Source of the DNA: an uncultured Prevotellaceae bacterium
Lineage (GTDB): Bacteria; Bacteroidota; Bacteroidia; Bacteroidales; Muribaculaceae
DNA length: 64,000 nt
Assembly (NCBI GenBank): GCA_900318645.1
Contig: ONLH01000002.1
Coordinates: forward strand, 1 to 64,000
Reading direction: 5' to 3'
Of the stretch, positions 1 to 64,000 are shown piece by piece. The notes beneath the pieces were generated by a model, which had not been told where the DNA came from, ran no database searches, and saw only the letters and a list, made by a program, of their open reading frames with translations. Within the stretch, counting starts at the first letter, position 1; every line of letters starts with the position of its first letter. A program made the position numbers and the translations under genes.

Positions 1-306
1 TGAGCTTGCATGGTGTTTTCCATAAAAGTCGAGTCTTCGACCCGACCTGCCTCTACGAGGCAAAAGCCAAGCCCATGATACAGCAGAAATGCTTATTCGA
101 CTCATTTGTTGTGAATTATGCAGATGTTGAATATATTTACCGGACACTAATGATAAAAATTAAACAAAATACATTTTTATTTTAATTTTATCAATAATTT
201 TTAATTTCTCGGCCGTTAGGCCGATTAAAAATCACGAGGTGAATTATGACACAGCCTCAAGTACTGGTTTGGCAACTTGTTGATTGATAGCGATTTTTAA
301 TTCATT
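1..306. other. Intergenic region left of the terminase cassette
   Basis: I see no convincing coding region here. The right part (153-253) holds the left copy of a direct repeat described separately. The rest (1-152) has no recognisable gene, RNA or terminator; a gene end entering from the left edge cannot be excluded. Confidence 0.5.
153..253 (+). repeat. Direct repeat, left copy (about 101 bp)
   Basis: This stretch is nearly identical to 4405-4508, in the same orientation, with one 3-nt length difference and a few substitutions. It has an AT-rich half in which AAAATTAAA and TTTAATTTT can pair, then a GC hairpin TCGGCC-GTTA-GGCCGA, then a conserved tail ending in GACACA. The two copies bracket the two-gene phage-like unit at 307-4221. 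Function is unknown; it could be a mobile-element end, a dispersed REP-like element, or a scar of recombination. Confidence 0.85.
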
Positions 307-2205
307 TCAATTAATGAATGCGACTGTGCCAGGCTCGGGTTCCGATGGGTGATTAGGGAAGAAGTCCTCTGGTCTGGCATGCTTGCCGCACTTCAATCTC
401 TTGTCCATTAACACCAGCAGGCCGATGGCACGCGTCATCAGGATGTCGTCATGCTTGCCCTGACGTGCCGCATAGGTACCGTTGCGTTCCTGATAATCGC
501 GCATTTCGTTCACTGCATCCATGTCACGCTCGATATATTCCCCATCACGCACTGCCCTGATCAACTCAGTTATCGCCTCTCGTTTGGTCTTGACATTGGT
601 GTGGAAGCCCAGTTGCTTGCCATCGCGCTTGTACAGATTGCCATACAAGCGGTACAGCGTCTGCAGGATATACTCACTCTCGCCAGCGCGTGCCGCTTCG
701 TTGATGAGCGTGTTACACTCAATCACCAGCAAGGCCTTATGATAGAACAAAGCCAACTGCATCGACTTGATGGCCAGTTGATCATGATCAATGTGTCCGC
801 GCCACTGGGCCACGATTTCCTTCGGACGTGACCCGTCACCGTCTCGCCATACAGCAATCACCGAATAGTCGCTCGACTCGCTGCGCCCTCCCACATCAAC
901 CACCACCAGATAGCGCACATTGACAGGCAACCCCATCTGAGGCATTTCCCACACCTTGAGTAGGCCGTTGGATTCAGCCACCAGATGAACATTCTCCTTG
1001 GCTAACAATCCGCTCGCGGCTGCACCCTGGATGTCGCCCACCAATATCGGGGGCTTGGAACAACCCTTCTCCAACTCATCAAGATGTTCGCGCTTGAAGG
1101 GATTGTTGCCGCTTGTACTGAAGGCCTCGCTGGCACTGCCCGGATACTCGGCCATCATCAGTTCGTGGGTGCGGTACTCCTTACGCTTGGCGTGATACCA
1201 GTTGATCTGTTCCAGCGTGCGCCCGTCGTCCCACAACGCCCGTTCATACTCATCCATAGACTCCCACAGTGCCACCGGATCATCGACAGCACGGGCATAA
1301 CCGTCTATCTCATACCATGGCACAAATACCGGCACCTTGTCGCTCCGACCCAACTCAGCGCGCAGCCACTCGTCGTGAAAATAGTCACCCACACCGTCGG
1401 CGGTGGACTCCAGCACGACGACAGTCTCAGGCTTCAACGCCACGCTACCGCACACGCTGCGCACCACATCATCGGGCGAATGCATGGCACTTTCCTTCCA
1501 GAAAGCCACCTCGCTCAAGTGAGCCATGGATATGTCATAGCCACGCACGGCATCCTCACTGCGGGAGCTGCCAGTCAATACCAGGCAATCCCGTGCCTCC
1601 AGTTGCTGCACATTGGGTTGACCCTCCAGTTTAGAGAACAACAGTTTGGCCCCTGGATCATCAAGCATCTCGCGCGGATAGTGACTGAGCAGCAGGTTAT
1701 ACATCCGCTTGATACACTTACTCGTCATGTGCAAGTATCCACAAATCAGACTATTCCACCCCGTGTGACGCACCAGCTGCATCCATGCCAGGTACATCTG
1801 CACCAGTGTCGAGCCGCCCCACTGGCGTGCCTTGAGCAGGATGACGCGCACGGGTAGGCCTGCCACCCGTTGCTCCTCTATCACACCCAGCAACCGCCGC
1901 TGGGGACGGTTGAGCACCAGGGGCACATTCTTGCTACTCTGTTTGTCCTTGATGGTCACGCAACGGGCACACCAGAATTCAAAGTCCTCTTGGATACGCG
2001 CCTTGTCCTGCTCGGTCGATGACAAAGACACGAAGTCAGGATGATGCGCCAGCACCGAACGGGGCACACGACGCCCCGCTACCTCCACCCTATCGCCCCA
2101 GCAACCGATGCCGAGCAACGGATCATAAAGGTCGCCTTCAAGTTTCGCCCGGCGCCTCCCATTCTCTTGTAGAATCTTATCAAGTGTGTTTTCCATGGTA
2201 CTCAT
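307..2205 (-). CDS. Phage-type large terminase subunit (TerL)
   Basis: Predicted DNA-packaging motor: an ATPase that translocates DNA and a nuclease that cuts it. The 632-residue protein has a Walker A-like segment (LLKARQWGGST, about residues 123-133), a Walker B-like segment ending in Glu232 (MAHLSEVAFW), a following STADG coupling-type motif near 268, and an RNase H-fold nuclease with candidate metal ligands Asp437 (VVVDVGG), Glu496 (VIECN) and Asp586/587 (KHDDILM). Length and motif order match complete terminases, so this is not a fragment. It lies 3 nt downstream of the 670-residue gene and is probably co-transcribed. No portal, capsid, small terminase or integrase gene is nearby, which is odd for a prophage. 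The family call is firm; its present role is unknown. Confidence 0.85.
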   Translation of the reverse strand: MSTMENTLDKILQENGRRRAKLEGDLYDPLLGIGCWGDRVEVAGRRVPRSVLAHHPDFVSLSSTEQDKARIQEDFEFWCARCVTIKDKQSSKNVPLVLNRPQRRLLGVIEEQRVAGLPVRVILLKARQWGGSTLVQMYLAWMQLVRHTGWNSLICGYLHMTSKCIKRMYNLLLSHYPREMLDDPGAKLLFSKLEGQPNVQQLEARDCLVLTGSSRSEDAVRGYDISMAHLSEVAFWKESAMHSPDDVVRSVCGSVALKPETVVVLESTADGVGDYFHDEWLRAELGRSDKVPVFVPWYEIDGYARAVDDPVALWESMDEYERALWDDGRTLEQINWYHAKRKEYRTHELMMAEYPGSASEAFSTSGNNPFKREHLDELEKGCSKPPILVGDIQGAAASGLLAKENVHLVAESNGLLKVWEMPQMGLPVNVRYLVVVDVGGRSESSDYSVIAVWRDGDGSRPKEIVAQWRGHIDHDQLAIKSMQLALFYHKALLVIECNTLINEAARAGESEYILQTLYRLYGNLYKRDGKQLGFHTNVKTKREAITELIRAVRDGEYIERDMDAVNEMRDYQERNGTYAARQGKHDDILMTRAIGLLVLMDKRLKCGKHARPEDFFPNHPSEPEPGTVAFIN

Positions 2206-2208
2206 CTT

Positions 2209-4221
2209 TTAAAAACCCGAGCAGGAATAAATCAGGGTTGGCAGTAGCAGGGTACCACTGCGAGCGACACCGTTGAGCGACAAGCGTAGCGTGCGGCAAG
2301 GCACCATCACTGTGGGGGCAGCCAAGGGATGCTCGACTGCTCCAGCCACTGCGATGACGCTCACGTCACCGTCCATCGCCATGATGCCGCGCTGTCCTGT
2401 CACCCTTAACGTCAATTCCAGATTCTCACCGCTCACGTGCCACACGACACGGCGCACTGTCCTCGCCAGCAACGGGTTCATGGCAACGGGATGGCTGTGC
2501 CACATCACGGGCAACACTTCATCGGTCTCAACCTCAAGATCCAACACAGTTCCGATATCGGTCACGGCGACGGCATGACGCGGGTCACTGTATAGCTGGA
2601 CGGCATCGATGGTGCGTACACTCATGCGACCGCTAGGCATCATCACGAGCGGATAACCCGTGGCACGCAACAGCCACAACTCCTGATGGGCAGCACTCCA
2701 CGCCATCCCCTTGCAATCCACATCGCGCTGACAAATCACCAGCCGGGAGCCGTTCAGGCGGCACAGATGCCCATGACGAGAAATGAGCCAGATGTCGCCA
2801 CCGCCCTCGATGGGTGACACGTCAGTCGCGATGACGGTGCGGTCAACCAGCCGCGCCTCACCTAAAGAGCCCTGCGTTCCTTGTGGAATGGCATAGATAC
2901 CGTCGTCGGTAAACACATAGACCGGATAGCGCCCAAAACCGCTTGAATACAAGGGCCGCGTCACCACTGCCATTGACAACGGAACGGCCCCCACCACACG
3001 ACGCCGATGAGCCTCGGCAAGAGCGTTGCCGATTTCACTAGACACCACATCACCGTCACGGGTGCAGCAATACAGACGTCCCCCGGCTAGTGTCGAACAA
3101 ACAACCCCCTCAAGCGACGGTAACCGACCGATGGCGCTGCATTTGGCCGAGGTCAGTGTCATCAACTCATCAGGCGCCACAAAGTCACTACCCGTTACCT
3201 GGGATGAAGCGGGTGCTCGTGCAACAAGGTGCCACGACGAGGCGGCAAGTTCACGGGAAATGGCATCGGCACTGCGGCGCGAGAGTCCCATCTCCAACTG
3301 ATATTCTCGTCCTCCCACCGTTCGTGTCACACATCGGTAGTCCAACGAGCGGCTTGCAGTGAGCAACTGGGCCTCATCGGTGGCAAACACATCGATCGAC
3401 GCCACCAGGGGCAGCCACTCGGCAGCGATGTCACGTGTCACATCGATGTCCAGACCATAGTGTTTCAAGCTCAATGTGGTGGCTTCAATGCCGGTAAAGC
3501 CACTGCCTGTCACGACCACATCAGCAGCGATGCGGTCGGCATTGGCAAGAGTCACGTCACCCACTCTCATCGGATCACTCATCCACAGGTAGCTCCCGTC
3601 ACGCAGGCGCAGGGCCCAGCGCACCAGCATCGGCGCGAGGTGACGCCCCTCGGCACGCACGTCGGACGACAGAGCCGACCAGGCAGAGCGCAGGCGGGCG
3701 GTCAGTGCTGCCGTGTCGGCATCAGCAAGCGGTGCTTGCCATTGCGTGTAAGGCTCGGCAAAGGCATAGGCATCAATCCCAACGCTGATGGTGGTAACAG
3801 CAGCACCGATGGCCAGTTGCGGGATGGCATCGGCAGCATTGAGCACACTCCAAGCGCCCTCGTGCATCCTGAGATAGGTAAGTCCTGCATCGGTAACGAT
3901 GACAAGAAGTTCACCGATGGCATGAGCGCCAACGATTTGGCCCGTGACGGTGACAACTGGCGCGCCATCAATTTTGACCGTATTGCCGCGACATGTCACC
4001 CTGTAACTGTCGGCAAACAGCAACAGCCGTTCCCCAACCCCAATAGTACCCGATACTGACGGTTGTCCAGTCACTTGCAGCGATGACTCTCGCTCTCGCA
4101 CGTTCTGCGCCAGCAGAGCCTCACCACACTGTGCCGCCTCACCATTGGAGAGCGGCTCCATTCCACGGGCTATCACCCGTAGTTCTTTCATGTCCTCTTT
4201 CTTTTTCATGGTATTCTTCAT
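2209..4221 (-). CDS. Conserved-looking protein of unknown function paired with terminase
   Basis: I do not recognise this 670-residue protein by family. It has no signal peptide; the N-terminus offers several Met codons (4221, 4209, 4191), so the exact start is uncertain. It is rich in beta-strand-like segments with recurring short blocks (for example GVGERLLLFAD, GELLVIVTDAGLTYL, GRLYCCTRDGDVVSSE, PVYVFTDDGIYAIP, GDIWLISRHGHLCRL), a pattern that suggests a beta-propeller. Phage tail-tube, needle or DNA-stabilisation proteins can have such folds, and the adjacent terminase makes a virion-related origin plausible, but this is inference. It is the first gene of the two-gene unit, ending 3 nt before the terminase start. 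Confidence 0.55.
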   Translation of the reverse strand: MKNTMKKKEDMKELRVIARGMEPLSNGEAAQCGEALLAQNVRERESSLQVTGQPSVSGTIGVGERLLLFADSYRVTCRGNTVKIDGAPVVTVTGQIVGAHAIGELLVIVTDAGLTYLRMHEGAWSVLNAADAIPQLAIGAAVTTISVGIDAYAFAEPYTQWQAPLADADTAALTARLRSAWSALSSDVRAEGRHLAPMLVRWALRLRDGSYLWMSDPMRVGDVTLANADRIAADVVVTGSGFTGIEATTLSLKHYGLDIDVTRDIAAEWLPLVASIDVFATDEAQLLTASRSLDYRCVTRTVGGREYQLEMGLSRRSADAISRELAASSWHLVARAPASSQVTGSDFVAPDELMTLTSAKCSAIGRLPSLEGVVCSTLAGGRLYCCTRDGDVVSSEIGNALAEAHRRRVVGAVPLSMAVVTRPLYSSGFGRYPVYVFTDDGIYAIPQGTQGSLGEARLVDRTVIATDVSPIEGGGDIWLISRHGHLCRLNGSRLVICQRDVDCKGMAWSAAHQELWLLRATGYPLVMMPSGRMSVRTIDAVQLYSDPRHAVAVTDIGTVLDLEVETDEVLPVMWHSHPVAMNPLLARTVRRVVWHVSGENLELTLRVTGQRGIMAMDGDVSVIAVAGAVEHPLAAPTVMVPCRTLRLSLNGVARSGTLLLPTLIYSCSGF

Positions 4222-4278
4222 TGATATGATAACGTAAACTCGATGAAAAAAGAGTTGATACTCAATTCATCCGCTATG

Positions 4279-4304
4279 TAGAGACGCAAAATTTTGCGTC
4301 TCTA
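4279..4304. repeat. Perfect 26-bp palindrome
   Basis: The arms TAGAGACGCAAAA and TTTTGCGTCTCTA are exact reverse complements with no spacer. It sits in the gap upstream of the terminase cassette, next to the hairpin repeats. Palindromes of this kind occur as dispersed intergenic elements in several bacterial groups. There is no T-run, so a terminator is unlikely. Confidence 0.8.
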
Positions 4305-4340
4305 GGGCAGCATTTTGGTGAGACCTATCGATTGGGGGCC

Positions 4341-4400
4341 GTGTCATAATTCATTCGTTGCAAATTAAGTCGCGCTTCGAGCGAGAAATTAAGCAAAAAT
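4341..4400 (-). repeat. Diverged inverted copy of the cassette-flanking repeat
   Basis: Read on the minus strand this stretch follows the layout of 153-253: GTGTCATAATTC, a spacer, AATTA, a hairpin (here TCGC-GCTTCGA-GCGA instead of TCGGCC-GTTA-GGCCGA), GAGAAATTAA and an A/T tail. It lies head-to-head with the copy at 4405-4508. The different stem sequence at the same place suggests a structured element that keeps pairing while its sequence drifts. Confidence 0.5.
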
Positions 4401-4404
4401 TTTT

Positions 4405-4508
4405 ATAAAAATTAAACAAAATACATTTTTATTTTAATTTTATTAATAATTTTGTTTAATTTCTCGGCCGTCAGGCCGATTAAAAATCACGAGGCGAATT
4501 TTGACACA
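4405..4508 (+). repeat. Direct repeat, right copy (about 104 bp)
   Basis: Partner of 153-253 in the same orientation, separated by the two-gene terminase unit. It has the same AT-rich inverted half, the same GC hairpin (TCGGCC-GTCA-GGCCGA) and the same tail to GACACA, with a 3-nt insertion relative to the left copy. Confidence 0.85.
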
Positions 4509-4527
4509 TCCCCTTCAGCACGCAGCA

Positions 4528-4572
4528 GGCTAACCAGTTCAGTTCAAGAGCATATTTGCGTCGAACTCACAT
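4528..4572. repeat. Dispersed repeat, copy 1
   Basis: This stretch resembles 26748-26790: both contain GGCYAACCAGTTSAGTTCAA, then GAG, YATA, an AT-rich spacer and GAACTCA. Both are intergenic. It is a degenerate dispersed element of unknown function. Confidence 0.55.
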
Positions 4573-4646
4573 TAGGATAAAACAGTTCACCACGCAAAAG
4601 TACCACCGCCTATACCTATTCCACCAGCACAAAAAGCAGTACACCA

Positions 4647-4684
4647 CAAAAAAACCGGCCGGACCTTCCGAGGTCCAGCCGGTT
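4647..4684 (-). terminator. Intrinsic terminator for the dockerin protein gene at 4713-5894
   Basis: On the minus strand a long GC-rich stem (AACCGGC...GGACC pairing with GGTCC...GCCGGTT) is followed directly by seven T residues. It begins about 30 nt past the stop codon. Confidence 0.85.
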
Positions 4685-4712
4685 AACTCCTTTAAAAGAG
4701 GCCTTACGTCTC

Positions 4713-5894
4713 TTACCAGCTACCCGTCAATAGGTAGTTGATCAATACAGTCACGTCACCGATGCTAACGTTTCCACTCAGGTCACAGTCAGCATTTGTG
4801 GGGTTAAAGGTATCGCTCGGTGTCTGAGAATCGCTGAGCAGTCCATTAATCAGTGCGGTAACATCACCGATATTGACAACGCCGTCGTTGTTCACGTCAC
4901 CACGCAGGCTCACTACGCTACCAGGAATGACAAAGTGGCTGCCATTGGTATAATACAGGCGGTTGTTATTCCATCCGGGCCACGTCTGGGCATTGTCACT
5001 GGGTGTCGTCAATCCCCAGGTAATAGCATCGGCAGTCGCGGTTCCCGTGTTGCCATCCATGTTCACCCAAATGCCGCTGCCGCTGGGAGACATCTCGTTG
5101 GGGATGTCACGCAGCATCTGGCTCGGATAAGACATCGTGCCGTCACTGCTCAGCAGCATATAGGCCTCTGGGGCACCATAGCCATACAGGTTGGTCACCC
5201 ACACGGTATCTCCGCTCTGACGGATGTTCACGTCAACAGTCTTCGTCACACCGTCTTCCTGGCTGTAAAACTCATGCTTGCCGTTAGCGACCAGCAACCA
5301 AGTGTCACGATAGATGGGAGACACATCGACAATACTGTCGGTCATCGTCTCTACCTTGCCATTAGGAGCAGTCTTCGTGGTCGTGATCTTAGTTTCAATA
5401 TAGTAGGCATAGCCATCGGCAATGTGGATAGAGCCATCGGTAAGGATTTCACCGGTCACGTCGGCATAATCGGCGCCATCGACCCACCATGCCTCGTTCA
5501 CTACATAGTAGTAACGGGTGCTGTCAACCTTGATAGTCTCACCGCCTGCAACCGTAGTGCTTGTAGTGCTCACCGTAGCAAAGGGCTCATCACCGACAGC
5601 AATGGAGACGCGTCGTGCGGACTGGTCAACAGTCAGCAGCTGGGTGATGCCATAGGGGTTGATACCACCTTCAACAGTGACGGCTCCAGAACCTTCACCG
5701 GCAACGACCGTTGCTGTCCAGCCACCGATGTAGAAGGGGTCGCCCTCGGTAACCGTGACGTTGCCTGCTGCTCCCTCTTCCCACTGATACTCATGAACCA
5801 GACATACACGCGAGCCAAGCACACTGGACTGGGCAGCACTCACTGTCATGCCGATTCCTGCACACATGCACAGGATTGCTAATATCTTCTTCAT
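4713..5894 (-). CDS. Secreted protein with C-terminal dockerin-like domain
   Basis: An exported 393-residue protein of unknown activity. The start at 5894 gives a clean signal peptide (MKKILAILCMCAGIGMTVSA); an in-frame extension to 5957 would spoil it. The middle is beta-rich and has no domain I can name, but it shares a layout with the product of 6340-7881 (a DGSI segment, then a block ending in SDGTMSYPS here and PEGVATYPT there), so the two are probably paralogues. The last ~62 residues are two EF-hand-like dockerin repeats (GDVNNDGVVNIGDVTALIN and the later DLSGNVSIGDVTVLINYLL) with the usual Asp/Asn calcium ligands. In this group such tails are common but their partner is not known. A minus-strand -7 element lies at 6013-6020. 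Confidence 0.75.
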   Translation of the reverse strand: MKKILAILCMCAGIGMTVSAAQSSVLGSRVCLVHEYQWEEGAAGNVTVTEGDPFYIGGWTATVVAGEGSGAVTVEGGINPYGITQLLTVDQSARRVSIAVGDEPFATVSTTSTTVAGGETIKVDSTRYYYVVNEAWWVDGADYADVTGEILTDGSIHIADGYAYYIETKITTTKTAPNGKVETMTDSIVDVSPIYRDTWLLVANGKHEFYSQEDGVTKTVDVNIRQSGDTVWVTNLYGYGAPEAYMLLSSDGTMSYPSQMLRDIPNEMSPSGSGIWVNMDGNTGTATADAITWGLTTPSDNAQTWPGWNNNRLYYTNGSHFVIPGSVVSLRGDVNNDGVVNIGDVTALINGLLSDSQTPSDTFNPTNADCDLSGNVSIGDVTVLINYLLTGSW

Positions 5895-6255
5895 CTTGAT
5901 AAATAATATAATTAAATGTAAGTAATTACTAAACATCTGATACGCAACAACATACAATCACCATGCCGGATACAGACCCGACACGGACAGCCTTTGTCAC
6001 GCTAGGCGATGACAAAATTACTGAAATATTTCTTATCTGCACCCACATTTAACCACTTTTTACACTGTTGCCGTCCAGTGGTGACTACTCAGCCATTTTC
6101 CTCACGCTAAGCCGCTAAGGAATTATTATTTGATATTGATGTCCGGATAAAGGCCGTAGGCCTGTCAAGAATATAGGCAGGGGTGTAACGAGGCGCAGCC
6201 GAGTGTAACCCATGTTCATTGGAACCCCCAATTCACAAACTCCGAAGGAGTGCCC
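5895..6255. other. Intergenic region with promoter and a diverged repeat
   Basis: It carries the promoter of the gene ending at 4713, and at 6152-6162 a GGCC-GTA-GGCC hairpin inside a stretch that looks like a degenerate dispersed Bacteroidales intergenic repeat. No coding region was recognised. Confidence 0.45.
6013..6020 (-). promoter_or_regulatory. -7 promoter element for the gene at 4713-5894
   Basis: Minus-strand TAATTTTG matches the Bacteroidetes -7 consensus TAnnTTTG, about 120 bp upstream of the start codon. The -33 element is not clear. Confidence 0.5.
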
Positions 6256-6297
6256 AAAAAGCAGGACAGGCACCCCACTATGGGATGCCTGTCCTTT
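6256..6297 (-). terminator. Intrinsic terminator for the gene at 6340-7881
   Basis: On the minus strand AGGACAGGCATCCC pairs with GGGGTGCCTGTCCT across a short loop and is followed by GCTTTTTGG. Confidence 0.8.
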
Positions 6298-6339
6298 AGG
6301 ATATTGATTAACTGGAATTAATCAAGTGGGAATGAGTGA

Positions 6340-7881
6340 TTACTCAGCGGGCCAGTTGCCACTCAGCAGATAGTTGATCAGAGTGGTAACGTCACCAATC
6401 TTGATCTCACCATCAAGGTCGCAGTCAGCATTGTCACCGCTGAAGTCATCAGCATCATCGAGGTCACCACTCAGCAGGTGGTTGATCAGAACGGTAACGT
6501 CACCAATCTTAACCTGGCCATCGTTGTCAACATCACCACGAACGTAGGTAATGGGCTCCTGAAGAACGAACTGACCGCCATTCATGAACCTGAACTCGTG
6601 GTTGATCAGATTGCTTACCAAGGCATAGCCAGTGGTGTGCTGAGTGTCACTGCTTGCATAGATGGGGCCTAACTCTGAGTGGATACCAGGCAGAGTGAGA
6701 AGCTCGGGAGTAACGGTACCGATAATCACGGTGTCCTCGGTTACATTGTAGCTCTCATCCATAGCATAGGGCCAGCCATAATGCATCTCAGAGAAGTCAT
6801 AACCCTGATAGTTCTGAGTGTACAGGTCTCTCAGATAATTGCCAGCCTCGGCAAGGGGCCAATTGGTGGGATAAGTAGCAACGCCCTCCGGAGTGAGGTT
6901 GATCACTGCACCAGGCATGCCGTCACCGCACATGTTGAATACATAGAGGGTGCTGTAGTCGGGCTGCATCATGTAAATGGTGTCGGTCATGTGACCAGCA
7001 ATAGCGCCTTGGTTCAGGTAGTCATAGTCCTGAGTACCGTTACCAACAAGGAACTGGGTGCCCAGATAAACGTCCTGTACATAGGTGGTATCGCTGTGGT
7101 CCAGCTTATAGGTATAGCCTGACCAAGCGTTACCCGTGCGGGTGTAGTAGTGCTGGATGTTATAACCGGCATATACATAGGGGATTGAGTCATTGAACTC
7201 AATGGAGCCGTCCTCATACAGGGTACCGGGAACAGAACCGGGAGCCTCGGCATCGCCGAAGTAGTAGTTACCATCAACCAGCATTCTGTAGATCTCCTTG
7301 TCAATGCGATAGCCATTGGCGTAAGTACCAACAATAGTGCTATCTACGAGTGCATAACCGGTCGGGAGCTCGATGGCACCAGTGGTGTAATCAATGTTAA
7401 GGTCAAGCCACCAGCCTGAACCAAAATTAGGGCTCATAGGATCATCATCCCAGAAAAGACCTACGCAGTAAAGAACGCCACCATCCTCCTGGAAGTGAAC
7501 ACCTTCACCAGCACGGAAGTGATAATAGGACCACTCAAAGCCAGTACCAGCCTCGTTGAGATCCCAGGCGTACTTGAAGTCCATATACTTGTCCTGGTTG
7601 ACCAGATCCTCGTTACTCAGGCGACGGGGAGCACCCTTGCGAACCATCTTGTTGTTGGCAATGCTGGGACGCATGCTGTTGATGAACTTCATCGAAGCAG
7701 GAGCCTTGGCACCAGTCATCGTCTTCATCACGGGAGCGGTCAGATCCTGGCTCAAGGTGTTAGCCTTCATTACCATCTGGCCCTTGGTTGACTTCATCAT
7801 GTCAGCCTTGTTGAACTGGGGTGCACCAGCCATTGCGGTCAGGCCTGCGCACACAAAGAGTAATGCAAAAAATTTCTTCAT
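6340..7881 (-). CDS. Secreted protein with C-terminal dockerin-like domain
   Basis: A 513-residue exported protein. The start at 7881 gives the signal peptide MKKFFALLFVCAGLTAMAG; upstream in-frame codons to 8040 run through the promoter and are not coding. A basic segment (residues ~20-90) precedes a large Tyr/Asp-rich beta region without recognised catalytic motifs. The end holds two dockerin-like repeats (GDVDNDGQVKIGDVTVLIN and DCDLDGEIKIGDVTTLIN). The middle resembles the neighbouring 4713-5894 product, which suggests tandem duplication, although each gene has its own promoter and terminator. Activity is unknown; a surface-exposed or extracellular structural or binding role is inferred. 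Confidence 0.75.
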   Translation of the reverse strand: MKKFFALLFVCAGLTAMAGAPQFNKADMMKSTKGQMVMKANTLSQDLTAPVMKTMTGAKAPASMKFINSMRPSIANNKMVRKGAPRRLSNEDLVNQDKYMDFKYAWDLNEAGTGFEWSYYHFRAGEGVHFQEDGGVLYCVGLFWDDDPMSPNFGSGWWLDLNIDYTTGAIELPTGYALVDSTIVGTYANGYRIDKEIYRMLVDGNYYFGDAEAPGSVPGTLYEDGSIEFNDSIPYVYAGYNIQHYYTRTGNAWSGYTYKLDHSDTTYVQDVYLGTQFLVGNGTQDYDYLNQGAIAGHMTDTIYMMQPDYSTLYVFNMCGDGMPGAVINLTPEGVATYPTNWPLAEAGNYLRDLYTQNYQGYDFSEMHYGWPYAMDESYNVTEDTVIIGTVTPELLTLPGIHSELGPIYASSDTQHTTGYALVSNLINHEFRFMNGGQFVLQEPITYVRGDVDNDGQVKIGDVTVLINHLLSGDLDDADDFSGDNADCDLDGEIKIGDVTTLINYLLSGNWPAE

Positions 7882-8009
7882 AAATCTAAGTAATGATTTA
7901 ATGTTAATAATAAAATATGAGTTAATAAAAAATGTGTATAACTTCTTTTCTGCGGTTTTTCTTGTGGGAATAAGTATCATGGTTGACACCTTATTTCTCA
8001 AAGATGTGG

Positions 8010-8017
8010 CAAATATA
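8010..8017 (-). promoter_or_regulatory. -7 promoter element for the gene at 6340-7881
   Basis: Minus-strand TATATTTG matches TAnnTTTG and implies a leader of roughly 120 nt. Confidence 0.55.
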
Positions 8018-8109
8018 CATCTTATATTTAAACTCCACAACTTTTTTCAACAAAAAACGCCGATTCACTAACATATTTGACCGAAATAGTGCATACACAC
8101 AAAAACGGT

Positions 8110-8658
8110 CTAGAACAGCATGCCACTAGCGACCTGGTCGGCGGCATCCTGGCCCAGACTCTCGGCCACCATTGCCAGTGCAAATGGAGCAGCCGCTGCC
8201 GGCCCGTTACCCGTCACCACGTTGCCCGATACGGCAACCTGGGCATCACCCCAGCGCACGCCTTCTACATCAGCTTCCATGCCGGGATAGCACACTGCGT
8301 CTCGGTCTTGCAGCAGGCCCTTCGGTGCGAGCACAATAGCGGGCGAAGCACAGATGGCACTGAACTTGCCTCCGCGCTCATCTTGGGCATCCAGCAACGC
8401 TGACAGCCCCTCGTGGGCAGCAAGATTGGTAGCTCCGGGCATTCCGCCAGGCAATACCAGCCACTCGGCGTCGCTGTAATCGTTGTCACCGAACACGCTG
8501 TCGGCCATCACCGTCACGCCATGGGCACCGGTCACGGCTACACCCTCGTTAATCGACACCGTCACTACTGGCATGCCCGCGCGACGCATTACATCTACAC
8601 TCGTCATGGCCTCCACTTCCTCAAAGCCGTCGGCCAGAAAAATAAAACTCGTCTTCAT
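8110..8658 (-). CDS. DJ-1/PfpI family protein (YajL/ThiJ type)
   Basis: A 182-residue cytosolic member of the DJ-1 superfamily. Visible signatures are the N-terminal strand and GFEEVEA motif (conserved Glu16), the VLPGGMPGA loop near residue 70, and the nucleophilic-elbow Cys103 in AICASP. Family members act in oxidative or carbonyl stress (deglycase or chaperone activity is proposed for some), or have unknown activity. The length matches the single-domain YajL/DJ-1 class. It stands alone between a dockerin protein gene and the tRNA gene. The exact substrate cannot be read from sequence. Confidence 0.88.
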   Translation of the reverse strand: MKTSFIFLADGFEEVEAMTSVDVMRRAGMPVVTVSINEGVAVTGAHGVTVMADSVFGDNDYSDAEWLVLPGGMPGATNLAAHEGLSALLDAQDERGGKFSAICASPAIVLAPKGLLQDRDAVCYPGMEADVEGVRWGDAQVAVSGNVVTGNGPAAAAPFALAMVAESLGQDAADQVASGMLF

Positions 8659-8758
8659 TTTGTCGTTTTAAAACTTTTGTGGGGCCCCGCTGTGGCGAGA
8701 CCGCCAAAATTATCCTTTTATCGTCTCAAAATTACCCCTTTTTCCCGAGAAAAACCCC

Positions 8759-8798
8759 ATTTTTTGAAAAAAAAGTGCTTTTTTTGAAAAAAAAGTGC
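8759..8798. repeat. Tandem 19-20 bp A/T-rich repeat
   Basis: Two adjacent copies of a unit of the form T(6-7)-G-A(8)-GTGC lie just upstream of the tRNA promoter. They may only be slippage-derived, but their position next to a strong stable-RNA promoter is noteworthy. Confidence 0.7.
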
Positions 8799-8805
8799 GA
8801 TTTTT

Positions 8806-8836
8806 TTTGGTGGTTCAAAAAATAGCAGTACCTTTG
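8806..8836 (+). promoter_or_regulatory. Promoter of tRNA-Val
   Basis: TTTG at 8806-8809 and TACCTTTG at 8829-8836 are 19 bp apart, matching the Bacteroidetes -33/-7 pattern. The mature tRNA begins 20 nt after the -7 box. Confidence 0.75.
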
Positions 8837-8855
8837 CATCGCTTTTGACAGCAAC

Positions 8856-8933
8856 GGGCAGTTAGCGCAGTTGGTTCAGAGCATCTGCCTTACAAGCAGA
8901 GGGTCGGGGGTTCGAATCCCTCACTGCCCACCA
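8856..8933 (+). tRNA. tRNA-Val (anticodon TAC)
   Basis: A full cloverleaf can be drawn: acceptor stem GGGCAGT/ACTGCCC, D-arm around GCGCAGTTGGTTCAGAGC, anticodon stem CTGCC/GGCAG-type pairing around a TTACAA loop, T-arm GGGGGTTCGAATCCC, and an encoded CCA at 8931-8933. Anticodon TAC reads valine codons. A promoter precedes it and a terminator follows, so it is a single-gene transcription unit. Confidence 0.95.
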
Positions 8934-8940
8934 ACAGAGG

Positions 8941-8970
8941 TCCCGCACCATTCCGGTGCGGGATTTTTGT
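8941..8970 (+). terminator. Intrinsic terminator of tRNA-Val
   Basis: TCCCGCACC pairs with GGTGCGGGA and is followed by TTTTTGTTG, starting 8 nt after the tRNA CCA. Confidence 0.85.
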
Positions 8971-9080
8971 TGTTATCTCTGCCCTACAACTAGTAGCCCA
9001 TGTGCAACTATCCAGACATTTTACTCAAACTAAGCGCAGATGCCTGCTGCTTTAGTTGTTCGAGCCGTTAATTATTCAGT

Positions 9081-9120
9081 TGCGAGACGGATGGCATTGT
9101 CATTATTGTCTTCCTTTTAA
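9081..9120. repeat. Dispersed repeat, copy 1 (partner at 39603-39651)
   Basis: This intergenic stretch shares GAYGGCATTGT-type sequence followed by an ATTATTGTCTTCCTTTT block with 39603-39651. Both are embedded in longer, poorly conserved non-coding DNA. Function is unknown. Confidence 0.5.
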
Positions 9121-9223
9121 AGTTTAGTGTCTTAACGTGAAGTTCATTGGCTGAATCATTACGCGCGCGTGCCTGTTCCATCAAAAAAAACCTTAAACCA
9201 GCCCAGATTTCAAAAATCCTGTG

Positions 9224-9231
9224 TAACTTTG
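9224..9231 (+). promoter_or_regulatory. -7 element for the beta-barrel/apbE cluster
   Basis: TAACTTTG fits TAnnTTTG and lies 27 bp upstream of the first start codon at 9259. The -33 element is weak. Confidence 0.5.
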
Positions 9232-9258
9232 TAGTTTTGAAACAATAACTGTAGAAAG

Positions 9259-9849
9259 ATGAACAGACATTTCCTGCTCGCAATCCTGCTGACAGCCTTG
9301 CTGGCAATCCCTGCGACAGCACAGGTGAGATTCGGCGTACGCGGCGGCATCACCCTGGGCGAGATGCGCTTTGACCGCGATGTCATCAATAGTGACAACC
9401 GCGTGGGTTACACCGGCGGCTTGTTACTTGATTTAAATATCCCCGTCATCGGCATCGGGGCTGAGGTCGGTGCCATGTATGCCCACCGCAAAGACCGCCT
9501 TACCGATGGCGAATCCTACTTCAAGCGCCACTACATCGAGATACCGGTCTATGCCCGATACCGCCTCTCGCTGACGTCACTGGAGCGCGTCTTCGCCCCC
9601 TACATCTTCACGGGACCCAGTTTCTCCATTCTCTTCAGTGAGAACGCCCCCGCCAACTACAAGAATTCCAAGACCTACCTGTCATGGGACGTGGGAGCCG
9701 GCGTAGAACTCTTCAGGCACCTGAGGCTGTCGGCATCCTACGACATCGGCATCTCCAAGGCGATGGAATACATTGACCGTGAGTACGAGGGTCGCCGCAT
9801 CCAGGGCAAGGACCACCACTGGACCATCAACGCAGCCTATCTCTTTTAA
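9259..9849 (+). CDS. Outer-membrane beta-barrel protein (porin-family, OMP_b-brl type)
   Basis: A 196-residue protein with signal peptide MNRHFLLAILLTALLAIPATAQ, followed by alternating-hydrophobicity strands typical of a small 8-strand barrel (for example VRFGVRGGITLG, YIEIPVYARYRLSL, SWDVGAGVELFRHLRLSASYDIGIS) and a C-terminal aromatic residue (AAYLF), as expected for Bam-dependent insertion. It is the first gene of a plus-strand cluster with a second barrel protein (93 nt later) and apbE. The cargo or role is unknown. These proteins are usually annotated as porin-family or PorT-like; I see no specific link to type IX secretion. Confidence 0.75.
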   Translation: MNRHFLLAILLTALLAIPATAQVRFGVRGGITLGEMRFDRDVINSDNRVGYTGGLLLDLNIPVIGIGAEVGAMYAHRKDRLTDGESYFKRHYIEIPVYARYRLSLTSLERVFAPYIFTGPSFSILFSENAPANYKNSKTYLSWDVGAGVELFRHLRLSASYDIGISKAMEYIDREYEGRRIQGKDHHWTINAAYLF

Positions 9850-9942
9850 GCACCAATCCTGCAGTTCCCTTCATGGATCAATCCGTGCCACCACTCCTGT
9901 GGCGGCCCCACCAATAAAGAACATTAACAACTCAATGATATA

Positions 9943-10566
9943 ATGAAAAAGACATTCTTACTGATTGCAGCCCTGCTGCTCACCGCAACTGCCGCCATGG
10001 CACAGACCACATCACGCTGGGGCATCACCGCTGGCGCCAACTTCAATGAAGTACACTTCAAGCAGACCGACATCGTACCTTCCAAGCGCGCTTGGGGACC
10101 ACAAGTGGGTGTCACAGGTGAAATGAACTTCAGCGGTGTGGGATTCGGTGTGGACGGAGGCCTGCTTTATACACTCAAGCAGGGCAAGGTCAACTACGGA
10201 GACCGCACGATATGGTCCTCAGTCGGTGCTGGTGACGAAACCGTGTCGATGCACTACCTCGACGTGCCTTTGCACCTCAAGCTCAAGTGGCGTCGCTTGG
10301 GAGGTCTCGAGAATACCATCATGCCACTGATTTATGCGGGACCACAATTTTCCTTCCTTGTAGGTGGCAGCAACCGCAACCTCAACGCCTACTCCCCCGT
10401 AAGCGTCTATCTTGACTTGGGCGCCGGTATCGAGGTGATAGAACGTTGGCAGCTGCGTGCTGGGTACAATTTCTCGATCGGCCAGTCCTTCCACACCAAG
10501 TTGCTCGACGACAACGTCGCCAAGAACCGCACCTGGTACGTCAACCTCACCTGGTTCTTCAAGTAA
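9943..10566 (+). CDS. Outer-membrane beta-barrel protein (porin-family)
   Basis: A 207-residue paralogue-like neighbour of the 9259 gene, with signal peptide MKKTFLLIAALLLTATAAMA, the shared GITAGANFNEV-type first strand, a LDVPLHLKLKWR strand, a LDLGAGIEVIERWQLRAGYNFS segment and a terminal Phe-rich strand ending in WFFK. The terminal residue is Lys after FF, slightly unlike the canonical C-terminal Phe. Role is unknown, but repetition of two such genes before apbE suggests a small envelope cluster. Confidence 0.72.
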   Translation: MKKTFLLIAALLLTATAAMAQTTSRWGITAGANFNEVHFKQTDIVPSKRAWGPQVGVTGEMNFSGVGFGVDGGLLYTLKQGKVNYGDRTIWSSVGAGDETVSMHYLDVPLHLKLKWRRLGGLENTIMPLIYAGPQFSFLVGGSNRNLNAYSPVSVYLDLGAGIEVIERWQLRAGYNFSIGQSFHTKLLDDNVAKNRTWYVNLTWFFK

Positions 10567-10667
10567 AGCATTAGGCTTTTATTCTTTAGCCTTTAGACGT
10601 CAGTATTTTATAATTATCGCTCCAATATTGCTATTTGCCGTAACTCGCGTCACGGCCTCCACAAGTT

Positions 10668-11738
10668 ATGAGAAGTAAGAGTTATATCGCTATCCTGTTC
10701 GCCCTCGCGATTGCCATCGTGATGATGTTCTGCGGCCGGGACCGCAAGCGATATTTCTCTAACGAGGGCGTTGTCTGGACTACCGAATACCACATCACCT
10801 ACGAGGCCAGCCGCGACCTGGGCGACAGCATCCAGCTCATCTTCCATAACCTGGACATGAGTGTCTCGCCCTATAACAAAGCCTCACTCATCAGCGCCAT
10901 CAACGGCAACACATCATCGCTCGTTGATGCCTACCTTAAACGCCTCATCGACGCTTCGCGCATCGTCAACCGCGAGAGCGGCGGAGCCTTCGACCCCACG
11001 GTGATGCCACTGGTCAACGCATGGGGCTTCGGCTACAAGAACGGCGCCCTACCCTCTCGTGCTCAGCTCGACAGCATCCTGCAGTTCATCGGGATGGATA
11101 AGGTCACGCTCCACGGCGACACCATCGTCAAAAATGACCCGCGCGTGATGCTCGACTTCTCATCCATCGCCAAGGGGATGGCCTGTGACGAAATCGGACG
11201 CATGCTCGTCCGCAATGGTGCCGTCAACTGGCTTGTCGAGATTGGCGGCGAAGTGATGGCCAGCGGCGTCAACAGCCGCGGCACGTCATGGCTCGTCTCG
11301 GTAGATATGCCAATTTCGTACACGGGGACGGTTCTTTTGTACGAAAAATCGGATTTTTCGTACAAAAGAACCGTCCCCGTGTACGAAAACAGCCATGAGA
11401 GCGCCCTCACGCTGTCAATAGACAGCGGTGCCGTCGCCACCAGCGGTAACTACCGCAAATGGCGCATGGAGGGCGGCAACAAACTGTCCCACATCATCGA
11501 TCCGCACACGGGAAACAGCCAGGCAGGGACCCTGCTCAGCGTCACCGTCATCGCCAACGACTGCATGACAGCCGACGCCTGGGCGACAGCCTGCATGGTA
11601 ATGGGAGAAAACCAAGTGAAAAAAGTAATGGAGAGCCGGCGCGACCTCGGCGTAATGACCATCAGCGCCGACACGGTCGCTGACGCCCTCATCGTCTGGA
11701 GCAATGCCCCCTTCGCCGAGAGAGTCAAGACACAATAG
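10668..11738 (+). CDS. apbE: FAD:protein FMN transferase (ApbE), lipoprotein-like
   Basis: Transfers FMN from FAD to Thr/Ser of target flavoproteins (RnfG/NqrC-type subunits) outside the inner membrane. Seen here: an N-terminal hydrophobic segment with a Cys at 22 (MMFCG, a weak lipobox), GGAFDPTVMPLVNAWGFG, MLDFSSIAKGMACD, NWLVEIGGEVMASG, a VATSGNYRKW motif and the metal/flavin-site signature HIIDPHTG followed later by MTADAWATACMVMG. The 356-residue length is slightly above usual because 25 in-frame codons at 11314-11388 derive from a perfect palindrome lying in the variable loop between SWLVSVDMP and NSHESALTLS. All core motifs are intact, so the enzyme is probably functional. Confidence 0.92.
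   Translation: MRSKSYIAILFALAIAIVMMFCGRDRKRYFSNEGVVWTTEYHITYEASRDLGDSIQLIFHNLDMSVSPYNKASLISAINGNTSSLVDAYLKRLIDASRIVNRESGGAFDPTVMPLVNAWGFGYKNGALPSRAQLDSILQFIGMDKVTLHGDTIVKNDPRVMLDFSSIAKGMACDEIGRMLVRNGAVNWLVEIGGEVMASGVNSRGTSWLVSVDMPISYTGTVLLYEKSDFSYKRTVPVYENSHESALTLSIDSGAVATSGNYRKWRMEGGNKLSHIIDPHTGNSQAGTLLSVTVIANDCMTADAWATACMVMGENQVKKVMESRRDLGVMTISADTVADALIVWSNAPFAERVKTQ
11314..11388. repeat. Perfect 75-bp palindrome inserted in frame in apbE
   Basis: Two exact 37-bp inverted arms (11314-11350 and 11352-11388) flank one unpaired base. The arm contains CACGGGGACGGTTCTTTTGT. The unit is exactly 25 codons, leaves the reading frame open and falls in a loop that is variable in ApbE proteins. This looks like an inserted REP/MITE-type palindromic element; no target-site duplication is evident. 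Confidence 0.9.
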
Positions 11739-11819
11739 CCCCTCTCAACGCAAGAGCATCTATCTCTATAGCCCTATAGCTTCTATAGTAACTATCGCCT
11801 CTATAATCACCCAGTAGTA

Positions 11820-12584
11820 TTATTCGGCGATGATAAGCTCGATGCCGAGGTCCTCGATACGCTTGACGACCTTGGGCGACACGCCAGCGTCGGTGATGAT
11901 GATATCCACGGCATCCATATCGGCAATCTTGGCAAAGCCGCGCCGCCCGAACTTGGAGCTGTCAGCAAGGACAATCGTCTTCTGGGCAGCAGCCATCATC
12001 TTCTGGTTTAATGATGCCTCACGCATCTCGGTCGTCGTGATACCGAAGTCAAAATCAATGCCGTCAACGCCCATGTACAACTTACTGAAAGAACAATCAT
12101 TGAGGATGCGGGCACTGTATTCCCCCACCACCGAGAGGCTGCTGTGACGCAGCAGGCCGCCCAACTGGATGATGTCGATGTTGTCGTGAGCCGACAGGAT
12201 ATTGCTCACCGGCAACGATGCCGACACAACAGTCAGCTTGTGGATGGGCACGATGTTGCGCGCCAGGGCATGAACCGTCGTCCCCGATGCGATGCAGATG
12301 CTGTCGTTGCGCGTGATCAGGCGCGCGGCCTCACGACCGATGGCGTGCTTCTCATCGGCGGCAAACTTCTCTTTCTCGTTCACCGAACGGTTATTGATGT
12401 AGGGGTTGATGAGCACGGCTTTACCATGGTTGCGATAGAGCTTGTCACTCTTTTCCAGCTCAGTAAGGTCTTTGCGTATCGTCACTGCCGACACATCAAG
12501 CTGACGCACGAGATCAGCCACAAGCACTGAACCGTGCTTGATGAGTTCTTCCATGATGAGTTCGTGCCGTTGTTCTTTCGTCAT
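11820..12584 (-). CDS. glpR: DeoR/GlpR-family transcriptional repressor
   Basis: A 254-residue regulator with the family layout: an N-terminal winged helix-turn-helix (MTKEQRHELIMEELIKHGSV...VSAVTIRKDLTELEKSDKLYRNHGKA, residues 1-57) and a C-terminal phosphosugar-sensing DeoRC domain (DSICIASGTTVHALARNI, IIQLGGLLRHSSLSVVGEYS, MGVDGIDFDFGITT, IVLADSSKFG). The start at 12584 is preferred because a -7 box at 12614-12621 would lie inside any longer version. It is divergent from glpA, so it most likely represses the glp operon in the absence of glycerol-3-phosphate; the ligand is inferred from context, since DeoR proteins sense many phosphorylated sugars. Confidence 0.85.
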   Translation of the reverse strand: MTKEQRHELIMEELIKHGSVLVADLVRQLDVSAVTIRKDLTELEKSDKLYRNHGKAVLINPYINNRSVNEKEKFAADEKHAIGREAARLITRNDSICIASGTTVHALARNIVPIHKLTVVSASLPVSNILSAHDNIDIIQLGGLLRHSSLSVVGEYSARILNDCSFSKLYMGVDGIDFDFGITTTEMREASLNQKMMAAAQKTIVLADSSKFGRRGFAKIADMDAVDIIITDAGVSPKVVKRIEDLGIELIIAE

Positions 12585-12613
12585 GATGGCATTTGATTTT
12601 TCTTTTGATGCGG

Positions 12614-12621
12614 CAAAAGTA
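12614..12621 (-). promoter_or_regulatory. -7 promoter element for the DeoR-family regulator
   Basis: Minus-strand TACTTTTG matches TAnnTTTG and lies 30 bp upstream of the start at 12584. Confidence 0.6.
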
Positions 12622-12730
12622 GAGAAAAGATAATTACCGACCAAAAAAATCCGCGAAAATCTTCCAATTTTTATCTAAATGAAACATTCCATTGAATAGA
12701 TTTGACGATATATTCACCTGATTATATTTC

Positions 12731-12763
12731 AAAACGAAACAAAAATTTAAACAAAACGAAACA
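12731..12763 (+). promoter_or_regulatory. Candidate GlpR operator pair
   Basis: AAAACGAAACA occurs exactly twice, at 12731-12741 and 12753-12763, a 22-bp centre-to-centre spacing (about two helical turns). The site lies between the divergent regulator and glp promoters. The core resembles the CGAACA half-site known for E. coli GlpR. Two weaker relatives with TCGAAA and ACGAAA lie closer to the glp promoter. Binding is inferred. Confidence 0.5.
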
Positions 12764-12868
12764 CCAATTCCAGTAAAAACACCCACCGTACACAACAATT
12801 ATTTTATTGATTTATAATTGTTTACAAATTAAAATCGAAAATAAATATAAAAATATATACGAAATTAT

Positions 12869-12899
12869 TTTGCCAATTCAAAAACAATATATACCTTTG
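12869..12899 (+). promoter_or_regulatory. Promoter of the glp operon
   Basis: TTTG at 12869-12872 and TACCTTTG at 12892-12899 are 19 bp apart. The glpA start codon is 50 bp downstream, so the leader is about 40 nt. Confidence 0.75.
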
Positions 12900-12949
12900 C
12901 AGCGAAACTAATTCCCAGAATTGGTTTTGCTACCTCAAAAACGACGTTT

Positions 12950-14593
12950 ATGGTATCAAGCGACATTTACAAGAAAGAATATGACGTGATCATCGTGGGC
13001 GGCGGCGCGACAGGCGCCGGCACCGCGAGGGATTGCGCACTGCGCGGACTGAGCGTCCTGCTCGTTGAGCGCAATGACTATAGCACGGGAGCAACGGGCC
13101 GCAACCACGGCCTGATGCACAGCGGTGCACGATATGCCGTCACCGACGGCGAGAGCGCCAGCGAATGCATCAGCGAGAACATGATCCTGAGGCGCATCGC
13201 CCGACACTGCGTCGAGGAGACCGATGGTCTGTTCATCACCCTGCCCGAGGACGATCTGGACTACCAGAAGACCTTCGTCGAGGCCTGTCAACGTGCAGGC
13301 ATCCGTGCCGACGTCATTGACCCCGACGAGGCTCGCCGCATCGAGCCGGCAGTGAACCCCGACCTGATTGGCGCAGTCCGTGTCCCGGACGCCGCCATCG
13401 ACCCGTTCCGTCTCACCGTAGCCAACCTGCTCGACGCCCGCATGCACGGCGCCGAGACGCTCAACTACCATGAGGTGGAAGGCGTCATCATCAACGGCAG
13501 CCGCGTCGAGGGCCTCAAACTGTTCAGCAAACTCAACGGCGAGCACGTAGAGGTGCGCGGCAAGGTCGTGGTTAACGCCGCTGGCATCTGGGGTCAGCGC
13601 ATTGCCCAAATGGCAGGCGTGAACATCTCGATGTTCCCCGCCAGGGGCGCCCTGCTCATCTTCGGCCACCGCGTGAACAATATGGTCATCAACCGCTGCC
13701 GCAAGCCTGCCAACGCCGACATCCTCGTCCCCGACGACACTGTCTGCGTCATCGGCACCACCAGCGACCGCATCCCCATCGAGACTGTTGACGACATGCG
13801 CGTGACACGCGAGGAGGTAGATGTGTTGCTCAAGGAGGGCGTGAAAATCGCCCCGTCGCTGGCCACAACACGCATCATCCGTGCCTATGCTGGTGTACGC
13901 CCCCTGGTCGCCAGCGATGACGACCCCAGCGGACGCAGCATCAGCCGCGGCATCGTGTGTCTGGACCACGCCCAGCGCGACGGCCTGGAGGGCTTCATCA
14001 CCATCACGGGCGGCAAGATGATGACCTATCGCTTGATGGGCGAAATCGCCACCAACGCGGTATGCGCCAAGTTGGGCAACACGGCACCTTGCGTCACCGC
14101 ATCGCAACCGCTGCCCGGCTCGGAGGCCGACGGTCCCGACCAGAAGGACACGACGAAGCGTTACAGCTTCGGCCAGCGCGCCGCCATCGGCCGCCACGGC
14201 TCGCTTGCAGCACGCATCGAGAAGGAAAATGACATCGACAACGCCCTGGTGTGCGAGTGTGAAGGCGTCACCGTGGGCGAAATCAAATATGCCGTGCACC
14301 AGCTGCACGTCCACAACCTAGTCAACCTGCGCCGACGCACACGCGTGGGAATGGGAACCTGCCAGGGCAAGCTCTGTTCCTGCCGCGCCGCATCGCTGAT
14401 GGGCGAGTTCAGGAAGGACGTCAAGGGCGCCCAGGAGGACCTCGCCGCCTTCCTCGATGAGCGATGGAAAGGCATGAGGCCTGTCGCTTGGGGCGACACC
14501 CTGCGTGAGGCACAGCTCACGGCAGCCATCTATGAGGGCCTGTGCGGACTGGACATGGCAGTGAATATCGAAGGAAAGGAGGACGTGCAATGA
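12950..14593 (+). CDS. glpA: Anaerobic glycerol-3-phosphate dehydrogenase, subunit A
   Basis: FAD-linked catalytic subunit that oxidises sn-glycerol-3-phosphate to dihydroxyacetone phosphate and passes electrons to the membrane through GlpB/GlpC. The 547-residue protein has the dinucleotide-binding start DVIIVGGGATGAGTARDCA, the GRNHGLMHSGARYA substrate-side motif, a central DAO-fold, ITGGKMMTYRLMGE near residue 360, and a C-terminal BFD-type [2Fe-2S] domain with Cys435-x-Cys437 and Cys471-x4-Cys476. The length fits GlpA. It is the first gene after the operator region and overlaps glpB by an ATGA junction, indicating translational coupling. Confidence 0.96.
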   Translation: MVSSDIYKKEYDVIIVGGGATGAGTARDCALRGLSVLLVERNDYSTGATGRNHGLMHSGARYAVTDGESASECISENMILRRIARHCVEETDGLFITLPEDDLDYQKTFVEACQRAGIRADVIDPDEARRIEPAVNPDLIGAVRVPDAAIDPFRLTVANLLDARMHGAETLNYHEVEGVIINGSRVEGLKLFSKLNGEHVEVRGKVVVNAAGIWGQRIAQMAGVNISMFPARGALLIFGHRVNNMVINRCRKPANADILVPDDTVCVIGTTSDRIPIETVDDMRVTREEVDVLLKEGVKIAPSLATTRIIRAYAGVRPLVASDDDPSGRSISRGIVCLDHAQRDGLEGFITITGGKMMTYRLMGEIATNAVCAKLGNTAPCVTASQPLPGSEADGPDQKDTTKRYSFGQRAAIGRHGSLAARIEKENDIDNALVCECEGVTVGEIKYAVHQLHVHNLVNLRRRTRVGMGTCQGKLCSCRAASLMGEFRKDVKGAQEDLAAFLDERWKGMRPVAWGDTLREAQLTAAIYEGLCGLDMAVNIEGKEDVQ

Positions 14594-15837
14594 GAATGGA
14601 TACCGTCATCATCGGCGGAGGCCTCAGCGGCCTCTCCTGCGGCATCGCGCTCGCCAAGCGCGGCAAGCGCGTGGCCATCGTGTCAAGTGGACAAAGCACC
14701 ATGCTGTTCAACGGCGGCTCATTGGAACTGCTGGGCAACATCGACGGCAAGGCCGTCACGGCACCGCTGGATGCCATTGTCACCCTGCCCCAGAATCATC
14801 CCTACAGCAAAATCGGCGCCGACCGCATCGCGTCGCTTGCCGACCGTGCCAAGCTGCTGCTCAACGATTCGGGCATCAACATGGAGGGCAACGTTGCCGC
14901 CAACCACTGGCGCATCACCCCGATGGGCGTCGCCAAGCCCGCCTGGCTCACGCTGAATGATCACCTGCGCATCGACGACCTCTCCAATCTTCCCGCCAAG
15001 CGATTGGCGCTGATGAGCATCCGTGGATACCTGGACCAGCCCAACGCCATGCTGGCACAGGGCCTGCGCGACCTAGGATTTGAAGTTGACGTGATTGAGT
15101 TCACCACCGATGACATCACCGCCCTGCGCCGCAGCCCGAGCGAGATGCGCGCCACCAGCCTAGCCAAGCGCCTGGTGAGCAAAAACGCGCTCCAACGCGT
15201 AGCCGACCAGATCAACAGTCTCGCCACCCAAGCCGACATCGTGCTGCTGCCCAGCGTATTGGGGCAGAATGACGATACCGACTTCCAGATGCTCCAGTCA
15301 ATGGTGAAGAAGCCGCTGCGTCTCGTCGCCACACTGCCGCCCTCGGTGGCTGGCATGAGGATGATGACCCAGCTGCGCCACTACTTCAGGATGCTGGGCG
15401 GCAACTATCTCATGGGCGACACCGCCGTGAGCGGCACCTTTGACGGCGACCGCCTGACGGCTATCACCACCGCTAAGCTCGCCGACATGCCCCTGAAGGC
15501 CGACCAGTTCGTCCTGGCTTCCGGCTCGTTCATCAGCCGTGGCCTGGTGGCCGACTATGAACGCATTTATGAGCCCGTGCTCGGCGTAGACGTGGATGAC
15601 GACAGCAACCCCGACAGCTGGACCAGCTTCGGCGTGCTGCAGCCCCAAGCCTATTCGCGCTTCGGCGTCGCCACCGACGACAAGTTGCGATGCCTCAAGC
15701 AGGGTAAAACGATTTCCAACCTCCATGCCATCGGGTCGATCCTCAGCGGACACGATGCTGTAAAAATGGGCGATGCCAACGGTGTATCGATGCTAACGGC
15801 ACTCGCAGTCGTGGACCACATCATGGAGACAAAATAA
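14590..15837 (+). CDS. glpB: Anaerobic glycerol-3-phosphate dehydrogenase, subunit B
   Basis: Flavoprotein subunit of the GlpABC complex. The 415-residue protein starts at the ATG overlapping the glpA stop codon, giving MRMDTVIIGGGLSGLSCGIALAKRGKRVAIVSSG, a standard FAD-binding Rossmann motif. Further GlpB-like features are NGGSLELLG, the LMSIRGYLDQPNAMLAQGL segment and a C-terminal LHAIGSILSGHDAVKMGDANGVSMLTALA that closes the FAD site. Upstream in-frame codons would only duplicate the end of glpA. Confidence 0.94.
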   Translation: MRMDTVIIGGGLSGLSCGIALAKRGKRVAIVSSGQSTMLFNGGSLELLGNIDGKAVTAPLDAIVTLPQNHPYSKIGADRIASLADRAKLLLNDSGINMEGNVAANHWRITPMGVAKPAWLTLNDHLRIDDLSNLPAKRLALMSIRGYLDQPNAMLAQGLRDLGFEVDVIEFTTDDITALRRSPSEMRATSLAKRLVSKNALQRVADQINSLATQADIVLLPSVLGQNDDTDFQMLQSMVKKPLRLVATLPPSVAGMRMMTQLRHYFRMLGGNYLMGDTAVSGTFDGDRLTAITTAKLADMPLKADQFVLASGSFISRGLVADYERIYEPVLGVDVDDDSNPDSWTSFGVLQPQAYSRFGVATDDKLRCLKQGKTISNLHAIGSILSGHDAVKMGDANGVSMLTALAVVDHIMETK

Positions 15838-15934
15838 CCGCACCCATAACCATGCGGACCTTGAAGTATGCTTCAAGTAAAGATTTAGAGTTAGATACAT
15901 AACGATTTGATTGATGATTTTTTAAAGGGATATT

Positions 15935-17197
15935 ATGGCTGAAAGAATGCAAATCTGCAACCTCAGCGAGAACAACTTTGAGCAGTGTACCAAGTGCAGC
16001 ATCTGCACCACCGTCTGCCCGGTTGCCGCTGTGGCTACCGATTATCCCGGCCCCAAGCAGGCGGGCCCCGACGGGGAACGCTACCGCTTGAAGGACCCCG
16101 CCTATTTTGACAAGGCACTGAAGCTGTGCCTCAACTGCAAGCGCTGTGAGGTGGCTTGCCCCAGCGGCGTACACATCGCCGACATCATCCAGCACGCCCG
16201 CATGCGTGCTACCGAGGGCAAGAGAGCCAGCCTGCGCGACACGATGCTCGCCAACACCGATCTGCTGGGAACCGTTGCCAACCGCGTAGCTCCCATCGCC
16301 AACGCCACGTTGGGTCTGTCGCCCACCAAACTCGTGATGCACAGCGTGATGGCCATCGACAAGCACCGCACCTTCCCCGCCTATAGCCGTCAGAAGTTCA
16401 CCACCTGGTTCAAGCGCCACGCCGCCAAGAGCCAAGATGCCTATGCCCACCACGTGAGCTACTTCCACGGCTGCTATGTCAACTACAACTTCCCCAAGCT
16501 AGGACAGGACCTCGTGAAGCTGATGAACGCCGTGGGTTATGGTGTGCATCTGCTTGACAAGGAGCAGTGCTGTGGTGTCGCCCTTATCGCCAACGGCCTC
16601 TACAAGCAGGCTAAGCGCCAGGGCCGCACCAACATCGACAGCATCCGCAAGTCGGTCAACCGCGACAAGCGCCCTGTGCTCACCACCAGTTCGAGCTGCA
16701 CCTTCAATATGCGCGATGAGTATCCCTCGATGCTCGGGATCGAAAACGAGGACGTCAGAGCTAGCATCAACCTCGCAACTCGTTTCATCTATAATCTTGT
16801 GGATGAAGGAGAAATCAAGTTAATCTTCAAGCAGAACTATAAACGTCGACTAGCCTATCATACCGCCTGTCACATGCAGCGCATGGGTTGGCAGTTGTTC
16901 AGCATGGAACTGCTGCGCATGATTCCCGGCCTTGACCTTGTGGAACTTGAGCAGAACTGCTGCGGCATCTCGGGCACCTATGGTTTCAAGAAGGAGAATT
17001 ACGAGCGCAGCCAGGCCATTGGTGCCACCCTGTTCAAGGATATCGAGCAGGCCCATGTCGAAGCCGTGACCACCGATTGCGAGACCTGCAAGTGGCAAAT
17101 CGAGATGACCACGGGACTGCCCGTCGAGAATCCCATCAGCGTCCTCGCCGATGCCCTGGACGTTGAAGCCACCCGCCAAGCCAACAAAATCAAGTAA
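15935..17197 (+). CDS. glpC: Anaerobic glycerol-3-phosphate dehydrogenase, subunit C
   Basis: Membrane-associated iron-sulfur subunit that anchors GlpAB and delivers electrons to menaquinone. The 420-residue protein carries two ferredoxin-type CxxCxxCxxxCP motifs (Cys18/21/24/28 and Cys65/68/71/75), each with a fourth Cys before Pro, and two CCG domains ending in CCGVAL and CCGISGTYGF. The length fits GlpC. It follows glpB after 97 nt, a gap containing a small CTTGAAG...CTTCAAG hairpin but no clear terminator, so it is probably in the same operon. Confidence 0.95.
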   Translation: MAERMQICNLSENNFEQCTKCSICTTVCPVAAVATDYPGPKQAGPDGERYRLKDPAYFDKALKLCLNCKRCEVACPSGVHIADIIQHARMRATEGKRASLRDTMLANTDLLGTVANRVAPIANATLGLSPTKLVMHSVMAIDKHRTFPAYSRQKFTTWFKRHAAKSQDAYAHHVSYFHGCYVNYNFPKLGQDLVKLMNAVGYGVHLLDKEQCCGVALIANGLYKQAKRQGRTNIDSIRKSVNRDKRPVLTTSSSCTFNMRDEYPSMLGIENEDVRASINLATRFIYNLVDEGEIKLIFKQNYKRRLAYHTACHMQRMGWQLFSMELLRMIPGLDLVELEQNCCGISGTYGFKKENYERSQAIGATLFKDIEQAHVEAVTTDCETCKWQIEMTTGLPVENPISVLADALDVEATRQANKIK

Positions 17198-17212
17198 ACA
17201 ACAAATATTCAT

Positions 17213-17240
17213 TAAACATTAAGCTTTAAACTTTAAACAT
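17213..17240 (+). repeat. Phased heptamer repeat between glpC and glpT
   Basis: Four consecutive 7-mers fit TAANNNN: TAAACAT, TAAGCTT, TAAACTT, TAAACAT. The same pattern occurs at several other gene junctions in this window. Confidence 0.7.
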
Positions 17241-17248
17241 TAGAAATT

Positions 17249-18673
17249 ATGGCAAGTTTTTTAGCTCCCCCGGCCTATAAGCCGGAACAGACCGGTCCCG
17301 AGGCCGATGCCAAGTACAAGAGACTGCGTTGGCAAGTCTTTATCGGCATCTTTATCGGCTATGCCGGCTTCTATCTGGTGAGAAAGAATTTCTCCATGGC
17401 AATTCCCATGCTCGAGCCCTTCGGCTTCACCAAGGGCATGCTGGGTACTGCCCTGGCGATGAATGCCGTGGCCTATGGCTTCTCCAAGTTTGTCATGGCC
17501 AGCATCAGCGACCGTAGCAACGCGCGCCGCTTCCTGCCGCTGGGTCTGATCCTGTCGGCCATCGCTATGTTGTTCATGATGGTTCCCATCACCATGCTTG
17601 ACCCCATCGGTCACCCCGAGCGCAAGGGTCTCGCCGTCTTCCTGATGGGTGCCTTCAACTTCCTCGTGGGATGGTTCCAAGGTATGGGCTGGCCTCCGTG
17701 CGGACGTGTGATGACGCGCTGGTTCTCTATTAAGGAGCGCGGCACCTGGATGAGCGTGTGGAACTGCGCCCACAACGTGGGTGGCGCCCTCGTCGGCCCC
17801 ATGGCTGCCTACGGTGCCATGTGGTTCGGCTCTTGGTTCTACGGCAACGATGAGAAGATGTACTTCCTGATCGGTACCTACGCCTTCCCCGCTGCTGTGG
17901 CTATCCTGATTGCAATTATCGCCTATGTGCTCATCCGTGACACGCCTCAGTCCTGTGGTCTGCCCTCCATCGAGAAGTGGAGCGGCAGTGCCTCCAAGAA
18001 CTATGACGAGAAGAAGAGCGAGCAGTCGCTCAGCATCGGTGAGATTTTCAAGACTGTCCTCTCCAACAAGTTCCTGTGGTACATCGCACTGGCCAACTCA
18101 TTCATCTACATGGTGCGTTACGGTTGTCTAGACTGGGCTCCCACCATCCTGAGCGAGCAGGGCGTGGACATCAAGAACGCCGGTTGGGCTTACTTTGCCT
18201 ATGAGATTGCTGCCATCCCCGGCACCATCTTCTGCGGCTGGCTGAGCGATAAGGTCTTCAACGGCCGTCGTGCGTTGCCCACCATGATCTTCATGGCGCT
18301 CATCATTGTCGCCATCGTCATCTACTGGCAGAACATGACCAACCTGAGTATTGTCATCGGCTGCCTCATCGCCATCGGCTTCCTCATCTACGGTCCCGTG
18401 ATGCTCATTGGTGTGCAGGCCCTTGACCTCGCACCCAAGAATGCAGCAGGTACCGCCGCCGGTCTCACCGGTTTCATGGGCTATGTGCTGGGTACCGCCA
18501 TCCTCGCCAACTCCGTCCTCGGTTATGTTGCCGAGAGCACCGGTGGTTGGGACATGCCGTTCATCCTGCTCATCGTGGGCTGTATAGGCGCCATCTTCTT
18601 CATGGCCCTGACCTACAAGGAGGAACAGTATCTCGTGGCCGACCGCAAGGGCGAGAACATTGAAAAGAAATAA
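17249..18673 (+). CDS. glpT: Glycerol-3-phosphate/phosphate antiporter (GlpT, MFS)
   Basis: Inner-membrane transporter of the organophosphate:phosphate antiporter family, importing glycerol-3-phosphate in exchange for phosphate. The 474-residue protein has about 12 hydrophobic segments, the YRRLR-like basic N-terminus before GIFIGYAGFYLVRKNFSMA (with the conserved Arg of the substrate site), the GWFQGMGWPPCGRVMTRWF motif of helix 5 and ALDLAPKNAAGTAAGLTGF in the second half. It lies between the dehydrogenase genes and the periplasmic phosphodiesterase gene, matching a glycerol-3-phosphate scavenging operon. Confidence 0.95.
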   Translation: MASFLAPPAYKPEQTGPEADAKYKRLRWQVFIGIFIGYAGFYLVRKNFSMAIPMLEPFGFTKGMLGTALAMNAVAYGFSKFVMASISDRSNARRFLPLGLILSAIAMLFMMVPITMLDPIGHPERKGLAVFLMGAFNFLVGWFQGMGWPPCGRVMTRWFSIKERGTWMSVWNCAHNVGGALVGPMAAYGAMWFGSWFYGNDEKMYFLIGTYAFPAAVAILIAIIAYVLIRDTPQSCGLPSIEKWSGSASKNYDEKKSEQSLSIGEIFKTVLSNKFLWYIALANSFIYMVRYGCLDWAPTILSEQGVDIKNAGWAYFAYEIAAIPGTIFCGWLSDKVFNGRRALPTMIFMALIIVAIVIYWQNMTNLSIVIGCLIAIGFLIYGPVMLIGVQALDLAPKNAAGTAAGLTGFMGYVLGTAILANSVLGYVAESTGGWDMPFILLIVGCIGAIFFMALTYKEEQYLVADRKGENIEKK

Positions 18674-18715
18674 TGACCAATTACAATAATTTATTCATTT
18701 AAAACCAAATTACTT

Positions 18716-20338
18716 ATGTTTAAAAATCTCGTTAGAGTAGGTTTGTTGAGCACCGTTGTGCTTGCAGCCTTCACCTCATGTGAGGAAGAACAGCAGTTCA
18801 CCAATGAGAAGCATGATGCCAAGCGCGTAGAAGTACAAGTACTGAACGCTGAACTGGCCAAGGTTCGTGACTACGTGCCTCTGTATGCCGTTATCGCCCA
18901 CCGTGGTTCCACCTTCTGGGCTCCCGAGGAGACCGAGGCTTCCTGGCGTTGGGCCCGCGAAATGGGTGCTGACTACCTGGAGAGTGACGTACAGTGCACC
19001 AAGGACGGTATCGTGCTTGCTAACCACGATGAGAACTTGAAGCGTACCACCAACATCGAGAACGTCTTCAGCGAGAACATCCCCGCCAGCCGTGTTGACT
19101 TCTACATGAGCCTGGGTTTCTCTCGTGCTGACGCCGAGGCTCAGTACGGCCGTGACATGGCTGCCTTCCGCCCGTTCTACACCTTGAGCTACTACTATGC
19201 CGAGCTGCTCATGCTCGACGCCGGTAGCTGGTTCAACGAGAGCTCGCTGGAGCAGGCCCGTCCCACCTTCAACGCTACCGAGAACGGTCGCTTTGAGAAT
19301 GGCAAGATCGTTTACAGCAATGGCCTTTACATCAGCGCCATCCAGGACCAGATCGCTTATGCCCAGGGCAAGCGCCTGATCCGTGACGCCGAGGGCCGCC
19401 GCGTGCTCACCTACAAGATCAAGGACGAGTACAAGGGCATGACCCTGCAGCAGATCTACGATGCCATTAAGGCTAAGGGCCAGTACAATGCTAAGTACAT
19501 GGACTTCATCGAGTACGACTTCGCCAACGCTTACGAGGCCGACCCCGAGGACACCGGCAACCGTCCCGGCATCTATGTCGAGTTCAAGGAGAGCTGGCTC
19601 AACCCCGGCAACATGGAGCAGCGCGTGTATGACGTGCTGGCCGAGCAGGGTTGGAACATCATCACCAACGATCCTGGCGATCAGCCCTTCTACAAGAACG
19701 GCAAGGTGAACGTGGGCAACACCCGCGGTCGCGTTATCCTGCAGACCTTCTCGTTCGACGCTCTGCGCCGTGCCAACGATGTCTTCAAGGGCCGCATTCC
19801 CATGTGCTATCTGCTCTGGATCAGCGAACCCGCCTATGCTACCGACCTCGCCTATGACACCCCCACCGGCTATGCAGCCTTTATCAAGTGGGCTCAGGAC
19901 AATGGCGCACACATCATCGGTCCGGCCATCAGCGGCGCTCCCAACAACTATCCCGAGATGAACGCTCCCTGGCAGGCCTATATGATCCGCAAGAGCGGTA
20001 TGATCAACCATCCCTACAGCTTCGACAGCTGGGCTCAGATGTGCAAGTATATGGGCTACTACAACTACGAGTGGGAGACCGAGTTCGACGACTTGCTCCG
20101 TCTGGAGATTCCCGCAACTCCCTACTGCACCACCAGCTATCCCAGCAGTGTACCCGTTTATATGGACGGTTTCTTCACCAACCGCACCGAGATGTCGCTG
20201 CGCTACATGATTGAGAACGGTTTCCGTGGCAACTCTCAGCTGCCCAACCCCTTCCATTCTGGCCAGAAGTATGACAACTCACAGGCCAATGTCGTCGTTC
20301 CCGATGCCGTTGCCACCCTGGAGCGTCTGGGTTACTAA
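18716..20338 (+). CDS. Glycerophosphodiester phosphodiesterase, lipoprotein
   Basis: Hydrolyses deacylated phospholipids (glycerophosphodiesters) to glycerol-3-phosphate plus alcohol, supplying GlpT. The 540-residue protein has a lipoprotein signal ending in FTSC (Cys22) and the GDPD active-site pattern: His62-Arg63 (IAHRGSTFWAPEET), Glu89 and Asp91 (LESDVQ) and the catalytic His104 (LANHDENL). It is longer than typical bacterial GDPDs (~330 residues) because of an insertion after the first third, a form I associate with Bacteroidetes. Expected location is the periplasm or outer-membrane surface. It sits 42 nt after glpT, in the glp operon. Confidence 0.92.
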   Translation: MFKNLVRVGLLSTVVLAAFTSCEEEQQFTNEKHDAKRVEVQVLNAELAKVRDYVPLYAVIAHRGSTFWAPEETEASWRWAREMGADYLESDVQCTKDGIVLANHDENLKRTTNIENVFSENIPASRVDFYMSLGFSRADAEAQYGRDMAAFRPFYTLSYYYAELLMLDAGSWFNESSLEQARPTFNATENGRFENGKIVYSNGLYISAIQDQIAYAQGKRLIRDAEGRRVLTYKIKDEYKGMTLQQIYDAIKAKGQYNAKYMDFIEYDFANAYEADPEDTGNRPGIYVEFKESWLNPGNMEQRVYDVLAEQGWNIITNDPGDQPFYKNGKVNVGNTRGRVILQTFSFDALRRANDVFKGRIPMCYLLWISEPAYATDLAYDTPTGYAAFIKWAQDNGAHIIGPAISGAPNNYPEMNAPWQAYMIRKSGMINHPYSFDSWAQMCKYMGYYNYEWETEFDDLLRLEIPATPYCTTSYPSSVPVYMDGFFTNRTEMSLRYMIENGFRGNSQLPNPFHSGQKYDNSQANVVVPDAVATLERLGY

Positions 20339-20389
20339 TTCCCAACAATGTGTAATAACATTAACAACATTAAATCGACACAATTTAAT

Positions 20390-21733
20390 ATGAAAAAATA
20401 TATTTTGATGCCTCTTTTGGCAGTCTTCGCACTGACTAGCGTAGCCCAGGACTTCGACACCGATCCCACCTTGGAGCTTGAGAACGCTGAGAAGCAAGTG
20501 AAGTTCACCGTTGGTGCCCGCATGATGGCCGACGCTGCCTATTATCACAGCGACTTCACCCCTCTGCAGAGTGGTGCCTCAATCACCGATGCACGCATCC
20601 GCACCTCGATGACCTATAAGGACTGGTACTTCTATGCCGACTTCGGTTTCGGCGGCGGCAAGTTCTCGCAGAAGAACATCTTCCTGCAGTACAGCCACCT
20701 CGACAACAACGACAACACCCATGCCGTTAAGGTGGGTTACTACAATGACCCCGCCGGTTCGATGGCACGCAACACCTCGCTGGGAAGCTACCACTTCATC
20801 AGCCGTCCCGGTTCATCCTATGCACTGGGCGAGGGTCGTGAGCTCGGTATCAGCTACAAGTTCAACACCAACCGTTTCATGGCCTATCAGGGTGTGTTCA
20901 CCGAGAACGCCTACAACAAGATCGACGCAGGCTTCAACGGCGTTACCGTTGCCGGTCGTTACTTGTTCCGTCCCATCGCCGATGAGGCCCAGACCATGCA
21001 CGTGGGCGTGAGCGCACGCTTCGCACACCTGGGCGGTGGCGTGGTGACCAACAACGTCCTGAAGAAGACCCTCCACCTCGGTCAGGCTATGGAGACCCTC
21101 GTTGACGAGGATGAGCAGTTCGTTAACGCCGACCTCGACTGGGCTAACAACGTGGTTAACCTGGGTGCTGAGGCTCTCTATCAGAACAACAAGTTCTTTG
21201 CCCGTGGTGAGTTCTTCTTCAAGAGCGTGAGCAAGAAGCGTGACAGCTACTCTCTCTACATCGACGCCCAGAACAACATCGACGGTTGGGGCGACATCGA
21301 GTGGTGGGAGAACGCCAACAAGCTCAAGACCAACAAGTTCTTCGGCGGTTACGTAGAGGCTGGTTTCCAGATCTTTGGCAACGGCTACAAGTACAACCAC
21401 CAGGAAGGTATTCTCGGCGGTCTTGACGGCAAGTCACTCGAAATCGTAGCTCGCTACAACTACACCGGCCTGAACAACCTCACCGACGGCGAATACTTCA
21501 ACGCTGGCCGTGGCCACTACTACGCCAACGGCTACATGGAGGATTGGCCCGGCACCGGCGCTACCAGCGTTGGCGGTGGTGATGTTCACAGCATGACCCT
21601 GGGTTTGAACTACAGCTTCAACCGCTATGTGCTCTGCATGTTTGACTACACTTGGCACAAGATTGACAAGCCCTTCCTGCCCTACGACAAGAACCTCCAC
21701 GTGGCACAGGCCCGTGTACAGTTTACGTTCTAA
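20390..21733 (+). CDS. Outer-membrane porin (phosphate-selective OprO/OprP-like)
   Basis: A 447-residue beta-barrel. The start at 20390 gives the signal peptide MKKYILMPLLAVFALTSVAQ; the longer in-frame version adds only Asn-rich leader sequence. The body shows regular amphipathic strands with aromatic girdles (YKDWYFYADFGFGGGKFSQKNIFLQYS, LEIVARYNYTGLNNL, SMTLGLNYSFNRYVLCMFDYTWHKI) and ends in ARVQFTF, a classic Bam-recognised C-terminus. Family resemblance plus its place 51 nt after the phosphodiesterase gene suggests outer-membrane uptake of glycerol-3-phosphate, glycerophosphodiesters or phosphate. A strong terminator at 21807-21845 closes the operon. Confidence 0.82.
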   Translation: MKKYILMPLLAVFALTSVAQDFDTDPTLELENAEKQVKFTVGARMMADAAYYHSDFTPLQSGASITDARIRTSMTYKDWYFYADFGFGGGKFSQKNIFLQYSHLDNNDNTHAVKVGYYNDPAGSMARNTSLGSYHFISRPGSSYALGEGRELGISYKFNTNRFMAYQGVFTENAYNKIDAGFNGVTVAGRYLFRPIADEAQTMHVGVSARFAHLGGGVVTNNVLKKTLHLGQAMETLVDEDEQFVNADLDWANNVVNLGAEALYQNNKFFARGEFFFKSVSKKRDSYSLYIDAQNNIDGWGDIEWWENANKLKTNKFFGGYVEAGFQIFGNGYKYNHQEGILGGLDGKSLEIVARYNYTGLNNLTDGEYFNAGRGHYYANGYMEDWPGTGATSVGGGDVHSMTLGLNYSFNRYVLCMFDYTWHKIDKPFLPYDKNLHVAQARVQFTF

Positions 21734-21806
21734 GGAAATCTAAAGTGTAATCTCAAACTACCATTTAGCATATACTTATTGACATCAATTTTTTCCTATC
21801 AAAATG

Positions 21807-21845
21807 ATCCCGCCTCACCCGTGATGGGTACGGCGGGATTTTTTC
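21807..21845 (+). terminator. Intrinsic terminator of the glp operon
   Basis: ATCCCGCC...ACC pairs with GGTACGGCGGGAT (one imperfect position) and is followed by TTTTTT, 74 nt after the porin stop codon. Confidence 0.8.
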
Positions 21846-21890
21846 ATGATGGTCTCCTTCCAGAAAACCATTCACCTTGTAAGGAAATGA

Positions 21891-23252
21891 TTATGCACCA
21901 GTCGAGAGCAGCAAATTGATCAAGGCGGTCACGTCAGCGATACTGATTTTGTCGTCACCGTTCACGTTGGCAGCAGCTGGGCTGTAGTTATCGGTCTCCA
22001 CAGTCACATTGCCGCTAAGCAGAACATTGATCAAAGCCGTCACGTCAGCGATACTTACTTTGCCATCCTTGTTTACATCACCCAACTGATAAGCCGGTTG
22101 AAGCATTCCGATAATGACGTAGTTCTGCTCCAAACTGAGGGTTATCTCATAATCACCGGTTCTCAGAGCGCGGACATCCGAGAAGTTGTCCCAGGACAAA
22201 GTCAGAGGCCGTCCGATTAGCTCATCGGTTAAACTTAATTCCTCGTCACCAATATTCTCGGGACCGAAACGATATGGCAAGATATAGTTCCAGCCGCCCA
22301 TGTCGCCGTTTGCGTCAATCTCGGTAGTGAAACCAAAGGTCCTATCCGCTTCAATGTGAACGGTAGCCGTATAGGTCTCAGTCTCGGGATCATATACCAT
22401 CTTGGTGCCGGCATCAGGAGCCCATGCCTGGTCGTCAATCTCACCCATAATGTGAACCGTAGGCACGAAAGGTTCCTCGTCAAGGGTAGTGAATACATCA
22501 GGTCTGCACCAATCGCTTAGAGTTCCGTCATCGCCGATAGCCTGTACTTGTACTTCATATTCGGTCTCGGCTTCAAGGTCCTCAATGACATAAGCGGTCT
22601 TGTCCAGGTTGTACACATAGGTCCAATCCGGAGCCCGCATCTTCATGCCGGTAGCATCACCCTTGTAAACTTCAAGCAGAGAGATATCTGGCGAGAAGTT
22701 GTTATCAGTGGTGGTAATCGTGATTTTCTGACCCGAACTGGCAACAACCGCCCAAGCATAGGTCTCACCGATGTTGAAGTAGTGGTTCACGGAAGCGGTT
22801 TGAGGAGTTGAAACAGCAAGGTTACCAGAGCCATCACTGGTGTTAGCCGTTGTAATCTTCATCGTGAAGACCGCATTGGTGTAACCTTCGGGGACGGTGT
22901 AGGTAATGTTACCATAGGAACCATCATTGTTGTAGTTATTCCTGAAGTAGATAATCGAATTCAGGCCACCGCGCACGTTGGTACCACCCCAAGGTGCAGG
23001 CAACACAATCTCATAATATCCAGTAGAACTGTACGTGAAGTCGGTTCCGGAAACTGAGCTGAGAAGTTCAACCTCAGGCTCTTCAACATTCAGCCTGTAG
23101 CGCAGATTCCATGCACTATTCTCGTCATCGTTCCAAGTGACAAAACAGGAATGAGTTCCTGGCTCAACATACATGTCGGTGGGAACAGTGGTAGCAGTGA
23201 TGCCAACCGATGCAGTAATGACACCCAACAAAATGAATATACTTTTCTTCAT
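21891..23252 (-). CDS. Secreted Fn3-type protein with C-terminal dockerin-like domain
   Basis: A 453-residue exported protein. Start at 23252 (MKKSIFILLGVITASVGITA) is chosen over a Met two codons upstream because it gives the canonical MKK signal peptide. Fibronectin type III-like stretches are visible near the start (CFVTWNDDENSAWNLRYRLN) and after residue ~200 (TAYVIEDLEAETEYEVQVQAIGDDGTLSDW). The region around residues 250-380 resembles carbohydrate-surface repeat modules (VHIMGEIDDQAWAPDAGTKMVYD). The end is a dockerin-like pair (GDVNKDGKVSIADVTALIN, NGDDKISIADVTALINLLL). No catalytic motif was seen; it is probably a binding or structural surface protein. Confidence 0.7.
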   Translation of the reverse strand: MKKSIFILLGVITASVGITATTVPTDMYVEPGTHSCFVTWNDDENSAWNLRYRLNVEEPEVELLSSVSGTDFTYSSTGYYEIVLPAPWGGTNVRGGLNSIIYFRNNYNNDGSYGNITYTVPEGYTNAVFTMKITTANTSDGSGNLAVSTPQTASVNHYFNIGETYAWAVVASSGQKITITTTDNNFSPDISLLEVYKGDATGMKMRAPDWTYVYNLDKTAYVIEDLEAETEYEVQVQAIGDDGTLSDWCRPDVFTTLDEEPFVPTVHIMGEIDDQAWAPDAGTKMVYDPETETYTATVHIEADRTFGFTTEIDANGDMGGWNYILPYRFGPENIGDEELSLTDELIGRPLTLSWDNFSDVRALRTGDYEITLSLEQNYVIIGMLQPAYQLGDVNKDGKVSIADVTALINVLLSGNVTVETDNYSPAAANVNGDDKISIADVTALINLLLSTGA

Positions 23253-23309
23253 AAGCAAAGGATTTATTAAAAGTTATTACTAGTTTTCGGTTAAAAGTTA
23301 TAGTTTCCG

Positions 23310-23317
23310 CAAAAATA
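23310..23317 (-). promoter_or_regulatory. -7 promoter element for the gene at 21891-23252
   Basis: Minus-strand TATTTTTG fits TAnnTTTG, 58 bp upstream of the start codon. Confidence 0.5.
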
Positions 23318-23420
23318 CACCTAATTATTCACATCTGCAAATATTAAGCATATCTAAAAGCATCATTAGTCGTTACAATCGACAAAAGCCCATAGGCACG
23401 ACTACAAACTCCATGGTATA

Positions 23421-23468
23421 CCATAATTCGCTTCTGATTCATAATCGGGACCCTACGGCCGAGAAATC
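23421..23468 (-). repeat. Third, partial copy of the terminase-flanking repeat
   Basis: Compared with the reverse complement of 4405-4508, this stretch keeps ATAATTCGC, TGATT, AATCGG and ACGGCCGAGAAAT in the same order and spacing, but lacks the AT-rich half. It shows that the repeat is dispersed and not restricted to the terminase cassette. Confidence 0.5.
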
Positions 23469-23494
23469 TTGTGCAAGCCGAATGCAAACAAATC

Positions 23495-23530
23495 ACAAAA
23501 ACGGCGCAGCCACAGAATGGCTGCGCCTCG
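23495..23530 (-). terminator. Intrinsic terminator for the gene at 23601-24833
   Basis: Minus-strand GGCGCAGCC and GGCTGCGCC form a 9-bp stem followed by GTTTTTGTG. Confidence 0.8.
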
Positions 23531-23581
23531 TGTTGTAAATCGGTCAAGAGTACCAGCTTCGCGCCTCTCTAAACTCTAAAC

Positions 23582-23611
23582 TTCAATTTTGAAGCCTGCT
23601 TCAAAATTGAA
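23582..23611. repeat. 30-bp inverted repeat overlapping a stop codon
   Basis: Perfect 14-bp arms TTCAATTTTGAAGC and GCTTCAAAATTGAA are separated by 2 nt. The element covers the stop codon (23601-23603) and last codons of the 23601-24833 gene, so the C-terminus KIQF is encoded by one arm. Confidence 0.85.
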
Positions 23612-24833
23612 TCTTCGCTGCACTGGTAGTGCCGTCGCTGTAGGTGGTCACTTGGATAGTCAGGCCGCTGGGCTGAGCCATTTCCTGACCTGTCACATTG
23701 TAGTAGCGCACGCCAGCAACGGTCTTGCCTGCATTGACCTCGTTAACTGCAGTGGGATGCGGATAAACCTCGAGATAGACGATGTCCGATTTGTTGGTCA
23801 CGCCCTCAACGGTGTAGTTCAGCTGCATACCGATGCGCCAGGTGAACATGGGATTGTCACCCTCGTTGGTGCGGTAGAAGTAAACACGGCGCAGGTAGAA
23901 GTCATAACCGCTGTAGGCATAGGGGATCTCGGTCATATCGGCGTCAAAGCCGTTGTTTGCTCCATAGGTTGCGTAGTCGAACGTGAACAGTTCGTCCTCA
24001 TCAGTAAAGATGCTGTAGGTCAAGCAGTCGGGATCCAGCGGATTGCCGTCAACATCAACCAGGTTGATATTAAAGTCCAGTCGGGTATAACCGGTCTCGT
24101 CACCGCTATCAAAGAAGTCCAGCACCTCGGGGTTGGCAGGCACAGCAGGAGTAGCATCGGCCACCATTGTCCAGGTCGAACCCCACTCGATGGTGGCTAC
24201 ACTGCCGTCGTCGCTCCACAGGCCGGCAAGACCCGTTGCCACGCAGTTGTAGGGATAGGGATTCTCCAGATTGCCATCGCTGCCCAGCATGGTGATGATG
24301 CCGTTCTCGGCATCAACAGCATAGGTCACCTCGGTAGCACGATCATCAGCAATGAAATCAAGCCAGTAGAAGTCGTCACCCAGGTCAATGACATCGGTCG
24401 TTCCCCATGACAGGATCACACCATAGCCATATTCCTCGTTATAGGCAACATATTGCCCCAGGGGAACCGAAATCGTCTGGCCGTCCTCGCTCAACTCGCC
24501 GACAGCCCACACGCCGGTACCCTCGGCATAGCACAGGATGTCCTGGATGTAAACCGTCTTGCCGTCATCGGCATAGACGATTTTCACACGACCCGTCTGA
24601 TAGTCAGTGTCATAGCCGTAGAGACTCGACATCAAGTATTCACCTGTGCGCAGGTAGTTCACCACCGTGCCTTCGGGCTGCTCGGTGATCATGTCAACAC
24701 GCGACGGGGCGTTCAGCGCTGTGGCCGACGTCATCTTGTCCATCGGGCGATAGGCGTTGCCCTTGGAATTCACACCTGCCATCGCGCTGACGGCGACAGC
24801 GACACTCAAGATAAGTAATGATAATTTCTTCAT
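23601..24833 (-). CDS. Secreted protein with sorting-like C-terminal tail
   Basis: A 410-residue exported protein; start at 24833 gives MKKLSLLILSVAVAVSAMA. The body is beta-rich and acidic with a block VYIQDILCYAEGTGVWAVGEL...GQTISVPLGQYVAYNEEYGYGVILSW, a type I associate with Bacteroidales secreted proteins of unknown role. The last ~45 residues (NAGKTVAGVRYYNVTGQEMAQP...GLTIQVTTYSDGTTSAAKIQF) closely match the tail of the 51139-52968 protein and look like a type IX-style C-terminal sorting domain, in place of the dockerin tail used by neighbours. Function is unknown. Confidence 0.7.
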   Translation of the reverse strand: MKKLSLLILSVAVAVSAMAGVNSKGNAYRPMDKMTSATALNAPSRVDMITEQPEGTVVNYLRTGEYLMSSLYGYDTDYQTGRVKIVYADDGKTVYIQDILCYAEGTGVWAVGELSEDGQTISVPLGQYVAYNEEYGYGVILSWGTTDVIDLGDDFYWLDFIADDRATEVTYAVDAENGIITMLGSDGNLENPYPYNCVATGLAGLWSDDGSVATIEWGSTWTMVADATPAVPANPEVLDFFDSGDETGYTRLDFNINLVDVDGNPLDPDCLTYSIFTDEDELFTFDYATYGANNGFDADMTEIPYAYSGYDFYLRRVYFYRTNEGDNPMFTWRIGMQLNYTVEGVTNKSDIVYLEVYPHPTAVNEVNAGKTVAGVRYYNVTGQEMAQPSGLTIQVTTYSDGTTSAAKIQF

Positions 24834-24895
24834 AATGATAAGTTGGTTAAATTGGTTAGTATTGGTCATTTTTGGTTTTCTATAACTTTGCGCCA

Positions 24896-24903
24896 CAAAA
24901 ATA
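24896..24903 (-). promoter_or_regulatory. -7 promoter element for the gene at 23601-24833
   Basis: Minus-strand TATTTTTG fits TAnnTTTG, about 63 bp upstream of the start codon. Confidence 0.45.
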
Positions 24904-24967
24904 ATCAAATTGAATGAAAAAACCTAAAACTTGTAACCTAAAACAGACAACTTAAAACTATTTTCAC

Positions 24968-24975
24968 TATATTTG
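24968..24975 (+). promoter_or_regulatory. -7 promoter element for the AGCS symporter gene
   Basis: TATATTTG fits TAnnTTTG, 32 bp before the ATG at 25008; no clear -33 element. Confidence 0.5.
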
Positions 24976-25007
24976 CACTTTCAACCTTAATAACGACCTT
25001 GAATAAG

Positions 25008-26381
25008 ATGGAAACCTTGAACCAATTCTTTACGACAATGAGCGACTACCTCTGGGGGTGGCCGATGATCATATTACTATTGGGTACACACATTTTTCTG
25101 ACCATACGCTTGGGATTCCCGCAGCGCAAGCTATTGACAGCCATCAAATTGTCTATCAGCAAGGACAAGGATTCCACGGGCGACGTGTCACAGTTCGGTG
25201 CCCTGGCTACAGCGTTGGCAGCCACCATCGGCACGGGAAACATCGTCGGTGTCGCCACTGCGGTGGCTCTGGGTGGTCCCGGAGCAGTGCTGTGGTGCTG
25301 GCTATCGGGCGTGTTCGGCATTGCCACCAAGTACAGCGAGGGTCTGCTGGCCATCAAGTACCGCGTCAAGGCCGATGACGGCCGCATGCTGGGCGGTCCC
25401 ATGTACGCCCTCGAGCGTGGCCTGGGGTGGAAATGGCTCGCCGTGCTGTTCGCCCTGTTCACAGCCCTGGCCTCCTTCGGCATCGGCAATACGGTGCAGG
25501 CCAACGCCATCTCGACCATCGCCAACGAGTCCTACGGCATCCCTGCTTGGGTGACAGGTGCTGGTGTCTGCCTGCTGACGGCGCTCGTCCTGCTCGGTGG
25601 CATCAAGAGCATCGCCCGCGTGTGCGGCGCATTGGTGCCCTTTATGGCCTTCTTCTACGTCATCGGCTGTATCTACATCCTCTTTGCCAACGGTCAGTAC
25701 GTCTGGCCCGCTATCAAGCTCATCTGTGAATCGGCCTTCACGCCTCAGGCTGCTGGCGGCGGCTTTATTGGTACCACGGTCATCATCGCGGCACGTATGG
25801 GTATCGCTCGCGGTCTGTTCAGCAACGAGTCCGGTCTAGGTTCTGCGCCTATTGTCGCTGCTGCCGCCCAGACGCGCAATCCCGTGCGCCAGGCTCTGGT
25901 TTCCTCGACGGGCACCTTCTGGGACACGGTAGTCATCTGTGCCTTCACGGGACTGGTGATTGTCAGCTCTATCCTCGCCCACCCCGATATCAGTGCCAGC
26001 GACGGTGCCGCCCTCACCAAGGCCGCCTTCTCCAAGATTCCCTATGTAGGCACCCCATTGTTGACCTTCGGCCTGCTGACGTTCGCTTTCACTACCATCC
26101 TGGGTTGGTGCTACTACGGCGAGCGCGCTGTTGAGTACCTCAAGGGTAAGCGCTGGATGCTGGCCTATCGCATCCTGTTCGTCGCCATGGTCTTTGTGGG
26201 TAGCATCATCAGCCTCGACGTCGTGTGGAACGCCGCCGACTGCATGAATGCCCTCATGGCGATCCCTAACCTCGTCGCCCTGCTCCTGTTGAGCAACGTC
26301 ATCGCCCGCGAGACCAAGCACTACCTCTACGGCAACCGCCTCGACCACCACGCCCCCACCGACCCTAACCAATCCCTCTAG
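25008..26381 (+). CDS. Sodium:alanine/glycine symporter (AGCS family)
   Basis: Inner-membrane secondary transporter importing alanine, glycine or related amino acids with Na+. The signature GALATALAATIGTGNIVGVATAVALGGPGAVLW is intact (residues ~65-100), followed by GGPMYALERGLGWKWLA and the conserved GIARGLFSNESGLGSAPIVAAAA block near 270. About 11 hydrophobic helices fit the family. ATG at 25008 is preferred over a TTG three codons upstream. The C-terminal tail is short and hydrophilic. It is a single-gene unit with a promoter at 24968 and a terminator at 26455-26488. Confidence 0.93.
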   Translation: METLNQFFTTMSDYLWGWPMIILLLGTHIFLTIRLGFPQRKLLTAIKLSISKDKDSTGDVSQFGALATALAATIGTGNIVGVATAVALGGPGAVLWCWLSGVFGIATKYSEGLLAIKYRVKADDGRMLGGPMYALERGLGWKWLAVLFALFTALASFGIGNTVQANAISTIANESYGIPAWVTGAGVCLLTALVLLGGIKSIARVCGALVPFMAFFYVIGCIYILFANGQYVWPAIKLICESAFTPQAAGGGFIGTTVIIAARMGIARGLFSNESGLGSAPIVAAAAQTRNPVRQALVSSTGTFWDTVVICAFTGLVIVSSILAHPDISASDGAALTKAAFSKIPYVGTPLLTFGLLTFAFTTILGWCYYGERAVEYLKGKRWMLAYRILFVAMVFVGSIISLDVVWNAADCMNALMAIPNLVALLLLSNVIARETKHYLYGNRLDHHAPTDPNQSL

Positions 26382-26454
26382 TCCCTCTAGAACTTCTAGA
26401 ATATCTAGAATATCTATAGCTTCTATCTTATCTATAGCATCTATAATCCACACC

Positions 26455-26488
26455 GTCCCAGCCAGTTAACGGCTGGGACAAAATATTT
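26455..26488 (+). terminator. Terminator after the AGCS gene
   Basis: GTCCCAGCC pairs with GGCTGGGAC around a 7-nt loop and is followed by AAAATATTTT. Between the stop codon and this stem, 26382-26452 is filled with degenerate TCTAGAA/TCTATAG-type short repeats. Confidence 0.65.
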
Positions 26489-26501
26489 TCCTGAAAATCC
26501 C

Positions 26502-26531
26502 TTGCCAGTTCGGGAAAAAGCAGTACTTTTG
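26502..26531 (+). promoter_or_regulatory. Promoter of the SRP RNA gene
   Basis: TTG at 26502-26504 and TACTTTTG at 26524-26531 are 19 bp apart, ending 5 bp before the RNA start. Confidence 0.7.
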
Positions 26532-26536
26532 CAGCC

Positions 26537-26633
26537 GGGTAAGTCCTACACGGCCAGCTCCCTCCCAATCCCCCAGGCCTTGACCGGAGCAAGGGTAACG
26601 AGGTCGTAGCGGCGCGCTGTAGCTCACTTGCCC
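26537..26633 (+). ncRNA. ffs: Signal recognition particle RNA, small (4.5S-like) type
   Basis: The ends pair (GGGTAAGT with ACTTGCCC), giving a ~97-nt hairpin RNA. The apical part has the SRP domain IV signature: CAGG on the 5' side and AGCA on the 3' side form the symmetric loop bound by Ffh, above which CC/GG closes a six-base loop (TTGACC). E. coli has GGAA here instead. A matching promoter lies just upstream, and seven T residues follow immediately (26634-26640), so it is an independent unit. Confidence 0.88.
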
Positions 26634-26747
26634 TTTTTTTGTATCCCTACCCCACCTACCTCATTTTCTTCTATTCCTTTATTTATACAAATTTTAGACC
26701 TATGGGTCATTTTGCAGGATAAGACAGGCCAGTACTGGCCTCAGCTG

Positions 26748-26790
26748 GCCAACCAGTTGAGTTCAAGAGTATAGTTTTATAGAACTCATT
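26748..26790. repeat. Dispersed repeat, copy 2
   Basis: Intergenic partner of 4528-4572: GGCCAACCAGTTGAGTTCAA, then GAG, TATA, spacer and GAACTCA. Confidence 0.55.
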
Positions 26791-26825
26791 AACAGAATAA
26801 TGAATTATGTGTGCGGCCTGTTTGA

Positions 26826-28028
26826 TTACTTGAGCAGGTCGCGCACTTCTTCAAGGGTGCCGTCATTGGGGGACGGTGTCACGCCCAACAGATAACACAG
26901 CAGCGGATAGACGCACACATTGCGGAAACGCTCAGGTTTCTCATAACCCACCTTGAAGTCGGGGCCGATGGCACGGAAACCCACCTGCATATCGGCAGCC
27001 GTGTGATCAAAGCCGTGACTGCCACGCTGCTTTTTGGACGGCTTGTCGGCAAAGAGCCAGCCCACATCGGGCAACACCACCACATCTCCCATATTCTTGT
27101 CGGTACCGTAACCCAAATAAGCGGGCAATTCTCCACGTTTCCACGCACGGATGTGGTCCACGCTCTGCAAGGCGTTGTAGATGGAGTCGATATACTGCGG
27201 TGCACTGGCATAAATCAGCGTGGGATAATCGTTGCAGAAACGCTCATACCAACGCTTGGGCAGCACGTCGTCAATGTCCACAAAGCGCTTGGGATCGACG
27301 CTAGCCATACCATGGTCACCAGTAACGATAAAGTTCACCTTGTCGGCGAAAGGCAGCAACTGGATGCGTGACCACAGCTTGCTCAGCAGCAGGTCCAAGT
27401 CTTCCATGGCACGACGCGTCATGCGGTGCATGGGGCCGTAATTGTGTCCGCTACGGTCAGGCTCCTCAAAGTAGGCCATCACCAGGTGAGGACGGTCTTG
27501 CTCGGGCAGACTGAGCAGACGGATAATCTCGTCAACACGGCTCTCAAAATCAAGTTGCTCGGTCTGGTAATCACGCCAGTAGGTGGGATGCTCGCCTTGC
27601 ACTGCGACATCACTGCCCACCCAGAAGACTGTGGCCGTCTTCACGCCCTGATGCTTAGCCGTGAGCCACACCGGGTCACCGCCATAGTAGCGGCCGTCGG
27701 CACGCGTCACCTTGTTACCCAGTGAGAACTCCACACCTTTCTCGCGGTCCCAAAAGGTGTTGGCAATGATGCCATGGTGGTCGGGGGTGAGGCCGGTTGC
27801 AAGCGTGTAGTGGTTGGGGAACGTCTTGCTCGGGAACGACGGCTGCATCACCGCCTTAACGCCCTCGCGCGCCAGCTGGTTCATGAACGGCACATCATAG
27901 GTATCCAGATAATCCCAGCGCAAGCCGTCGAGCGAGATAATCACCGTGTAGTTGTCACGACCTGCAGCCCAGGACTGAAGCGCCATCAGCGGCAGCAGGA
28001 ACATCAGTAAAAACAATCTTTTCATCAT
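26826..28028 (-). CDS. Secreted nucleotide pyrophosphatase/phosphodiesterase (alkaline phosphatase superfamily)
   Basis: A 400-residue periplasmic enzyme predicted to cleave nucleotide or other phosphodiester bonds. After the signal peptide (MMKRLFLLMFLLPLMALQSWAA) come the NPP hallmarks: metal ligand Asp34 in ISLDGLRWDYL, nucleophile Thr69 in FPSKTFPNHYTLATG, a GDHGMASVDPKRFVDIDD metal-binding block near residue 245 and GSHGFDHTAADMQ with the His ligand near 340. The length matches single-domain bacterial NPPs. It has its own promoter (28056-28063). The substrate is not determined by sequence. Confidence 0.9.
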   Translation of the reverse strand: MMKRLFLLMFLLPLMALQSWAAGRDNYTVIISLDGLRWDYLDTYDVPFMNQLAREGVKAVMQPSFPSKTFPNHYTLATGLTPDHHGIIANTFWDREKGVEFSLGNKVTRADGRYYGGDPVWLTAKHQGVKTATVFWVGSDVAVQGEHPTYWRDYQTEQLDFESRVDEIIRLLSLPEQDRPHLVMAYFEEPDRSGHNYGPMHRMTRRAMEDLDLLLSKLWSRIQLLPFADKVNFIVTGDHGMASVDPKRFVDIDDVLPKRWYERFCNDYPTLIYASAPQYIDSIYNALQSVDHIRAWKRGELPAYLGYGTDKNMGDVVVLPDVGWLFADKPSKKQRGSHGFDHTAADMQVGFRAIGPDFKVGYEKPERFRNVCVYPLLCYLLGVTPSPNDGTLEEVRDLLK

Positions 28029-28055
28029 CTAAAGGTTTTATCGTTTATCACGTCA

Positions 28056-28063
28056 CAAAGGTA
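28056..28063 (-). promoter_or_regulatory. -7 promoter element for the phosphodiesterase gene
   Basis: Minus-strand TACCTTTG, an exact TAnnTTTG match, 28 bp upstream of the start codon. Confidence 0.6.
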
Positions 28064-28140
28064 ACCAAAATAATCCACCCGACCAAAGCCACCACCCGCA
28101 TTGTCCCGTAATCCGAGGCTAGCCTCGGAACACAGCCCAA

Positions 28141-28177
28141 TAAAAACGAGGGAGCGGCCCCAATGGTCACTCCCTCT
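28141..28177 (-). terminator. Terminator of the TonB receptor/lipoprotein operon
   Basis: Minus-strand GAGGGAGTG and CGCTCCCTC pair (with G-U) and are followed by GTTTTTATT. A perfect 16-bp palindrome (CCGAGGCTAGCCTCGG) lies just beyond at 28113-28128. Confidence 0.75.
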
Positions 28178-28241
28178 AGCAAATTCAAGTCTAAATGAAA
28201 TCGCGCTTAGTAACTGGACTCAGAATAGTAGTCTCTTACAG

Positions 28242-29756
28242 TTACTGGGCCTTCTCGTGAGAGAAGTAGATACCGTTAGCCAGCTGAGGAGTATCCTTGT
28301 AGGTGCTCTTCACACCGATTACGCTCAACTGGTCGCCAACAACGATACCCATGGTTGCCAGCAGGTTCTTGCGGTTGTCGCCGGTTGCACCCCAACCGGG
28401 ATAGCAGCCATAGACATAGACGGTGTTAGTTTCATCGTCCAGATAGAGGTTGCCGTAAACCTCGTTGGCAATCTCGGTAATGGTACCGGTCAGCATATAA
28501 TAGGTATTGGGATCGTCATCCTTGTCAAGGAACTCGTCAATGCTGATGGGAGTCACGGTAATGCTCTCCTCGAGAACAGCACCGGTCATTTGAGGAGTTT
28601 CCTTGTACTCACCGCGCTTGCCGACGAGAGTAACAACGTCACCCTCCTTCAGGCCAGAAGCCTCAAAGTCACCCTTGGCACCGATGCCATAGACGTAGGT
28701 CTCACCTGACCAGTCACGCACGTAAACATTGCCATAGGTAGCATTGGCCACCTTAGTGATTACACCAGTGATGCGATACTGGGTATCGCCAACGGGAGCC
28801 TCCAGGAACTCATTGATTGAGCAAGCAACAATCGAACCCTTCTGGTAGATGGTTGCCTGAGCGGTATATTCCTTACCCTTGTCAGTGGTCTTGAAGACTA
28901 CAGTAGCACTGCGGTCGCCACCGTTATTGGCGGGAGCACGGAAGGTTACCACGGGCTCAGCGCCACCAGTGACAGACACGATGCCCAGCCAGTCCTTAGC
29001 CTCTTCAGGAATCTCAACAGAGACACCTTCGCTGCTCTTGCAGGACAGGTTGATGGCTACCGTACCACCCTCAACGGGGATAGTGGCATCGGCAGGGTCA
29101 TAACCCTCGACCTTAACCAGCGACTTCTGGATATTGACAACGGTTACGTCAACGAGCTCAACAGTACCATTATAAACGGTCTTGGGACCCTCAACGGTAA
29201 CAATGTCACCAACCTCCATGCCCCAGCTCAGGAAGTTCTTGGTACCACCCTTAGCGTCCAGCGTACCATAGATGTAAACCTCACCGGTCTCATCCTCGAG
29301 ATACCAGTTACCATAGGTGGTGTTAACAATCGACTTAACAGTACCAGTCACACGGTAGGTCTTGCTCTCGGGACCGGCAATAACCTCGGCACAAGTGGCA
29401 GGCTTAACTACAGACAGACCCTGGATCACGTTGATGGTCTGGCTCTTGTCAGCACACTTCACGTGAAGCACAGTAGTGCGGCCGTCGGGAGTAGCGTCGG
29501 CGCTGAAGGTCACCTTAGTCTCACCAGCACCGCCGTTCTTCGGGCTGATGGTCAGCCAAGCGGGGATCTCCTCGTCGTCAAATGACCAAGCCTCTTTGGC
29601 CTTCAAGGTAATCGTGTTGGAACCACCGGCCTCGGCGATGCTCACGTAGGAAGATGAAACCTGAATCTCATCGAGCAAAGTCATCGCATCGTCATCAGAG
29701 CAAGCCGACAGCAGGGCGACCAGTGCAAAAAACGAAATAAAATATTTGAGTTTCAT
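28242..29756 (-). CDS. Lipoprotein with BACON domains and three OB-fold-like repeats
   Basis: A 504-residue lipoprotein (lipobox LLSAC, Cys19) expected at the cell surface. It has a first BACON-like Ig domain (~30-115; SYVSIAEAGGSNTITLKAKEAWSFD...PAWLTISP), a second around 215-305, and three copies of an OB-fold-like module (~118-205, ~312-400, ~400-500). The modules share Y-x-(V/I/L)-TG-x-(V/I) followed by YGNxY(L/V)xD and VY(V/I)YG. BACON domains are thought to bind mucin or glycans; the OB modules suggest ligand binding. It follows the TonB receptor gene by 23 nt, so it likely acts as the surface partner of that receptor, though it is not SusD-like. Confidence 0.78.
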   Translation of the reverse strand: MKLKYFISFFALVALLSACSDDDAMTLLDEIQVSSSYVSIAEAGGSNTITLKAKEAWSFDDEEIPAWLTISPKNGGAGETKVTFSADATPDGRTTVLHVKCADKSQTINVIQGLSVVKPATCAEVIAGPESKTYRVTGTVKSIVNTTYGNWYLEDETGEVYIYGTLDAKGGTKNFLSWGMEVGDIVTVEGPKTVYNGTVELVDVTVVNIQKSLVKVEGYDPADATIPVEGGTVAINLSCKSSEGVSVEIPEEAKDWLGIVSVTGGAEPVVTFRAPANNGGDRSATVVFKTTDKGKEYTAQATIYQKGSIVACSINEFLEAPVGDTQYRITGVITKVANATYGNVYVRDWSGETYVYGIGAKGDFEASGLKEGDVVTLVGKRGEYKETPQMTGAVLEESITVTPISIDEFLDKDDDPNTYYMLTGTITEIANEVYGNLYLDDETNTVYVYGCYPGWGATGDNRKNLLATMGIVVGDQLSVIGVKSTYKDTPQLANGIYFSHEKAQ

Positions 29757-29779
29757 AATATTGTCTTAGTCTTTAGGAA

Positions 29780-32700
29780 TTAGTTGAAGATGTACTTGAT
29801 ACCGATAGATGCATTCCAGCACTGACCGATGGCCTTGTTGGGAACGAAGGTCTTGGTGCTACCACTGATGGAGCCCGGAGTCGAGAAGGTGGCATAGCCC
29901 TCAGCGTCAACGCCCTCATACTTGAGGATGCGGGGATCGCTACCGATCTCAGGATTCAGGTACTTGCTCACGCCCCAGCTCGAGTTGAACAGGTTCATCA
30001 CGTTCTTCACGTCGAGAAGCAGCTGCAGGGTGTGCTTGGCACCGCAAACGTTCAATGAGAAGTCATGCTTGTAGCTCAAGTCAATGCGATGTACCCAGGG
30101 GTTGTACAGGCTATAGGCCTCGGCATACTTGCCCTGATGGTTCTTCAGGTAGCTGTTGGCATGTACATAGTCCATGAAGCGGGTCTTGTCACCCTCGCTC
30201 ACGAAGCGGAACTCGCGGTTAGCGACCTGCTCGTCGGTGGGGATATAGAGAGCGTCATAGTTGTAGCCGTCGCCATTCATGTCGTTGGCCATCATGTAGG
30301 AGTAGTTGTAACCGCCGCGCCAGGTCTCATAGATCAGGCCATAGTGGTTACCGCTGTGGTCGTGACCGGTTGCCGACAGGACAAAACGGTCAGGAGTTAC
30401 ATACTGCGAGTTGTGCAGCTTGATGTTGTTGGGACCCTCGACGGTGGGAACATAGGTGAAGGCGCTCTCGGCAGCGCTACCGGGCATACCGGTAACTTCC
30501 TTCTGTACGGTGTGGGTGTAAGCAGCCATCAGGCTCAGCCAGTCGGTGGGCTCAGCATTCAGGGTGATGTTGCCAATCCAACCATAACCACGGCTGGTGT
30601 TCTCAAGAACGAAGGCCTTGGTACCCGTGCGGAAACCGGCGGGATACATGGGACGGTTGTCAGCACCGTTGAAGCGGGCGAAGCCACCTACGCTGGGGAT
30701 AGCCCAGTCGCTGATGCTGGCAGCGTTGATGTTCTTGTTGAAGATACCCTCAATGGTAATGCTGAAGGGGAACGAAACGGGGATGCTGTAGTCAACAGCC
30801 AACGAGGACTTCCAGACCATCGGCATCTTGAACTTGGGATCCACGGCGCTAATCGACGAGGGAACGGTTCCCATGTCAGGGGTTACGTTCTCGGGATAAC
30901 CCATGCCGATGAGCTTGTTGCGCAGGGCGTCGATCGAAGCATTGCCATTCTCGGTCACCAGACCGCCGGCAAACTGGCTCATGTCGATGTAACGGTTACC
31001 GTTGGCGTCGGTGGTGTAGGCACCAGTGTAGTTCTCAAAGCCACGGTTGGCCTTATAGACCATTTCACCAGTGTTGGGATCCTTAACCATGCCGCCAATC
31101 TTGGTGTTGGCGTTGAGCTGTGCCTGATACTGTACCAGACCGCCGTTGGTGGGCATGTTGGTGAAGAATACCAGGGGCAGACGGCCTGAGAACAGACCCG
31201 TACCACCACGAACCTTGAGGCTCTTGTTGCCGAATACGTCCCAGCTGAAGCCCAAGCGAGGTTGGATAATCAGGTTGCTGCTCGGCCACTTGCCAGTGTC
31301 GATGTGACGCTCATTACCCTTGTTGTCATAATAGGTAAGATCCTTAATGGCATTGTTGGTGATCAGGTCACCGTTGTTGAAGAACAGACCGTCAAAGCGC
31401 AAGCCAACAGTCAGCTTGAAGTTCTTGGTCATGTTCCACTCGTCCTGAGCATACAGGCCAGCCTTGTTGAACTGCACGCGGGCAGCAGGCTTGGTCTCGC
31501 TACCGTAACCGTAGGTCAAGCAAACGACCTCGGGGGTAGCTCCGTTGATAAAGTCGTCAACGCTGTTGTAGCGGTAGTAACCCGTACCGTTACGCATGTA
31601 CTGGTTGTCGGCCATCTGATGCTCAAATGACAGACCACCCATGATCTTGTGGTTACCATAGTACCAGGTCACGTCGTCACGCAGGTTCCAGATGGTGTTA
31701 TGAACGGCGTTGTTCCAGGTGAACAGCTCATAACCCAGAGCCATATAGTTGTCCCTGTTGCCCTCGGCATCGGTCATCGTGATGTCGATGAAGGGGAACT
31801 CGCTAGAGTTGCTGGCGCGGATATCGTCCAGCTTGGAGTAGGTAGCCAGGAACTGGTTCGACAAGTTGTCGCTCAGACGGCTGTTCAGGTCAAGAGAGAA
31901 GGAGTGTACCAGGTTGTCCATGCCATACATTGAGTTGGCGAAGGAGAAAGACTTCTGTGATACACGGGCATTGGCCATACGCGTGCCACCGTCCATTGAC
32001 GAAGCATTGGGATTGCTCCAGTAGCGGTTCTTGGTGTAGTTGTAACGCAGGGCCAGGTGGTGGTCATGGTTGATGTTCCAGTCCAGGCGGGCAAGAATCT
32101 TGTAGTTGTTCTCGTCGGCAGGGAAGTGGGTATAGGAACCGGTGTCATAACCGTACTTGTTCATCACGTGTTCGCTCACGCGGGCCAGGTCGGCGAGCGT
32201 GGTGCGAGAGATGTACTGGTCGGGGACAGCAACACCGTTCTCCGAAGCACGCCACATATTTACAATAGTCGGCTGCTTGGTCATCTCACCGTTAACAAAG
32301 AAGAACAGCTTGTCCTTAATGATCGGGCCGCCGATGGTAGCACCATAGGTATTTACCTGGAACTTCTCACGGGCTTGACCGATCTGGGTGCGCTGTACGG
32401 CATCACCACGCATGTTCTCATTGCGATGGAAGATGTAGGCACTACCACGGAACTTGTTGGTACCGCTCTTAGTGATGGCGTTCACACCACCACCGATGAA
32501 GTTGGTCTGACGAACATCATAGGGCGAAATCACAACCTGCAACTCCTCGATAGCCTCGATACTGATGGGATTACCGCCACCGGGCAGGTTGTCGCTCAGA
32601 CCGAAGTTATTGTTGAAGTTGGCACCGTCAACGGTGAAGTTGGCAGTACGGCCGTCAGTACCGGCAAAGCTCATGCCATTACCACCGTAGGGTGACAGAC

Positions 32701-33175
32701 GGGTAATGTCGGTCAGACTGCGGGTAACTGAAGGCAGGCTGCTGATCTGCGTGCTGTTGATGTTGGTTGCAGCACCGGTCTTCTCGGCGCGGAACTTGGT
32801 AGCGGCTGCGGTAACAACCACCTCGCCCAGCGTGTTGGCATCAATACTCATATCAATGTCAAGGTTGGACGTCTCGGCCAGCTGCAGCATCACGCCCTCC
32901 ACGTTGCGGGGCTCATAGCCGATGTAACTCACCGTTACGGTGTAGGGGCCACCGGGACGCATACCCTGAATGGTATAGCGGCCGTCCATGTTGGTCACGG
33001 CGTTGTACTTGGTGCCCGAAGGCGTGTGCAACGCGGTAATCGTGGCGCCAATCATCGCCTGTTGATTTTCATCGGTCACAACACCCGACAGTGCCGAGGT
33101 CGTCACCTGAGCACTCGATGCCAATGCCACAAAGAACATTGCCACCAAGGCCATAAGCTTAACTGTTCTCAACAT
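29780..33175 (-). CDS. TonB-dependent outer-membrane receptor (Oar/CarboxypepD-regulatory type)
   Basis: A 1131-residue outer-membrane transporter. The signal peptide (MLRTVKLMALVAMFFVALASSAQ) is followed by a carboxypeptidase-regulatory-like beta-sandwich (~25-110; LSGVVTDENQQAMIGATITAL...GRYTIQGMRPGGPYTVTVSYIGYE), a plug domain with TVDGANFNNNFGL and ISIEAIEELQVVISPYDVRQTNFIGGGVNAITKSGTNKFRGSAYIF, and a long beta-barrel ending in IGIKYIFN. The architecture is Oar-like rather than SusC-like, and no SusD partner follows. It is first in a two-gene operon with the BACON/OB lipoprotein. Substrate unknown. Confidence 0.9.
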   Translation of the reverse strand: MLRTVKLMALVAMFFVALASSAQVTTSALSGVVTDENQQAMIGATITALHTPSGTKYNAVTNMDGRYTIQGMRPGGPYTVTVSYIGYEPRNVEGVMLQLAETSNLDIDMSIDANTLGEVVVTAAATKFRAEKTGAATNINSTQISSLPSVTRSLTDITRLSPYGGNGMSFAGTDGRTANFTVDGANFNNNFGLSDNLPGGGNPISIEAIEELQVVISPYDVRQTNFIGGGVNAITKSGTNKFRGSAYIFHRNENMRGDAVQRTQIGQAREKFQVNTYGATIGGPIIKDKLFFFVNGEMTKQPTIVNMWRASENGVAVPDQYISRTTLADLARVSEHVMNKYGYDTGSYTHFPADENNYKILARLDWNINHDHHLALRYNYTKNRYWSNPNASSMDGGTRMANARVSQKSFSFANSMYGMDNLVHSFSLDLNSRLSDNLSNQFLATYSKLDDIRASNSSEFPFIDITMTDAEGNRDNYMALGYELFTWNNAVHNTIWNLRDDVTWYYGNHKIMGGLSFEHQMADNQYMRNGTGYYRYNSVDDFINGATPEVVCLTYGYGSETKPAARVQFNKAGLYAQDEWNMTKNFKLTVGLRFDGLFFNNGDLITNNAIKDLTYYDNKGNERHIDTGKWPSSNLIIQPRLGFSWDVFGNKSLKVRGGTGLFSGRLPLVFFTNMPTNGGLVQYQAQLNANTKIGGMVKDPNTGEMVYKANRGFENYTGAYTTDANGNRYIDMSQFAGGLVTENGNASIDALRNKLIGMGYPENVTPDMGTVPSSISAVDPKFKMPMVWKSSLAVDYSIPVSFPFSITIEGIFNKNINAASISDWAIPSVGGFARFNGADNRPMYPAGFRTGTKAFVLENTSRGYGWIGNITLNAEPTDWLSLMAAYTHTVQKEVTGMPGSAAESAFTYVPTVEGPNNIKLHNSQYVTPDRFVLSATGHDHSGNHYGLIYETWRGGYNYSYMMANDMNGDGYNYDALYIPTDEQVANREFRFVSEGDKTRFMDYVHANSYLKNHQGKYAEAYSLYNPWVHRIDLSYKHDFSLNVCGAKHTLQLLLDVKNVMNLFNSSWGVSKYLNPEIGSDPRILKYEGVDAEGYATFSTPGSISGSTKTFVPNKAIGQCWNASIGIKYIFN

Positions 33176-33245
33176 ACTAAAACTTTTAATGATAACTAAA
33201 ATTAATAATTATTGTATAAAAATGAACTTCAACCCAAAAAGTTTC

Positions 33246-33284
33246 GCGCTGCATTTACGGTATTTCCCCCGTAAAATACAGCGC
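33246..33284 (-). promoter_or_regulatory. Leader hairpin of the TonB receptor mRNA
   Basis: In the ~230-nt 5' leader, the arms GCGCTG..TTTACGG and CCGTAAA..CAGCGC form a long stem with a small internal loop. On the mRNA strand it is followed after four bases by five T residues, so attenuation is conceivable, but it may simply be a structured leader. Confidence 0.45.
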
Positions 33285-33414
33285 GTTGGTCGCTGGACCC
33301 CCTCTCTTGCAGCGGGTTATAAAACTGGCTTGCTGCCTCACCGCTACAAGTTATCTTGAAAGGTATGCCCAATGAATATACTGACATTTTCTTCAATCGT
33401 CGCTTTGACGGGTG

Positions 33415-33422
33415 CAAAGGTA
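33415..33422 (-). promoter_or_regulatory. -7 promoter element for the TonB receptor operon
   Basis: Minus-strand TACCTTTG is an exact TAnnTTTG match and implies an unusually long leader of about 230 nt before the start at 33175. Confidence 0.6.
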
Positions 33423-33501
33423 CAAATATTTCCCCACCCGACAAGCAACAATCCAAAAGAATTTATCAACAATTTGCAAGTTGAGGAAAGAAAGATTAGT
33501 T

Positions 33502-33543
33502 AGAAGTGAGAAGTGAGAAGTGAGAAGTTAGGAGTGAGAAGTG
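33502..33543. repeat. Tandem heptamer array
   Basis: Six consecutive 7-mers, four of them exactly AGAAGTG and two variants (AGAAGTT, AGGAGTG). Relatives in inverted orientation appear at 33648-33668 (TAACTTC, TAATTCC, TAACTCC), and copies of this motif form the arms of the adjacent terminator. Confidence 0.9.
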
Positions 33544-33612
33544 GCCTATGTAGGGCCTCGCCTTGGCGTGGCCGCTGAGACAATGCAAAGAGTGGACTGA
33601 TCGTGTGACCAC

Positions 33613-33651
33613 AAAAAAAGTTAGGAGTGAACGCTGATGCCCACTCCTAAC
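33613..33651 (-). terminator. Terminator for the LRR/dockerin gene
   Basis: On the minus strand GTTAGGAGTG pairs with CACTCCTAAC around a 12-nt loop, followed by seven T residues. Confidence 0.85.
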
Positions 33652-33677
33652 TTCTAATTCCTAACTCCTAAGTGGCC

Positions 33678-34808
33678 CTATTCCCACTTGCCACTCAGCA
33701 GGTAGTTGATGATCGCCGTCACGTCGTCAATGCTCACGCGACCATCAGGATAACAGTCGGCATTGGCCAAGTTGAGGCCCTCGGCATTGCCCGTCAGCAG
33801 ATACTGGATCAGAGCCGTGAGGTCATCAACATTCACACCTCCATTACCATCCACATCACCCGTGGTAATCAGGGCCGCATTAATCATGCGATACTCGGTA
33901 AAGCCTCGCAATTGCCAGCCCTCATAATAGCTGATATAGACCGTGTCACGGGCCAAGTCGGCAGGAGCTGTGTAGGTCAGATTGGTACCTGAGACGTCCA
34001 CTGTGCCATACAGCGCATTGGCCATACCGATACGGTAGCCCTCGGGCAGACCCGTCTCGATAGGCACATTAGCCCCAGCGGCGATGCGGCGTGTCACGGG
34101 AGGCAGCACCCACGTCGTGTCGCCCAACTCGCCAACACTCAGCGTCACCATAGCCGGCGACTGCGGCCACCCCGGCACATTCACCATATGCCCCGCCCCA
34201 TCAAGCACAGCATCTGCTTGCTTGCCGTTGCACTCCAGCACAGGTCCCTCATCAACATTAGTATAGCCGCGATAGACTACCGCAGCCAGTCCCCGTTCGT
34301 CCACGTCACAGTAGAAGTGATACAGATCCAAATAGGGAGCACCCTTCACCTGCTGCAAGCCCATTCCCATCAATGTGAACTGGCAATGTGTGGGCGAGAA
34401 TAGGAACGAGAAGTCGCTGATGTAGTTGTTAGCGACCATCACCGTCATCTTGTCCGCACTGCAGAACACCAGCGGGTTGATGCTCTCCAATCCGTTACTA
34501 CTCAGGTTCAACAACTGCAGTGAGTCCAGCACCGTCAGTGGGAAAGTGTTGGTGATACCGTTGTTACTCAAGTCAAGCTCCTTCACCTTCGAAAGATACA
34601 CCACATCACGCAAGTCAGTGATGCCCAGCCCCGACAGGTCGATACTGGTAATCGTATCCATCTGGCTCTGCAGCACCTCATCATCTTCTTCAAGCCCAAG
34701 GTGCACCTTCACGCCTCGCTCAAACTCGGGAGAAAGAAACGCCACCTTCTGGGCGCTTACCGACAACGTAAGCGCGGCAAGCAGTATAATCATGATTCTT
34801 GTCTTCAT
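33678..34808 (-). CDS. Secreted leucine-rich-repeat protein with dockerin-like tail
   Basis: A 376-residue exported protein (signal peptide MKTRIMIILLAALTLSVSA). Residues ~50-150 hold internalin-like leucine-rich repeats (ITSIDLSGLGITDLRDVVYLSKVKELDLSNNGIT, LQLLNLSSNGLESI). A beta-rich middle with LSVGELGDTTWVLPP follows, then a terminal dockerin-like pair (GDVDGNGGVNVDDLTALIQYLL, CYPDGRVSIDDVTAIINYLL). LRR and dockerin together point to protein-protein contact at the surface. It lies 9 nt downstream of the 1159-residue gene, so it may be the last gene of a three-gene operon with the beta-helix protein. Confidence 0.75.
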   Translation of the reverse strand: MKTRIMIILLAALTLSVSAQKVAFLSPEFERGVKVHLGLEEDDEVLQSQMDTITSIDLSGLGITDLRDVVYLSKVKELDLSNNGITNTFPLTVLDSLQLLNLSSNGLESINPLVFCSADKMTVMVANNYISDFSFLFSPTHCQFTLMGMGLQQVKGAPYLDLYHFYCDVDERGLAAVVYRGYTNVDEGPVLECNGKQADAVLDGAGHMVNVPGWPQSPAMVTLSVGELGDTTWVLPPVTRRIAAGANVPIETGLPEGYRIGMANALYGTVDVSGTNLTYTAPADLARDTVYISYYEGWQLRGFTEYRMINAALITTGDVDGNGGVNVDDLTALIQYLLTGNAEGLNLANADCYPDGRVSIDDVTAIINYLLSGKWE

Positions 34809-34817
34809 AGCGCGTTA

Positions 34818-37800
34818 CTAATCTTTTATTTGTATCTTATCGGCGATATTTTCATATATTGATGATTTAGAATGCAATGTAACGGTGTAATAATCAAGCA
34901 TTGTTGTTCTCTCATGGTGAACTCCGCTGCATTTATTGTCTGACACGAGAGGCACTTTTGTTGTACGACCGTTCTTCCATTTGATCTCCATCCACATACG
35001 TTTTAGAGAAACATTTTCTTCAATGTTCCCACCAGCAGTTGAAGGATTAATACCAATATATCGCGTTTGTTTCAGCATCACACCATCGGATACGCCTACA
35101 AGGTCAAAGCAGATGGTGTCAACTTTTTGGGGATCAAATGTTTCTCCCTTGTTGGCAAACATTACTTTAACATCTCGGATTTGTTCTGTCCCTTCTTTCT
35201 CAAAGTTGAAACTTCCACGACCATCTTTTTTAACCTTGATTTTGAAGTCCACATGTCTGTTGTATTCTCTGTTTTCGCCCGCAGATGGTATATTATCATA
35301 GAGATTTTGAGCTTGAAAAACGCCATAGTATGATTCTCCCCACGCAAGTGCCTTTGAAATGACAATCCGAGTCACATCGATATATGGCTTCACTATCTTC
35401 AGTAACGGGTAAGCATCATCAGCTAGATCCAGAATCTTATCAGCACAATGGAAGGTTCTATCATAAGTATCTTCTTCCTGGAACTGTTTGACTTCCTTCA
35501 ATAACTTCATCGCTTTACCCAAGTACTTGTTGATGTCCTTGCCATACTTGAGTATGTCATTCAAGATGTCTTGCCTCAGGGTCATGGTAAGCCCTGAACC
35601 AAAGTCGGCAAATACAGTCACCGGTGCCTTTTTCACCACATCGCTTTTCAGGAATTCACCCCAAGTCTCGGAATTCAAGGCTTCCTCCATCATGGCGTTG
35701 TATTGGGTCTTGCTGATGCTCACTTCATCAAGGCTCAATTGTTTCACGATTTCACTAGTCTCTATGACCTTGCCCAGGATACCATCAAAAGACTTGATGT
35801 AATTGGTTACCATCAGGATCAAATTGGCTGCATATTCGGCATCCTGCTGCAGTACTTCATCTTCAGCATATTCCAAATCACTCTTGTCAATCAAACGGAC
35901 AAACGGGTTCTTGTCAATGTTATAGCTTTCATCGATAGCTAGCAGTCGGATTTCATCGCCGGCATCCACGCCATCACGCCATTGACCCTCGCTCTCGATA
36001 TAGAACACATAGTATTCTTTCTTGTCGTCGGGGAAAACTCCTTGCAAACTCAATGTCACGTCGGCTGTGCCACCAGGCCAGATGGAAATTGGCTCGGAGT
36101 AGGAATAGTAGTAGTTCTTCTCCACGGTGACGCCGGGCATAGGTGCCACGGCACCTGCCTGAGTACCGGCATCTCCTCCTGGATTGAGGCTACCCGAATC
36201 ATCGGGCAAGGCATCTTGCGCCTTGCTGATGGCACGGAAGCGCACCCTTCCTGTCCATTTTTCGCGGGAAATATTCGTCACCTTGAACTTGAATTCCTGT
36301 CCAACCCACTCAAGATCTGAAGCAAATGCCAGGTGGTTGATGAAGTCATCGGGACGATCATCACCCGTCAACTGCTTAATGGACACACTATTCTCGCCCT
36401 CATGCACAGTCAGGGTAACGGGTTCATAATAATTGTCGGTCAATGTCTGTGATTCGTGAACCTCGATAGTCAACTCCTTGCCCACTTCAATCATCTCACG
36501 CCTAAAGTGTTCCCCGTTAACTAAATCATGTTTACCGTCAGAATACACTACATACTTAAGCAGGGCGTTGGATTGGGGCACATAGCCAATGATATAACCA
36601 TATTTGCTCAAGTCATCTTGCGACTTGGTGACATTGACAGTTATCTCGTTGGACAGCACATTCTTGTAGCTACCATCATATTTCTGATATTGGCTGAGAA
36701 CATGATAGACAGACTGTCCTGCCGGGGGAGCATCGGTGACAGTGTAAATGCCGTCGCTGACGCTCTTATCTTCGTCAAAAACCTTTGTCTTGGTTCCATT
36801 CTCATATACGCGCAACACGCGGTGCTTCACGTTGTTAGGCACCTTGTAGTCATAGGTCAACGACACCACGCCATCCTTTTCACTAGCTGACAACGTAATC
36901 TTGGGCTCCTCGGGTTCCTTGACGGTAAATTCCTGCTCGGCATAGGTACTCATGCCGTAAGAATTCCAGAAACTGGCCTTGACTTTATGCTTGCCCTTAG
37001 ACAGATAACGCGCATCAAAGATGTAGTTAAAGTCGTAGTCATCCTTAGGATGCGGCAGATTGTAGATCATTTCAGCCTCATCGTCCACAACGACGCTGTA
37101 TTTCTTAACCACAGCGGCAGTGCTTACTTCTTGATGGTACAACGATTTAACAATAATAGGTGTCATGGTCACAGCTGTTGCCGTGCCACCGCTACCACTG
37201 CGGGCACGACAATACAGGCGATGATGTCCAGGCGTGACATCGCCCAGATCCAAATCGTCAACAAACACATAGCCATTACCATCGCTAGCTTGTGTGCCAT
37301 TCAGCACTCGCACGTTGCTACGGTCGCCGTCTAACCAGTATTCCAGCCTGGATGCGGCACCCGAAGCCAACTTAAGGAAACCCGAAGAGAGTGTGGAGGT
37401 AGAGGTGCCGCCGTTCTCACTGCGAGCGCGGAAGTAGAGCACATGGTAGCCCGGATCCACACTGCGCATGTCAAGCTGGGATGTAAACACATAGCCATTG
37501 CCGTCACTCGCAGGAACACCAGCTAGAGTGCGCACATTGCTGCGGTCGTTGTCCACCCAGTATTCCAGCGTCGAGGCGATGCCCGATGTCACCTTGATGA
37601 ACGGGGTCATGGTCACTGCGCTTGAGGTATAGCCGCTACTGCTGCGGGTGCGACAGTACAGGCAATGGTAACCTGGGGACACGTCCTGCAAGTCAAGGTC
37701 GGTGACATAGACATAGCCGTTACCATCGCTAGCGTTATTCCCTTCAAGAGTGCGCATATTGCTGATGTCACCGTCAATCCAATAATCCAGTTTGTTGGCA

Positions 37801-38297
37801 ACACCTGCAGAGAGTTTCAGCACAGGTTCGGTACACACTGATGTTGTTCCAGCCCCAGCCACAACGGCTCGTAATTTGAGCCAATGGAATCCAAAGGGGT
37901 ACTTCGTGTTGCTGCGCAGGTCGAGAGACAGCGACTCCTCCTCGCCATTGGCACTGATGGGGATGCTCTCGCGCTGGCCGTAGTTGTCGTCAAACCAATA
38001 CTCCAGCACCGTGTTAGCTGGTTTGTCAAGCTTTAGGAAGACCGAACTGGTAATGGCACTGTAGCTGCCATCCGACTGGCGGGCACGGAAATTGATCCGA
38101 TGGATGCCGTCGGACAGTCCATCAGTGCTGACGCGCTTGTTGACCTCACGCTCGGTGCCTGACAACGAGCCTGACACACGATGGCTAAAGTCGTCGTCAA
38201 ACCAGTATTCATACCTGGTCAACGTCTGGCCCGCGGCCAGCAGGGGCAGCAGCCCTATCAGCCACGCCAGCAGGCCTTGAATAATTATCCTTCTCAT
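34818..38297 (-). CDS. Large secreted repeat protein of unknown function (YWFDD repeats)
   Basis: A 1159-residue exported protein I cannot assign to a family. After a signal peptide (MRRIIIQGLLAWLIGLLPLLAAGQ) it has five clear repeats of ~65-70 residues, each starting with (L/Y)(E/D)YW(F/I/V/L)D(D/G/N) and ending in a beta strand such as HxLYxRARS...; a sixth, diverged copy starts at KYSVVVDDEAEM. Repeats 3-5 share ASDGNGYV and are the most alike, suggesting recent duplication. Fn3-like sequence follows (~residues 450-540), then a Gly/Ser-rich zone with NPGGDAGTQAGAV, and an unusual helical region (~820-1000) rich in Lys/Asp/Glu. No catalytic signature or dockerin tail was seen. It is 15 nt downstream of the beta-helix gene. 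Confidence 0.65.
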   Translation of the reverse strand: MRRIIIQGLLAWLIGLLPLLAAGQTLTRYEYWFDDDFSHRVSGSLSGTEREVNKRVSTDGLSDGIHRINFRARQSDGSYSAITSSVFLKLDKPANTVLEYWFDDNYGQRESIPISANGEEESLSLDLRSNTKYPFGFHWLKLRAVVAGAGTTSVCTEPVLKLSAGVANKLDYWIDGDISNMRTLEGNNASDGNGYVYVTDLDLQDVSPGYHCLYCRTRSSSGYTSSAVTMTPFIKVTSGIASTLEYWVDNDRSNVRTLAGVPASDGNGYVFTSQLDMRSVDPGYHVLYFRARSENGGTSTSTLSSGFLKLASGAASRLEYWLDGDRSNVRVLNGTQASDGNGYVFVDDLDLGDVTPGHHRLYCRARSGSGGTATAVTMTPIIVKSLYHQEVSTAAVVKKYSVVVDDEAEMIYNLPHPKDDYDFNYIFDARYLSKGKHKVKASFWNSYGMSTYAEQEFTVKEPEEPKITLSASEKDGVVSLTYDYKVPNNVKHRVLRVYENGTKTKVFDEDKSVSDGIYTVTDAPPAGQSVYHVLSQYQKYDGSYKNVLSNEITVNVTKSQDDLSKYGYIIGYVPQSNALLKYVVYSDGKHDLVNGEHFRREMIEVGKELTIEVHESQTLTDNYYEPVTLTVHEGENSVSIKQLTGDDRPDDFINHLAFASDLEWVGQEFKFKVTNISREKWTGRVRFRAISKAQDALPDDSGSLNPGGDAGTQAGAVAPMPGVTVEKNYYYSYSEPISIWPGGTADVTLSLQGVFPDDKKEYYVFYIESEGQWRDGVDAGDEIRLLAIDESYNIDKNPFVRLIDKSDLEYAEDEVLQQDAEYAANLILMVTNYIKSFDGILGKVIETSEIVKQLSLDEVSISKTQYNAMMEEALNSETWGEFLKSDVVKKAPVTVFADFGSGLTMTLRQDILNDILKYGKDINKYLGKAMKLLKEVKQFQEEDTYDRTFHCADKILDLADDAYPLLKIVKPYIDVTRIVISKALAWGESYYGVFQAQNLYDNIPSAGENREYNRHVDFKIKVKKDGRGSFNFEKEGTEQIRDVKVMFANKGETFDPQKVDTICFDLVGVSDGVMLKQTRYIGINPSTAGGNIEENVSLKRMWMEIKWKNGRTTKVPLVSDNKCSGVHHERTTMLDYYTVTLHSKSSIYENIADKIQIKD

Positions 38298-38312
38298 GAC
38301 TGAAAGGTTGAA

Positions 38313-39308
38313 TTAGTCACCACTTGCTTTCACGCGAATCTTGATGCCCAACTGGCCAGCAGCATCAGTTTCCTGGTCAATCTGTTTGCCAGTGATATAA
38401 GGCACAGGGGCCGTCTGGTGGTCATCAAAGCCGCTAACACCGTTGCCATAGATGCCGATGTCGTTATACTGCTGGTAAGCTTCCTTAAAGTGGAAATCAT
38501 TCATCGGGTTAATGGTACCGTCATTCCACTTTTCAAACACATTATCCCAACCTGTGCCATCGGGCAGGCTCACACAGCTGTCACCCCAGTTGCAATTGAT
38601 AAACATATTGCGATAGGCCTGAATGTTGTCGCACAAAGCACTTGGCCCATAATTACCTCTATCTATTATAATATTGTTGTGGATATTTGAATTATCAACA
38701 TTAACGAGAGCTGAATATCTTTGGTAACTATCATAATATCGGTTATATCTTATAATATTATAGCAAATCGTTGATGAATTCATATCGAATAATGAATGAA
38801 CGATATTATTAGTCACCAAGCAGCCGCAGCCACTTATATTAGAAGAATTGCGGATATAATTCTGGCTGATGACAATATTCTCGCAGTTAGCACGAGAATC
38901 GACAGCATTGACGTTGCATCGTTTCACGAGGACATTGTTAACCGAGGCACCATCATGACCAATGGCCACAGTACCCGTAATTAGACAGCCCATGATGGCA
39001 CTTCCGTCGCTTCCGCCGTTAAAGAAGACGTTGCCGGCAATATTGGTGAAACCATCCACGTTGTCGTTAGTGGACTTATGGCCAATGCCGATGATGGTCA
39101 ACTTCTTCGTGATTTTCACGCTGTCAGGGAGCGGGAAACCGCCACCGGGCAGGTAGATGACGCTGCCGGGGCTAGCGCCCTCAATGGCTGCCGGCAAGTT
39201 CTGATACAGGGTGGTCGTTCCACCGTTAACAACCGAAATTTGCTGGGCGGTGGCGGTGGCCACACCCATGAGGACTGCGAGTGCAGTCAGGAGGAAAATT
39301 TTCTTCAT
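38313..39308 (-). CDS. Secreted parallel beta-helix protein
   Basis: A 331-residue exported protein (signal peptide MKKIFLLTALAVLMGVATATAQ). The sequence shows right-handed beta-helix rungs: GSVIYLPGGGFPLPDSVKITKKLTIIGIG, then repeated short turns rich in N and I/V (NVLVKRCNVNAV, NIVISQNYIRNSS, CLVTNNIVHSL, TICYNIIRYN, NIHNNIIIDRG). This is the fold of pectate lyase-like proteins, but the catalytic residues of known polysaccharide lyases are not evident. The end (KQIDQETDAAGQLGIKIRVKASGD) recurs in related Bacteroidales proteins as I recall. DNA at ~38640-38900 is markedly AT-richer than the rest. First gene of the operon with the 1159-residue protein. Confidence 0.7.
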   Translation of the reverse strand: MKKIFLLTALAVLMGVATATAQQISVVNGGTTTLYQNLPAAIEGASPGSVIYLPGGGFPLPDSVKITKKLTIIGIGHKSTNDNVDGFTNIAGNVFFNGGSDGSAIMGCLITGTVAIGHDGASVNNVLVKRCNVNAVDSRANCENIVISQNYIRNSSNISGCGCLVTNNIVHSLFDMNSSTICYNIIRYNRYYDSYQRYSALVNVDNSNIHNNIIIDRGNYGPSALCDNIQAYRNMFINCNWGDSCVSLPDGTGWDNVFEKWNDGTINPMNDFHFKEAYQQYNDIGIYGNGVSGFDDHQTAPVPYITGKQIDQETDAAGQLGIKIRVKASGD

Positions 39309-39382
39309 TGTTTTAAAAGCTTTAAAGTTAATAGTTTATGTGATGATTAATTAAATTCGCATTAGTCTCACGGGGAGTCTTG

Positions 39383-39414
39383 CAAAGTTACAACATCCCC
39401 CTAAAAAATCCAAA
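39383..39414 (-). promoter_or_regulatory. Promoter of the beta-helix operon
   Basis: Minus-strand TTTG (39411-39414) and TAACTTTG (39383-39390) are 20 bp apart. Confidence 0.65.
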
Positions 39415-39602
39415 AAAATACCCAAAAAATCAAGGGAAGCCTCATCATAACCCATTAAAAAACACGAATATCCATGAATCACCCATTAATAATTATCTTG
39501 CGAGTCCTTGCGTGCAATAATAAACCTTCGCGACTTAGCGTGAGGTCAACAAAGCGCGAATGTCCATTCTTTAAATCGTCTGAGTTGTCGTTGATTCTTC
39601 CG

Positions 39603-39651
39603 TTACGAGCCAGATGGCATTGTCTTTATTGTACTTATTGTCTTCCTTTTT
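39603..39651. repeat. Dispersed repeat, copy 2 (partner at 9081-9120)
   Basis: Shares GATGGCATTGT and a TTATTGTCTTCCTTTT block with 9081-9120. The surrounding 39420-39750 is non-coding and also contains two GCGCGAATG(T/C)CCA motifs (near 39554 and 39711). Confidence 0.5.
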
Positions 39652-39752
39652 TGACCGCGTGCGGATGCCATCAGAAATATCAGACTTTTCAGTTGTTAGA
39701 AAAAGCAAGCGCGAATGCCCAGTTGGATAATCCGCGTAATTTGCAGTTCAAG

Positions 39753-40319
39753 TTATTTTTTCACGCGGTCGGGGTGCTGGGCGATGAATGCTTTCCATGA
39801 TTTGGTGCCCTTGCCAGTGAACGGCTTGTTGCGCTCATAGAAGTGGCACAGGGCTGCCGCTAGTGCATCGGTCGCGTCAAGCAGTGCCGGCATCTGAGTC
39901 TGGTCGATGCCCAGCGTGCGCTGCAGCATCATTGCCACCTGCTCCTTGCTGGCGGCACCGTTGCCTGTGATGGCCATTTTGATTTTGCGAGGCTCATACT
40001 CAGTGATGGGGATCTCGCGGTTGAGCGCCGCTACCATCGCCACGCCCTGTGCGCGCCCCAGCTTGAGCATCGACTGCACATTCTTGCCATAGAACGGTGC
40101 CTCGATTGCCATCTCGTCGGGCAGATACTCGGCAATCACCCCACTGACGCGCTCATAGATGTGACGTAGCCTCATGTAGTGGTCCTCCATGCGGTTGAGC
40201 TGTAGCACGCCCATGACGATGAGCTCCGGCTTCTTGCCGTTCACCCCCAACAGGGCATAACCCATCACATTGGTTCCCGGGTCGATGCCGATGATAATAT
40301 TCTCGTACTGCTTCTCCAT
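39753..40319 (-). CDS. ruvC: Crossover junction endodeoxyribonuclease RuvC
   Basis: Resolves Holliday junctions with RuvAB during recombination and repair. The 188-residue protein has all four RuvC acidic residues: Asp13 (IIGIDPGTN), Glu73 ([13 protein letters not shown]), and Asp148/Asp151 ([14 protein letters not shown]), with [10 protein letters not shown] in between. The start at 40319 is forced because the -7 box (40332-40339) overlaps any longer version; the leader is then only a few nucleotides. The C-terminus is extended by a basic tail relative to E. coli. ruvC is divergent from the acyltransferase gene. Confidence 0.95.
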
Positions 40320-40331
40320 TGATAGCCTAGG

Positions 40332-40362
40332 CAAAGGTAGTGCTTTTCCCCCACCCGACCAA
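40332..40362 (-). promoter_or_regulatory. Promoter of ruvC
   Basis: Minus-strand TTG (40360-40362) and TACCTTTG (40332-40339) are 20 bp apart. Transcription would begin very close to the start codon. Confidence 0.65.
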
Positions 40363-40380
40363 CAAAAACCACGTCATCAC

Positions 40381-40410
40381 TTGCCATGAGACGATTTTTT
40401 CCTAAATTTG
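40381..40410 (+). promoter_or_regulatory. Promoter of the acyltransferase gene
   Basis: TTG at 40381-40383 and TAAATTTG at 40403-40410 are 19 bp apart; the ATG at 40438 follows a short leader. The position rules out translation from an upstream in-frame ATG at 40408. Confidence 0.65.
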
Positions 40411-40437
40411 CACACTCGTTTCAATTATTTAGACACT

Positions 40438-41430
40438 ATGAGCCGACAACAATCAGCCATCATCAAGGGCATTGCTATCCTGCTGATGCTGGTCTATCAC
40501 TTTCCACACCTAGTCGATCCCGAGACGTACATTCCTTTCCTCAGAGGTTTCCTGTCCAATATATCCCACCCCGTAGAGTATTTCTTGATTGTCAGCGGAT
40601 ATGGCTTGTTCTATGCCTATCGCCACAATCGACTCAACTGGCCTTACCTGCTCAAGCGCACAGGGCGCCTCTACGTCTCGTTCTGGCTCGTGCTGGGCAT
40701 TTTTGTCTTCACTCTCGGGCCATGGGTTGCTCCAGGTGTGTTCCGCTACTCCTTTAAAGCCATTGTCACCAACCTCATTGGTTGGCGTTGGGACTACTGC
40801 CAGTTCACCTGGTTCCTTTTCACCTATGTGCTGCTCTCGTTCGGTTCAAAATGGATATTCCGCATCATTGACCGCATCGGCAACATAGCAGCCATTGTCC
40901 TATCCCTTATTCTCTCACTCGGGGCAACTTGGCTGATCGGTCATTATTACTCACAATTCTTCCGACACTACTTTTTATTGTACCACCTCGCTTTGGCCTT
41001 GGAAATGCTGCTCAGTTTCGTCATTGGTGCCGTCATGGCGCGTATGGTACTTGACGGGAAAGAAATCACTTGGAGCAAATTGCGAGGCAAGAATGCCCTC
41101 GTCGTGCTGTTGATGCTGGTAGTGTACGCTCTCGCGGGCTATAGGCCCATTCACTCAATACCCCTCTTTGTGACTATCATTGTTTGGCTGGTGATGCACA
41201 TTAAGCCTGCCGCCATCTCCAATCATATTCTCATCCCCTTAGGCGACAAATCAATGATGATGTGGTTCCTCCACGGCTATATCGGGCCCATCATGTTCGC
41301 CGAGTATTATCAGCCACTACATTGGCATATCCTTATTTGGCTCGCTTGGGTCATTGTCACCTACTGCGTCGCTTGCCTGCTCACGCCTGTGGCCGACAGA
41401 TTGTCTAAAGCCTTAAAACTCACAAAGTGA
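40438..41430 (+). CDS. Acyltransferase-3 family integral membrane protein (OafA-like)
   Basis: A 330-residue polytopic membrane protein with about ten hydrophobic segments. The opening SRQQSAIIKGIAILLMLVYHFPHL has the KGIAILLM(L)xxH pattern typical of acyltransferase family 3, where the His is thought to be catalytic; FLIVSGYGLFYAYR near residue 50 is the FFxxSGY-type motif. Such enzymes O-acetylate or succinylate surface polysaccharides, lipids or secreted molecules. There is no adjacent glycan biosynthesis gene, so the acceptor is unknown. It ends at a bidirectional terminator shared with the alpha-amylase gene. Confidence 0.8.
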   Translation: MSRQQSAIIKGIAILLMLVYHFPHLVDPETYIPFLRGFLSNISHPVEYFLIVSGYGLFYAYRHNRLNWPYLLKRTGRLYVSFWLVLGIFVFTLGPWVAPGVFRYSFKAIVTNLIGWRWDYCQFTWFLFTYVLLSFGSKWIFRIIDRIGNIAAIVLSLILSLGATWLIGHYYSQFFRHYFLLYHLALALEMLLSFVIGAVMARMVLDGKEITWSKLRGKNALVVLLMLVVYALAGYRPIHSIPLFVTIIVWLVMHIKPAAISNHILIPLGDKSMMMWFLHGYIGPIMFAEYYQPLHWHILIWLAWVIVTYCVACLLTPVADRLSKALKLTK

Positions 41431-41470
41431 CCAAGGCCAACCATCCAAGAGGGAATAAGAATCAATAAAC

Positions 41471-41523
41471 AAAGACTTCCAAACCGATTGACACTCATTG
41501 TCATCAGTTTGGAAGTCTTTTAG
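41471..41523. terminator. Bidirectional terminator
   Basis: AAAGACTTCCAAAC pairs with GTTTGGAAGTCTTT, with A and T runs on the outer sides, between convergent genes ending at 41430 (+) and 41562 (-). Confidence 0.85.
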
Positions 41524-41561
41524 TTTTCAGTCGCCAGCTCTCGTGCGGAGCTAACTGCTAA

Positions 41562-44500
41562 TTACCACTGCCCTATCAACAGGTAGTTGATCAAGGTGGT
41601 CACATCGGTGATGCTCAAGCGGCCATCCTGCTCACAGTCGGCATTAGCCACATTGATGCTTGAGGTATCACCCGACAACAGGACGTTAATCAGGTCAGTC
41701 ACGTCACCGATGTTGACAAAGCCGTCGGCGTTCACGTCTCCACGGACAATAAGTACTGGCTCGGTCCACTTATCAACCACGAGGACACCGCGCGACAGGT
41801 ACAGCGTCAGGTTGTACTTGCCAACGGGAATCCTGAAGGCGTTGGTACCCTGTACCACGCTCAGCTCGGTGCCCAGGCGGGCCTGGTTGATGAGGAAGTT
41901 GTTGGTGGTAGCGCCCATACGGTCGCTGGCAATCTCGTCCCAAGACTCACCCAAAGCTGTTGAGAAACTGAAGTAGCTGTAGCCACCGTAAGGATCCACA
42001 AAGTCGATGGTCGCGGTATACTTCTCACCGTTGGTAGTCGTCATCTCATAGCCGTTGTTGGGAGCCCAACCTGTCGTGTTGATGTTACCCAGCACATAGA
42101 CCTTGTCAAAGCTGGCTGCACCGGCGCCGGCATACTTCTCGGTCACGTCGAGATAAGTATCGGCAGCGGTATAGTTCAGTCCTGTCAGTTCACTGTCAGG
42201 ATAGATGAAGAAAGCATCGCGCGTCACATTGATGGTGGCCGTCTGGTTCTCAAATCCACCCTCTCCGTTGTTGAAGATGACCGAAACCTGGTCGGCATCC
42301 ACATGCAGGCAATACCACTCGATATCGTTGACCGTCACCTTGTCCAGGCTGCTGATGGTCTTACCAGGCCAGTTGGCACCAGTCACACTGCCCTCACTAG
42401 TCCATGCCCAGATGTGGGCAGCTGCCATCGAGCTCTTCACATACACGTTGATGCCGGTCGTAGCGGCATCGGTGATGGTATAGACGTAACTCTCGACATT
42501 CTCAACCTGATTACCATTGAGGACTGCCACCTTGAGGGTAGTATTCTCGGTAAAGGTGAAGCTCTTGCTGGCTGTGAGCTTCTCGCTGGTCACGGTGGGC
42601 ACACTGCCATCGGTAGTATAGACAATCGTCGTGCCAGTCCTGCTGGGGGCGACGCTGAGAGTCACATTACCTACATAGTTGCCGGCTTTCTTGCTCACCA
42701 CGGGATACCCCAGAATGCTGCCATCCTTACCCACGTGACGCCAGTCAACGCCGTAAGTAATGTACAGCGCGTAACCATCACCCGACTGCACGGGCTCAAA
42801 GCCATAAGGACAACCGTTGGCGGTGGCTCCTCCCAACTGCAGGTACAGGTTGCCACGTGTACCTGCGGTCTCAAGGATGTAACCACCGTTACTCTCCTCC
42901 TGGGTCACGATACCGCTCTGGTTGTGGATACCGGCAGCACGGCGGGCCTTGATGCAGTCGCTGATCTCGTTCTTGTAAACATTATAATGCTTGTAGAACA
43001 CGCACGGAGTGCCAGGCATAGCCAGGATAAAGGCATTGGCCGCCATCACATTGGTCTTCAGGCAGTCATAGTTGGTATTTTGACCCGTGTCATGGTTATC
43101 GACAAAGGTCACCGAGTAGCGCTGGTAGTTGGCATCGGCAGCGAGGCCCTTGTCATTCAAGGCGCTCCAGTTGCCACCAGCGAAAGCACTCTGCATCGGA
43201 TACTTCAACGCGAAATCAAACACGGCGCTCTGGATGCGGTCGTCCTGCTTGGTCTCGTTCAGCCACCAGCGCAGGGTTTCGGCATTGCCGTCCCAATACT
43301 CGCCCACCGAGAAGGTCGGTTCGCTGGTCTTGTTATACAGACCCACGTAGTAGCCGGCAAAGCCCTTGCACATGTCGTAGCGGAAGCCGTCATAACCCAA
43401 CTCCTGCATGAGGTACTTCTGATAAGCCTTGACGTTCTTCTGCACGTTGGCACTGGTGTGGTCCAGGTCACGGCTGCCGTCAAAGTTCTCGCCCTCATCA
43501 TAGGCTCCAGTGGGGGAATAACCCTGTGCTGTGCACTCATCGTTGCGGCAGATATCGGCAAGACTCCACGTCATACTGTATTCGTCGCCGGTAACGGGAC
43601 CCGTGACATTCTCATCAGGGAAATCCACCCAACCGCTCTTGCCGCTCTTGTGGTTGATGACCATATCCATCATCACGCTGGTGTTGTGGCCGTGCAGGGT
43701 CTGGATCATCTCACGCAGTTGTGTCTCGGTACCGAAGCACGAATTGTGCTTCAGCCAATAGACGGGCATATAACCCATGCTATGGGCATTGCCGAAGTCA
43801 TCAACGCTGCCCGAGTTGGGCACCCATACCAAATCAAAGTTCTGACCGATTTCCTCGGCTTTCTCGGTGAAGCGGGTCCACTTCGTGGCATCATAGCTGT
43901 CCCAGTAGAAACCCTGCAGCATCACGCCGCCATACATCGCGGGCCAGCCCTTGCCAGCTACGGGGCCACCACCGCTCTCGCGCGTGATGACCGTCGTGCG
44001 GCCGCTGACGTCAACCGTTATATTGTAGGTACCTGCAGGAATGCGGAAAGAGATATCCACATCCTCTCCCAGGGCGTTCATGACGATCGTTTGCCCCAGC
44101 ATCGACGAGGTAACCCAGAAGTTGCCATCGCTCACGGGAGTGAAACGGTAGGGCTTGATGCTTTCCCAGTCCTCGCTGTCATCAGCCAGCTTGGTAGTGA
44201 ACGAGAAATAGCTCACGTTGGCATCCTCCTCCGACCATTCACCGTTGAAGGTCACCTGGGCCGTGAAGATATAACCGTCGGTAGTGCTCATCTCAACACC
44301 GTGGCTGGGGTCCCAACTGTTGCCGTTGGCCTCACCCAGGATGTAAAGGTGACCAGTGATAGGATCAACAGGACCGCTACCACCCTCTTTGGCTACCTTG
44401 AAGCGCTTGTTGATCGTATCAAACGTGAAAACATATTCCGAACCGTCGCCCGTGAAAAAGTAGGCGCCGTGGTCACCGGCCTTCTGCGTAGCCGTCCAAG

Positions 44501-44795
44501 TGCCGTTAACAGGCACTTGCTGGTCACCAGCGGAAGGACCGTAGCGGTAGTTGTTGTTGAACGTCGTCCAATCTGAGGAGGACGAAGCCAGCCCATCGGC
44601 AAACACAAAATACACCTCGCCACTGATGGTGGTCGTGTAATTGTAAGTCCCATCGGCCTTGGCATTCATTCTGACTCCGCCGGCAGGATTCCAATCGCCG
44701 AACGGAGCGCCGCCCACGATATACATCTGGGCACCAGCCTGTAGCGTCAGCAATGACACCACAAACGAGAGAAATAGTGTAGTCGTTTTTTTCAT
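41562..44795 (-). CDS. Secreted multidomain alpha-amylase (GH13) with dockerin-like tail
   Basis: A 1077-residue exported starch hydrolase. After the signal peptide there are two SusE/F-like starch-surface modules (YIVGGAPFGDWNPAGGVRM at ~24; YILGEANGNSWDPSHGVEM at ~150). The GH13 catalytic barrel follows (~280-720) with nucleophile Asp474 (FRYDMCKGF), acid/base Glu499 (VGEYWDG), Asp569 (FVDNHDTG) and MMDMVINHKSG. C-terminal to it are a chitobiase-like segment (TIVYTTDGSVPT), a CBM26-like starch-binding module (INVYVKSSMAAAHIWAW), a third SusE/F-like module (YVLGNINTTGWAPNNGYEM) and a dockerin-like pair. All catalytic residues are present. Extracellular alpha-1,4-glucan cleavage is inferred; no SusC/D locus adjoins it. 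Confidence 0.92.
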   Translation of the reverse strand: MKKTTTLFLSFVVSLLTLQAGAQMYIVGGAPFGDWNPAGGVRMNAKADGTYNYTTTISGEVYFVFADGLASSSSDWTTFNNNYRYGPSAGDQQVPVNGTWTATQKAGDHGAYFFTGDGSEYVFTFDTINKRFKVAKEGGSGPVDPITGHLYILGEANGNSWDPSHGVEMSTTDGYIFTAQVTFNGEWSEEDANVSYFSFTTKLADDSEDWESIKPYRFTPVSDGNFWVTSSMLGQTIVMNALGEDVDISFRIPAGTYNITVDVSGRTTVITRESGGGPVAGKGWPAMYGGVMLQGFYWDSYDATKWTRFTEKAEEIGQNFDLVWVPNSGSVDDFGNAHSMGYMPVYWLKHNSCFGTETQLREMIQTLHGHNTSVMMDMVINHKSGKSGWVDFPDENVTGPVTGDEYSMTWSLADICRNDECTAQGYSPTGAYDEGENFDGSRDLDHTSANVQKNVKAYQKYLMQELGYDGFRYDMCKGFAGYYVGLYNKTSEPTFSVGEYWDGNAETLRWWLNETKQDDRIQSAVFDFALKYPMQSAFAGGNWSALNDKGLAADANYQRYSVTFVDNHDTGQNTNYDCLKTNVMAANAFILAMPGTPCVFYKHYNVYKNEISDCIKARRAAGIHNQSGIVTQEESNGGYILETAGTRGNLYLQLGGATANGCPYGFEPVQSGDGYALYITYGVDWRHVGKDGSILGYPVVSKKAGNYVGNVTLSVAPSRTGTTIVYTTDGSVPTVTSEKLTASKSFTFTENTTLKVAVLNGNQVENVESYVYTITDAATTGINVYVKSSMAAAHIWAWTSEGSVTGANWPGKTISSLDKVTVNDIEWYCLHVDADQVSVIFNNGEGGFENQTATINVTRDAFFIYPDSELTGLNYTAADTYLDVTEKYAGAGAASFDKVYVLGNINTTGWAPNNGYEMTTTNGEKYTATIDFVDPYGGYSYFSFSTALGESWDEIASDRMGATTNNFLINQARLGTELSVVQGTNAFRIPVGKYNLTLYLSRGVLVVDKWTEPVLIVRGDVNADGFVNIGDVTDLINVLLSGDTSSINVANADCEQDGRLSITDVTTLINYLLIGQW

Positions 44796-44880
44796 ATTGA
44801 ACTGTATTATTAAGTTTTGAATAGATAATTTGGTTATTCCGATGGTGATGGGCTTGATACCCTTTTCTTTTTGATGTCTC

Positions 44881-44888
44881 CAAAATTA
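44881..44888 (-). promoter_or_regulatory. -7 promoter element for the alpha-amylase gene
   Basis: Minus-strand TAATTTTG fits TAnnTTTG, about 85 bp upstream of the start codon. Confidence 0.5.
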
Positions 44889-45075
44889 CTGATTTCCCCC
44901 CACATCACTTTATAATGTCACTTCATCAGTTTCAAAATTTCAACGCAAACGATTGCACGTCAGCACCATTTATCACCCTTGCTAGAATTAACCCGGAAAC
45001 AACACACAACACTCAGTCCAGTTTGTTGCGTTGTCAACGCAACACTGAAATTAAAAACATCTCATCCACACCATC

Positions 45076-45144
45076 ATGCTGATGCTGACGCTCACTGCAG
45101 CGGCCCAGGACTTTGAGGTCGATGGCACCTACTACAACATCACG
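45076..45144 (+). pseudogene. Remnant of a BspA-like secreted protein gene
   Basis: The translation MLMLTLTAAAQDFEVDGTYYNIT looks like the end of a signal peptide and the first mature residues of BspA-type LRR proteins (compare ANAYDFQAGGIYYSINT at the start of the 49194 product). The similarity stops abruptly at a hairpin (45145-45170), after which the frame shows no repeats. I read it as a 5' fragment of a deleted gene. Confidence 0.55.
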
Positions 45145-45170
45145 GAAATAGTGCCCTTAGTCACTATTTC
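45145..45170. repeat. Hairpin at the breakpoint of the BspA remnant
   Basis: GAAATAGTG and CACTATTTC are perfect 9-bp inverted arms around an 8-nt loop, directly after the last recognisable codon of the remnant. Confidence 0.7.
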
Positions 45171-45314
45171 GCCTGCTGCTTTACCGAAATCAGTGAAGAA
45201 ATCTTGTTTCAACTCAACACAACAGTGTGCAGAATACCAGCGATTTGTGATGATTCGCTATATTGTTTTCCTGATGAGTGCCAGTATCGTGATGGGAAAC
45301 TGAAAACTTTATAT

Positions 45315-45322
45315 TACCTTTG
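45315..45322 (+). promoter_or_regulatory. -7 promoter element for the HAD phosphatase gene
   Basis: TACCTTTG is an exact TAnnTTTG match 22 bp before the ATG at 45345, which excludes the longer upstream reading frame. Confidence 0.6.
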
Positions 45323-45344
45323 CAGCATCATTTTAAGAAACATC

Positions 45345-46016
45345 ATGATGAAAAAGCTGGTGATTTTTGACTTGGACGGCACGCTGCTCTACACCATCGA
45401 GGATTTGGGGCAGGCAGCCAACTACGCACTTGAGCGCAACGGCTATGCTACCCATAGCATGGCGAGTTACCCCTACTTTGTGGGCAACGGAGTGCGCCGC
45501 CTGATGACTCGTGTGCTGCCCGAGGACGCACGTGATGACGAGACGGTGGATCGCGTGCTGGGCGACTTTCTGGAGTACTACGACGTGCACTGCACCGACT
45601 ACACCAAGCCCTACAACGGCATGCCAGAGCTCCTGCAGGACCTACGCGACCTGGGCGTGAGCATCGCTGTCGCCAGCAACAAGTACCAGAAGGCCGTCGA
45701 TAGAATCATCCCTCACTTCTTCCCCGACATCCCCTTTGTGGCCATAGAGGGGCACCGAGAGGGCGTCAACGTCAAGCCCGACCCCAGCGTGGTGTTTTCT
45801 ATCCTGTCTCAAGCCAAGGTCGCCAAGGCCGACACCCTCTACGTGGGTGACAGCGGCGTGGACATGGAGACGGCACGCCGTGCCTGCATCGACTCGGTGG
45901 GCGTGACCTGGGGCTTCCGCAGCAAGAAGGAACTCGTTGAGTACCATGCCGATGCTATCGTCAACAACCCGCTGGACATCCTTGACATTGTCGAGAATGG
46001 CATCCGCATTTCATAA
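45345..46016 (+). CDS. HAD-superfamily hydrolase (phosphoglycolate phosphatase-like)
   Basis: A 223-residue cytosolic phosphatase. HAD motif I (VIFDLDGTLLYT) has the nucleophile Asp and acid/base Asp; motif II is the Ser in IAVASNK, motif III the Lys in GVNVKPDPSVV, and motif IV the Asp pair in YVGDSGVDMETA. The helical cap after motif I and the overall length match Gph/PGMB-type enzymes. Start is at 45345 or the next Met at 45348; codons further upstream lie in the promoter. It is 37 nt before the YidE/YbjL-type transporter gene, probably co-transcribed. The real substrate is uncertain, since family members act on phosphoglycolate, sugar phosphates or pyrophosphate. Confidence 0.88.
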   Translation: MMKKLVIFDLDGTLLYTIEDLGQAANYALERNGYATHSMASYPYFVGNGVRRLMTRVLPEDARDDETVDRVLGDFLEYYDVHCTDYTKPYNGMPELLQDLRDLGVSIAVASNKYQKAVDRIIPHFFPDIPFVAIEGHREGVNVKPDPSVVFSILSQAKVAKADTLYVGDSGVDMETARRACIDSVGVTWGFRSKKELVEYHADAIVNNPLDILDIVENGIRIS

Positions 46017-46053
46017 AGGACACATCATTGACCTCTAAACATTAAACTAAATC

Positions 46054-47739
46054 ATGAACTGGTTCACCGAATTATGGATAGGCAACGGAGTGGCTCACAC
46101 GCTACTCATCTATGCCATCGTCATCGCCATCGGCGTCCTGCTGGGGAAAGTGAAAATCTTCGGCATTTCACTGGGCGCGACGTTTGTGTTGTTCTGTGGT
46201 ATCTTCATCGGCCATCTAGGCGTTGAGGTGGATCCTGCCACCCTCAAGTTCATCCAGGAATTCGGCCTCATCCTGTTCATCTTCTCCATTGGTCTGCAGG
46301 TGGGCCCCAGTTTCTTCTCCTCGTTCAAGCAGGAGGGCATCCAACTTAACGGTATCGCCATGCTCATCGTGGGCCTCAACGTGGTGGTGGCTCTTGCCAT
46401 CTATTTTATTGCCGGCAACATCAGCATGACAGATCTGGTAGGTGTCATGAGCGGTGCTGTAACCAACACGCCTGGGCTGGGTGCAGCCCAGCAGGCACTC
46501 ATCGAGACCGTCGGTGAACGCGCCAATGACCTCAACGAGTCCATGTCACTGGGCTATGCCGCAGCCTATCCCCTCGGCGTCATCGGCATCATCCTGTCGA
46601 TGGTGCTCTTGAAGGCCTTCTTCAAAATCAACGTCGATAAGGAAATCGATGAGATTGAGCGTGAAAAAGAAGACAGCCAGCTCAAGCCCCACGTCATCAC
46701 CTATCAGGTGACCAACAAGCTCATCTTTGACAAAGCAGTGACGCGCCTGCATTCCATCATTGACCGCAACTTCACCATCTCGCGACTCAAGCGCGCCGAC
46801 GGCACCATCGAGATTCCGCAGGGCGAGACTGTCATCCATCAGGATGACGTGTTGCGCATCGTCATGAGTGCACACGACCAGGACATTTTCGACGCCATCA
46901 TCGGCCCTCAGGTGGACCTTGACTGGCAGATTGAGACGTCGCCCAAGGGCATCGTCAGCAAGCGCATCGTCATCACCAATAGCGAAATCAATGGCCGCAA
47001 AATCGGCTCCATCCGTCTCCACGAGGGCTACAAGGTCAATGTCACCCGCGTCTATCGTGCGGGCGTCGAACTGCTGGCGAGCCCCAACCTGTCGCTGCAA
47101 GTGGGCGACCGCCTCACCGTCGTGGGACGCGAAGAGGATGTGGACCGCCTGGGCAAACGCATGGGCGACTCCTACAAGCGTCTGGAGCACCCCAACCTGT
47201 TCACCATGTTCATCGGCATCTTCCTCGGTATCATTGTCGGCTCCATTCCCATCATGCTCCCAGGCATGTCGGTGCCCATGAAGCTCGGTCTCGCCGGTGG
47301 ACCGCTCATCGTGGCCATCCTCATCGGCCGCTATGGTTACAAGGCACGCCTAGTGACCTATACCAGCACCGCTGCCAGCCTCATGCTGCGTGAGTTGGGA
47401 CTGAGTCTCTTCCTCGCCTCGGTGGGCATCGCGGCAGGTGGCAAATTCGTCTCCACCATCCTGAGCGCCAACGGTGCCTTGTGGGTACTCTATGGCTTCC
47501 TGATCACCATCATCCCGCTGCTCATCGCCGTTGTCGTGGCTCGCGGCAAGCTGCACCTCAACTACTGCACCATCATGGGTCTCGTTGCAGGTGCCACCAC
47601 CGATCCCCCCGCTCTGGGCTACGCTAACACCACCGCCGGCAACGACGCGCCTGCCGTCGCCTATGCCACCGTCTATCCCTTGACAATGTTCATGCGAGTC
47701 CTCATCGCAGAATTGATCATCATCTTTGCCGTAGCCTGA
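46054..47739 (+). CDS. YidE/YbjL-family putative transporter with RCK_C domains
   Basis: A 561-residue inner-membrane protein of the AspT/YidE/YbjL antiporter type. Two sets of about five transmembrane helices are arranged as a duplication. Each half has the Asp-Al_Ex signature: GAVTNTPGLGAAQQAL (near 135) and GATTDPPALGYANTTAGNDAPAVAYATVYPLTM (near 515). Between them are two regulatory TrkA_C/RCK_C-like domains (~205-295 and ~300-385; for example GRKIGSIRLHEGYKVNVTRVYRAG...LQVGDRLTVVGREEDVDRL). AspT members exchange aspartate for alanine, but substrates of the YidE/YbjL class are mostly unknown. Confidence 0.9.
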   Translation: MNWFTELWIGNGVAHTLLIYAIVIAIGVLLGKVKIFGISLGATFVLFCGIFIGHLGVEVDPATLKFIQEFGLILFIFSIGLQVGPSFFSSFKQEGIQLNGIAMLIVGLNVVVALAIYFIAGNISMTDLVGVMSGAVTNTPGLGAAQQALIETVGERANDLNESMSLGYAAAYPLGVIGIILSMVLLKAFFKINVDKEIDEIEREKEDSQLKPHVITYQVTNKLIFDKAVTRLHSIIDRNFTISRLKRADGTIEIPQGETVIHQDDVLRIVMSAHDQDIFDAIIGPQVDLDWQIETSPKGIVSKRIVITNSEINGRKIGSIRLHEGYKVNVTRVYRAGVELLASPNLSLQVGDRLTVVGREEDVDRLGKRMGDSYKRLEHPNLFTMFIGIFLGIIVGSIPIMLPGMSVPMKLGLAGGPLIVAILIGRYGYKARLVTYTSTAASLMLRELGLSLFLASVGIAAGGKFVSTILSANGALWVLYGFLITIIPLLIAVVVARGKLHLNYCTIMGLVAGATTDPPALGYANTTAGNDAPAVAYATVYPLTMFMRVLIAELIIIFAVA

Positions 47740-47804
47740 GGATTATACCATTACTCAGGCTTCAGTAAAAGAAAGAACATTTCATACATTAATCCCACTA
47801 TTTT

Positions 47805-47842
47805 GTCCATTATGCAACAAATCTCTTGGTTGCATAATGGAC
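47805..47842. promoter_or_regulatory. Inverted repeat overlapping a promoter (candidate operator)
   Basis: Perfect 14-bp arms GTCCATTATGCAAC and GTTGCATAATGGAC are separated by 10 nt. The right arm covers the expected -33 region of the promoter at 47850-47857. There is no T-run, so a terminator is less likely than a protein-binding site. Confidence 0.55.
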
Positions 47843-47849
47843 ATGTTCT

Positions 47850-47857
47850 TACCTTTG
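47850..47857 (+). promoter_or_regulatory. -7 promoter element for the gene at 47900
   Basis: TACCTTTG, an exact TAnnTTTG match, 43 bp before the ATG; TTG at 47826-47828 or 47830-47832 may be the -33 element. Confidence 0.65.
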
Positions 47858-47899
47858 CATCACAAACGAAGATTATTAACCGATTAAAACAATAAAATC

Positions 47900-48940
47900 A
47901 TGAAAAAGTTCATTATCGCAATCATTCTTATCGCAGGAGTGCAAGGACAGGCAAACGCTCAACTCTTCAAGAAACTGGGCAACGCCATTGAGAAAGCGGC
48001 CAAGACAGTTGACGACGTAGCCAACACCGTCTTGGGAGAATCTGGATCGACCAAAGGCAAAACCAAAGACAACAGCAAGAAAGTCAATGGCAAGCCCTAC
48101 ACGATTGGGGATACCAAAATTTCCATCATCGGCGACAATCCCGGTGTAAGCATAACTAAGCTACACGCCACCCGCGTTTACGGTTCCAAGGATGTCATCC
48201 TAAACATGCAGTTTTACAACAGCTCCGACGATTCTTGGAAAATATATACCGAGATTGGCTATTGTGTGGCAATCGATGATAATGGCAACCAATTCAAAAA
48301 AGGAGGTGTTGACATGGGCAGTGGCGAGTTTACCATATACCGCACAGCCAACACGATTCTTGACGACACAAAACTGAATACAAGGGTGCTTTTTTCCCAT
48401 GTGAATCTCGATGACACCAAGTTCAAGAGGGTCGAGATGAATTATTACTATCTGGACAATGACTGCAACACTCACAACGGAACATTCCGCATGGACAATG
48501 TACCCATCAATCTATTACCCAGCCTGAAGGCCGACGGCATTTACGGAGAAGGCAAAGTCCTGGTGGGCACCGCCATCGCTAGCCTGCCCGCCAGCATTCC
48601 TTATATGTATGACAACTACACGACCAGCCAGTTCTCCAACAAGGAGGGCAAGACCTATAAACTGGTCACATTCACCCTAGATGGCGAAGTGATGTTCAAG
48701 GCCATTTCAGCCGACCAAAGCACCATCAGCTACATCTGTGTGGATACGCCGTATGTGCAGTTCAAGGTCGGCGAGAACTTTTACAAGATTGATGACTACC
48801 TGTATCGAGACGACAAGTTCTGCACCCCGAACGCTAACGGCGACCTGACCTTCAAGGGGCTGACACTCAAACGCGAGAAGAACAAAAGCACCTATCAAGA
48901 GGAAATCAAGTGTGTCTATGCAGGACTCTCAGTACAATAA
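47900..48940 (+). CDS. Exported protein of unknown function
   Basis: I do not recognise this 346-residue protein. It has a signal peptide (MKKFIIAIILIAGVQGQANA), then a short amphipathic helix (LFKKLGNAIEKAAKTVDDVANTVLGE), a low-complexity Lys/Ser linker, and a beta-rich body. Within the body, residues ~75-190 (ISITKLHATRVYGSKDVILNMQFYNSSDDSW...) resemble the DUF4352-like immunoglobulin-type sheets used in small exported proteins, but this is a loose impression. It may be transcribed with the small lipoprotein at 49006. Its promoter overlaps a strong inverted repeat, suggesting specific regulation. Confidence 0.6.
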   Translation: MKKFIIAIILIAGVQGQANAQLFKKLGNAIEKAAKTVDDVANTVLGESGSTKGKTKDNSKKVNGKPYTIGDTKISIIGDNPGVSITKLHATRVYGSKDVILNMQFYNSSDDSWKIYTEIGYCVAIDDNGNQFKKGGVDMGSGEFTIYRTANTILDDTKLNTRVLFSHVNLDDTKFKRVEMNYYYLDNDCNTHNGTFRMDNVPINLLPSLKADGIYGEGKVLVGTAIASLPASIPYMYDNYTTSQFSNKEGKTYKLVTFTLDGEVMFKAISADQSTISYICVDTPYVQFKVGENFYKIDDYLYRDDKFCTPNANGDLTFKGLTLKREKNKSTYQEEIKCVYAGLSVQ

Positions 48941-49005
48941 TCTCGTGTTGCTTCAATTGCATTCATTCATATTCAACAATAACCCTTTGATTAAACTATC
49001 AACTT

Positions 49006-49149
49006 ATGAAACATCTGTTCAATTTTGTAGCAGTAGCCGTAGCTGCACTCATGTTCACGGCATGTAACAACAATGGCAACCAGAACGCCAACAGCGCCAC
49101 TGGCAACGAAGCCCAAGGACGCATCTTCTCCTTCCTGATCGGCTTTTGA
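49006..49149 (+). CDS. Small lipoprotein (47 residues)
   Basis: A short reading frame with a clear lipoprotein signal: MKHLFNFVAVAVAALMFTAC, lipobox FTAC at Cys20, then an Asn-rich tail (NNNGNQNANSATGNE) and a hydrophobic end (GRIFSFLIGF). It lies 65 nt after the previous gene and 44 nt before the BspA-like gene start. Size and tail resemble small entericidin-like or other tethering lipoproteins, but no function can be assigned. A truncated larger lipoprotein is an alternative. Confidence 0.6.
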   Translation: MKHLFNFVAVAVAALMFTACNNNGNQNANSATGNEAQGRIFSFLIGF

Positions 49150-49193
49150 TCATTAACACAATTATATTACTAACAAATAAAAATCATCGCTTT

Positions 49194-51014
49194 ATGAAAA
49201 ATGTTTTCACTTCATTCCTGACGATGGCATGTCTGCTTCTCGGAGCCGCTGCCGCTAACGCCTATGACTTCCAGGCCGGAGGTATCTATTACAGCATCAA
49301 TACCGGAGGCAACTCAGTAACCGTCACCACTGGTGACAACGGTTTCCGCTACAGCGGCAACATCACCATCCCCGCCACCGTCACCAATGACGGTAAGACC
49401 TACAACGTCACCGCCATCGGATACCGCGCCTTTGAGAATTGCACCGAAATGGAATCTGTTATCATCGGCAGCAAGGTCAAGACCATCGGCGCATACGCCT
49501 TCCAGAACTGTGACGCGCTACAAGCAGTCTCCATCCCAAACAGTACTGAAGAGATTGGCAATTATGTCTTTGCCTATTGCGACAACCTCAAGAACGTCAT
49601 CATCGGAACGGGACTCAAAACCATCCCTTCACACGCTTTCGCCGAAATCCCTGTGACTACAGTAACTATCCCTGGCAATGTCGAGACCATCGATGAGGCT
49701 GCTTTCTACAATTGCACACACCTCACGCAACTCACCTTGAACGAGGGTCTGGTCAACATCAACAGCAATGCTTTCAGTGGATGCTCTACGCTGGCCAAGG
49801 TCGTGATTCCCAACACTGTCAAGACCATCGGCTACCGCTCATTCGAGAACTGCATCGAGATGGAACAACTCACCCTTGGCAACAAGGTCAAGACCATCGG
49901 TGCATACGCCTTTCAGAACTGTGACGCGCTTCAAGCTGTCTCCATCCCTAACAGTACTGAAGAAATGGACAATTATGTCTTTGCCTATTGCGACAACCTC
50001 AAGAACGTCACCATCGGAACGGGACTCAAAGCCATCCCTTCACACGCTTTCGCCGAAACCCCTGTGACTAAAGTAACGATCCCTGGCAATGTCGAGACTA
50101 TCAATGAGGCTGCTTTCTACAATTGCACACACCTCACGCAACTCACCTTGAACGAGGGTCTGGTCAACATCAACAGCAATGCCTTCAGTGGATGCTCAAC
50201 GCTGGCCAAGGTCGTGATTCCCAACACGGTCAAGACCATCGGCTACCGCTCATTCGAGAACTGCATCGAGATGGAACAACTCACCCTTGGCAACAAGGTC
50301 AAGACCTTCGGCGCATACGCCTTCCAGAACTGTGACGCGCTTCAAGCAGTCTCCATCCCTAACAGTACTGAAGAAATGGACAATTATGTCTTTGCCTATT
50401 GCGACAACCTCAAGAACATCACCATCGGAACGGGACTCAAAGCCATCCCTTCACACGCTTTCGCCGAAACCCCTGTGACTAAAGTAACTATCCCTGGCAA
50501 TGTCGAGACTATCAATGAGGCTGCTTTCTACAATTGCACACACCTCACGCAACTCACCATCGACGAGGGTGTTCTAACAATCGGTGGCAACGCTTTCAGT
50601 TCCTGCGTGAGATTGGCCAGAGTCGTTATACCTAACACTGTCAGAACAATTGGCTACCGTTCCTTTGAAAAATGCGCTGAGTTGGAGGAACTGACCCTTG
50701 GCAGCAATATCAGAAGCCTTGGTGCGTTTGCGTTCTACGATTGCAATGAACTCAAGAGCATTACCTCCTGTAACGAGACGGCTCCCGAGATGGGTAACGA
50801 AAGTTGCTTCACGGTCTATGGCAAGGCTAAGCTCTATATTCCTATCGGTGCCACTGCCAGCTACCAGTCCACCAACTATTGGCACAAGTTCACAGAGATC
50901 ATCGAGAAGGACCTGGGCCACAACGACGGTCCACTCGACGGAGACGTCAACCATGACAACGAGGTTACTATTGCCGACGTCAACTACATCATCGACATCA
51001 TCCTGAGCAAGTAA
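49194..51014 (+). CDS. BspA-like leucine-rich-repeat (LRR_5) surface protein with dockerin-like end
   Basis: A 606-residue exported protein. The ATG at 49194 gives the signal peptide MKNVFTSFLTMACLLLGAAAANA, followed by YDFQAGGIYYSINT. The body is made of ~23-residue LRR_5 (TpLRR) repeats such as VIIGSKVKTIGAYAFQNCDALQAVSIPNSTEEI. Six of these form a 137-residue superunit present three times (411 bp each, very similar at DNA level). The end carries a GDVNHDNEVTIADVNYIIDIIL dockerin-like repeat. BspA proteins are linked to adhesion to host matrix and to coaggregation; here that is inferred. A bidirectional terminator follows. Confidence 0.85.
   Translation: MKNVFTSFLTMACLLLGAAAANAYDFQAGGIYYSINTGGNSVTVTTGDNGFRYSGNITIPATVTNDGKTYNVTAIGYRAFENCTEMESVIIGSKVKTIGAYAFQNCDALQAVSIPNSTEEIGNYVFAYCDNLKNVIIGTGLKTIPSHAFAEIPVTTVTIPGNVETIDEAAFYNCTHLTQLTLNEGLVNINSNAFSGCSTLAKVVIPNTVKTIGYRSFENCIEMEQLTLGNKVKTIGAYAFQNCDALQAVSIPNSTEEMDNYVFAYCDNLKNVTIGTGLKAIPSHAFAETPVTKVTIPGNVETINEAAFYNCTHLTQLTLNEGLVNINSNAFSGCSTLAKVVIPNTVKTIGYRSFENCIEMEQLTLGNKVKTFGAYAFQNCDALQAVSIPNSTEEMDNYVFAYCDNLKNITIGTGLKAIPSHAFAETPVTKVTIPGNVETINEAAFYNCTHLTQLTIDEGVLTIGGNAFSSCVRLARVVIPNTVRTIGYRSFEKCAELEELTLGSNIRSLGAFAFYDCNELKSITSCNETAPEMGNESCFTVYGKAKLYIPIGATASYQSTNYWHKFTEIIEKDLGHNDGPLDGDVNHDNEVTIADVNYIIDIILSK
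49419..50651 (+). repeat. Three tandem 411-bp repeats inside the BspA-like gene
   Basis: Unit boundaries at the GG(C/A)TACCGC motif recur at 49419, 49830, 50241 and 50652, exactly 411 bp apart. The second and third units are almost identical; the first is slightly diverged and the last boundary leads into more diverged LRRs. The period keeps the reading frame (137 codons). Confidence 0.92.
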
Positions 51015-51049
51015 TTCCGAGCTGTTCAATACAACTCCGTCTATATCAC

Positions 51050-51088
51050 AAAAAAAGCAGGCGTCCCGCTACAGGACGCCTGTTTTTT
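51050..51088. terminator. Bidirectional terminator
   Basis: CAGGCGTCC pairs with GGACGCCTG; A residues precede and T residues follow. It serves the genes ending at 51014 (+) and 51139 (-). Confidence 0.88.
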
Positions 51089-51103
51089 CTGTTGCAATAA
51101 AGC

Positions 51104-51138
51104 TAAAGCCTAACAGCTAATAGCTAAAGTCTGATAGC
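51104..51138. repeat. Phased heptamer repeat
   Basis: Five consecutive 7-mers: TAAAGCC, TAACAGC, TAATAGC, TAAAGTC, TGATAGC, ending directly at the stop codon of the 51139-52968 gene. Confidence 0.75.
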
Positions 51139-52968
51139 TTATTTCACAACCTTGGTTGCACTGGTAGTGCCATCGGTGTAGGTCACAACCACGATGGTCA
51201 GGCCGTTAGCCTCGCGCATCTCCTGGCCAGCCATGTTGAAGTAGCGTACGCCAGCAACGGTCTTGCCCTCTACCATCTCTACGATGCCAGTAACGGGAGC
51301 TACAACGAACTCATAAGCAATCTCCTCACTCGGCAGCTTGCCATCGGCTACGGCATAAGCCTCTACGCGGTACTTACCGTCACCCTCGAAGCTCAGGATG
51401 TCCTCATACTCAGCCCATTCAGTCCAAGTGCCATCGGGGAATTGTACGCGATAGTAGATGGTACTGGGCTCGGTCTCGATGATCTCAACGAAGTAAGCGT
51501 GGATGCCATCCTCGGTATAACCATGGAAGGTGGGAGCACCAGTCTTCTCGGTGGGATCAACGGGAGGAACGTCATCGGCCAGCGTGGTGAAGGCAATGGT
51601 CTCGGTCCAACCACTGGTGAGACCCTCGGCGTTAACGCCCTGTACCTCAACCTCGTAGTTGGTCTCAGGATTCAGGCCATCGATGGTGTAGGGGCTGGTA
51701 ACACCCTCAACAACGATCCACTCATTGGGCTTACCAATGGTCAGACTGATGTCGTCGATGTTCAGCCAGAACTGGTCGGTCACGTTGTAGTGACGGATAG
51801 CGAAGTAGCCTTCCTCACCTGCGCGTGAGCTCAGGTCGAAGGTGTATTCCTTATAAGTACCGGTAGCAGTCATGTCCTCGCCAATCTGAGTCCAGTTAAC
51901 CTTGTCGGTCGAAACAAATACACCGAATACCTCAGCTGCATAGCTGGGATCCTGGCCAGCAGCCCAGAACGACAGGGTGCCATCGAGCTTAACCTTCGGC
52001 GAAATCAGCCAGTTGTCAGGATTCAGAGCAATACTCAGATCATTGTCATAACTTGCAGATGCAATGAGGCCTTCACCACCGTGAGCAGTCATGCGACCAG
52101 AAGTCAGACCGGTATTGTTGAAGTACTGCCAGTTGTAACCGTCACCATCAGCATCAACAAGCTCCCAGAGAGCCATCTGCTCCTCATTCTCGAAGTCCCA
52201 TTCGATAGACTCGAGTTCAACAGCCTCCCTGTAGCGCAGGTTCCATGCTACATTCTCGGCATCCTCCCATTCTACAACAGCGCTGGTTGCAGCGGGGGTA
52301 GCGACAACGTTCTGGGGCTTTGCTGCACTAGGAGCCGTGAGAGTGATGTAGTCAATGAGGACACGGAACTGATCGTAGCAATCATAGTGACGGATAGCGA
52401 AGTAACCATTGCCACTGTAAGCGCTCAGATCAACGGTGTACTCGGTCCAGTCGCCGGGAGGAGTGATCATGTCGCTAACGGGCACAGCTGCCTCAATAGC
52501 CTCAACGGTCAACTCATCACCAAGAATCAAGAATACCTGGAAGTTGTCAGGATAACCTGTTGAGTAGTTCTCTGCAAAGAACTTTAACTCGCCACCCAGG
52601 GCAACATTGGGCGAAATCAGCCAGTTGTCGGGATACAATACATTACCACCATAGTAGCTGCGTGAAGTCAAGCTCTGGTAGCCACTATATGCATAGTAAT
52701 CATCGATTTCCCAGCAATAGCCGTCACCGTCAGCATCATAGGTTGCCCAACCTTCAAAGTCTTCTTCAGTCTCGAAGTCCCACACAAAGTCGGTCATCCC
52801 CCTCATGGGCATGCTGAAAGTGCCATCTAAGCCCTTCATTGACTTGAGCACTCTCGTGTCAAGGGTACGGTCAACCTTAGCAGCTCTGTTCCTCAGAGCG
52901 GGAGTTACTTGGGCCATTACGGGCAGCGTCATTGCTGCGGCCAACAGAATGAATAAAAATTTCTTCAT
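51139..52968 (-). CDS. Secreted protein with cleaved-adhesin domains and sorting-like tail
   Basis: A 609-residue exported protein (signal peptide MKKFLFILLAAAMTLPVMA). Two jelly-roll domains of the cleaved-adhesin/MAM-like type are visible: DFVWDFETEEDFEGWATYDADGDGYCWEI...PDNWLISPNVALGG (~60-210) and SIEWDFENEEQMALWELVDADGDGYNW...PDNWLISPKVKLDG (~245-400). Fn3-like linkers (NVVATPAATSAVVEWEDAENVAWNLRYRE; YTIDGLNPETNYEVEVQGVNAEGLTSGW) follow each. The tail KTVAGVRYFNMAGQEM...TTSATKVVK matches that of the 23601-24833 protein. These domains occur in Porphyromonas gingipains and hemagglutinins; an adhesin-like role is inferred. Confidence 0.8.
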   Translation of the reverse strand: MKKFLFILLAAAMTLPVMAQVTPALRNRAAKVDRTLDTRVLKSMKGLDGTFSMPMRGMTDFVWDFETEEDFEGWATYDADGDGYCWEIDDYYAYSGYQSLTSRSYYGGNVLYPDNWLISPNVALGGELKFFAENYSTGYPDNFQVFLILGDELTVEAIEAAVPVSDMITPPGDWTEYTVDLSAYSGNGYFAIRHYDCYDQFRVLIDYITLTAPSAAKPQNVVATPAATSAVVEWEDAENVAWNLRYREAVELESIEWDFENEEQMALWELVDADGDGYNWQYFNNTGLTSGRMTAHGGEGLIASASYDNDLSIALNPDNWLISPKVKLDGTLSFWAAGQDPSYAAEVFGVFVSTDKVNWTQIGEDMTATGTYKEYTFDLSSRAGEEGYFAIRHYNVTDQFWLNIDDISLTIGKPNEWIVVEGVTSPYTIDGLNPETNYEVEVQGVNAEGLTSGWTETIAFTTLADDVPPVDPTEKTGAPTFHGYTEDGIHAYFVEIIETEPSTIYYRVQFPDGTWTEWAEYEDILSFEGDGKYRVEAYAVADGKLPSEEIAYEFVVAPVTGIVEMVEGKTVAGVRYFNMAGQEMREANGLTIVVVTYTDGTTSATKVVK

Positions 52969-53029
52969 AAGCTTATAAAATTAAAAGTTAAACAAAAAAT
53001 GAATGCTTCGATCCTTATTATTTAAGCGA

Positions 53030-53060
53030 CAAATTTATTACATTTTTTACAACAAACAAA
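53030..53060 (-). promoter_or_regulatory. Promoter of the cleaved-adhesin protein gene
   Basis: Minus-strand TTTG (53057-53060) and TAAATTTG (53030-53037) are 19 bp apart. Confidence 0.65.
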
Positions 53061-53168
53061 AAAAATCCGCTATTTTTTAACGAAAACAATAGGAAAATAA
53101 CACATTTCACCCAAAGCAATTAGGAAATGCTGCGGGTATCCGCCAATGGGATGCTATCCTTTCTAACA

Positions 53169-55520
53169 CTAGAACGGATAGCCCACCGAAAAATGGAATT
53201 CGCTGTCGCGCTTGAACTTGGGATGCAGCAGGGGCCAATGCTCCTGACCACTGGCGGGATTGTGGGCCTTCATACCCATATCAACACGCACAAGGAAATA
53301 CTTGAAATCCAGGCGGATACCGGCACCATAGGCTGCTGCAATCTGCTCATAGAACTTATTGAACTTGAACACACCGCCAGGTTGGTTTTCATAGCTTCTG
53401 ATGGTCCAGATGTTACCGGCATCAAGGAACAGGCCCAGCTCAATGATCCAGAACAACTTGGCACGATATTCCAGATTGACATCAAAGCGGATGTCACCAC
53501 ACTGGTTGATGAAGTTGGAAAGTTTGTTGTTGCTGTTATAACTGCCAGGACCCAGGGTACGCACGCCCCAACCGCGCACGCTGTTGGCACCACCGCTGTA
53601 GAATCGTTTCTCAAAGGGCAACACGTCGCTGTTGCCATAGGGGACTGCCACACCCGCCCCGATGTGGAAGGCGATGCTCTGGCGACGGTCCAAATAATGG
53701 GTGAAGGCATAATCGGCATCGGCCTTCACATATTGCGAGTAGCGGATGCCCAAGGCCTTGTAGCTGCCATTTTCATCAGCCTTTTGCTGTGTCAAATGCG
53801 ACAGCCCGTACAACAGGTTTCCAGCCGTCTCGACATTGGCACGGATGGTAAAGACGTCACGCTGGAAATGGCCCATCTGCTGCACGCTCATCTCGGCCTT
53901 GTTGGTACGATAGAAGTTGTAGCCCATCCTCATAATCAAGTGGTCCTGATAACTATAGAACAACAACGGATTGGCAATGGAGTCAAAGCGCTGTTTGAAC
54001 TCGTCATTGAACTTGGGCACACTGATGACGCTCACGTCAAGCAGTGTCAACGTGTGCGACAGGCGGCGACTACGCTCGGTCCACTGGTAGCGCCATCCTC
54101 CACCGGCTATGACGCGCGTGTACTCTGGACGTGCCTGGTAGTCAAAGTTGACGGTGAAGGTCGTTGAAGCCTGGATCTTGCGCTTGAAGGATTGCCGCAG
54201 CAGCGGGAACATGAACTTGGGGAAGGTCACGCCCAACTCGGTGGAATACTCGCTGTAGTTGTTATTAATCAGACCACCCAGGTCGCCCGAGATGCTCTCA
54301 TAGGACACTTTGGCCTTGGCACTCAGCACCTCGGCCCCCTTGAAGATATTGCGGTGCTCATAGTCCACACCGACGCCGAATCCCAGGTCACCCTCGCTGT
54401 TGGTACCCTCTAGCGACACCGACACGCTTTGGGTCTTGTCATGCTGCAGCAGCACCCAAGCGTCCACCATGAGCACGCCGTCCACTTCGCCCACCGGCTT
54501 GATGTCAATATTCACTTGTTTGAGCACATTCAGGCGTCCCAATGCACGATAGGTGCGGTTCACTGCCTCGGTGCTGTAGAGAGAACCGGGCACAATGTAG
54601 TTGCAGTCTTCAATGATGTCAAGCCTCAAGTAACGTTCTTCTCCCTCAAAGACCTTCACGCCGCTTTTCAATACCACTGTATCCTCGCCCATGAAGCCGT
54701 CATGCATGGCGACGGGGTCATAGTCTGTCACATACACCACATCCCGCACATAGAACGGCTCATGCTCCGTATAGTAGGGCATTCGGTCATTGTGGTAGGG
54801 GTCACGTGTATTCAGCGTCAGGTCTACCCCTTTGGAGTCAGCCGCAGTATCGGCAATAAAGGTGATATACTCCTTGTTGAAGGCATAGTAACCCTTGTTA
54901 CGCAGAGATTCGGTGATGCTCTGGCGCCACTCGTCAAGATGGTCATAATCCAGCAGATCACCCGTGTGAACGGTGAAGTGAGACGAATCGGCAAGTATCA
55001 GCTCATGCAGGGCCTCGTCAGGAATCTCATAGTCGATGGAACGGATGTAGTAAGGCTCGCCAAGTATTATGTCATAATTGACCCAAGCCTTGCGCTTCAC
55101 GCTGTCGGTCTTCACGCGGTATTCTACACGATTGTTCATGAAACCCTTATTATTCAAGGCAGTGTGCAGCTGGTCACGGCTCGCCAGCGTCAACAGGCTG
55201 TCATACAGCACCGGCGGTGTACCCACACGCTGAATCCAGCGGTTATACCACTTGGAGGTGTCGCGGCCGGCCATGTTATAGAAGGCCAGCTGCAGCTTCA
55301 AGCCGCCCAGCACGCGATGGTTGGCATTCTGGCGCAAGTAGTTGGCAAGCTGTGATGCCTTGATGTCTCTTTGGGGGTCAGCGATGTTGATGTTTACTTT
55401 ATCAAGCAGCAACTCGCCCTGTGGCACATGCTTGGTCGAGGAGCATGACACTGCAGCCATGAGTATCAAACCCACGACAATAAGCATCAATATCCTTGAC
55501 ATCAAGCGGTTCACAATCAC
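53169..55520 (-). CDS. TamA/BamA-like outer-membrane assembly lipoprotein (TamL type)
   Basis: A 783-residue Omp85-superfamily protein. The N-terminus is a lipoprotein signal (MAAVSC, Cys26 counted from 55520; MSRIL at 55502 is an alternative start). POTRA-like domains occupy ~residues 35-400 (for example VNINIADPQRDIKASQLANYLRQ; ...WRQSITESLRNKGYYAFNKEY). The C-terminal barrel (~410-783) has Omp85 features (FEKRFYSGGANSVRGWGVRTLGPGSY, the VRGF-like motif) and ends in EFHFSVGYPF, a Bam-type terminal Phe. Bacteroidetes have a lipidated TamA relative called TamL; I infer that identity. No TamB gene is adjacent. Likely role: insertion of outer-membrane proteins. Confidence 0.88.
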   Translation of the reverse strand: MIVNRLMSRILMLIVVGLILMAAVSCSSTKHVPQGELLLDKVNINIADPQRDIKASQLANYLRQNANHRVLGGLKLQLAFYNMAGRDTSKWYNRWIQRVGTPPVLYDSLLTLASRDQLHTALNNKGFMNNRVEYRVKTDSVKRKAWVNYDIILGEPYYIRSIDYEIPDEALHELILADSSHFTVHTGDLLDYDHLDEWRQSITESLRNKGYYAFNKEYITFIADTAADSKGVDLTLNTRDPYHNDRMPYYTEHEPFYVRDVVYVTDYDPVAMHDGFMGEDTVVLKSGVKVFEGEERYLRLDIIEDCNYIVPGSLYSTEAVNRTYRALGRLNVLKQVNIDIKPVGEVDGVLMVDAWVLLQHDKTQSVSVSLEGTNSEGDLGFGVGVDYEHRNIFKGAEVLSAKAKVSYESISGDLGGLINNNYSEYSTELGVTFPKFMFPLLRQSFKRKIQASTTFTVNFDYQARPEYTRVIAGGGWRYQWTERSRRLSHTLTLLDVSVISVPKFNDEFKQRFDSIANPLLFYSYQDHLIMRMGYNFYRTNKAEMSVQQMGHFQRDVFTIRANVETAGNLLYGLSHLTQQKADENGSYKALGIRYSQYVKADADYAFTHYLDRRQSIAFHIGAGVAVPYGNSDVLPFEKRFYSGGANSVRGWGVRTLGPGSYNSNNKLSNFINQCGDIRFDVNLEYRAKLFWIIELGLFLDAGNIWTIRSYENQPGGVFKFNKFYEQIAAAYGAGIRLDFKYFLVRVDMGMKAHNPASGQEHWPLLHPKFKRDSEFHFSVGYPF

Positions 55521-55557
55521 GGCAATCTGGTTAAGGACAATAGAGCCCCTTCACACC

Positions 55558-55599
55558 TAACAGCTAAAACCTAAAGCCTAATTCCTAACGCCTAACTCC
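55558..55599. repeat. Phased heptamer repeat running into a coding end
   Basis: Six exact-phase 7-mers: TAACAGC, TAAAACC, TAAAGCC, TAATTCC, TAACGCC, TAACTCC. The right half encodes the last residues (KELGVRN) and the stop codon of the TPR gene on the minus strand. Confidence 0.85.
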
Positions 55600-57164
55600 T
55601 TAACGATAAGGTCAAAGCCCGGCTCAGAGCGCAGTGACTGCAAGTTGAGCGGCGACAGCACGTCATGCTGCAAGCGGTGCAGGCTACCGAAGCCGTCAGC
55701 AACGGCCTTGCGCAGGTAATCCATAGCCCTGTAATTGTCGCCACGTTGGGCCATAAACAGAGCAGCATAGTAGAAATTCTCGCCTCCAGGCACCGTCGAT
55801 GAAGTGACCTTGTTCAGCCAGCGGAAGGCTTCGTTGTCACGTCCCAGCATGTTCAGGGCAAGACCTTTGAGGTCATACGGTTCATCACCCATCAGTGCCA
55901 CAGTGTTCAAGTCACGCGTAGCCAGTTTGTCATAGCCGAGGCTCTTCAGCACCAGGGCGCGGGAGAGCAGCACCTGGGCATCGCCTGGTTCATTGGCGAC
56001 AGCAGCATTGAGGTAACCCAGTGCAGACTTTTCCTGTCCTTGGTTCACCAGCAGAGCCGCTTTGCTCAGTAGCATGGGCACGTACTGCGGATTGAGGAGC
56101 GAGCAGCGGTTCAGCGTCTCCATCGCTTCGCCAGCATTCCCGCCTTCACCAGCATAATACTCGGCAAGGGACTTCAGCAGGAAGAACTCAGGTTGCAGAG
56201 GATCGGCAGCAATCGCCTGATTCACATGGCTGAGCGCCTCGTCATATCGCGCCAGCTCCAGATAGCACTTGGCGATATGGTAATCCACATTGGGACTATC
56301 GTAGAGGTGGTTACGCTTAATATAATTCAGATCTTGCAAGGCCTGGGAATAGTGGCAATGGTCAACGGCGATATTGGCACGCAGGTAGCGGTACAGACCG
56401 CTATTGGCGGCATTCTGGTCAGCGATGGTAGCAAGAGCGTCCATCACTCCGTTATAGTTCTTGTCACTCAGGTCAAACAGTTGCTGGACCGACGTGCCGC
56501 CGTCACCTACTCCCATACCGATCAGCAGATCTTGCACAGCAGCGGTAATGTTGCCCTGGCGAGCATGGATATCCGAGCGGTTCACATACACCTGAGGCTC
56601 AGCACGGAAAAGTTCTACGGCCTTGTTTACCTGTTCCAGAGCGGACTTGTTGTTACCACGAGCCTGTTCTACCTGGGCAAGGCCATACATCGCATCATAG
56701 TTCTTAGACTCGGCACGCAGGATGGTCTTGAAAGCCTTAGCGGCAGCATCAAGGTTTCCTGCCTTGAGGTTTGCCTTGGCAATCAGGTCGGTACAAGGCA
56801 GTGACTTGGGCTGCAGTTCTTGAGCGAGGCGCAAGTCAGCCAGCTCACCGGCATAATCCTGGCGTGCGTCACTGATGCGGGCTCGCAGGATGTACTCGTC
56901 AAACCGCAGCTCCTTATCGGTCTTGGGCGTGAGCAGCAGGGCCTGGTTCACATCGGCAAGGGCCGAAGTATAGTCTCCGTTGTAGAAATGCTGGTGGGCG
57001 CGGGCAAACATCACGTTATAATCATTGGGATTCTTAGCGAGATGATCATCATAGACATTCATCACTGCGCTGGTGACCTTGTCCCGGACTACAGCATCGC
57101 TACTCTGCCCCGCTACAGACAACATGACTGCAACGAGGGCAAGAAAGATGACGGTTCTTTTCAT
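55578..57164 (-). CDS. Exported tetratricopeptide-repeat protein
   Basis: A 528-residue protein with signal peptide MKRTVIFLALVAVMLSVAG and TPR repeats over most of its length (VMFARAHQHFYNGDYTSALADVNQALLLTP; AMYGLAQVEQARGNNKSALEQVNKAVELF; VDYHIAKCYLELARYDEALSHVNQAIAADP; VPMLLSKAALLVNQGQEKSALGYLNAAVANEP). It is 12 nt downstream of kdsA, so probably co-transcribed. A periplasmic or outer-membrane scaffold role is typical for such proteins; no partner is identified. The extreme C-terminus is encoded within a heptamer repeat, suggesting that the stop position has shifted during evolution. Confidence 0.85.
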   Translation of the reverse strand: MKRTVIFLALVAVMLSVAGQSSDAVVRDKVTSAVMNVYDDHLAKNPNDYNVMFARAHQHFYNGDYTSALADVNQALLLTPKTDKELRFDEYILRARISDARQDYAGELADLRLAQELQPKSLPCTDLIAKANLKAGNLDAAAKAFKTILRAESKNYDAMYGLAQVEQARGNNKSALEQVNKAVELFRAEPQVYVNRSDIHARQGNITAAVQDLLIGMGVGDGGTSVQQLFDLSDKNYNGVMDALATIADQNAANSGLYRYLRANIAVDHCHYSQALQDLNYIKRNHLYDSPNVDYHIAKCYLELARYDEALSHVNQAIAADPLQPEFFLLKSLAEYYAGEGGNAGEAMETLNRCSLLNPQYVPMLLSKAALLVNQGQEKSALGYLNAAVANEPGDAQVLLSRALVLKSLGYDKLATRDLNTVALMGDEPYDLKGLALNMLGRDNEAFRWLNKVTSSTVPGGENFYYAALFMAQRGDNYRAMDYLRKAVADGFGSLHRLQHDVLSPLNLQSLRSEPGFDLIVKELGVRN

Positions 57165-57176
57165 GTTCTTATAATT

Positions 57177-57989
57177 TTAGCATTTATTGTCAATTTCATT
57201 GACGACAGCACGCAGGCGCGTCAAGCGGGTCAACAGGCCCTCCAGCAGGTCAAGGCGCAGCATATTGGCGCCGTCGCTCTTGGCTACTGAGGGATCCTGG
57301 TGCGTTTCCAAGAACAGGCCATCGGCCCCGGCAGCGATGGCGGCACGCGCCATGGTCTCGATGAGTTCGGGACGGCCACCGGTCACTCCCCCACCCTGGT
57401 TGGGCTGTTGCAGCGAGTGGGTAATATCAACGATGACAGGGGCAAAAGCCTGCATCACAGGCACACCACGGAAATCCACCACCAAATCCTGGTAGCCGAA
57501 GGTTGTGCCGCGCTCGGTAATCGTCACCTGGTCGTTGCCAGCATCACGCACCTTCTGCACAGCAAAGCGCATCGATTCGGGTGCCAGGAACTGTCCCTTC
57601 TTGATGTTCACCAGGCGACCCGTGTTGGCTGCGGCAACCAGCAGTTCGGTCTGGCGGCACAGGAAGGCGGGAATCTGCAGCACATCGACATACTCAGCGG
57701 CAATGTCGGCCTCGACGGGTTCATGGATATCGGTCACCACGGGAATTTTGAAGGTCTCGCCCACCTTGCGTAGGATGCGCAGGGCCTTCTCGTCACCGAT
57801 GCCGGTAAACGAGTCGATGCGGGAGCGGTTAGCCTTGCGGTAACTACCCTTGAACACGTATGGGATACCCAGCGACTGGGTGATTTTCATCGCTTTCTCG
57901 GCAATATCCATCGCCATCTCCTCGCCCTCTATCACACAGGGACCAGCGAGCAGGAAGAAGTTATCTGATGACAATAATTCTTTCAACAT
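57177..57989 (-). CDS. kdsA: 3-deoxy-8-phosphooctulonate synthase (Kdo-8-P synthase)
   Basis: Condenses arabinose-5-phosphate with phosphoenolpyruvate, the first committed step to Kdo of lipopolysaccharide. The 270-residue protein has the family motifs FFLLAGPCVIEGEEMAM, YVFKGSYRKANRSR, VVTDIHEP, IPAFLCRQTELL, NIKKGQFLAPE, TERGTTFGYQDLVVDFR and THSLQQPNQGGGVTGGR. Cys18 in AGPC is the metal ligand of the metal-dependent class (the E. coli-type enzyme has Asn there), so this is probably the metal-dependent form. Essential for outer-membrane biogenesis; grouped with other envelope genes. Confidence 0.96.
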   Translation of the reverse strand: MLKELLSSDNFFLLAGPCVIEGEEMAMDIAEKAMKITQSLGIPYVFKGSYRKANRSRIDSFTGIGDEKALRILRKVGETFKIPVVTDIHEPVEADIAAEYVDVLQIPAFLCRQTELLVAAANTGRLVNIKKGQFLAPESMRFAVQKVRDAGNDQVTITERGTTFGYQDLVVDFRGVPVMQAFAPVIVDITHSLQQPNQGGGVTGGRPELIETMARAAIAAGADGLFLETHQDPSVAKSDGANMLRLDLLEGLLTRLTRLRAVVNEIDNKC

Positions 57990-58040
57990 ATTACTTAATG
58001 ATTTAAGCTATTAGCGGTCAAATCTCTAAACTCTAAAACC

Positions 58041-58763
58041 CTAAACTGCGAGCGTAGCGAGCATAGCATGAATCCACGCTACCGACATCATGCCGGCTGT
58101 CTCGGTTCGCAGGCGGCTCTCGCCCAACGTCACGGGAATGAATCCAGCTGTTGTAGCAGCCTGCACCTCCTCGGGACTGAAGTCTCCCTCAGGACCGATG
58201 AGCACCAGCACGTCATTGCCCGGTTGATACACGCTGGCAAGGGTCCGGCGCTGCTCACGCGGCAGCATTTCATCACAGTAAGCGATGCAACGCGTGCCGC
58301 TCATCGGCTCGGCCAGCACCTGTTCCACTGGCGTCATTTCGTCCAATTGCGGCAAGGTCGCCTTGAGCGACTGCTTCATGGCCGAGACCATAATTTTCCT
58401 CAGCCGCTCGGTTTTCAGCACCGTGCGCTCACTGTTGTGGCAACGCAGTGGGATGATGCGGTCAACGCCCATCTCCACGCATTTCTCCACGAGCCACTCC
58501 ATGCGGTCCAGATTCTTGGTCGGAGCGATTCCCAACACGATGCGACAGCCCCAGTGTGGAGGCTGCGATTGCTTGTCCAACACCTCGACGGCACACCGTT
58601 TGGGGTGCGCCATCGTGATGCGGCAAGTGTATAGGTTTCCGTTTCCGTCCACCACCTCGATGGTGTCGCCCTCGGCCATGCGCAGCACTTTGACGCAGTG
58701 CTTGGAATCCTCCTCGCCCAGCGTCAAGGTGTCGGCAATATCAGGACAATAGAAACGGTGCAT
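58041..58763 (-). CDS. rsmE: 16S rRNA (uracil-1498 N3)-methyltransferase RsmE
   Basis: Methylates U1498 of 16S rRNA with S-adenosylmethionine. The 240-residue SPOUT-fold protein begins MHRFYCPDI, has an N-terminal PUA-like part (HCVKVLRMAEGDTIEVVDGNGNLY), KCVEMGVDRIIPLRCHNSER in the middle and the C-terminal knot motifs IGPEGDFSPEEV and LGESRLRTETAGM, which bind AdoMet. The length is standard. Its stop codon lies within a short TAANNNN heptamer run (58027-58048). Confidence 0.95.
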   Translation of the reverse strand: MHRFYCPDIADTLTLGEEDSKHCVKVLRMAEGDTIEVVDGNGNLYTCRITMAHPKRCAVEVLDKQSQPPHWGCRIVLGIAPTKNLDRMEWLVEKCVEMGVDRIIPLRCHNSERTVLKTERLRKIMVSAMKQSLKATLPQLDEMTPVEQVLAEPMSGTRCIAYCDEMLPREQRRTLASVYQPGNDVLVLIGPEGDFSPEEVQAATTAGFIPVTLGESRLRTETAGMMSVAWIHAMLATLAV

Positions 58764-58851
58764 TATCTTTTTAGTGAATAGTTAATAGTTATTAGCTGGC
58801 CTGTGACGGCTCAGAGCTATTCCGATTAACCCTTAACTCTTAACCACAAAC

Positions 58852-60177
58852 TCACTTCTGGCCCTCTCTCACGTGCTTGTACTTGAACAGGAACATGAAC
58901 GACACGGCAACCACCAGAGCAAAGGTAGCAAAGATATACCATGCCGTGCTCCAACTTGACGCGGTATTGCCCACGAGGAAGCCGTCCTCGGTCCAGTGGC
59001 ACAGGCTGTTGACAATGGCACCGGCAGCAAGCGTACCGATGGTAGCACCCAAGCCATTAGTCATCAGCATGAACAGACCTTGGGCAGAGGCCTTGACATC
59101 GGGGGCACATTCCTTGTCAACAAATATACCGCCCGAGACATTAAAGAAGTCAAAGGCAACGCCATATACCAGACATGACAGCACAATGAGGATGACTCCG
59201 GGGAATGCGGGATTACCGGCTCCGAAGAAACCGAACCTCAGTACCCAAGCAAACATGGCAATCAGCATCACGACCTTGATGCCGTAGCGCTTCAGGAAGA
59301 AAGGAATCAGCAGGATACACAGGGCTTCGGCAATCTGCGAGAGCGACACGAGCATAGTGGCGTTGTTGGCACCGAAGGTGTTGGCCATCGCGGGATCGCT
59401 CTTGAAATGGGTCAAGTAGGGGGTAGCAAAGCCGTTGGTCACCTGTAGCGACATACCCAGCATGGCCGAGAAGATGAAGAACATGGCCATCTTCTTAGTC
59501 TTGAACAGTTTAAAGGCGCTCAAGCCCAACTGCTCGGCAAGCGACTTGGACTCTTTCTTCACCAACTTACATTCGGGCAACGTCATGCAATACAGGAACA
59601 AAACGATGCTCAACAAGCCCGACACGATGAACTGCATGAAGGTGTACTGGAACTTGTTGGCGTTCTCACCCAGCGTGAACCCGAAGGAGCCATTGTCAAG
59701 CACAGCGCAGTTGACAAACCACATCGTAGCAATAAAGCCGATGGTGCCGAATACGCGGATGGGCGGGAAGTCCTTCTCGGTGTCCATGCCGTTGTCCTTC
59801 AGGATAGTGAAGGCCACCGTGTTGGACAGCGCCAGAGTCGGCATGTAGAAGGCCACACTCAGCGTGTAGATAGCAATAAAGGCAGCCTTGTCAGGAGTGG
59901 GGGTGCTCATGCCCATGTAGGCCAACGCGATCATGGCCATACCGGCAATCAGGTGGCAAATGCCCAGCAGACGCTGTGGCTGAATGTACTTGTCGGCGAC
60001 AATACCCATCAGCGTGGGCATGAAGATCGACACGATACCTTGGATGGCATAGAACCACGAGATCTCGGCTCCCATGCCGGCACGTCCCAGGTAATTGCCC
60101 ATGCAGGTCAGGTAAGCGCCCCACACGGCAAACTCCAGGAAATTCATCACAATGAGTCTCAACTTCAGATTTTTCAT
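58852..60177 (-). CDS. Nucleoside:H+ symporter family permease (NupG-like MFS)
   Basis: A 441-residue inner-membrane transporter with about 12 helices. The start MKNLKLRLIVMNFLEFAVWGAYLTCMGNYL and the following AEISWFYAIQGIVSIFMPTLMGIVADKY are characteristic of the NHS family (E. coli NupG, XapB), which import nucleosides with protons. Further NHS-like features are RVFGTIGFIATMW near 140 and SGGIFVDKECAPDVKASAQGLFMLMTNGLGATIG near 350. It has its own promoter (60217-60224) in the otherwise tightly packed minus-strand run. Specific nucleoside preference is unknown. Confidence 0.9.
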   Translation of the reverse strand: MKNLKLRLIVMNFLEFAVWGAYLTCMGNYLGRAGMGAEISWFYAIQGIVSIFMPTLMGIVADKYIQPQRLLGICHLIAGMAMIALAYMGMSTPTPDKAAFIAIYTLSVAFYMPTLALSNTVAFTILKDNGMDTEKDFPPIRVFGTIGFIATMWFVNCAVLDNGSFGFTLGENANKFQYTFMQFIVSGLLSIVLFLYCMTLPECKLVKKESKSLAEQLGLSAFKLFKTKKMAMFFIFSAMLGMSLQVTNGFATPYLTHFKSDPAMANTFGANNATMLVSLSQIAEALCILLIPFFLKRYGIKVVMLIAMFAWVLRFGFFGAGNPAFPGVILIVLSCLVYGVAFDFFNVSGGIFVDKECAPDVKASAQGLFMLMTNGLGATIGTLAAGAIVNSLCHWTEDGFLVGNTASSWSTAWYIFATFALVVAVSFMFLFKYKHVREGQK

Positions 60178-60216
60178 AAGAATCTTTTTATTTGATTAAT
60201 TGATATTTTCAACCTA

Positions 60217-60224
60217 CAAAAGTA
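60217..60224 (-). promoter_or_regulatory. -7 promoter element for the NupG-like gene
   Basis: Minus-strand TACTTTTG fits TAnnTTTG, 40 bp upstream of the start codon at 60177. Confidence 0.55.
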
Positions 60225-60238
60225 ATAAAAAACGCCGA

Positions 60239-60838
60239 TTACTCCTCACTTTGGGCAGGATTTGTTTTCTGAGCGATGATTTTCTGCACTAGGGCGGCCT
60301 TCTCATACTCTTCCTTATCGACGTAGTGCTGCATGCGCCGCTCCAACTTGTCCAAAGGCAAATCCTCAAGCCGCACGGGCTTTTGCGGCTTGTAATTGCC
60401 GTCGCGTCGCCACTCATAGCTCGTGAGTTTCATTACCTCGGGGGTGGTATAGATTGGGGCTCCAGTACGCAGCGCGATAGCGATAGCATCGCTCGTGCGG
60501 GCATCAACCTCGGCAGACACCGTACCATTGCTCACATATAGCATCGCGGCAAACACGCCGTCCTTGAAACTGTAGATCTTTACCCGCTGCAACTCAATGC
60601 CATAGACATGAAACATCGTTACGAACAAGTCGTGGGTCAAGGGACGGGACGGCATCACTTGCTCCAAGTTGACGGCGATGGACTGAGCCTCGGCTGCACC
60701 CACCACGATAGGGATGCGGCGCGCCTCATCGGGCGTGCTGTCGGCATTCTCCAGCAGCAGCGCATAAGCCCCAGGCTGCACCTCACTGCGTGTAATGCCC
60801 AGCACCTTCAACTCTATCAATTCTTCGTTATTCTCCAT
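60239..60838 (-). CDS. Bifunctional nuclease family protein (DUF151) with UVR motif
   Basis: A 199-residue protein. Residues ~5-140 form the DUF151 bifunctional-nuclease domain (IELKVLGITRSEVQPGAYALLLENAD...IPIVVGAAEAQSIAVNLEQ, RPLTHDLFVTMFHVYGIEL, VDARTSDAIAIALRTGAPIYTTPEVM). Residues ~155-190 (DLPLDKLERRMQHYVDKEEYEKAALVQKIIAQK) are a UvrB/UvrC-type UVR motif, a known fusion in this family. Plant and archaeal relatives have nuclease activity; the bacterial role is unsettled. It lies 35 nt downstream of mnmA, suggesting co-transcription. Confidence 0.9.
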   Translation of the reverse strand: MENNEELIELKVLGITRSEVQPGAYALLLENADSTPDEARRIPIVVGAAEAQSIAVNLEQVMPSRPLTHDLFVTMFHVYGIELQRVKIYSFKDGVFAAMLYVSNGTVSAEVDARTSDAIAIALRTGAPIYTTPEVMKLTSYEWRRDGNYKPQKPVRLEDLPLDKLERRMQHYVDKEEYEKAALVQKIIAQKTNPAQSEE

Positions 60839-60873
60839 TAATATCTATCTCTTTACTTCTAACTCCTAACTCC

Positions 60874-61938
60874 TCACCCAGAAATGATTCCGCTGCCATA
60901 GCACAGGTGGCCCTGCGGGTCATACACGACAGCGAACTGGCCAGGAGCGATGCCTTGTACATCCTCCTCGCTCTCGATGACCCAGCGGCGACCGTCAATG
61001 TGGGTGAACTTGCCGCGCATGATGTGGGGCGTGTGGCGGTTCTTGAACATGATGTCCACCAGGCCCTCGATGCCCTCCCACGGGTTGCCCGAAATGAAGT
61101 GCATCTCGTCAAGGTTGAGCGTGCGTCCATACTGTTTAGCAGTGCCGTAGCCGTTGGAAACGTAGATGACGTTCTCATCGACGTTCTTACGCACGACATA
61201 CCATGGTCCGCCGCTCAGGCCCAAGCCTTTACGTTGCCCGATGGTGTGGAACCAGTAGCCGCGATGCTCGCCAAGCTTGCGGCCCGTCTCCAGCTCGATA
61301 ATGGGGCCTGGACGCTCACCCAAATGGCGGCGGATGAAGTCGTTATAATCGATTTGACCCAGGAAGCAGATGCCTTGACTATCACGACGATAGGCATTGG
61401 GCAGATGGACTTCTTCGGCGATGCGGCGGACCTCTTCCTTGGGAAGATTGCCGATGGGGAAGATAACATGCCGCAGTTGGTCGTAAGTAATCTGAGCCAG
61501 GAAGTCGGTCTGGTCCTTGACGAGATCGACTGCCGTGGCGAGGTATTTCACGCCATCAATGACCTCGGTGGTGGCATAGTGGCCCGTAGCAGTCAGGTCG
61601 AAGTCTTTGCCCCACCGTTCCTCAAAGAAGCCGAACTTGATCATCCTGTTGCACATCATGTCGGGGTTGGGCGTCAAGCCTGCCTTGACGGTACGCAGGG
61701 CATATTCCATCACATGGTCCCAATACTCCTCATGCAACGACACGACCTCAAGGGGCAGGCCGTAGCGATGCGCGATGAGGGTGCACATCTCGATGTCCTC
61801 CTCGGCACTGCAGTCGCCTTCGTCATTGTCCATGCCGATGCGGATGTAGAACAGGTGCAGGTCCTCGCCCTGCTCCTTGAGCCGGTGGACCACCACTGCG
61901 CTGTCAACGCCGCCCGATATCAATACTGCGATACTCAA
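60874..61938 (-). CDS. mnmA: tRNA-specific 2-thiouridylase MnmA
   Basis: Thiolates U34 of tRNA-Lys, -Glu and -Gln at the wobble position. The 354-residue protein has the PP-loop SGGVDSA (8-14) and the two catalytic cysteines: Cys96 (NPDMMCNRMIKFG) and Cys191 (DSQGICFLG). GHYATTE, DQTDFLAQ and the C-terminal GQFAVVYDPQGHLCYGSGII are also typical. The start MSIAVLISGGVDSA is unambiguous. The stop codon abuts a TAACTCC heptamer run (60853-60873). Confidence 0.95.
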   Translation of the reverse strand: MSIAVLISGGVDSAVVVHRLKEQGEDLHLFYIRIGMDNDEGDCSAEEDIEMCTLIAHRYGLPLEVVSLHEEYWDHVMEYALRTVKAGLTPNPDMMCNRMIKFGFFEERWGKDFDLTATGHYATTEVIDGVKYLATAVDLVKDQTDFLAQITYDQLRHVIFPIGNLPKEEVRRIAEEVHLPNAYRRDSQGICFLGQIDYNDFIRRHLGERPGPIIELETGRKLGEHRGYWFHTIGQRKGLGLSGGPWYVVRKNVDENVIYVSNGYGTAKQYGRTLNLDEMHFISGNPWEGIEGLVDIMFKNRHTPHIMRGKFTHIDGRRWVIESEEDVQGIAPGQFAVVYDPQGHLCYGSGIISG

Positions 61939-61956
61939 TTTCTAATCCTTTGAAAA

Positions 61957-62040
61957 TTAAACTCTAACGTCTAAAGGTCCAAACCAAACGTCTAAAATCT
62001 AAAAACTAAAGTCTAACGTCTAAAAACTCTAAAGCCTAAC
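61957..62040. repeat. Long degenerate heptamer repeat between DoxX and mnmA
   Basis: Nearly the whole 100-nt gap is built from TAAANNC/TAACNNC-type units (TAAACTC, TAACGTC, TAAAATC, TAAAAAC, TAAAGTC, TAACGTC, TAAAGCC), mostly in 7-nt phase with a few slips. It abuts the DoxX stop codon. Confidence 0.8.
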
Positions 62041-62525
62041 TACGCATTATCAATCACTTGCTCATCATCAGCATTCTCGGTAAAATGAGCTCCAATGATA
62101 TAGTCCAGCGAAATCTTGCCTGGACCAGCCAGCAACATATAGATGAAAATGCCGATGAACATCAAGGGATAACCTGGCTGAAAGTTGAAAAACTGATTTG
62201 TCGCCGTGTCGGGGGATGACATGATGAGATTCTCGGCGAAAAGCATCAGGCACAAGGGGAACAATACGGCAAGACGCGTCAGGAAACCCAACATAATGCA
62301 TACGGCACATAGCAGTTCTATCGCCACCAGCAACGTCATCGAGGCTTCGGGTGAGAGGCCAAAGAAACCGTGGAAGGTGGGTACGATAGCTTCAAAGTTC
62401 AACATCTGACGAATGCACAGCTGCAGGAACATGATTCCTGTGAACAAGCGCAAGAACAGACGCGACAAGTTGCTGTAGGTGTGACCCACGCTATAGAGAA
62501 ATAGGTTCTTGAAAAAACTTGTCAT
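62040..62525 (-). CDS. DoxX-family membrane protein
   Basis: A 161-residue inner-membrane protein with four hydrophobic helices. The first has LFLRLFTGIMFLQLCIRQMLNF, followed by LLVAIELLCAVCIMLGFLTRLAVLFPLCLMLFAENLIM and YPLMFIGIFIYMLLAGPGKISLDYII, the LAGPGxxSLD motif being typical of DoxX. Family members are linked to redox or thiosulfate-related functions, mostly uncharacterised. It is 50 nt downstream of the DUF5106 gene, probably in one unit. Confidence 0.85.
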   Translation of the reverse strand: MTSFFKNLFLYSVGHTYSNLSRLFLRLFTGIMFLQLCIRQMLNFEAIVPTFHGFFGLSPEASMTLLVAIELLCAVCIMLGFLTRLAVLFPLCLMLFAENLIMSSPDTATNQFFNFQPGYPLMFIGIFIYMLLAGPGKISLDYIIGAHFTENADDEQVIDNA

Positions 62526-62575
62526 AACTTTATCACATCTTTTTGTCTATCTATAACTATAGCTTTTTAACTCAA

Positions 62576-63472
62576 TCAATTAGGATTAACAGCTTGCATC
62601 AATCTTTCGACCGACAAGCTCTTATTGACGATGGTTCGCTGTGTGTCAAGGATATAGCAACACGGGAAAACACGCAGGTCAAGGTCACGGGACAAATTTT
62701 CACCGCAACCGAAGGTCCAGTTGTCGGCATAGCCAGCAACTGAACTTGCCCAGTCTGCACTGTATTTGTTCATGGATAGGCAAACCAGCTTGGCTTGTCC
62801 CTCATTGAGCAGGGCGTTTAAAGCCACATCGGTGCTCAATCGCAAGCGACCGATCATGCTGTCGGTACTATCATCAACAAATAACAGAATAAACGTCTCA
62901 GCCTCCAATTCACTCAAGCGATGCTTTAAACCATCAACGCCAAAATACTCAAAATCAAGCACAGAACCAACCTGGACAGCATTGATGCGGGTCAACTGTT
63001 CAGCATAGTGGTCACGCAAGGCACGCGGCAACTTCTTGTTACCGGCAAGGGGCTTGGCAAACGCTGCATACACCTCGTCACTCCAGTACTCTGCCTCGGT
63101 ACCATAGAGAGCCCGCTCGGCAATCTCACCCAACTTCTGCAGGTTGGACGTGTTGGACTGCGCTTTGTTGACAAGGTCACGAACGGCACCAAGAACTACA
63201 TTACGGTGGCCAAAACGGAAGAAGTCCACAAAGTCACGAAAGGTTGTTTCAAACGCCACATCGTCGCTGATGGGCTTGCTGATGTCAAAATTATCCCAAA
63301 AATGGCTGATGATGTAGTTACAACGGCTCTCAAGCGTGGAGCAAGTGTCTGGCGCCAGCGGATAGGCGAACAACGTGCCTGGTTGTTGGTCAGCAAGTTG
63401 TCCCTGAGCGTGACTGGACACACTCATTAGCGCCAATGTGGTGATTAATAATAAAATAGGTCTCATTTTCAA
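62576..63472 (-). CDS. Exported DUF5106 protein with thioredoxin-like C-terminus
   Basis: A 298-residue exported protein (signal peptide ending near SSHAQ; start at 63472 or at Met3, 63466). Residues ~45-150 match DUF5106 as I recall it (RCNYIISHFWDNFDISKPISD...FRDFVDFF). The C-terminal ~100 residues have the outline of a thioredoxin fold (EAETFILLFVDDSTDSM...KLVCLSMNK...VFPCCYILDTQRTIVNKSLSVERLM) but no CxxC redox motif, so it is unlikely to be an active oxidoreductase. Role is unknown; it may act with the adjacent DoxX protein in the envelope. Confidence 0.72.
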   Translation of the reverse strand: MKMRPILLLITTLALMSVSSHAQGQLADQQPGTLFAYPLAPDTCSTLESRCNYIISHFWDNFDISKPISDDVAFETTFRDFVDFFRFGHRNVVLGAVRDLVNKAQSNTSNLQKLGEIAERALYGTEAEYWSDEVYAAFAKPLAGNKKLPRALRDHYAEQLTRINAVQVGSVLDFEYFGVDGLKHRLSELEAETFILLFVDDSTDSMIGRLRLSTDVALNALLNEGQAKLVCLSMNKYSADWASSVAGYADNWTFGCGENLSRDLDLRVFPCCYILDTQRTIVNKSLSVERLMQAVNPN

Positions 63473-64000
63473 ATACCAGTGACCATTTTGGTCATCATTT
63501 AAACTGCTAAATTACTACAAAAGCGTCAAACCAAACAATGCCTCAATGCAAAAAACTATCAACAGCAACATTTTTTCACAATAGCCACACATTTGGTAGC
63601 TGTTCAACAAAATCACCTGACAAAAAACTCACGACTGTCCAGTAAAGCCCTCAGTCAGTCAATGAATATAACACTTGCATATATTAAGAAACAATAAGCC
63701 CACCACGAATAAGATCGCGGCAGGCTGCCTTTGGGATATATTTTTATTTTCATTTTGGAGGTATCGCTTCCAAGTTATCCAGTAATTACTTTCTTGAGGG
63801 TCTAGTCCTTTCAAGACGATGCAAAATTACCGCCAAACCAATCATCAGATTAGGAAAAAAGCCATAATCCGTTAGGACAATTTGTCTTTTTTTGACCTCA
63901 TTTTTTTGTTTTTTTGACTTTTTACAACAATTAATAAACTAAAAATCAATGATTTAAAAAATCCAAATTTGTTGTTTTTTTCTGTGGACATTACAGCAAC
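63473..64000. other. AT-rich non-coding region at the right edge
   Basis: No clear gene. A TGACCA-TTT-TGGTCA hairpin lies near 63481. A minus-strand TAATTTTG box (63822-63829) precedes a 32-codon frame (63655-63753, product starting MKIKIYPKGSLPR) that could be a small peptide or chance. The last ~130 nt are poly-T rich. Confidence 0.4.

Follow-up and report, generated by a model that had tools for sequence, protein, structure and literature searches.

The stretch of DNA analysed here (the window, 64,000 nucleotides) begins where its contig begins, in a genome of the genus Sodaliphilus (Muribaculaceae). Near its left end the following features are located:

153-256, direct repeat, left copy
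307-2205, minus strand, large terminase TerL, 632 amino acids (phrog_2, E=1.5e-19), with packaging ATPase and nuclease
2209-4221, minus strand, predicted tail nozzle or tail-hub protein of the P22 gp10/T7 gp12/SU10 type, 670 amino acids (fold; phrog_32516, E=4.2e-13)
4405-4511, direct repeat, right copy

Both open reading frames are complete and separated by 3 bp, with the nozzle gene upstream of terL, so that the tight two-gene unit described in the first-pass annotation has been confirmed. In 64 of the 80 relatives' loci the nozzle gene and terL are adjacent and co-directional. The profile HMM used for this adjacency and for the cluster counts was built without sequences antisense to terL, and an ORF cluster (c36) and putative nozzles in L130 and L099 have been rejected as such antisense ORFs. 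The earlier description of a complete terminase with its catalytic residues is borne out by the phrog_2 profile and by residue alignment: K125, R127, Q128, E232, D437 and E496 are kept in 128/128 relatives from bacterial genomes, D586 and D587 in 127/128, and all eight in 10/10 phage relatives. Intact ATPase and nuclease residues point to DNA packaging as the function of the protein. Its match to T4 gp17 is weak (E=3.7e-4).

The 670-residue partner, which had been proposed for structural comparison with phage tail proteins, does resemble them, and by its predicted fold it is a tail protein. The AlphaFold2 model (pLDDT 91.7, pTM 0.83) was compared with the PDB, where each of the 18 top-ranked hits by E-value (4.5e-13 to 7.9e-8) is a chain from a phage tail or virion complex, the best tail matches being the nozzles of SU10, T7 (gp12) and P22. 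The general fold is held in common with these nozzles, but identity is only 7-12% and TM-scores by query length are low (0.32-0.47). In BFVD the top match is podoviral (TM 0.69), and several more are named P22 Gp10 or stabilization protein. No match to the nozzle has been found in 50,697 phage records (tblastn, E 0.01), nor any relative in IMG/VR by peptide-pattern search; one IMG/VR relative of the phages described below (L087) carries the nozzle family phrog_32516.

The two direct repeats, reported previously as about 100 bp long, do lie on either side of the pair and are 92.5% identical over 107 columns, but in relatives they do not form its frame. A query of 201 bases spanning the left repeat gave 48 matches in the same genome; 6 of these are confined to the bases that precede it and 2 are the copies in the window itself, so that about 40 others belong to a dispersed family. 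The nearest relative (L088, a 21.9-kb locus with a TerL 88% identical) contains no copy by BLAST at E<=1e-4. Weaker or partial copies are present at six other places; they include 62 bases (81%) just upstream of the nozzle gene in L090 and two copies in opposite orientation in L062, one of which lies some 75 bases away from a further terL distinct from the first. At none of the relatives' loci examined does a direct-repeat pair enclose the terL-nozzle unit, and the repeat-bounded mobile cassette has been rejected on these grounds. The suggested satellite remnant is likewise not supported, given the dispersed repeats and a chromosomal neighbourhood of the pair that is conserved across the subclade.

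To the right of the pair, Pfam assigns four nearby ORFs to two dockerin proteins, a DJ-1/PfpI protein and an outer-membrane barrel, none of them phage-like. The left flank was read from relatives, since the contig ends there: in 16/17 subclade stretches (all but the window's own) a conserved ORF without a Pfam match is followed by a DUF6048 gene, and part of these flanks also contain genes for DUF6452, a glycosyltransferase and two-component proteins (by Pfam, for one representative). Portal or capsid genes directly left of the window, as would be expected of a normal prophage order, have thus been rejected, the synteny of the relatives placing host genes there. Host neighbours are conserved on both sides of the pair in the subclade, and among 17 neighbouring proteins scanned with Pfam there is no integrase or replication gene.

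The first-pass statement that nothing phage-like lies nearby therefore holds locally but fails for the genome as a whole, and the pair is not devoid of a portal and a capsid: both are encoded at other chromosomal sites and, in some other genera, immediately next to the pair. In the window's own genome a separate contig (C48) carries, between host genes, a P22-like portal (PF16510, E=1.4e-19), a scaffold-like gene, an SU10-type capsid (PF17236, E=3e-49) and an M15 endolysin (PF08291, E=1.3e-20). The endolysin gene adjoins that of the capsid and is the candidate lysis gene; its family is present in 7/20 stretches examined. The scaffold-like gene matches phrog_22323 weakly (E=0.16); its assignment, weak by this match, is drawn from its position and the family profile. 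Phage-derived genes for packaging (TerL), head (portal, capsid, scaffold-like), tail (nozzle) and endolysin are hence present in one cellular genome. A connector-like family, named by its position and lacking PHROG or Pfam matches, was found in 10/25 genomes of the genus but in none of the 11 among them that belong to the window's subclade, the own genome included; its structural model is poor (pLDDT 56.1) and was not used as evidence. Sequence searches of portal and connector against solved structures gave nothing useful, TALE-repeat matches being taken as chance, and the examined stretches of the genus's own set yielded neither the candidate small terminase nor the 159-aa family.

Among 37 Sodaliphilus genomes TerL is matched in 35 (a single match in 30 of them), the portal in 36 (32 single) and the capsid in 35 (31 single). 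The relatives' records are mostly metagenome-assembled genomes by their titles, and many of the nearest ones are from ruminants (rumen and gut). Among 197 sampled Muribaculaceae genomes TerL is matched in 186, the portal in 187 and the capsid in 185 (94-95%), spanning 24-25 of the 26 genera sampled; all three are matched in 174 by overlap of the lists of misses, and 23 have no match to at least one. The misses include genomes of high completeness (TerL in the 99%-complete G063, G103 and G141; capsid in the 93%-complete G032), and some of the matches counted are probably true prophages.

The arrangement of the genes differs between genera. In Sodaliphilus they occupy up to four separate loci: in the window's own genome the terL-nozzle pair and the portal/capsid set lie on separate contigs, and in G181, a single contig of 3,340,670 bp, the matches start at 936,899 (TerL), 1,359,010 (portal) and 1,893,621 (capsid), the three loci being separated by 422-957 kb. 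In G471, a single-contig genome of another family, they are found at 1,148,867 (portal), 1,395,213 (capsid) and 1,427,570 (TerL). In some other genera the particle genes are clustered, spanning about 6-15 kb (L276-L282), and in two such loci of one genus (L276 and L277) eight genes on one strand occupy 10.5 and 10.2 kb, encoding nozzle, TerL, scaffold, capsid, connector-like protein and portal along with two small genes that are conserved or shared with phages. The portal is 453-532 aa long in 14 family genomes used for the trees, as against 621-714 aa in 7 genomes of sister families, and the shortening could reflect an altered function.

The trees of TerL, capsid and portal resemble that of rpoB, in partial agreement, which supports vertical inheritance with the host. 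Thirty genomes were chosen for this comparison and four that gave no rpoB (G018, G014, G147 and G302) were left out, so that TerL and capsid were compared over 26 genomes; the portal tree comprises 21, no portal stretch having been available for G135, G077, G079, G127 and G156. The Mantel correlation with rpoB distances is 0.763 for TerL (0.843 within the family), 0.530 for the capsid (0.731) and 0.683 for the portal (0.833), with 0/2000 permutations as high, and the splits in common with the rpoB tree number 15/23, 15/23 and 11/18, respectively. All four genes analysed in Sodaliphilus relatives are under purifying selection (NG86 pairwise, pairs with dS<1.5), the median dN/dS being 0.243 for terL (832 pairs), 0.273 for the nozzle (461), 0.260 for the capsid (300) and 0.138 for the portal (166). 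The earlier suggestion of a domesticated packaging module under selection is strengthened by this family-wide occurrence, by dN/dS well below 1 and by the host-like phylogeny.

Phages with homologous terminases do exist. The nearest TerL in phage records is 38.8% identical to that of the window, and the Bacteroides phages BF1-TP2, BKO1-TP3 and BS-TP4 together with the IMG/VR sequences L079-L087 fall within 36-43% identity. Those looked at share the portal (phrog_156), capsid (phrog_26635), scaffold (phrog_22323) and connector-like families; the annotation of BF1-TP2 includes regulators and an endolysin, and L079 carries a giant DarB-like protein. They are compact phage or prophage genomes, whereas the genes of the window's set are interspersed with those of the host. 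When the TerL tree with phages is rooted on the distant phage L169, its root falls within Muribaculaceae, weakly supported (0.49). In the unrooted tree one split (0.969) separates nine near phages and four prophage-like copies from the host set, and a further one (1.0) sets these together with seven sister-family TerLs apart from Muribaculaceae. From these sequences a separate second domestication in the sister families is possible, and one shared domestication likewise.

We consider it probable that the terL-nozzle pair is one locus of a domesticated podovirus-type gene set, most likely a gene transfer agent (GTA), that has become dispersed in Sodaliphilus. The genes are dispersed and the set appears unable to spread itself, as is typical of GTAs, the exception being the clusters of about 6-15 kb in some genera. 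Particle formation, packaged content, release and transfer are predicted here from genes alone. In such a system the scaffold and the SU10-type capsid protein would assemble a head on the P22-like portal; TerL would dock at the portal, fill the head with host chromosome and cut it with its intact nuclease; the connector and the nozzle (2209-4221) would seal the portal and make a short tail; the M15 endolysin would lyse some of the producer cells, freeing particles that would bring host DNA to kin. With the genes so spread over the chromosome, one packaged fragment would not hold the whole set, which would then depend on vertical inheritance. Somewhat better than even, in our judgement, are the chances that Muribaculaceae, perhaps with their sister families by common descent, share one ancient GTA that was broken up in Sodaliphilus. 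According to this broader proposal a compact podoviral set of 10 kb survives in some genera, the portal was shortened in the family and the nozzle in the Sodaliphilus line, and the Sodaliphilus set, split into single genes and pairs around the chromosome, cannot transfer itself. It is rated lower because the TerL tree with phages fits one or two domestications.

A domesticated particle with another job, such as PBSX-like killing or interference with infecting phages of its own family through incorporation into their assembly, is an unlikely alternative, although head, packaging, tail and lysis genes kept by purifying selection would suit any particle-making role. A defensive role is made conceivable by the likely same-family prophages that coexist with the set, e.g. 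in G218 with a portal and a capsid on each of two contigs. It is the terminase, with its ATPase and nuclease residues intact in 127-128 of 128 relatives, that speaks for DNA packaging instead, and PMC12946183, in its accessible part, names the possession of several dispersed operons as a GTA trait.

That the genes are ordinary prophage remains, i.e. independent old podoviral fragments kept by chance or for unrelated single functions, would be in keeping with their scattering, the missing parts in some lineages, the shortened portal and the existence of the Bacteroides phage relatives, but we regard it as very improbable given the same components in 94-95% of 197 genomes and 24-25 of 26 genera, trees correlated with that of rpoB, dN/dS medians of 0.14-0.27 and the kept TerL residues. 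Hardly credible is a living temperate phage, satellite or multipartite mobile element, which comes near to the cassette originally suggested: the local repeats and the clustering within about 6-15 kb in L276-L282 might be read in its favour, yet the repeats are dispersed and the relatives' pair unframed, host neighbours are conserved on both sides, the trees are host-like and the 17 neighbouring proteins include no integrase or replication gene by Pfam. An active temperate podophage with a compact genome was rejected as well, host genes flanking both loci and the portal and capsid being on another contig.

Provided that the set does produce GTA particles, an entire family of Bacteroidota would possess a built-in DNA-exchange machine, and one that prophage finders would easily miss because its genes are scattered. 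It would also be a testable case of the takeover of a phage by its host, with compact clusters, shortened family portals and dispersed Sodaliphilus genes as apparent stages, and it suggests a specific explanation, as a hypothesis, of the host DNA in virus fractions from guts. In mouse guts Muribaculaceae are abundant (PMC10892684, as far as its accessible text goes). Should the GTA prove ancient and shared, it would give mouse-gut and rumen communities a permanent route for exchanging genes, and the Sodaliphilus set would be an exceptionally scattered system. No GTA of Bacteroidota has been found in the literature, as far as it could be searched, and to our knowledge the Muribaculaceae set would be the first.

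In RcGTA there is a single main cluster of head and tail genes, and the tail is siphovirus-like; in Sodaliphilus, unlike there, head, packaging and tail genes lie apart and the tail protein is podoviral. The accessible sections of PMC12946183 present alphaproteobacterial GTAs of the RcGTA type as host-dependent systems of domesticated phage genes in several loci, and in this the present set is like them. The FpGTA of Faecalibacterium (Nat Commun 2026) is, like ours, hosted by a gut bacterium, of the phylum Bacillota rather than Bacteroidota; according to the same sections its particles have been observed and shown to package 8.4-8.9 kb of host DNA, whereas the Muribaculaceae set is known from its genes. 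The second operon of FpGTA was undetected in seven strains (PMC12946183). Compared with FpGTA as described there, the present set is distributed over up to four loci in one genus and conserved through a family.

The genome that contains the window has been assembled to 3.6 Mb in 75 contigs, and the window is the initial 64 kb of one of them (C39). Two genes near its beginning, described in the first-pass annotation as an orphan packaging pair with nothing else phage-like nearby, encode a predicted large terminase (TerL) and a putative tail nozzle. Orphan they are not, as portal and capsid are both encoded on another contig of the same genome (C48), where they sit together with a scaffold-like and an endolysin gene:

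C39, 153-256: direct repeat, left copy
C39, 307-2205, minus strand: predicted large terminase TerL, 632 aa (phrog_2, E=1.5e-19)
C39, 2209-4221, minus strand: putative tail nozzle, 670 aa (phrog_32516, E=4.2e-13; predicted fold)
C39, 4405-4511: direct repeat, right copy, 92.5% identical to the left one
C48: portal, 483 aa (PF16510 P22_portal, E=1.4e-19)
C48: scaffold-like gene, 137 aa (weak assignment)
C48: capsid, 468 aa (PF17236 SU10_MCP, E=3e-49)
C48: endolysin (PF08291 Peptidase_M15_3, E=1.3e-20; phrog_894, E=1.5e-38)

The nozzle gene precedes TerL on the minus strand with a gap of 3 bp. Of 80 loci in relatives, 64 have the two genes side by side in the same orientation; the remaining 16 comprise two with the nozzle nearby but farther away or on the opposite strand, seven near a contig end and seven with no nozzle within reach. 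The 632-aa protein gave no match in a Pfam scan and is assigned as a large terminase from its phrog_2 match. Its residues K125, R127, Q128, E232, D437 and E496 were identical in all 128 distinct bacterial-genome sequences aligned (including a few prophage-like ones, e.g. L361-L363) and in all ten phage sequences; D586 and D587 were kept in 127 of the 128 and in all ten. For the 670-aa protein phrog_32516 was the single family match. Its structure, confidently modeled from 46 sequences (pLDDT 91.7, pTM 0.83), retrieved from PDB phage tail or virion complexes as all of the top 18 matches by E-value (phages SU10, HRP29, E1004, Pa223, Kp9, Carin 1, T7, P-SCSP1u, LME-1, P22, GP4 and Sf6; TM-scores by query length 0.32-0.47), followed by other beta-rich proteins. 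In BFVD the best match was a podoviral protein (TM 0.69) and several more were named P22 Gp10 or stabilization protein. From these fold matches we read the protein as a probable tail nozzle.

No phage-like gene was found among the scanned neighbours of the pair (four in the window and six in a relative's locus, L041), and the closest flanking families around TerL recur in up to 16 of 17 stretches from the subclade closest to this genome. Seven scanned neighbours of the C48 genes comprised an M16 peptidase, three BspA-type LRR proteins, a CDP-alcohol phosphatidyltransferase, a glycerate kinase and one protein without match. Farther into the window, ORF 10668-11738 contains in frame a perfect palindrome (11314-11388; 37-base arms, 1-base spacer), which resembles an in-frame palindromic element; a 22-mer of it is found three times in L088, the locus of the nearest relative.

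The repeats proposed to frame the pair do so as two direct copies in the window, but in none of the relatives' loci examined. The repeat is about 105 bases long, intergenic and dispersed: a 201-base query across the left copy had 48 hits in the genome, of which about 40 represent additional whole or partial copies, with opposite-strand matches overlapping at several places. No copy was found in L088, whose TerL is 88% identical, and weaker copies occurred at six other examined places; L090 has one weaker copy just upstream of the nozzle gene and L062 two in opposite orientation around a second TerL. Bases 100-162 of the window match also near the starts of contigs C32, C48 and C73, which suggests that the repeats broke the assembly there.

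Among 37 genomes of the same genus, taken to be Sodaliphilus (a member of Muribaculaceae), the portal profile phrog_156 matched in 36 (a single match in 32), the capsid profile phrog_26635 in 35 (single in 31) and TerL in 35 (single in 30). Portal and capsid matches lay away from TerL, tens of kb apart where a contig was shared; in one genome (G008) a second, prophage-like TerL was close to a second capsid (L076). G181, a one-contig Sodaliphilus genome of 3,340,670 bp, has TerL, portal and capsid at positions 936,899, 1,359,010 and 1,893,621, respectively. A connector-like gene, separate from the others, is present in 10 of 25 genomes of the genus; in L423 no other gene of the set lies within 4 kb of it. 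It was not found in any of the 11 genomes searched from the closest subclade.

In other Muribaculaceae genera the genes are still clustered. Two loci (L276 and L277) carry eight genes on one strand within 10.5 and 10.2 kb, respectively: nozzle, TerL, scaffold, capsid, connector-like, portal and families of 146 and 159 aa, the former being by position a candidate small terminase because it adjoins TerL in phages. At five more (L278-L282) some of these genes lie together in about 6-15 kb. In the family sample (197 genomes at least 90% complete, 26 genera), whose counts include some likely prophages, capsid matched in 185 genomes and 25 genera, TerL in 186 and 25, and portal in 187 and 24. By hand count of the miss lists, all three matched in 174 genomes, at least one was missing in 23, and only G082 lacked all three. 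Apparent true prophages belonging to the same phage family (L230, L315 of G218, and similar loci in G114, G105 and G083) showed very strong phrog_26635 and phrog_156 matches, mostly beside a second, set-like match.

In a sample across the order, capsid matched in 21 of 256 genomes, four from Muribaculaceae and 17 from seven other families. All 17 also matched TerL and portal (in G448 the portal only partially); G055 appears to hold a compact prophage; a second, prophage-like set is present in G344 and G425. Portal, capsid and TerL start at 1,148,867, 1,395,213 and 1,427,570 in one single-contig genome of another family (G471) and lie inside 49 kb, among many ORFs without match to the compared phages, in G443. 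Further phage-like genes were seen near the sets of sister families (L382-L384 of G443, L385-L387 of G246, L391-L393 of G302), for example ORFs matching part of a giant protein of phage L079 and small genes common to L080 or L168.

The nearest TerLs in phage records were those of Bacteroides phages BF1-TP2, BKO1-TP3 and BS-TP4 (37-39%); nine IMG/VR contigs had TerLs at 36-43%, and one such relative (L087) encodes the nozzle family as well. In the TerL tree four prophage-like copies group with the nine near phages, apart from the host set (support 0.969); with the sister families added, they form a group apart from Muribaculaceae (support 1.0). Read without a root, the tree is compatible with one domestication or with two (in Muribaculaceae and in the sister families). 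Four genomes carry a second, fast-diverged TerL of 39-42% identity (L059-L062 in G034:C10, G032:C15, G036:C5 and G024:C13) in separate, partly conserved surroundings, and neither nozzle nor portal was found beside it; it looks like a duplicated terminase because it nests within Sodaliphilus TerLs.

The TerL, capsid and portal trees correlated with that of rpoB (Mantel r 0.763 for TerL and 0.530 for capsid in 26 genomes, 0.683 for portal in 21; none of 2000 permutations reached the observed value), within the family at 0.843 (TerL, 19 genomes), 0.731 (capsid, 19) and 0.833 (portal, 14). Between set genes r was 0.814 for TerL-capsid, 0.872 for TerL-portal and 0.787 for capsid-portal. The agreement with the rpoB tree is good but partial, as 15 of 23 splits were common for TerL and for capsid and 11 of 18 for portal. 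Pairwise NG86 dN/dS among Sodaliphilus relatives (pairs with dS<1.5, at which values are rough) had medians of 0.243 for TerL, 0.273 for nozzle, 0.260 for capsid and 0.138 for portal, with maxima of 0.38-0.69. Among the tree genomes, portals are 453-532 aa long in the 14 from Muribaculaceae versus 621-714 aa in the seven from sister families, although frames in the family genus g50 reach 600 aa; full-length nozzles go from about 630-720 aa among Sodaliphilus relatives through 720-878 aa in other members of the family to 876-902 aa in four genomes from sister families. Both series look like stepwise trimming.

The set looks like the genomic picture of a gene transfer agent (GTA), which would form particles, package host DNA and transfer it, because head, packaging motor, nozzle and endolysin are intact across the family, chromosomally inherited and, in Sodaliphilus, scattered, and therefore unable to package themselves. 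The weak points of the GTA reading are that no connector was detected in the closest subclade, that the portal is shortened and that 23 genomes have gaps. Titles and abstract openings of the open-licence PMC articles retrieved describe no GTA in Bacteroidota. In one article (PMC12946183) GTA-like packaging in the gut is attributed mainly to Ruminococcaceae and Oscillospiraceae, lateral transduction is attributed to Bacteroides, and FpGTA is termed the first such element of the human gut.
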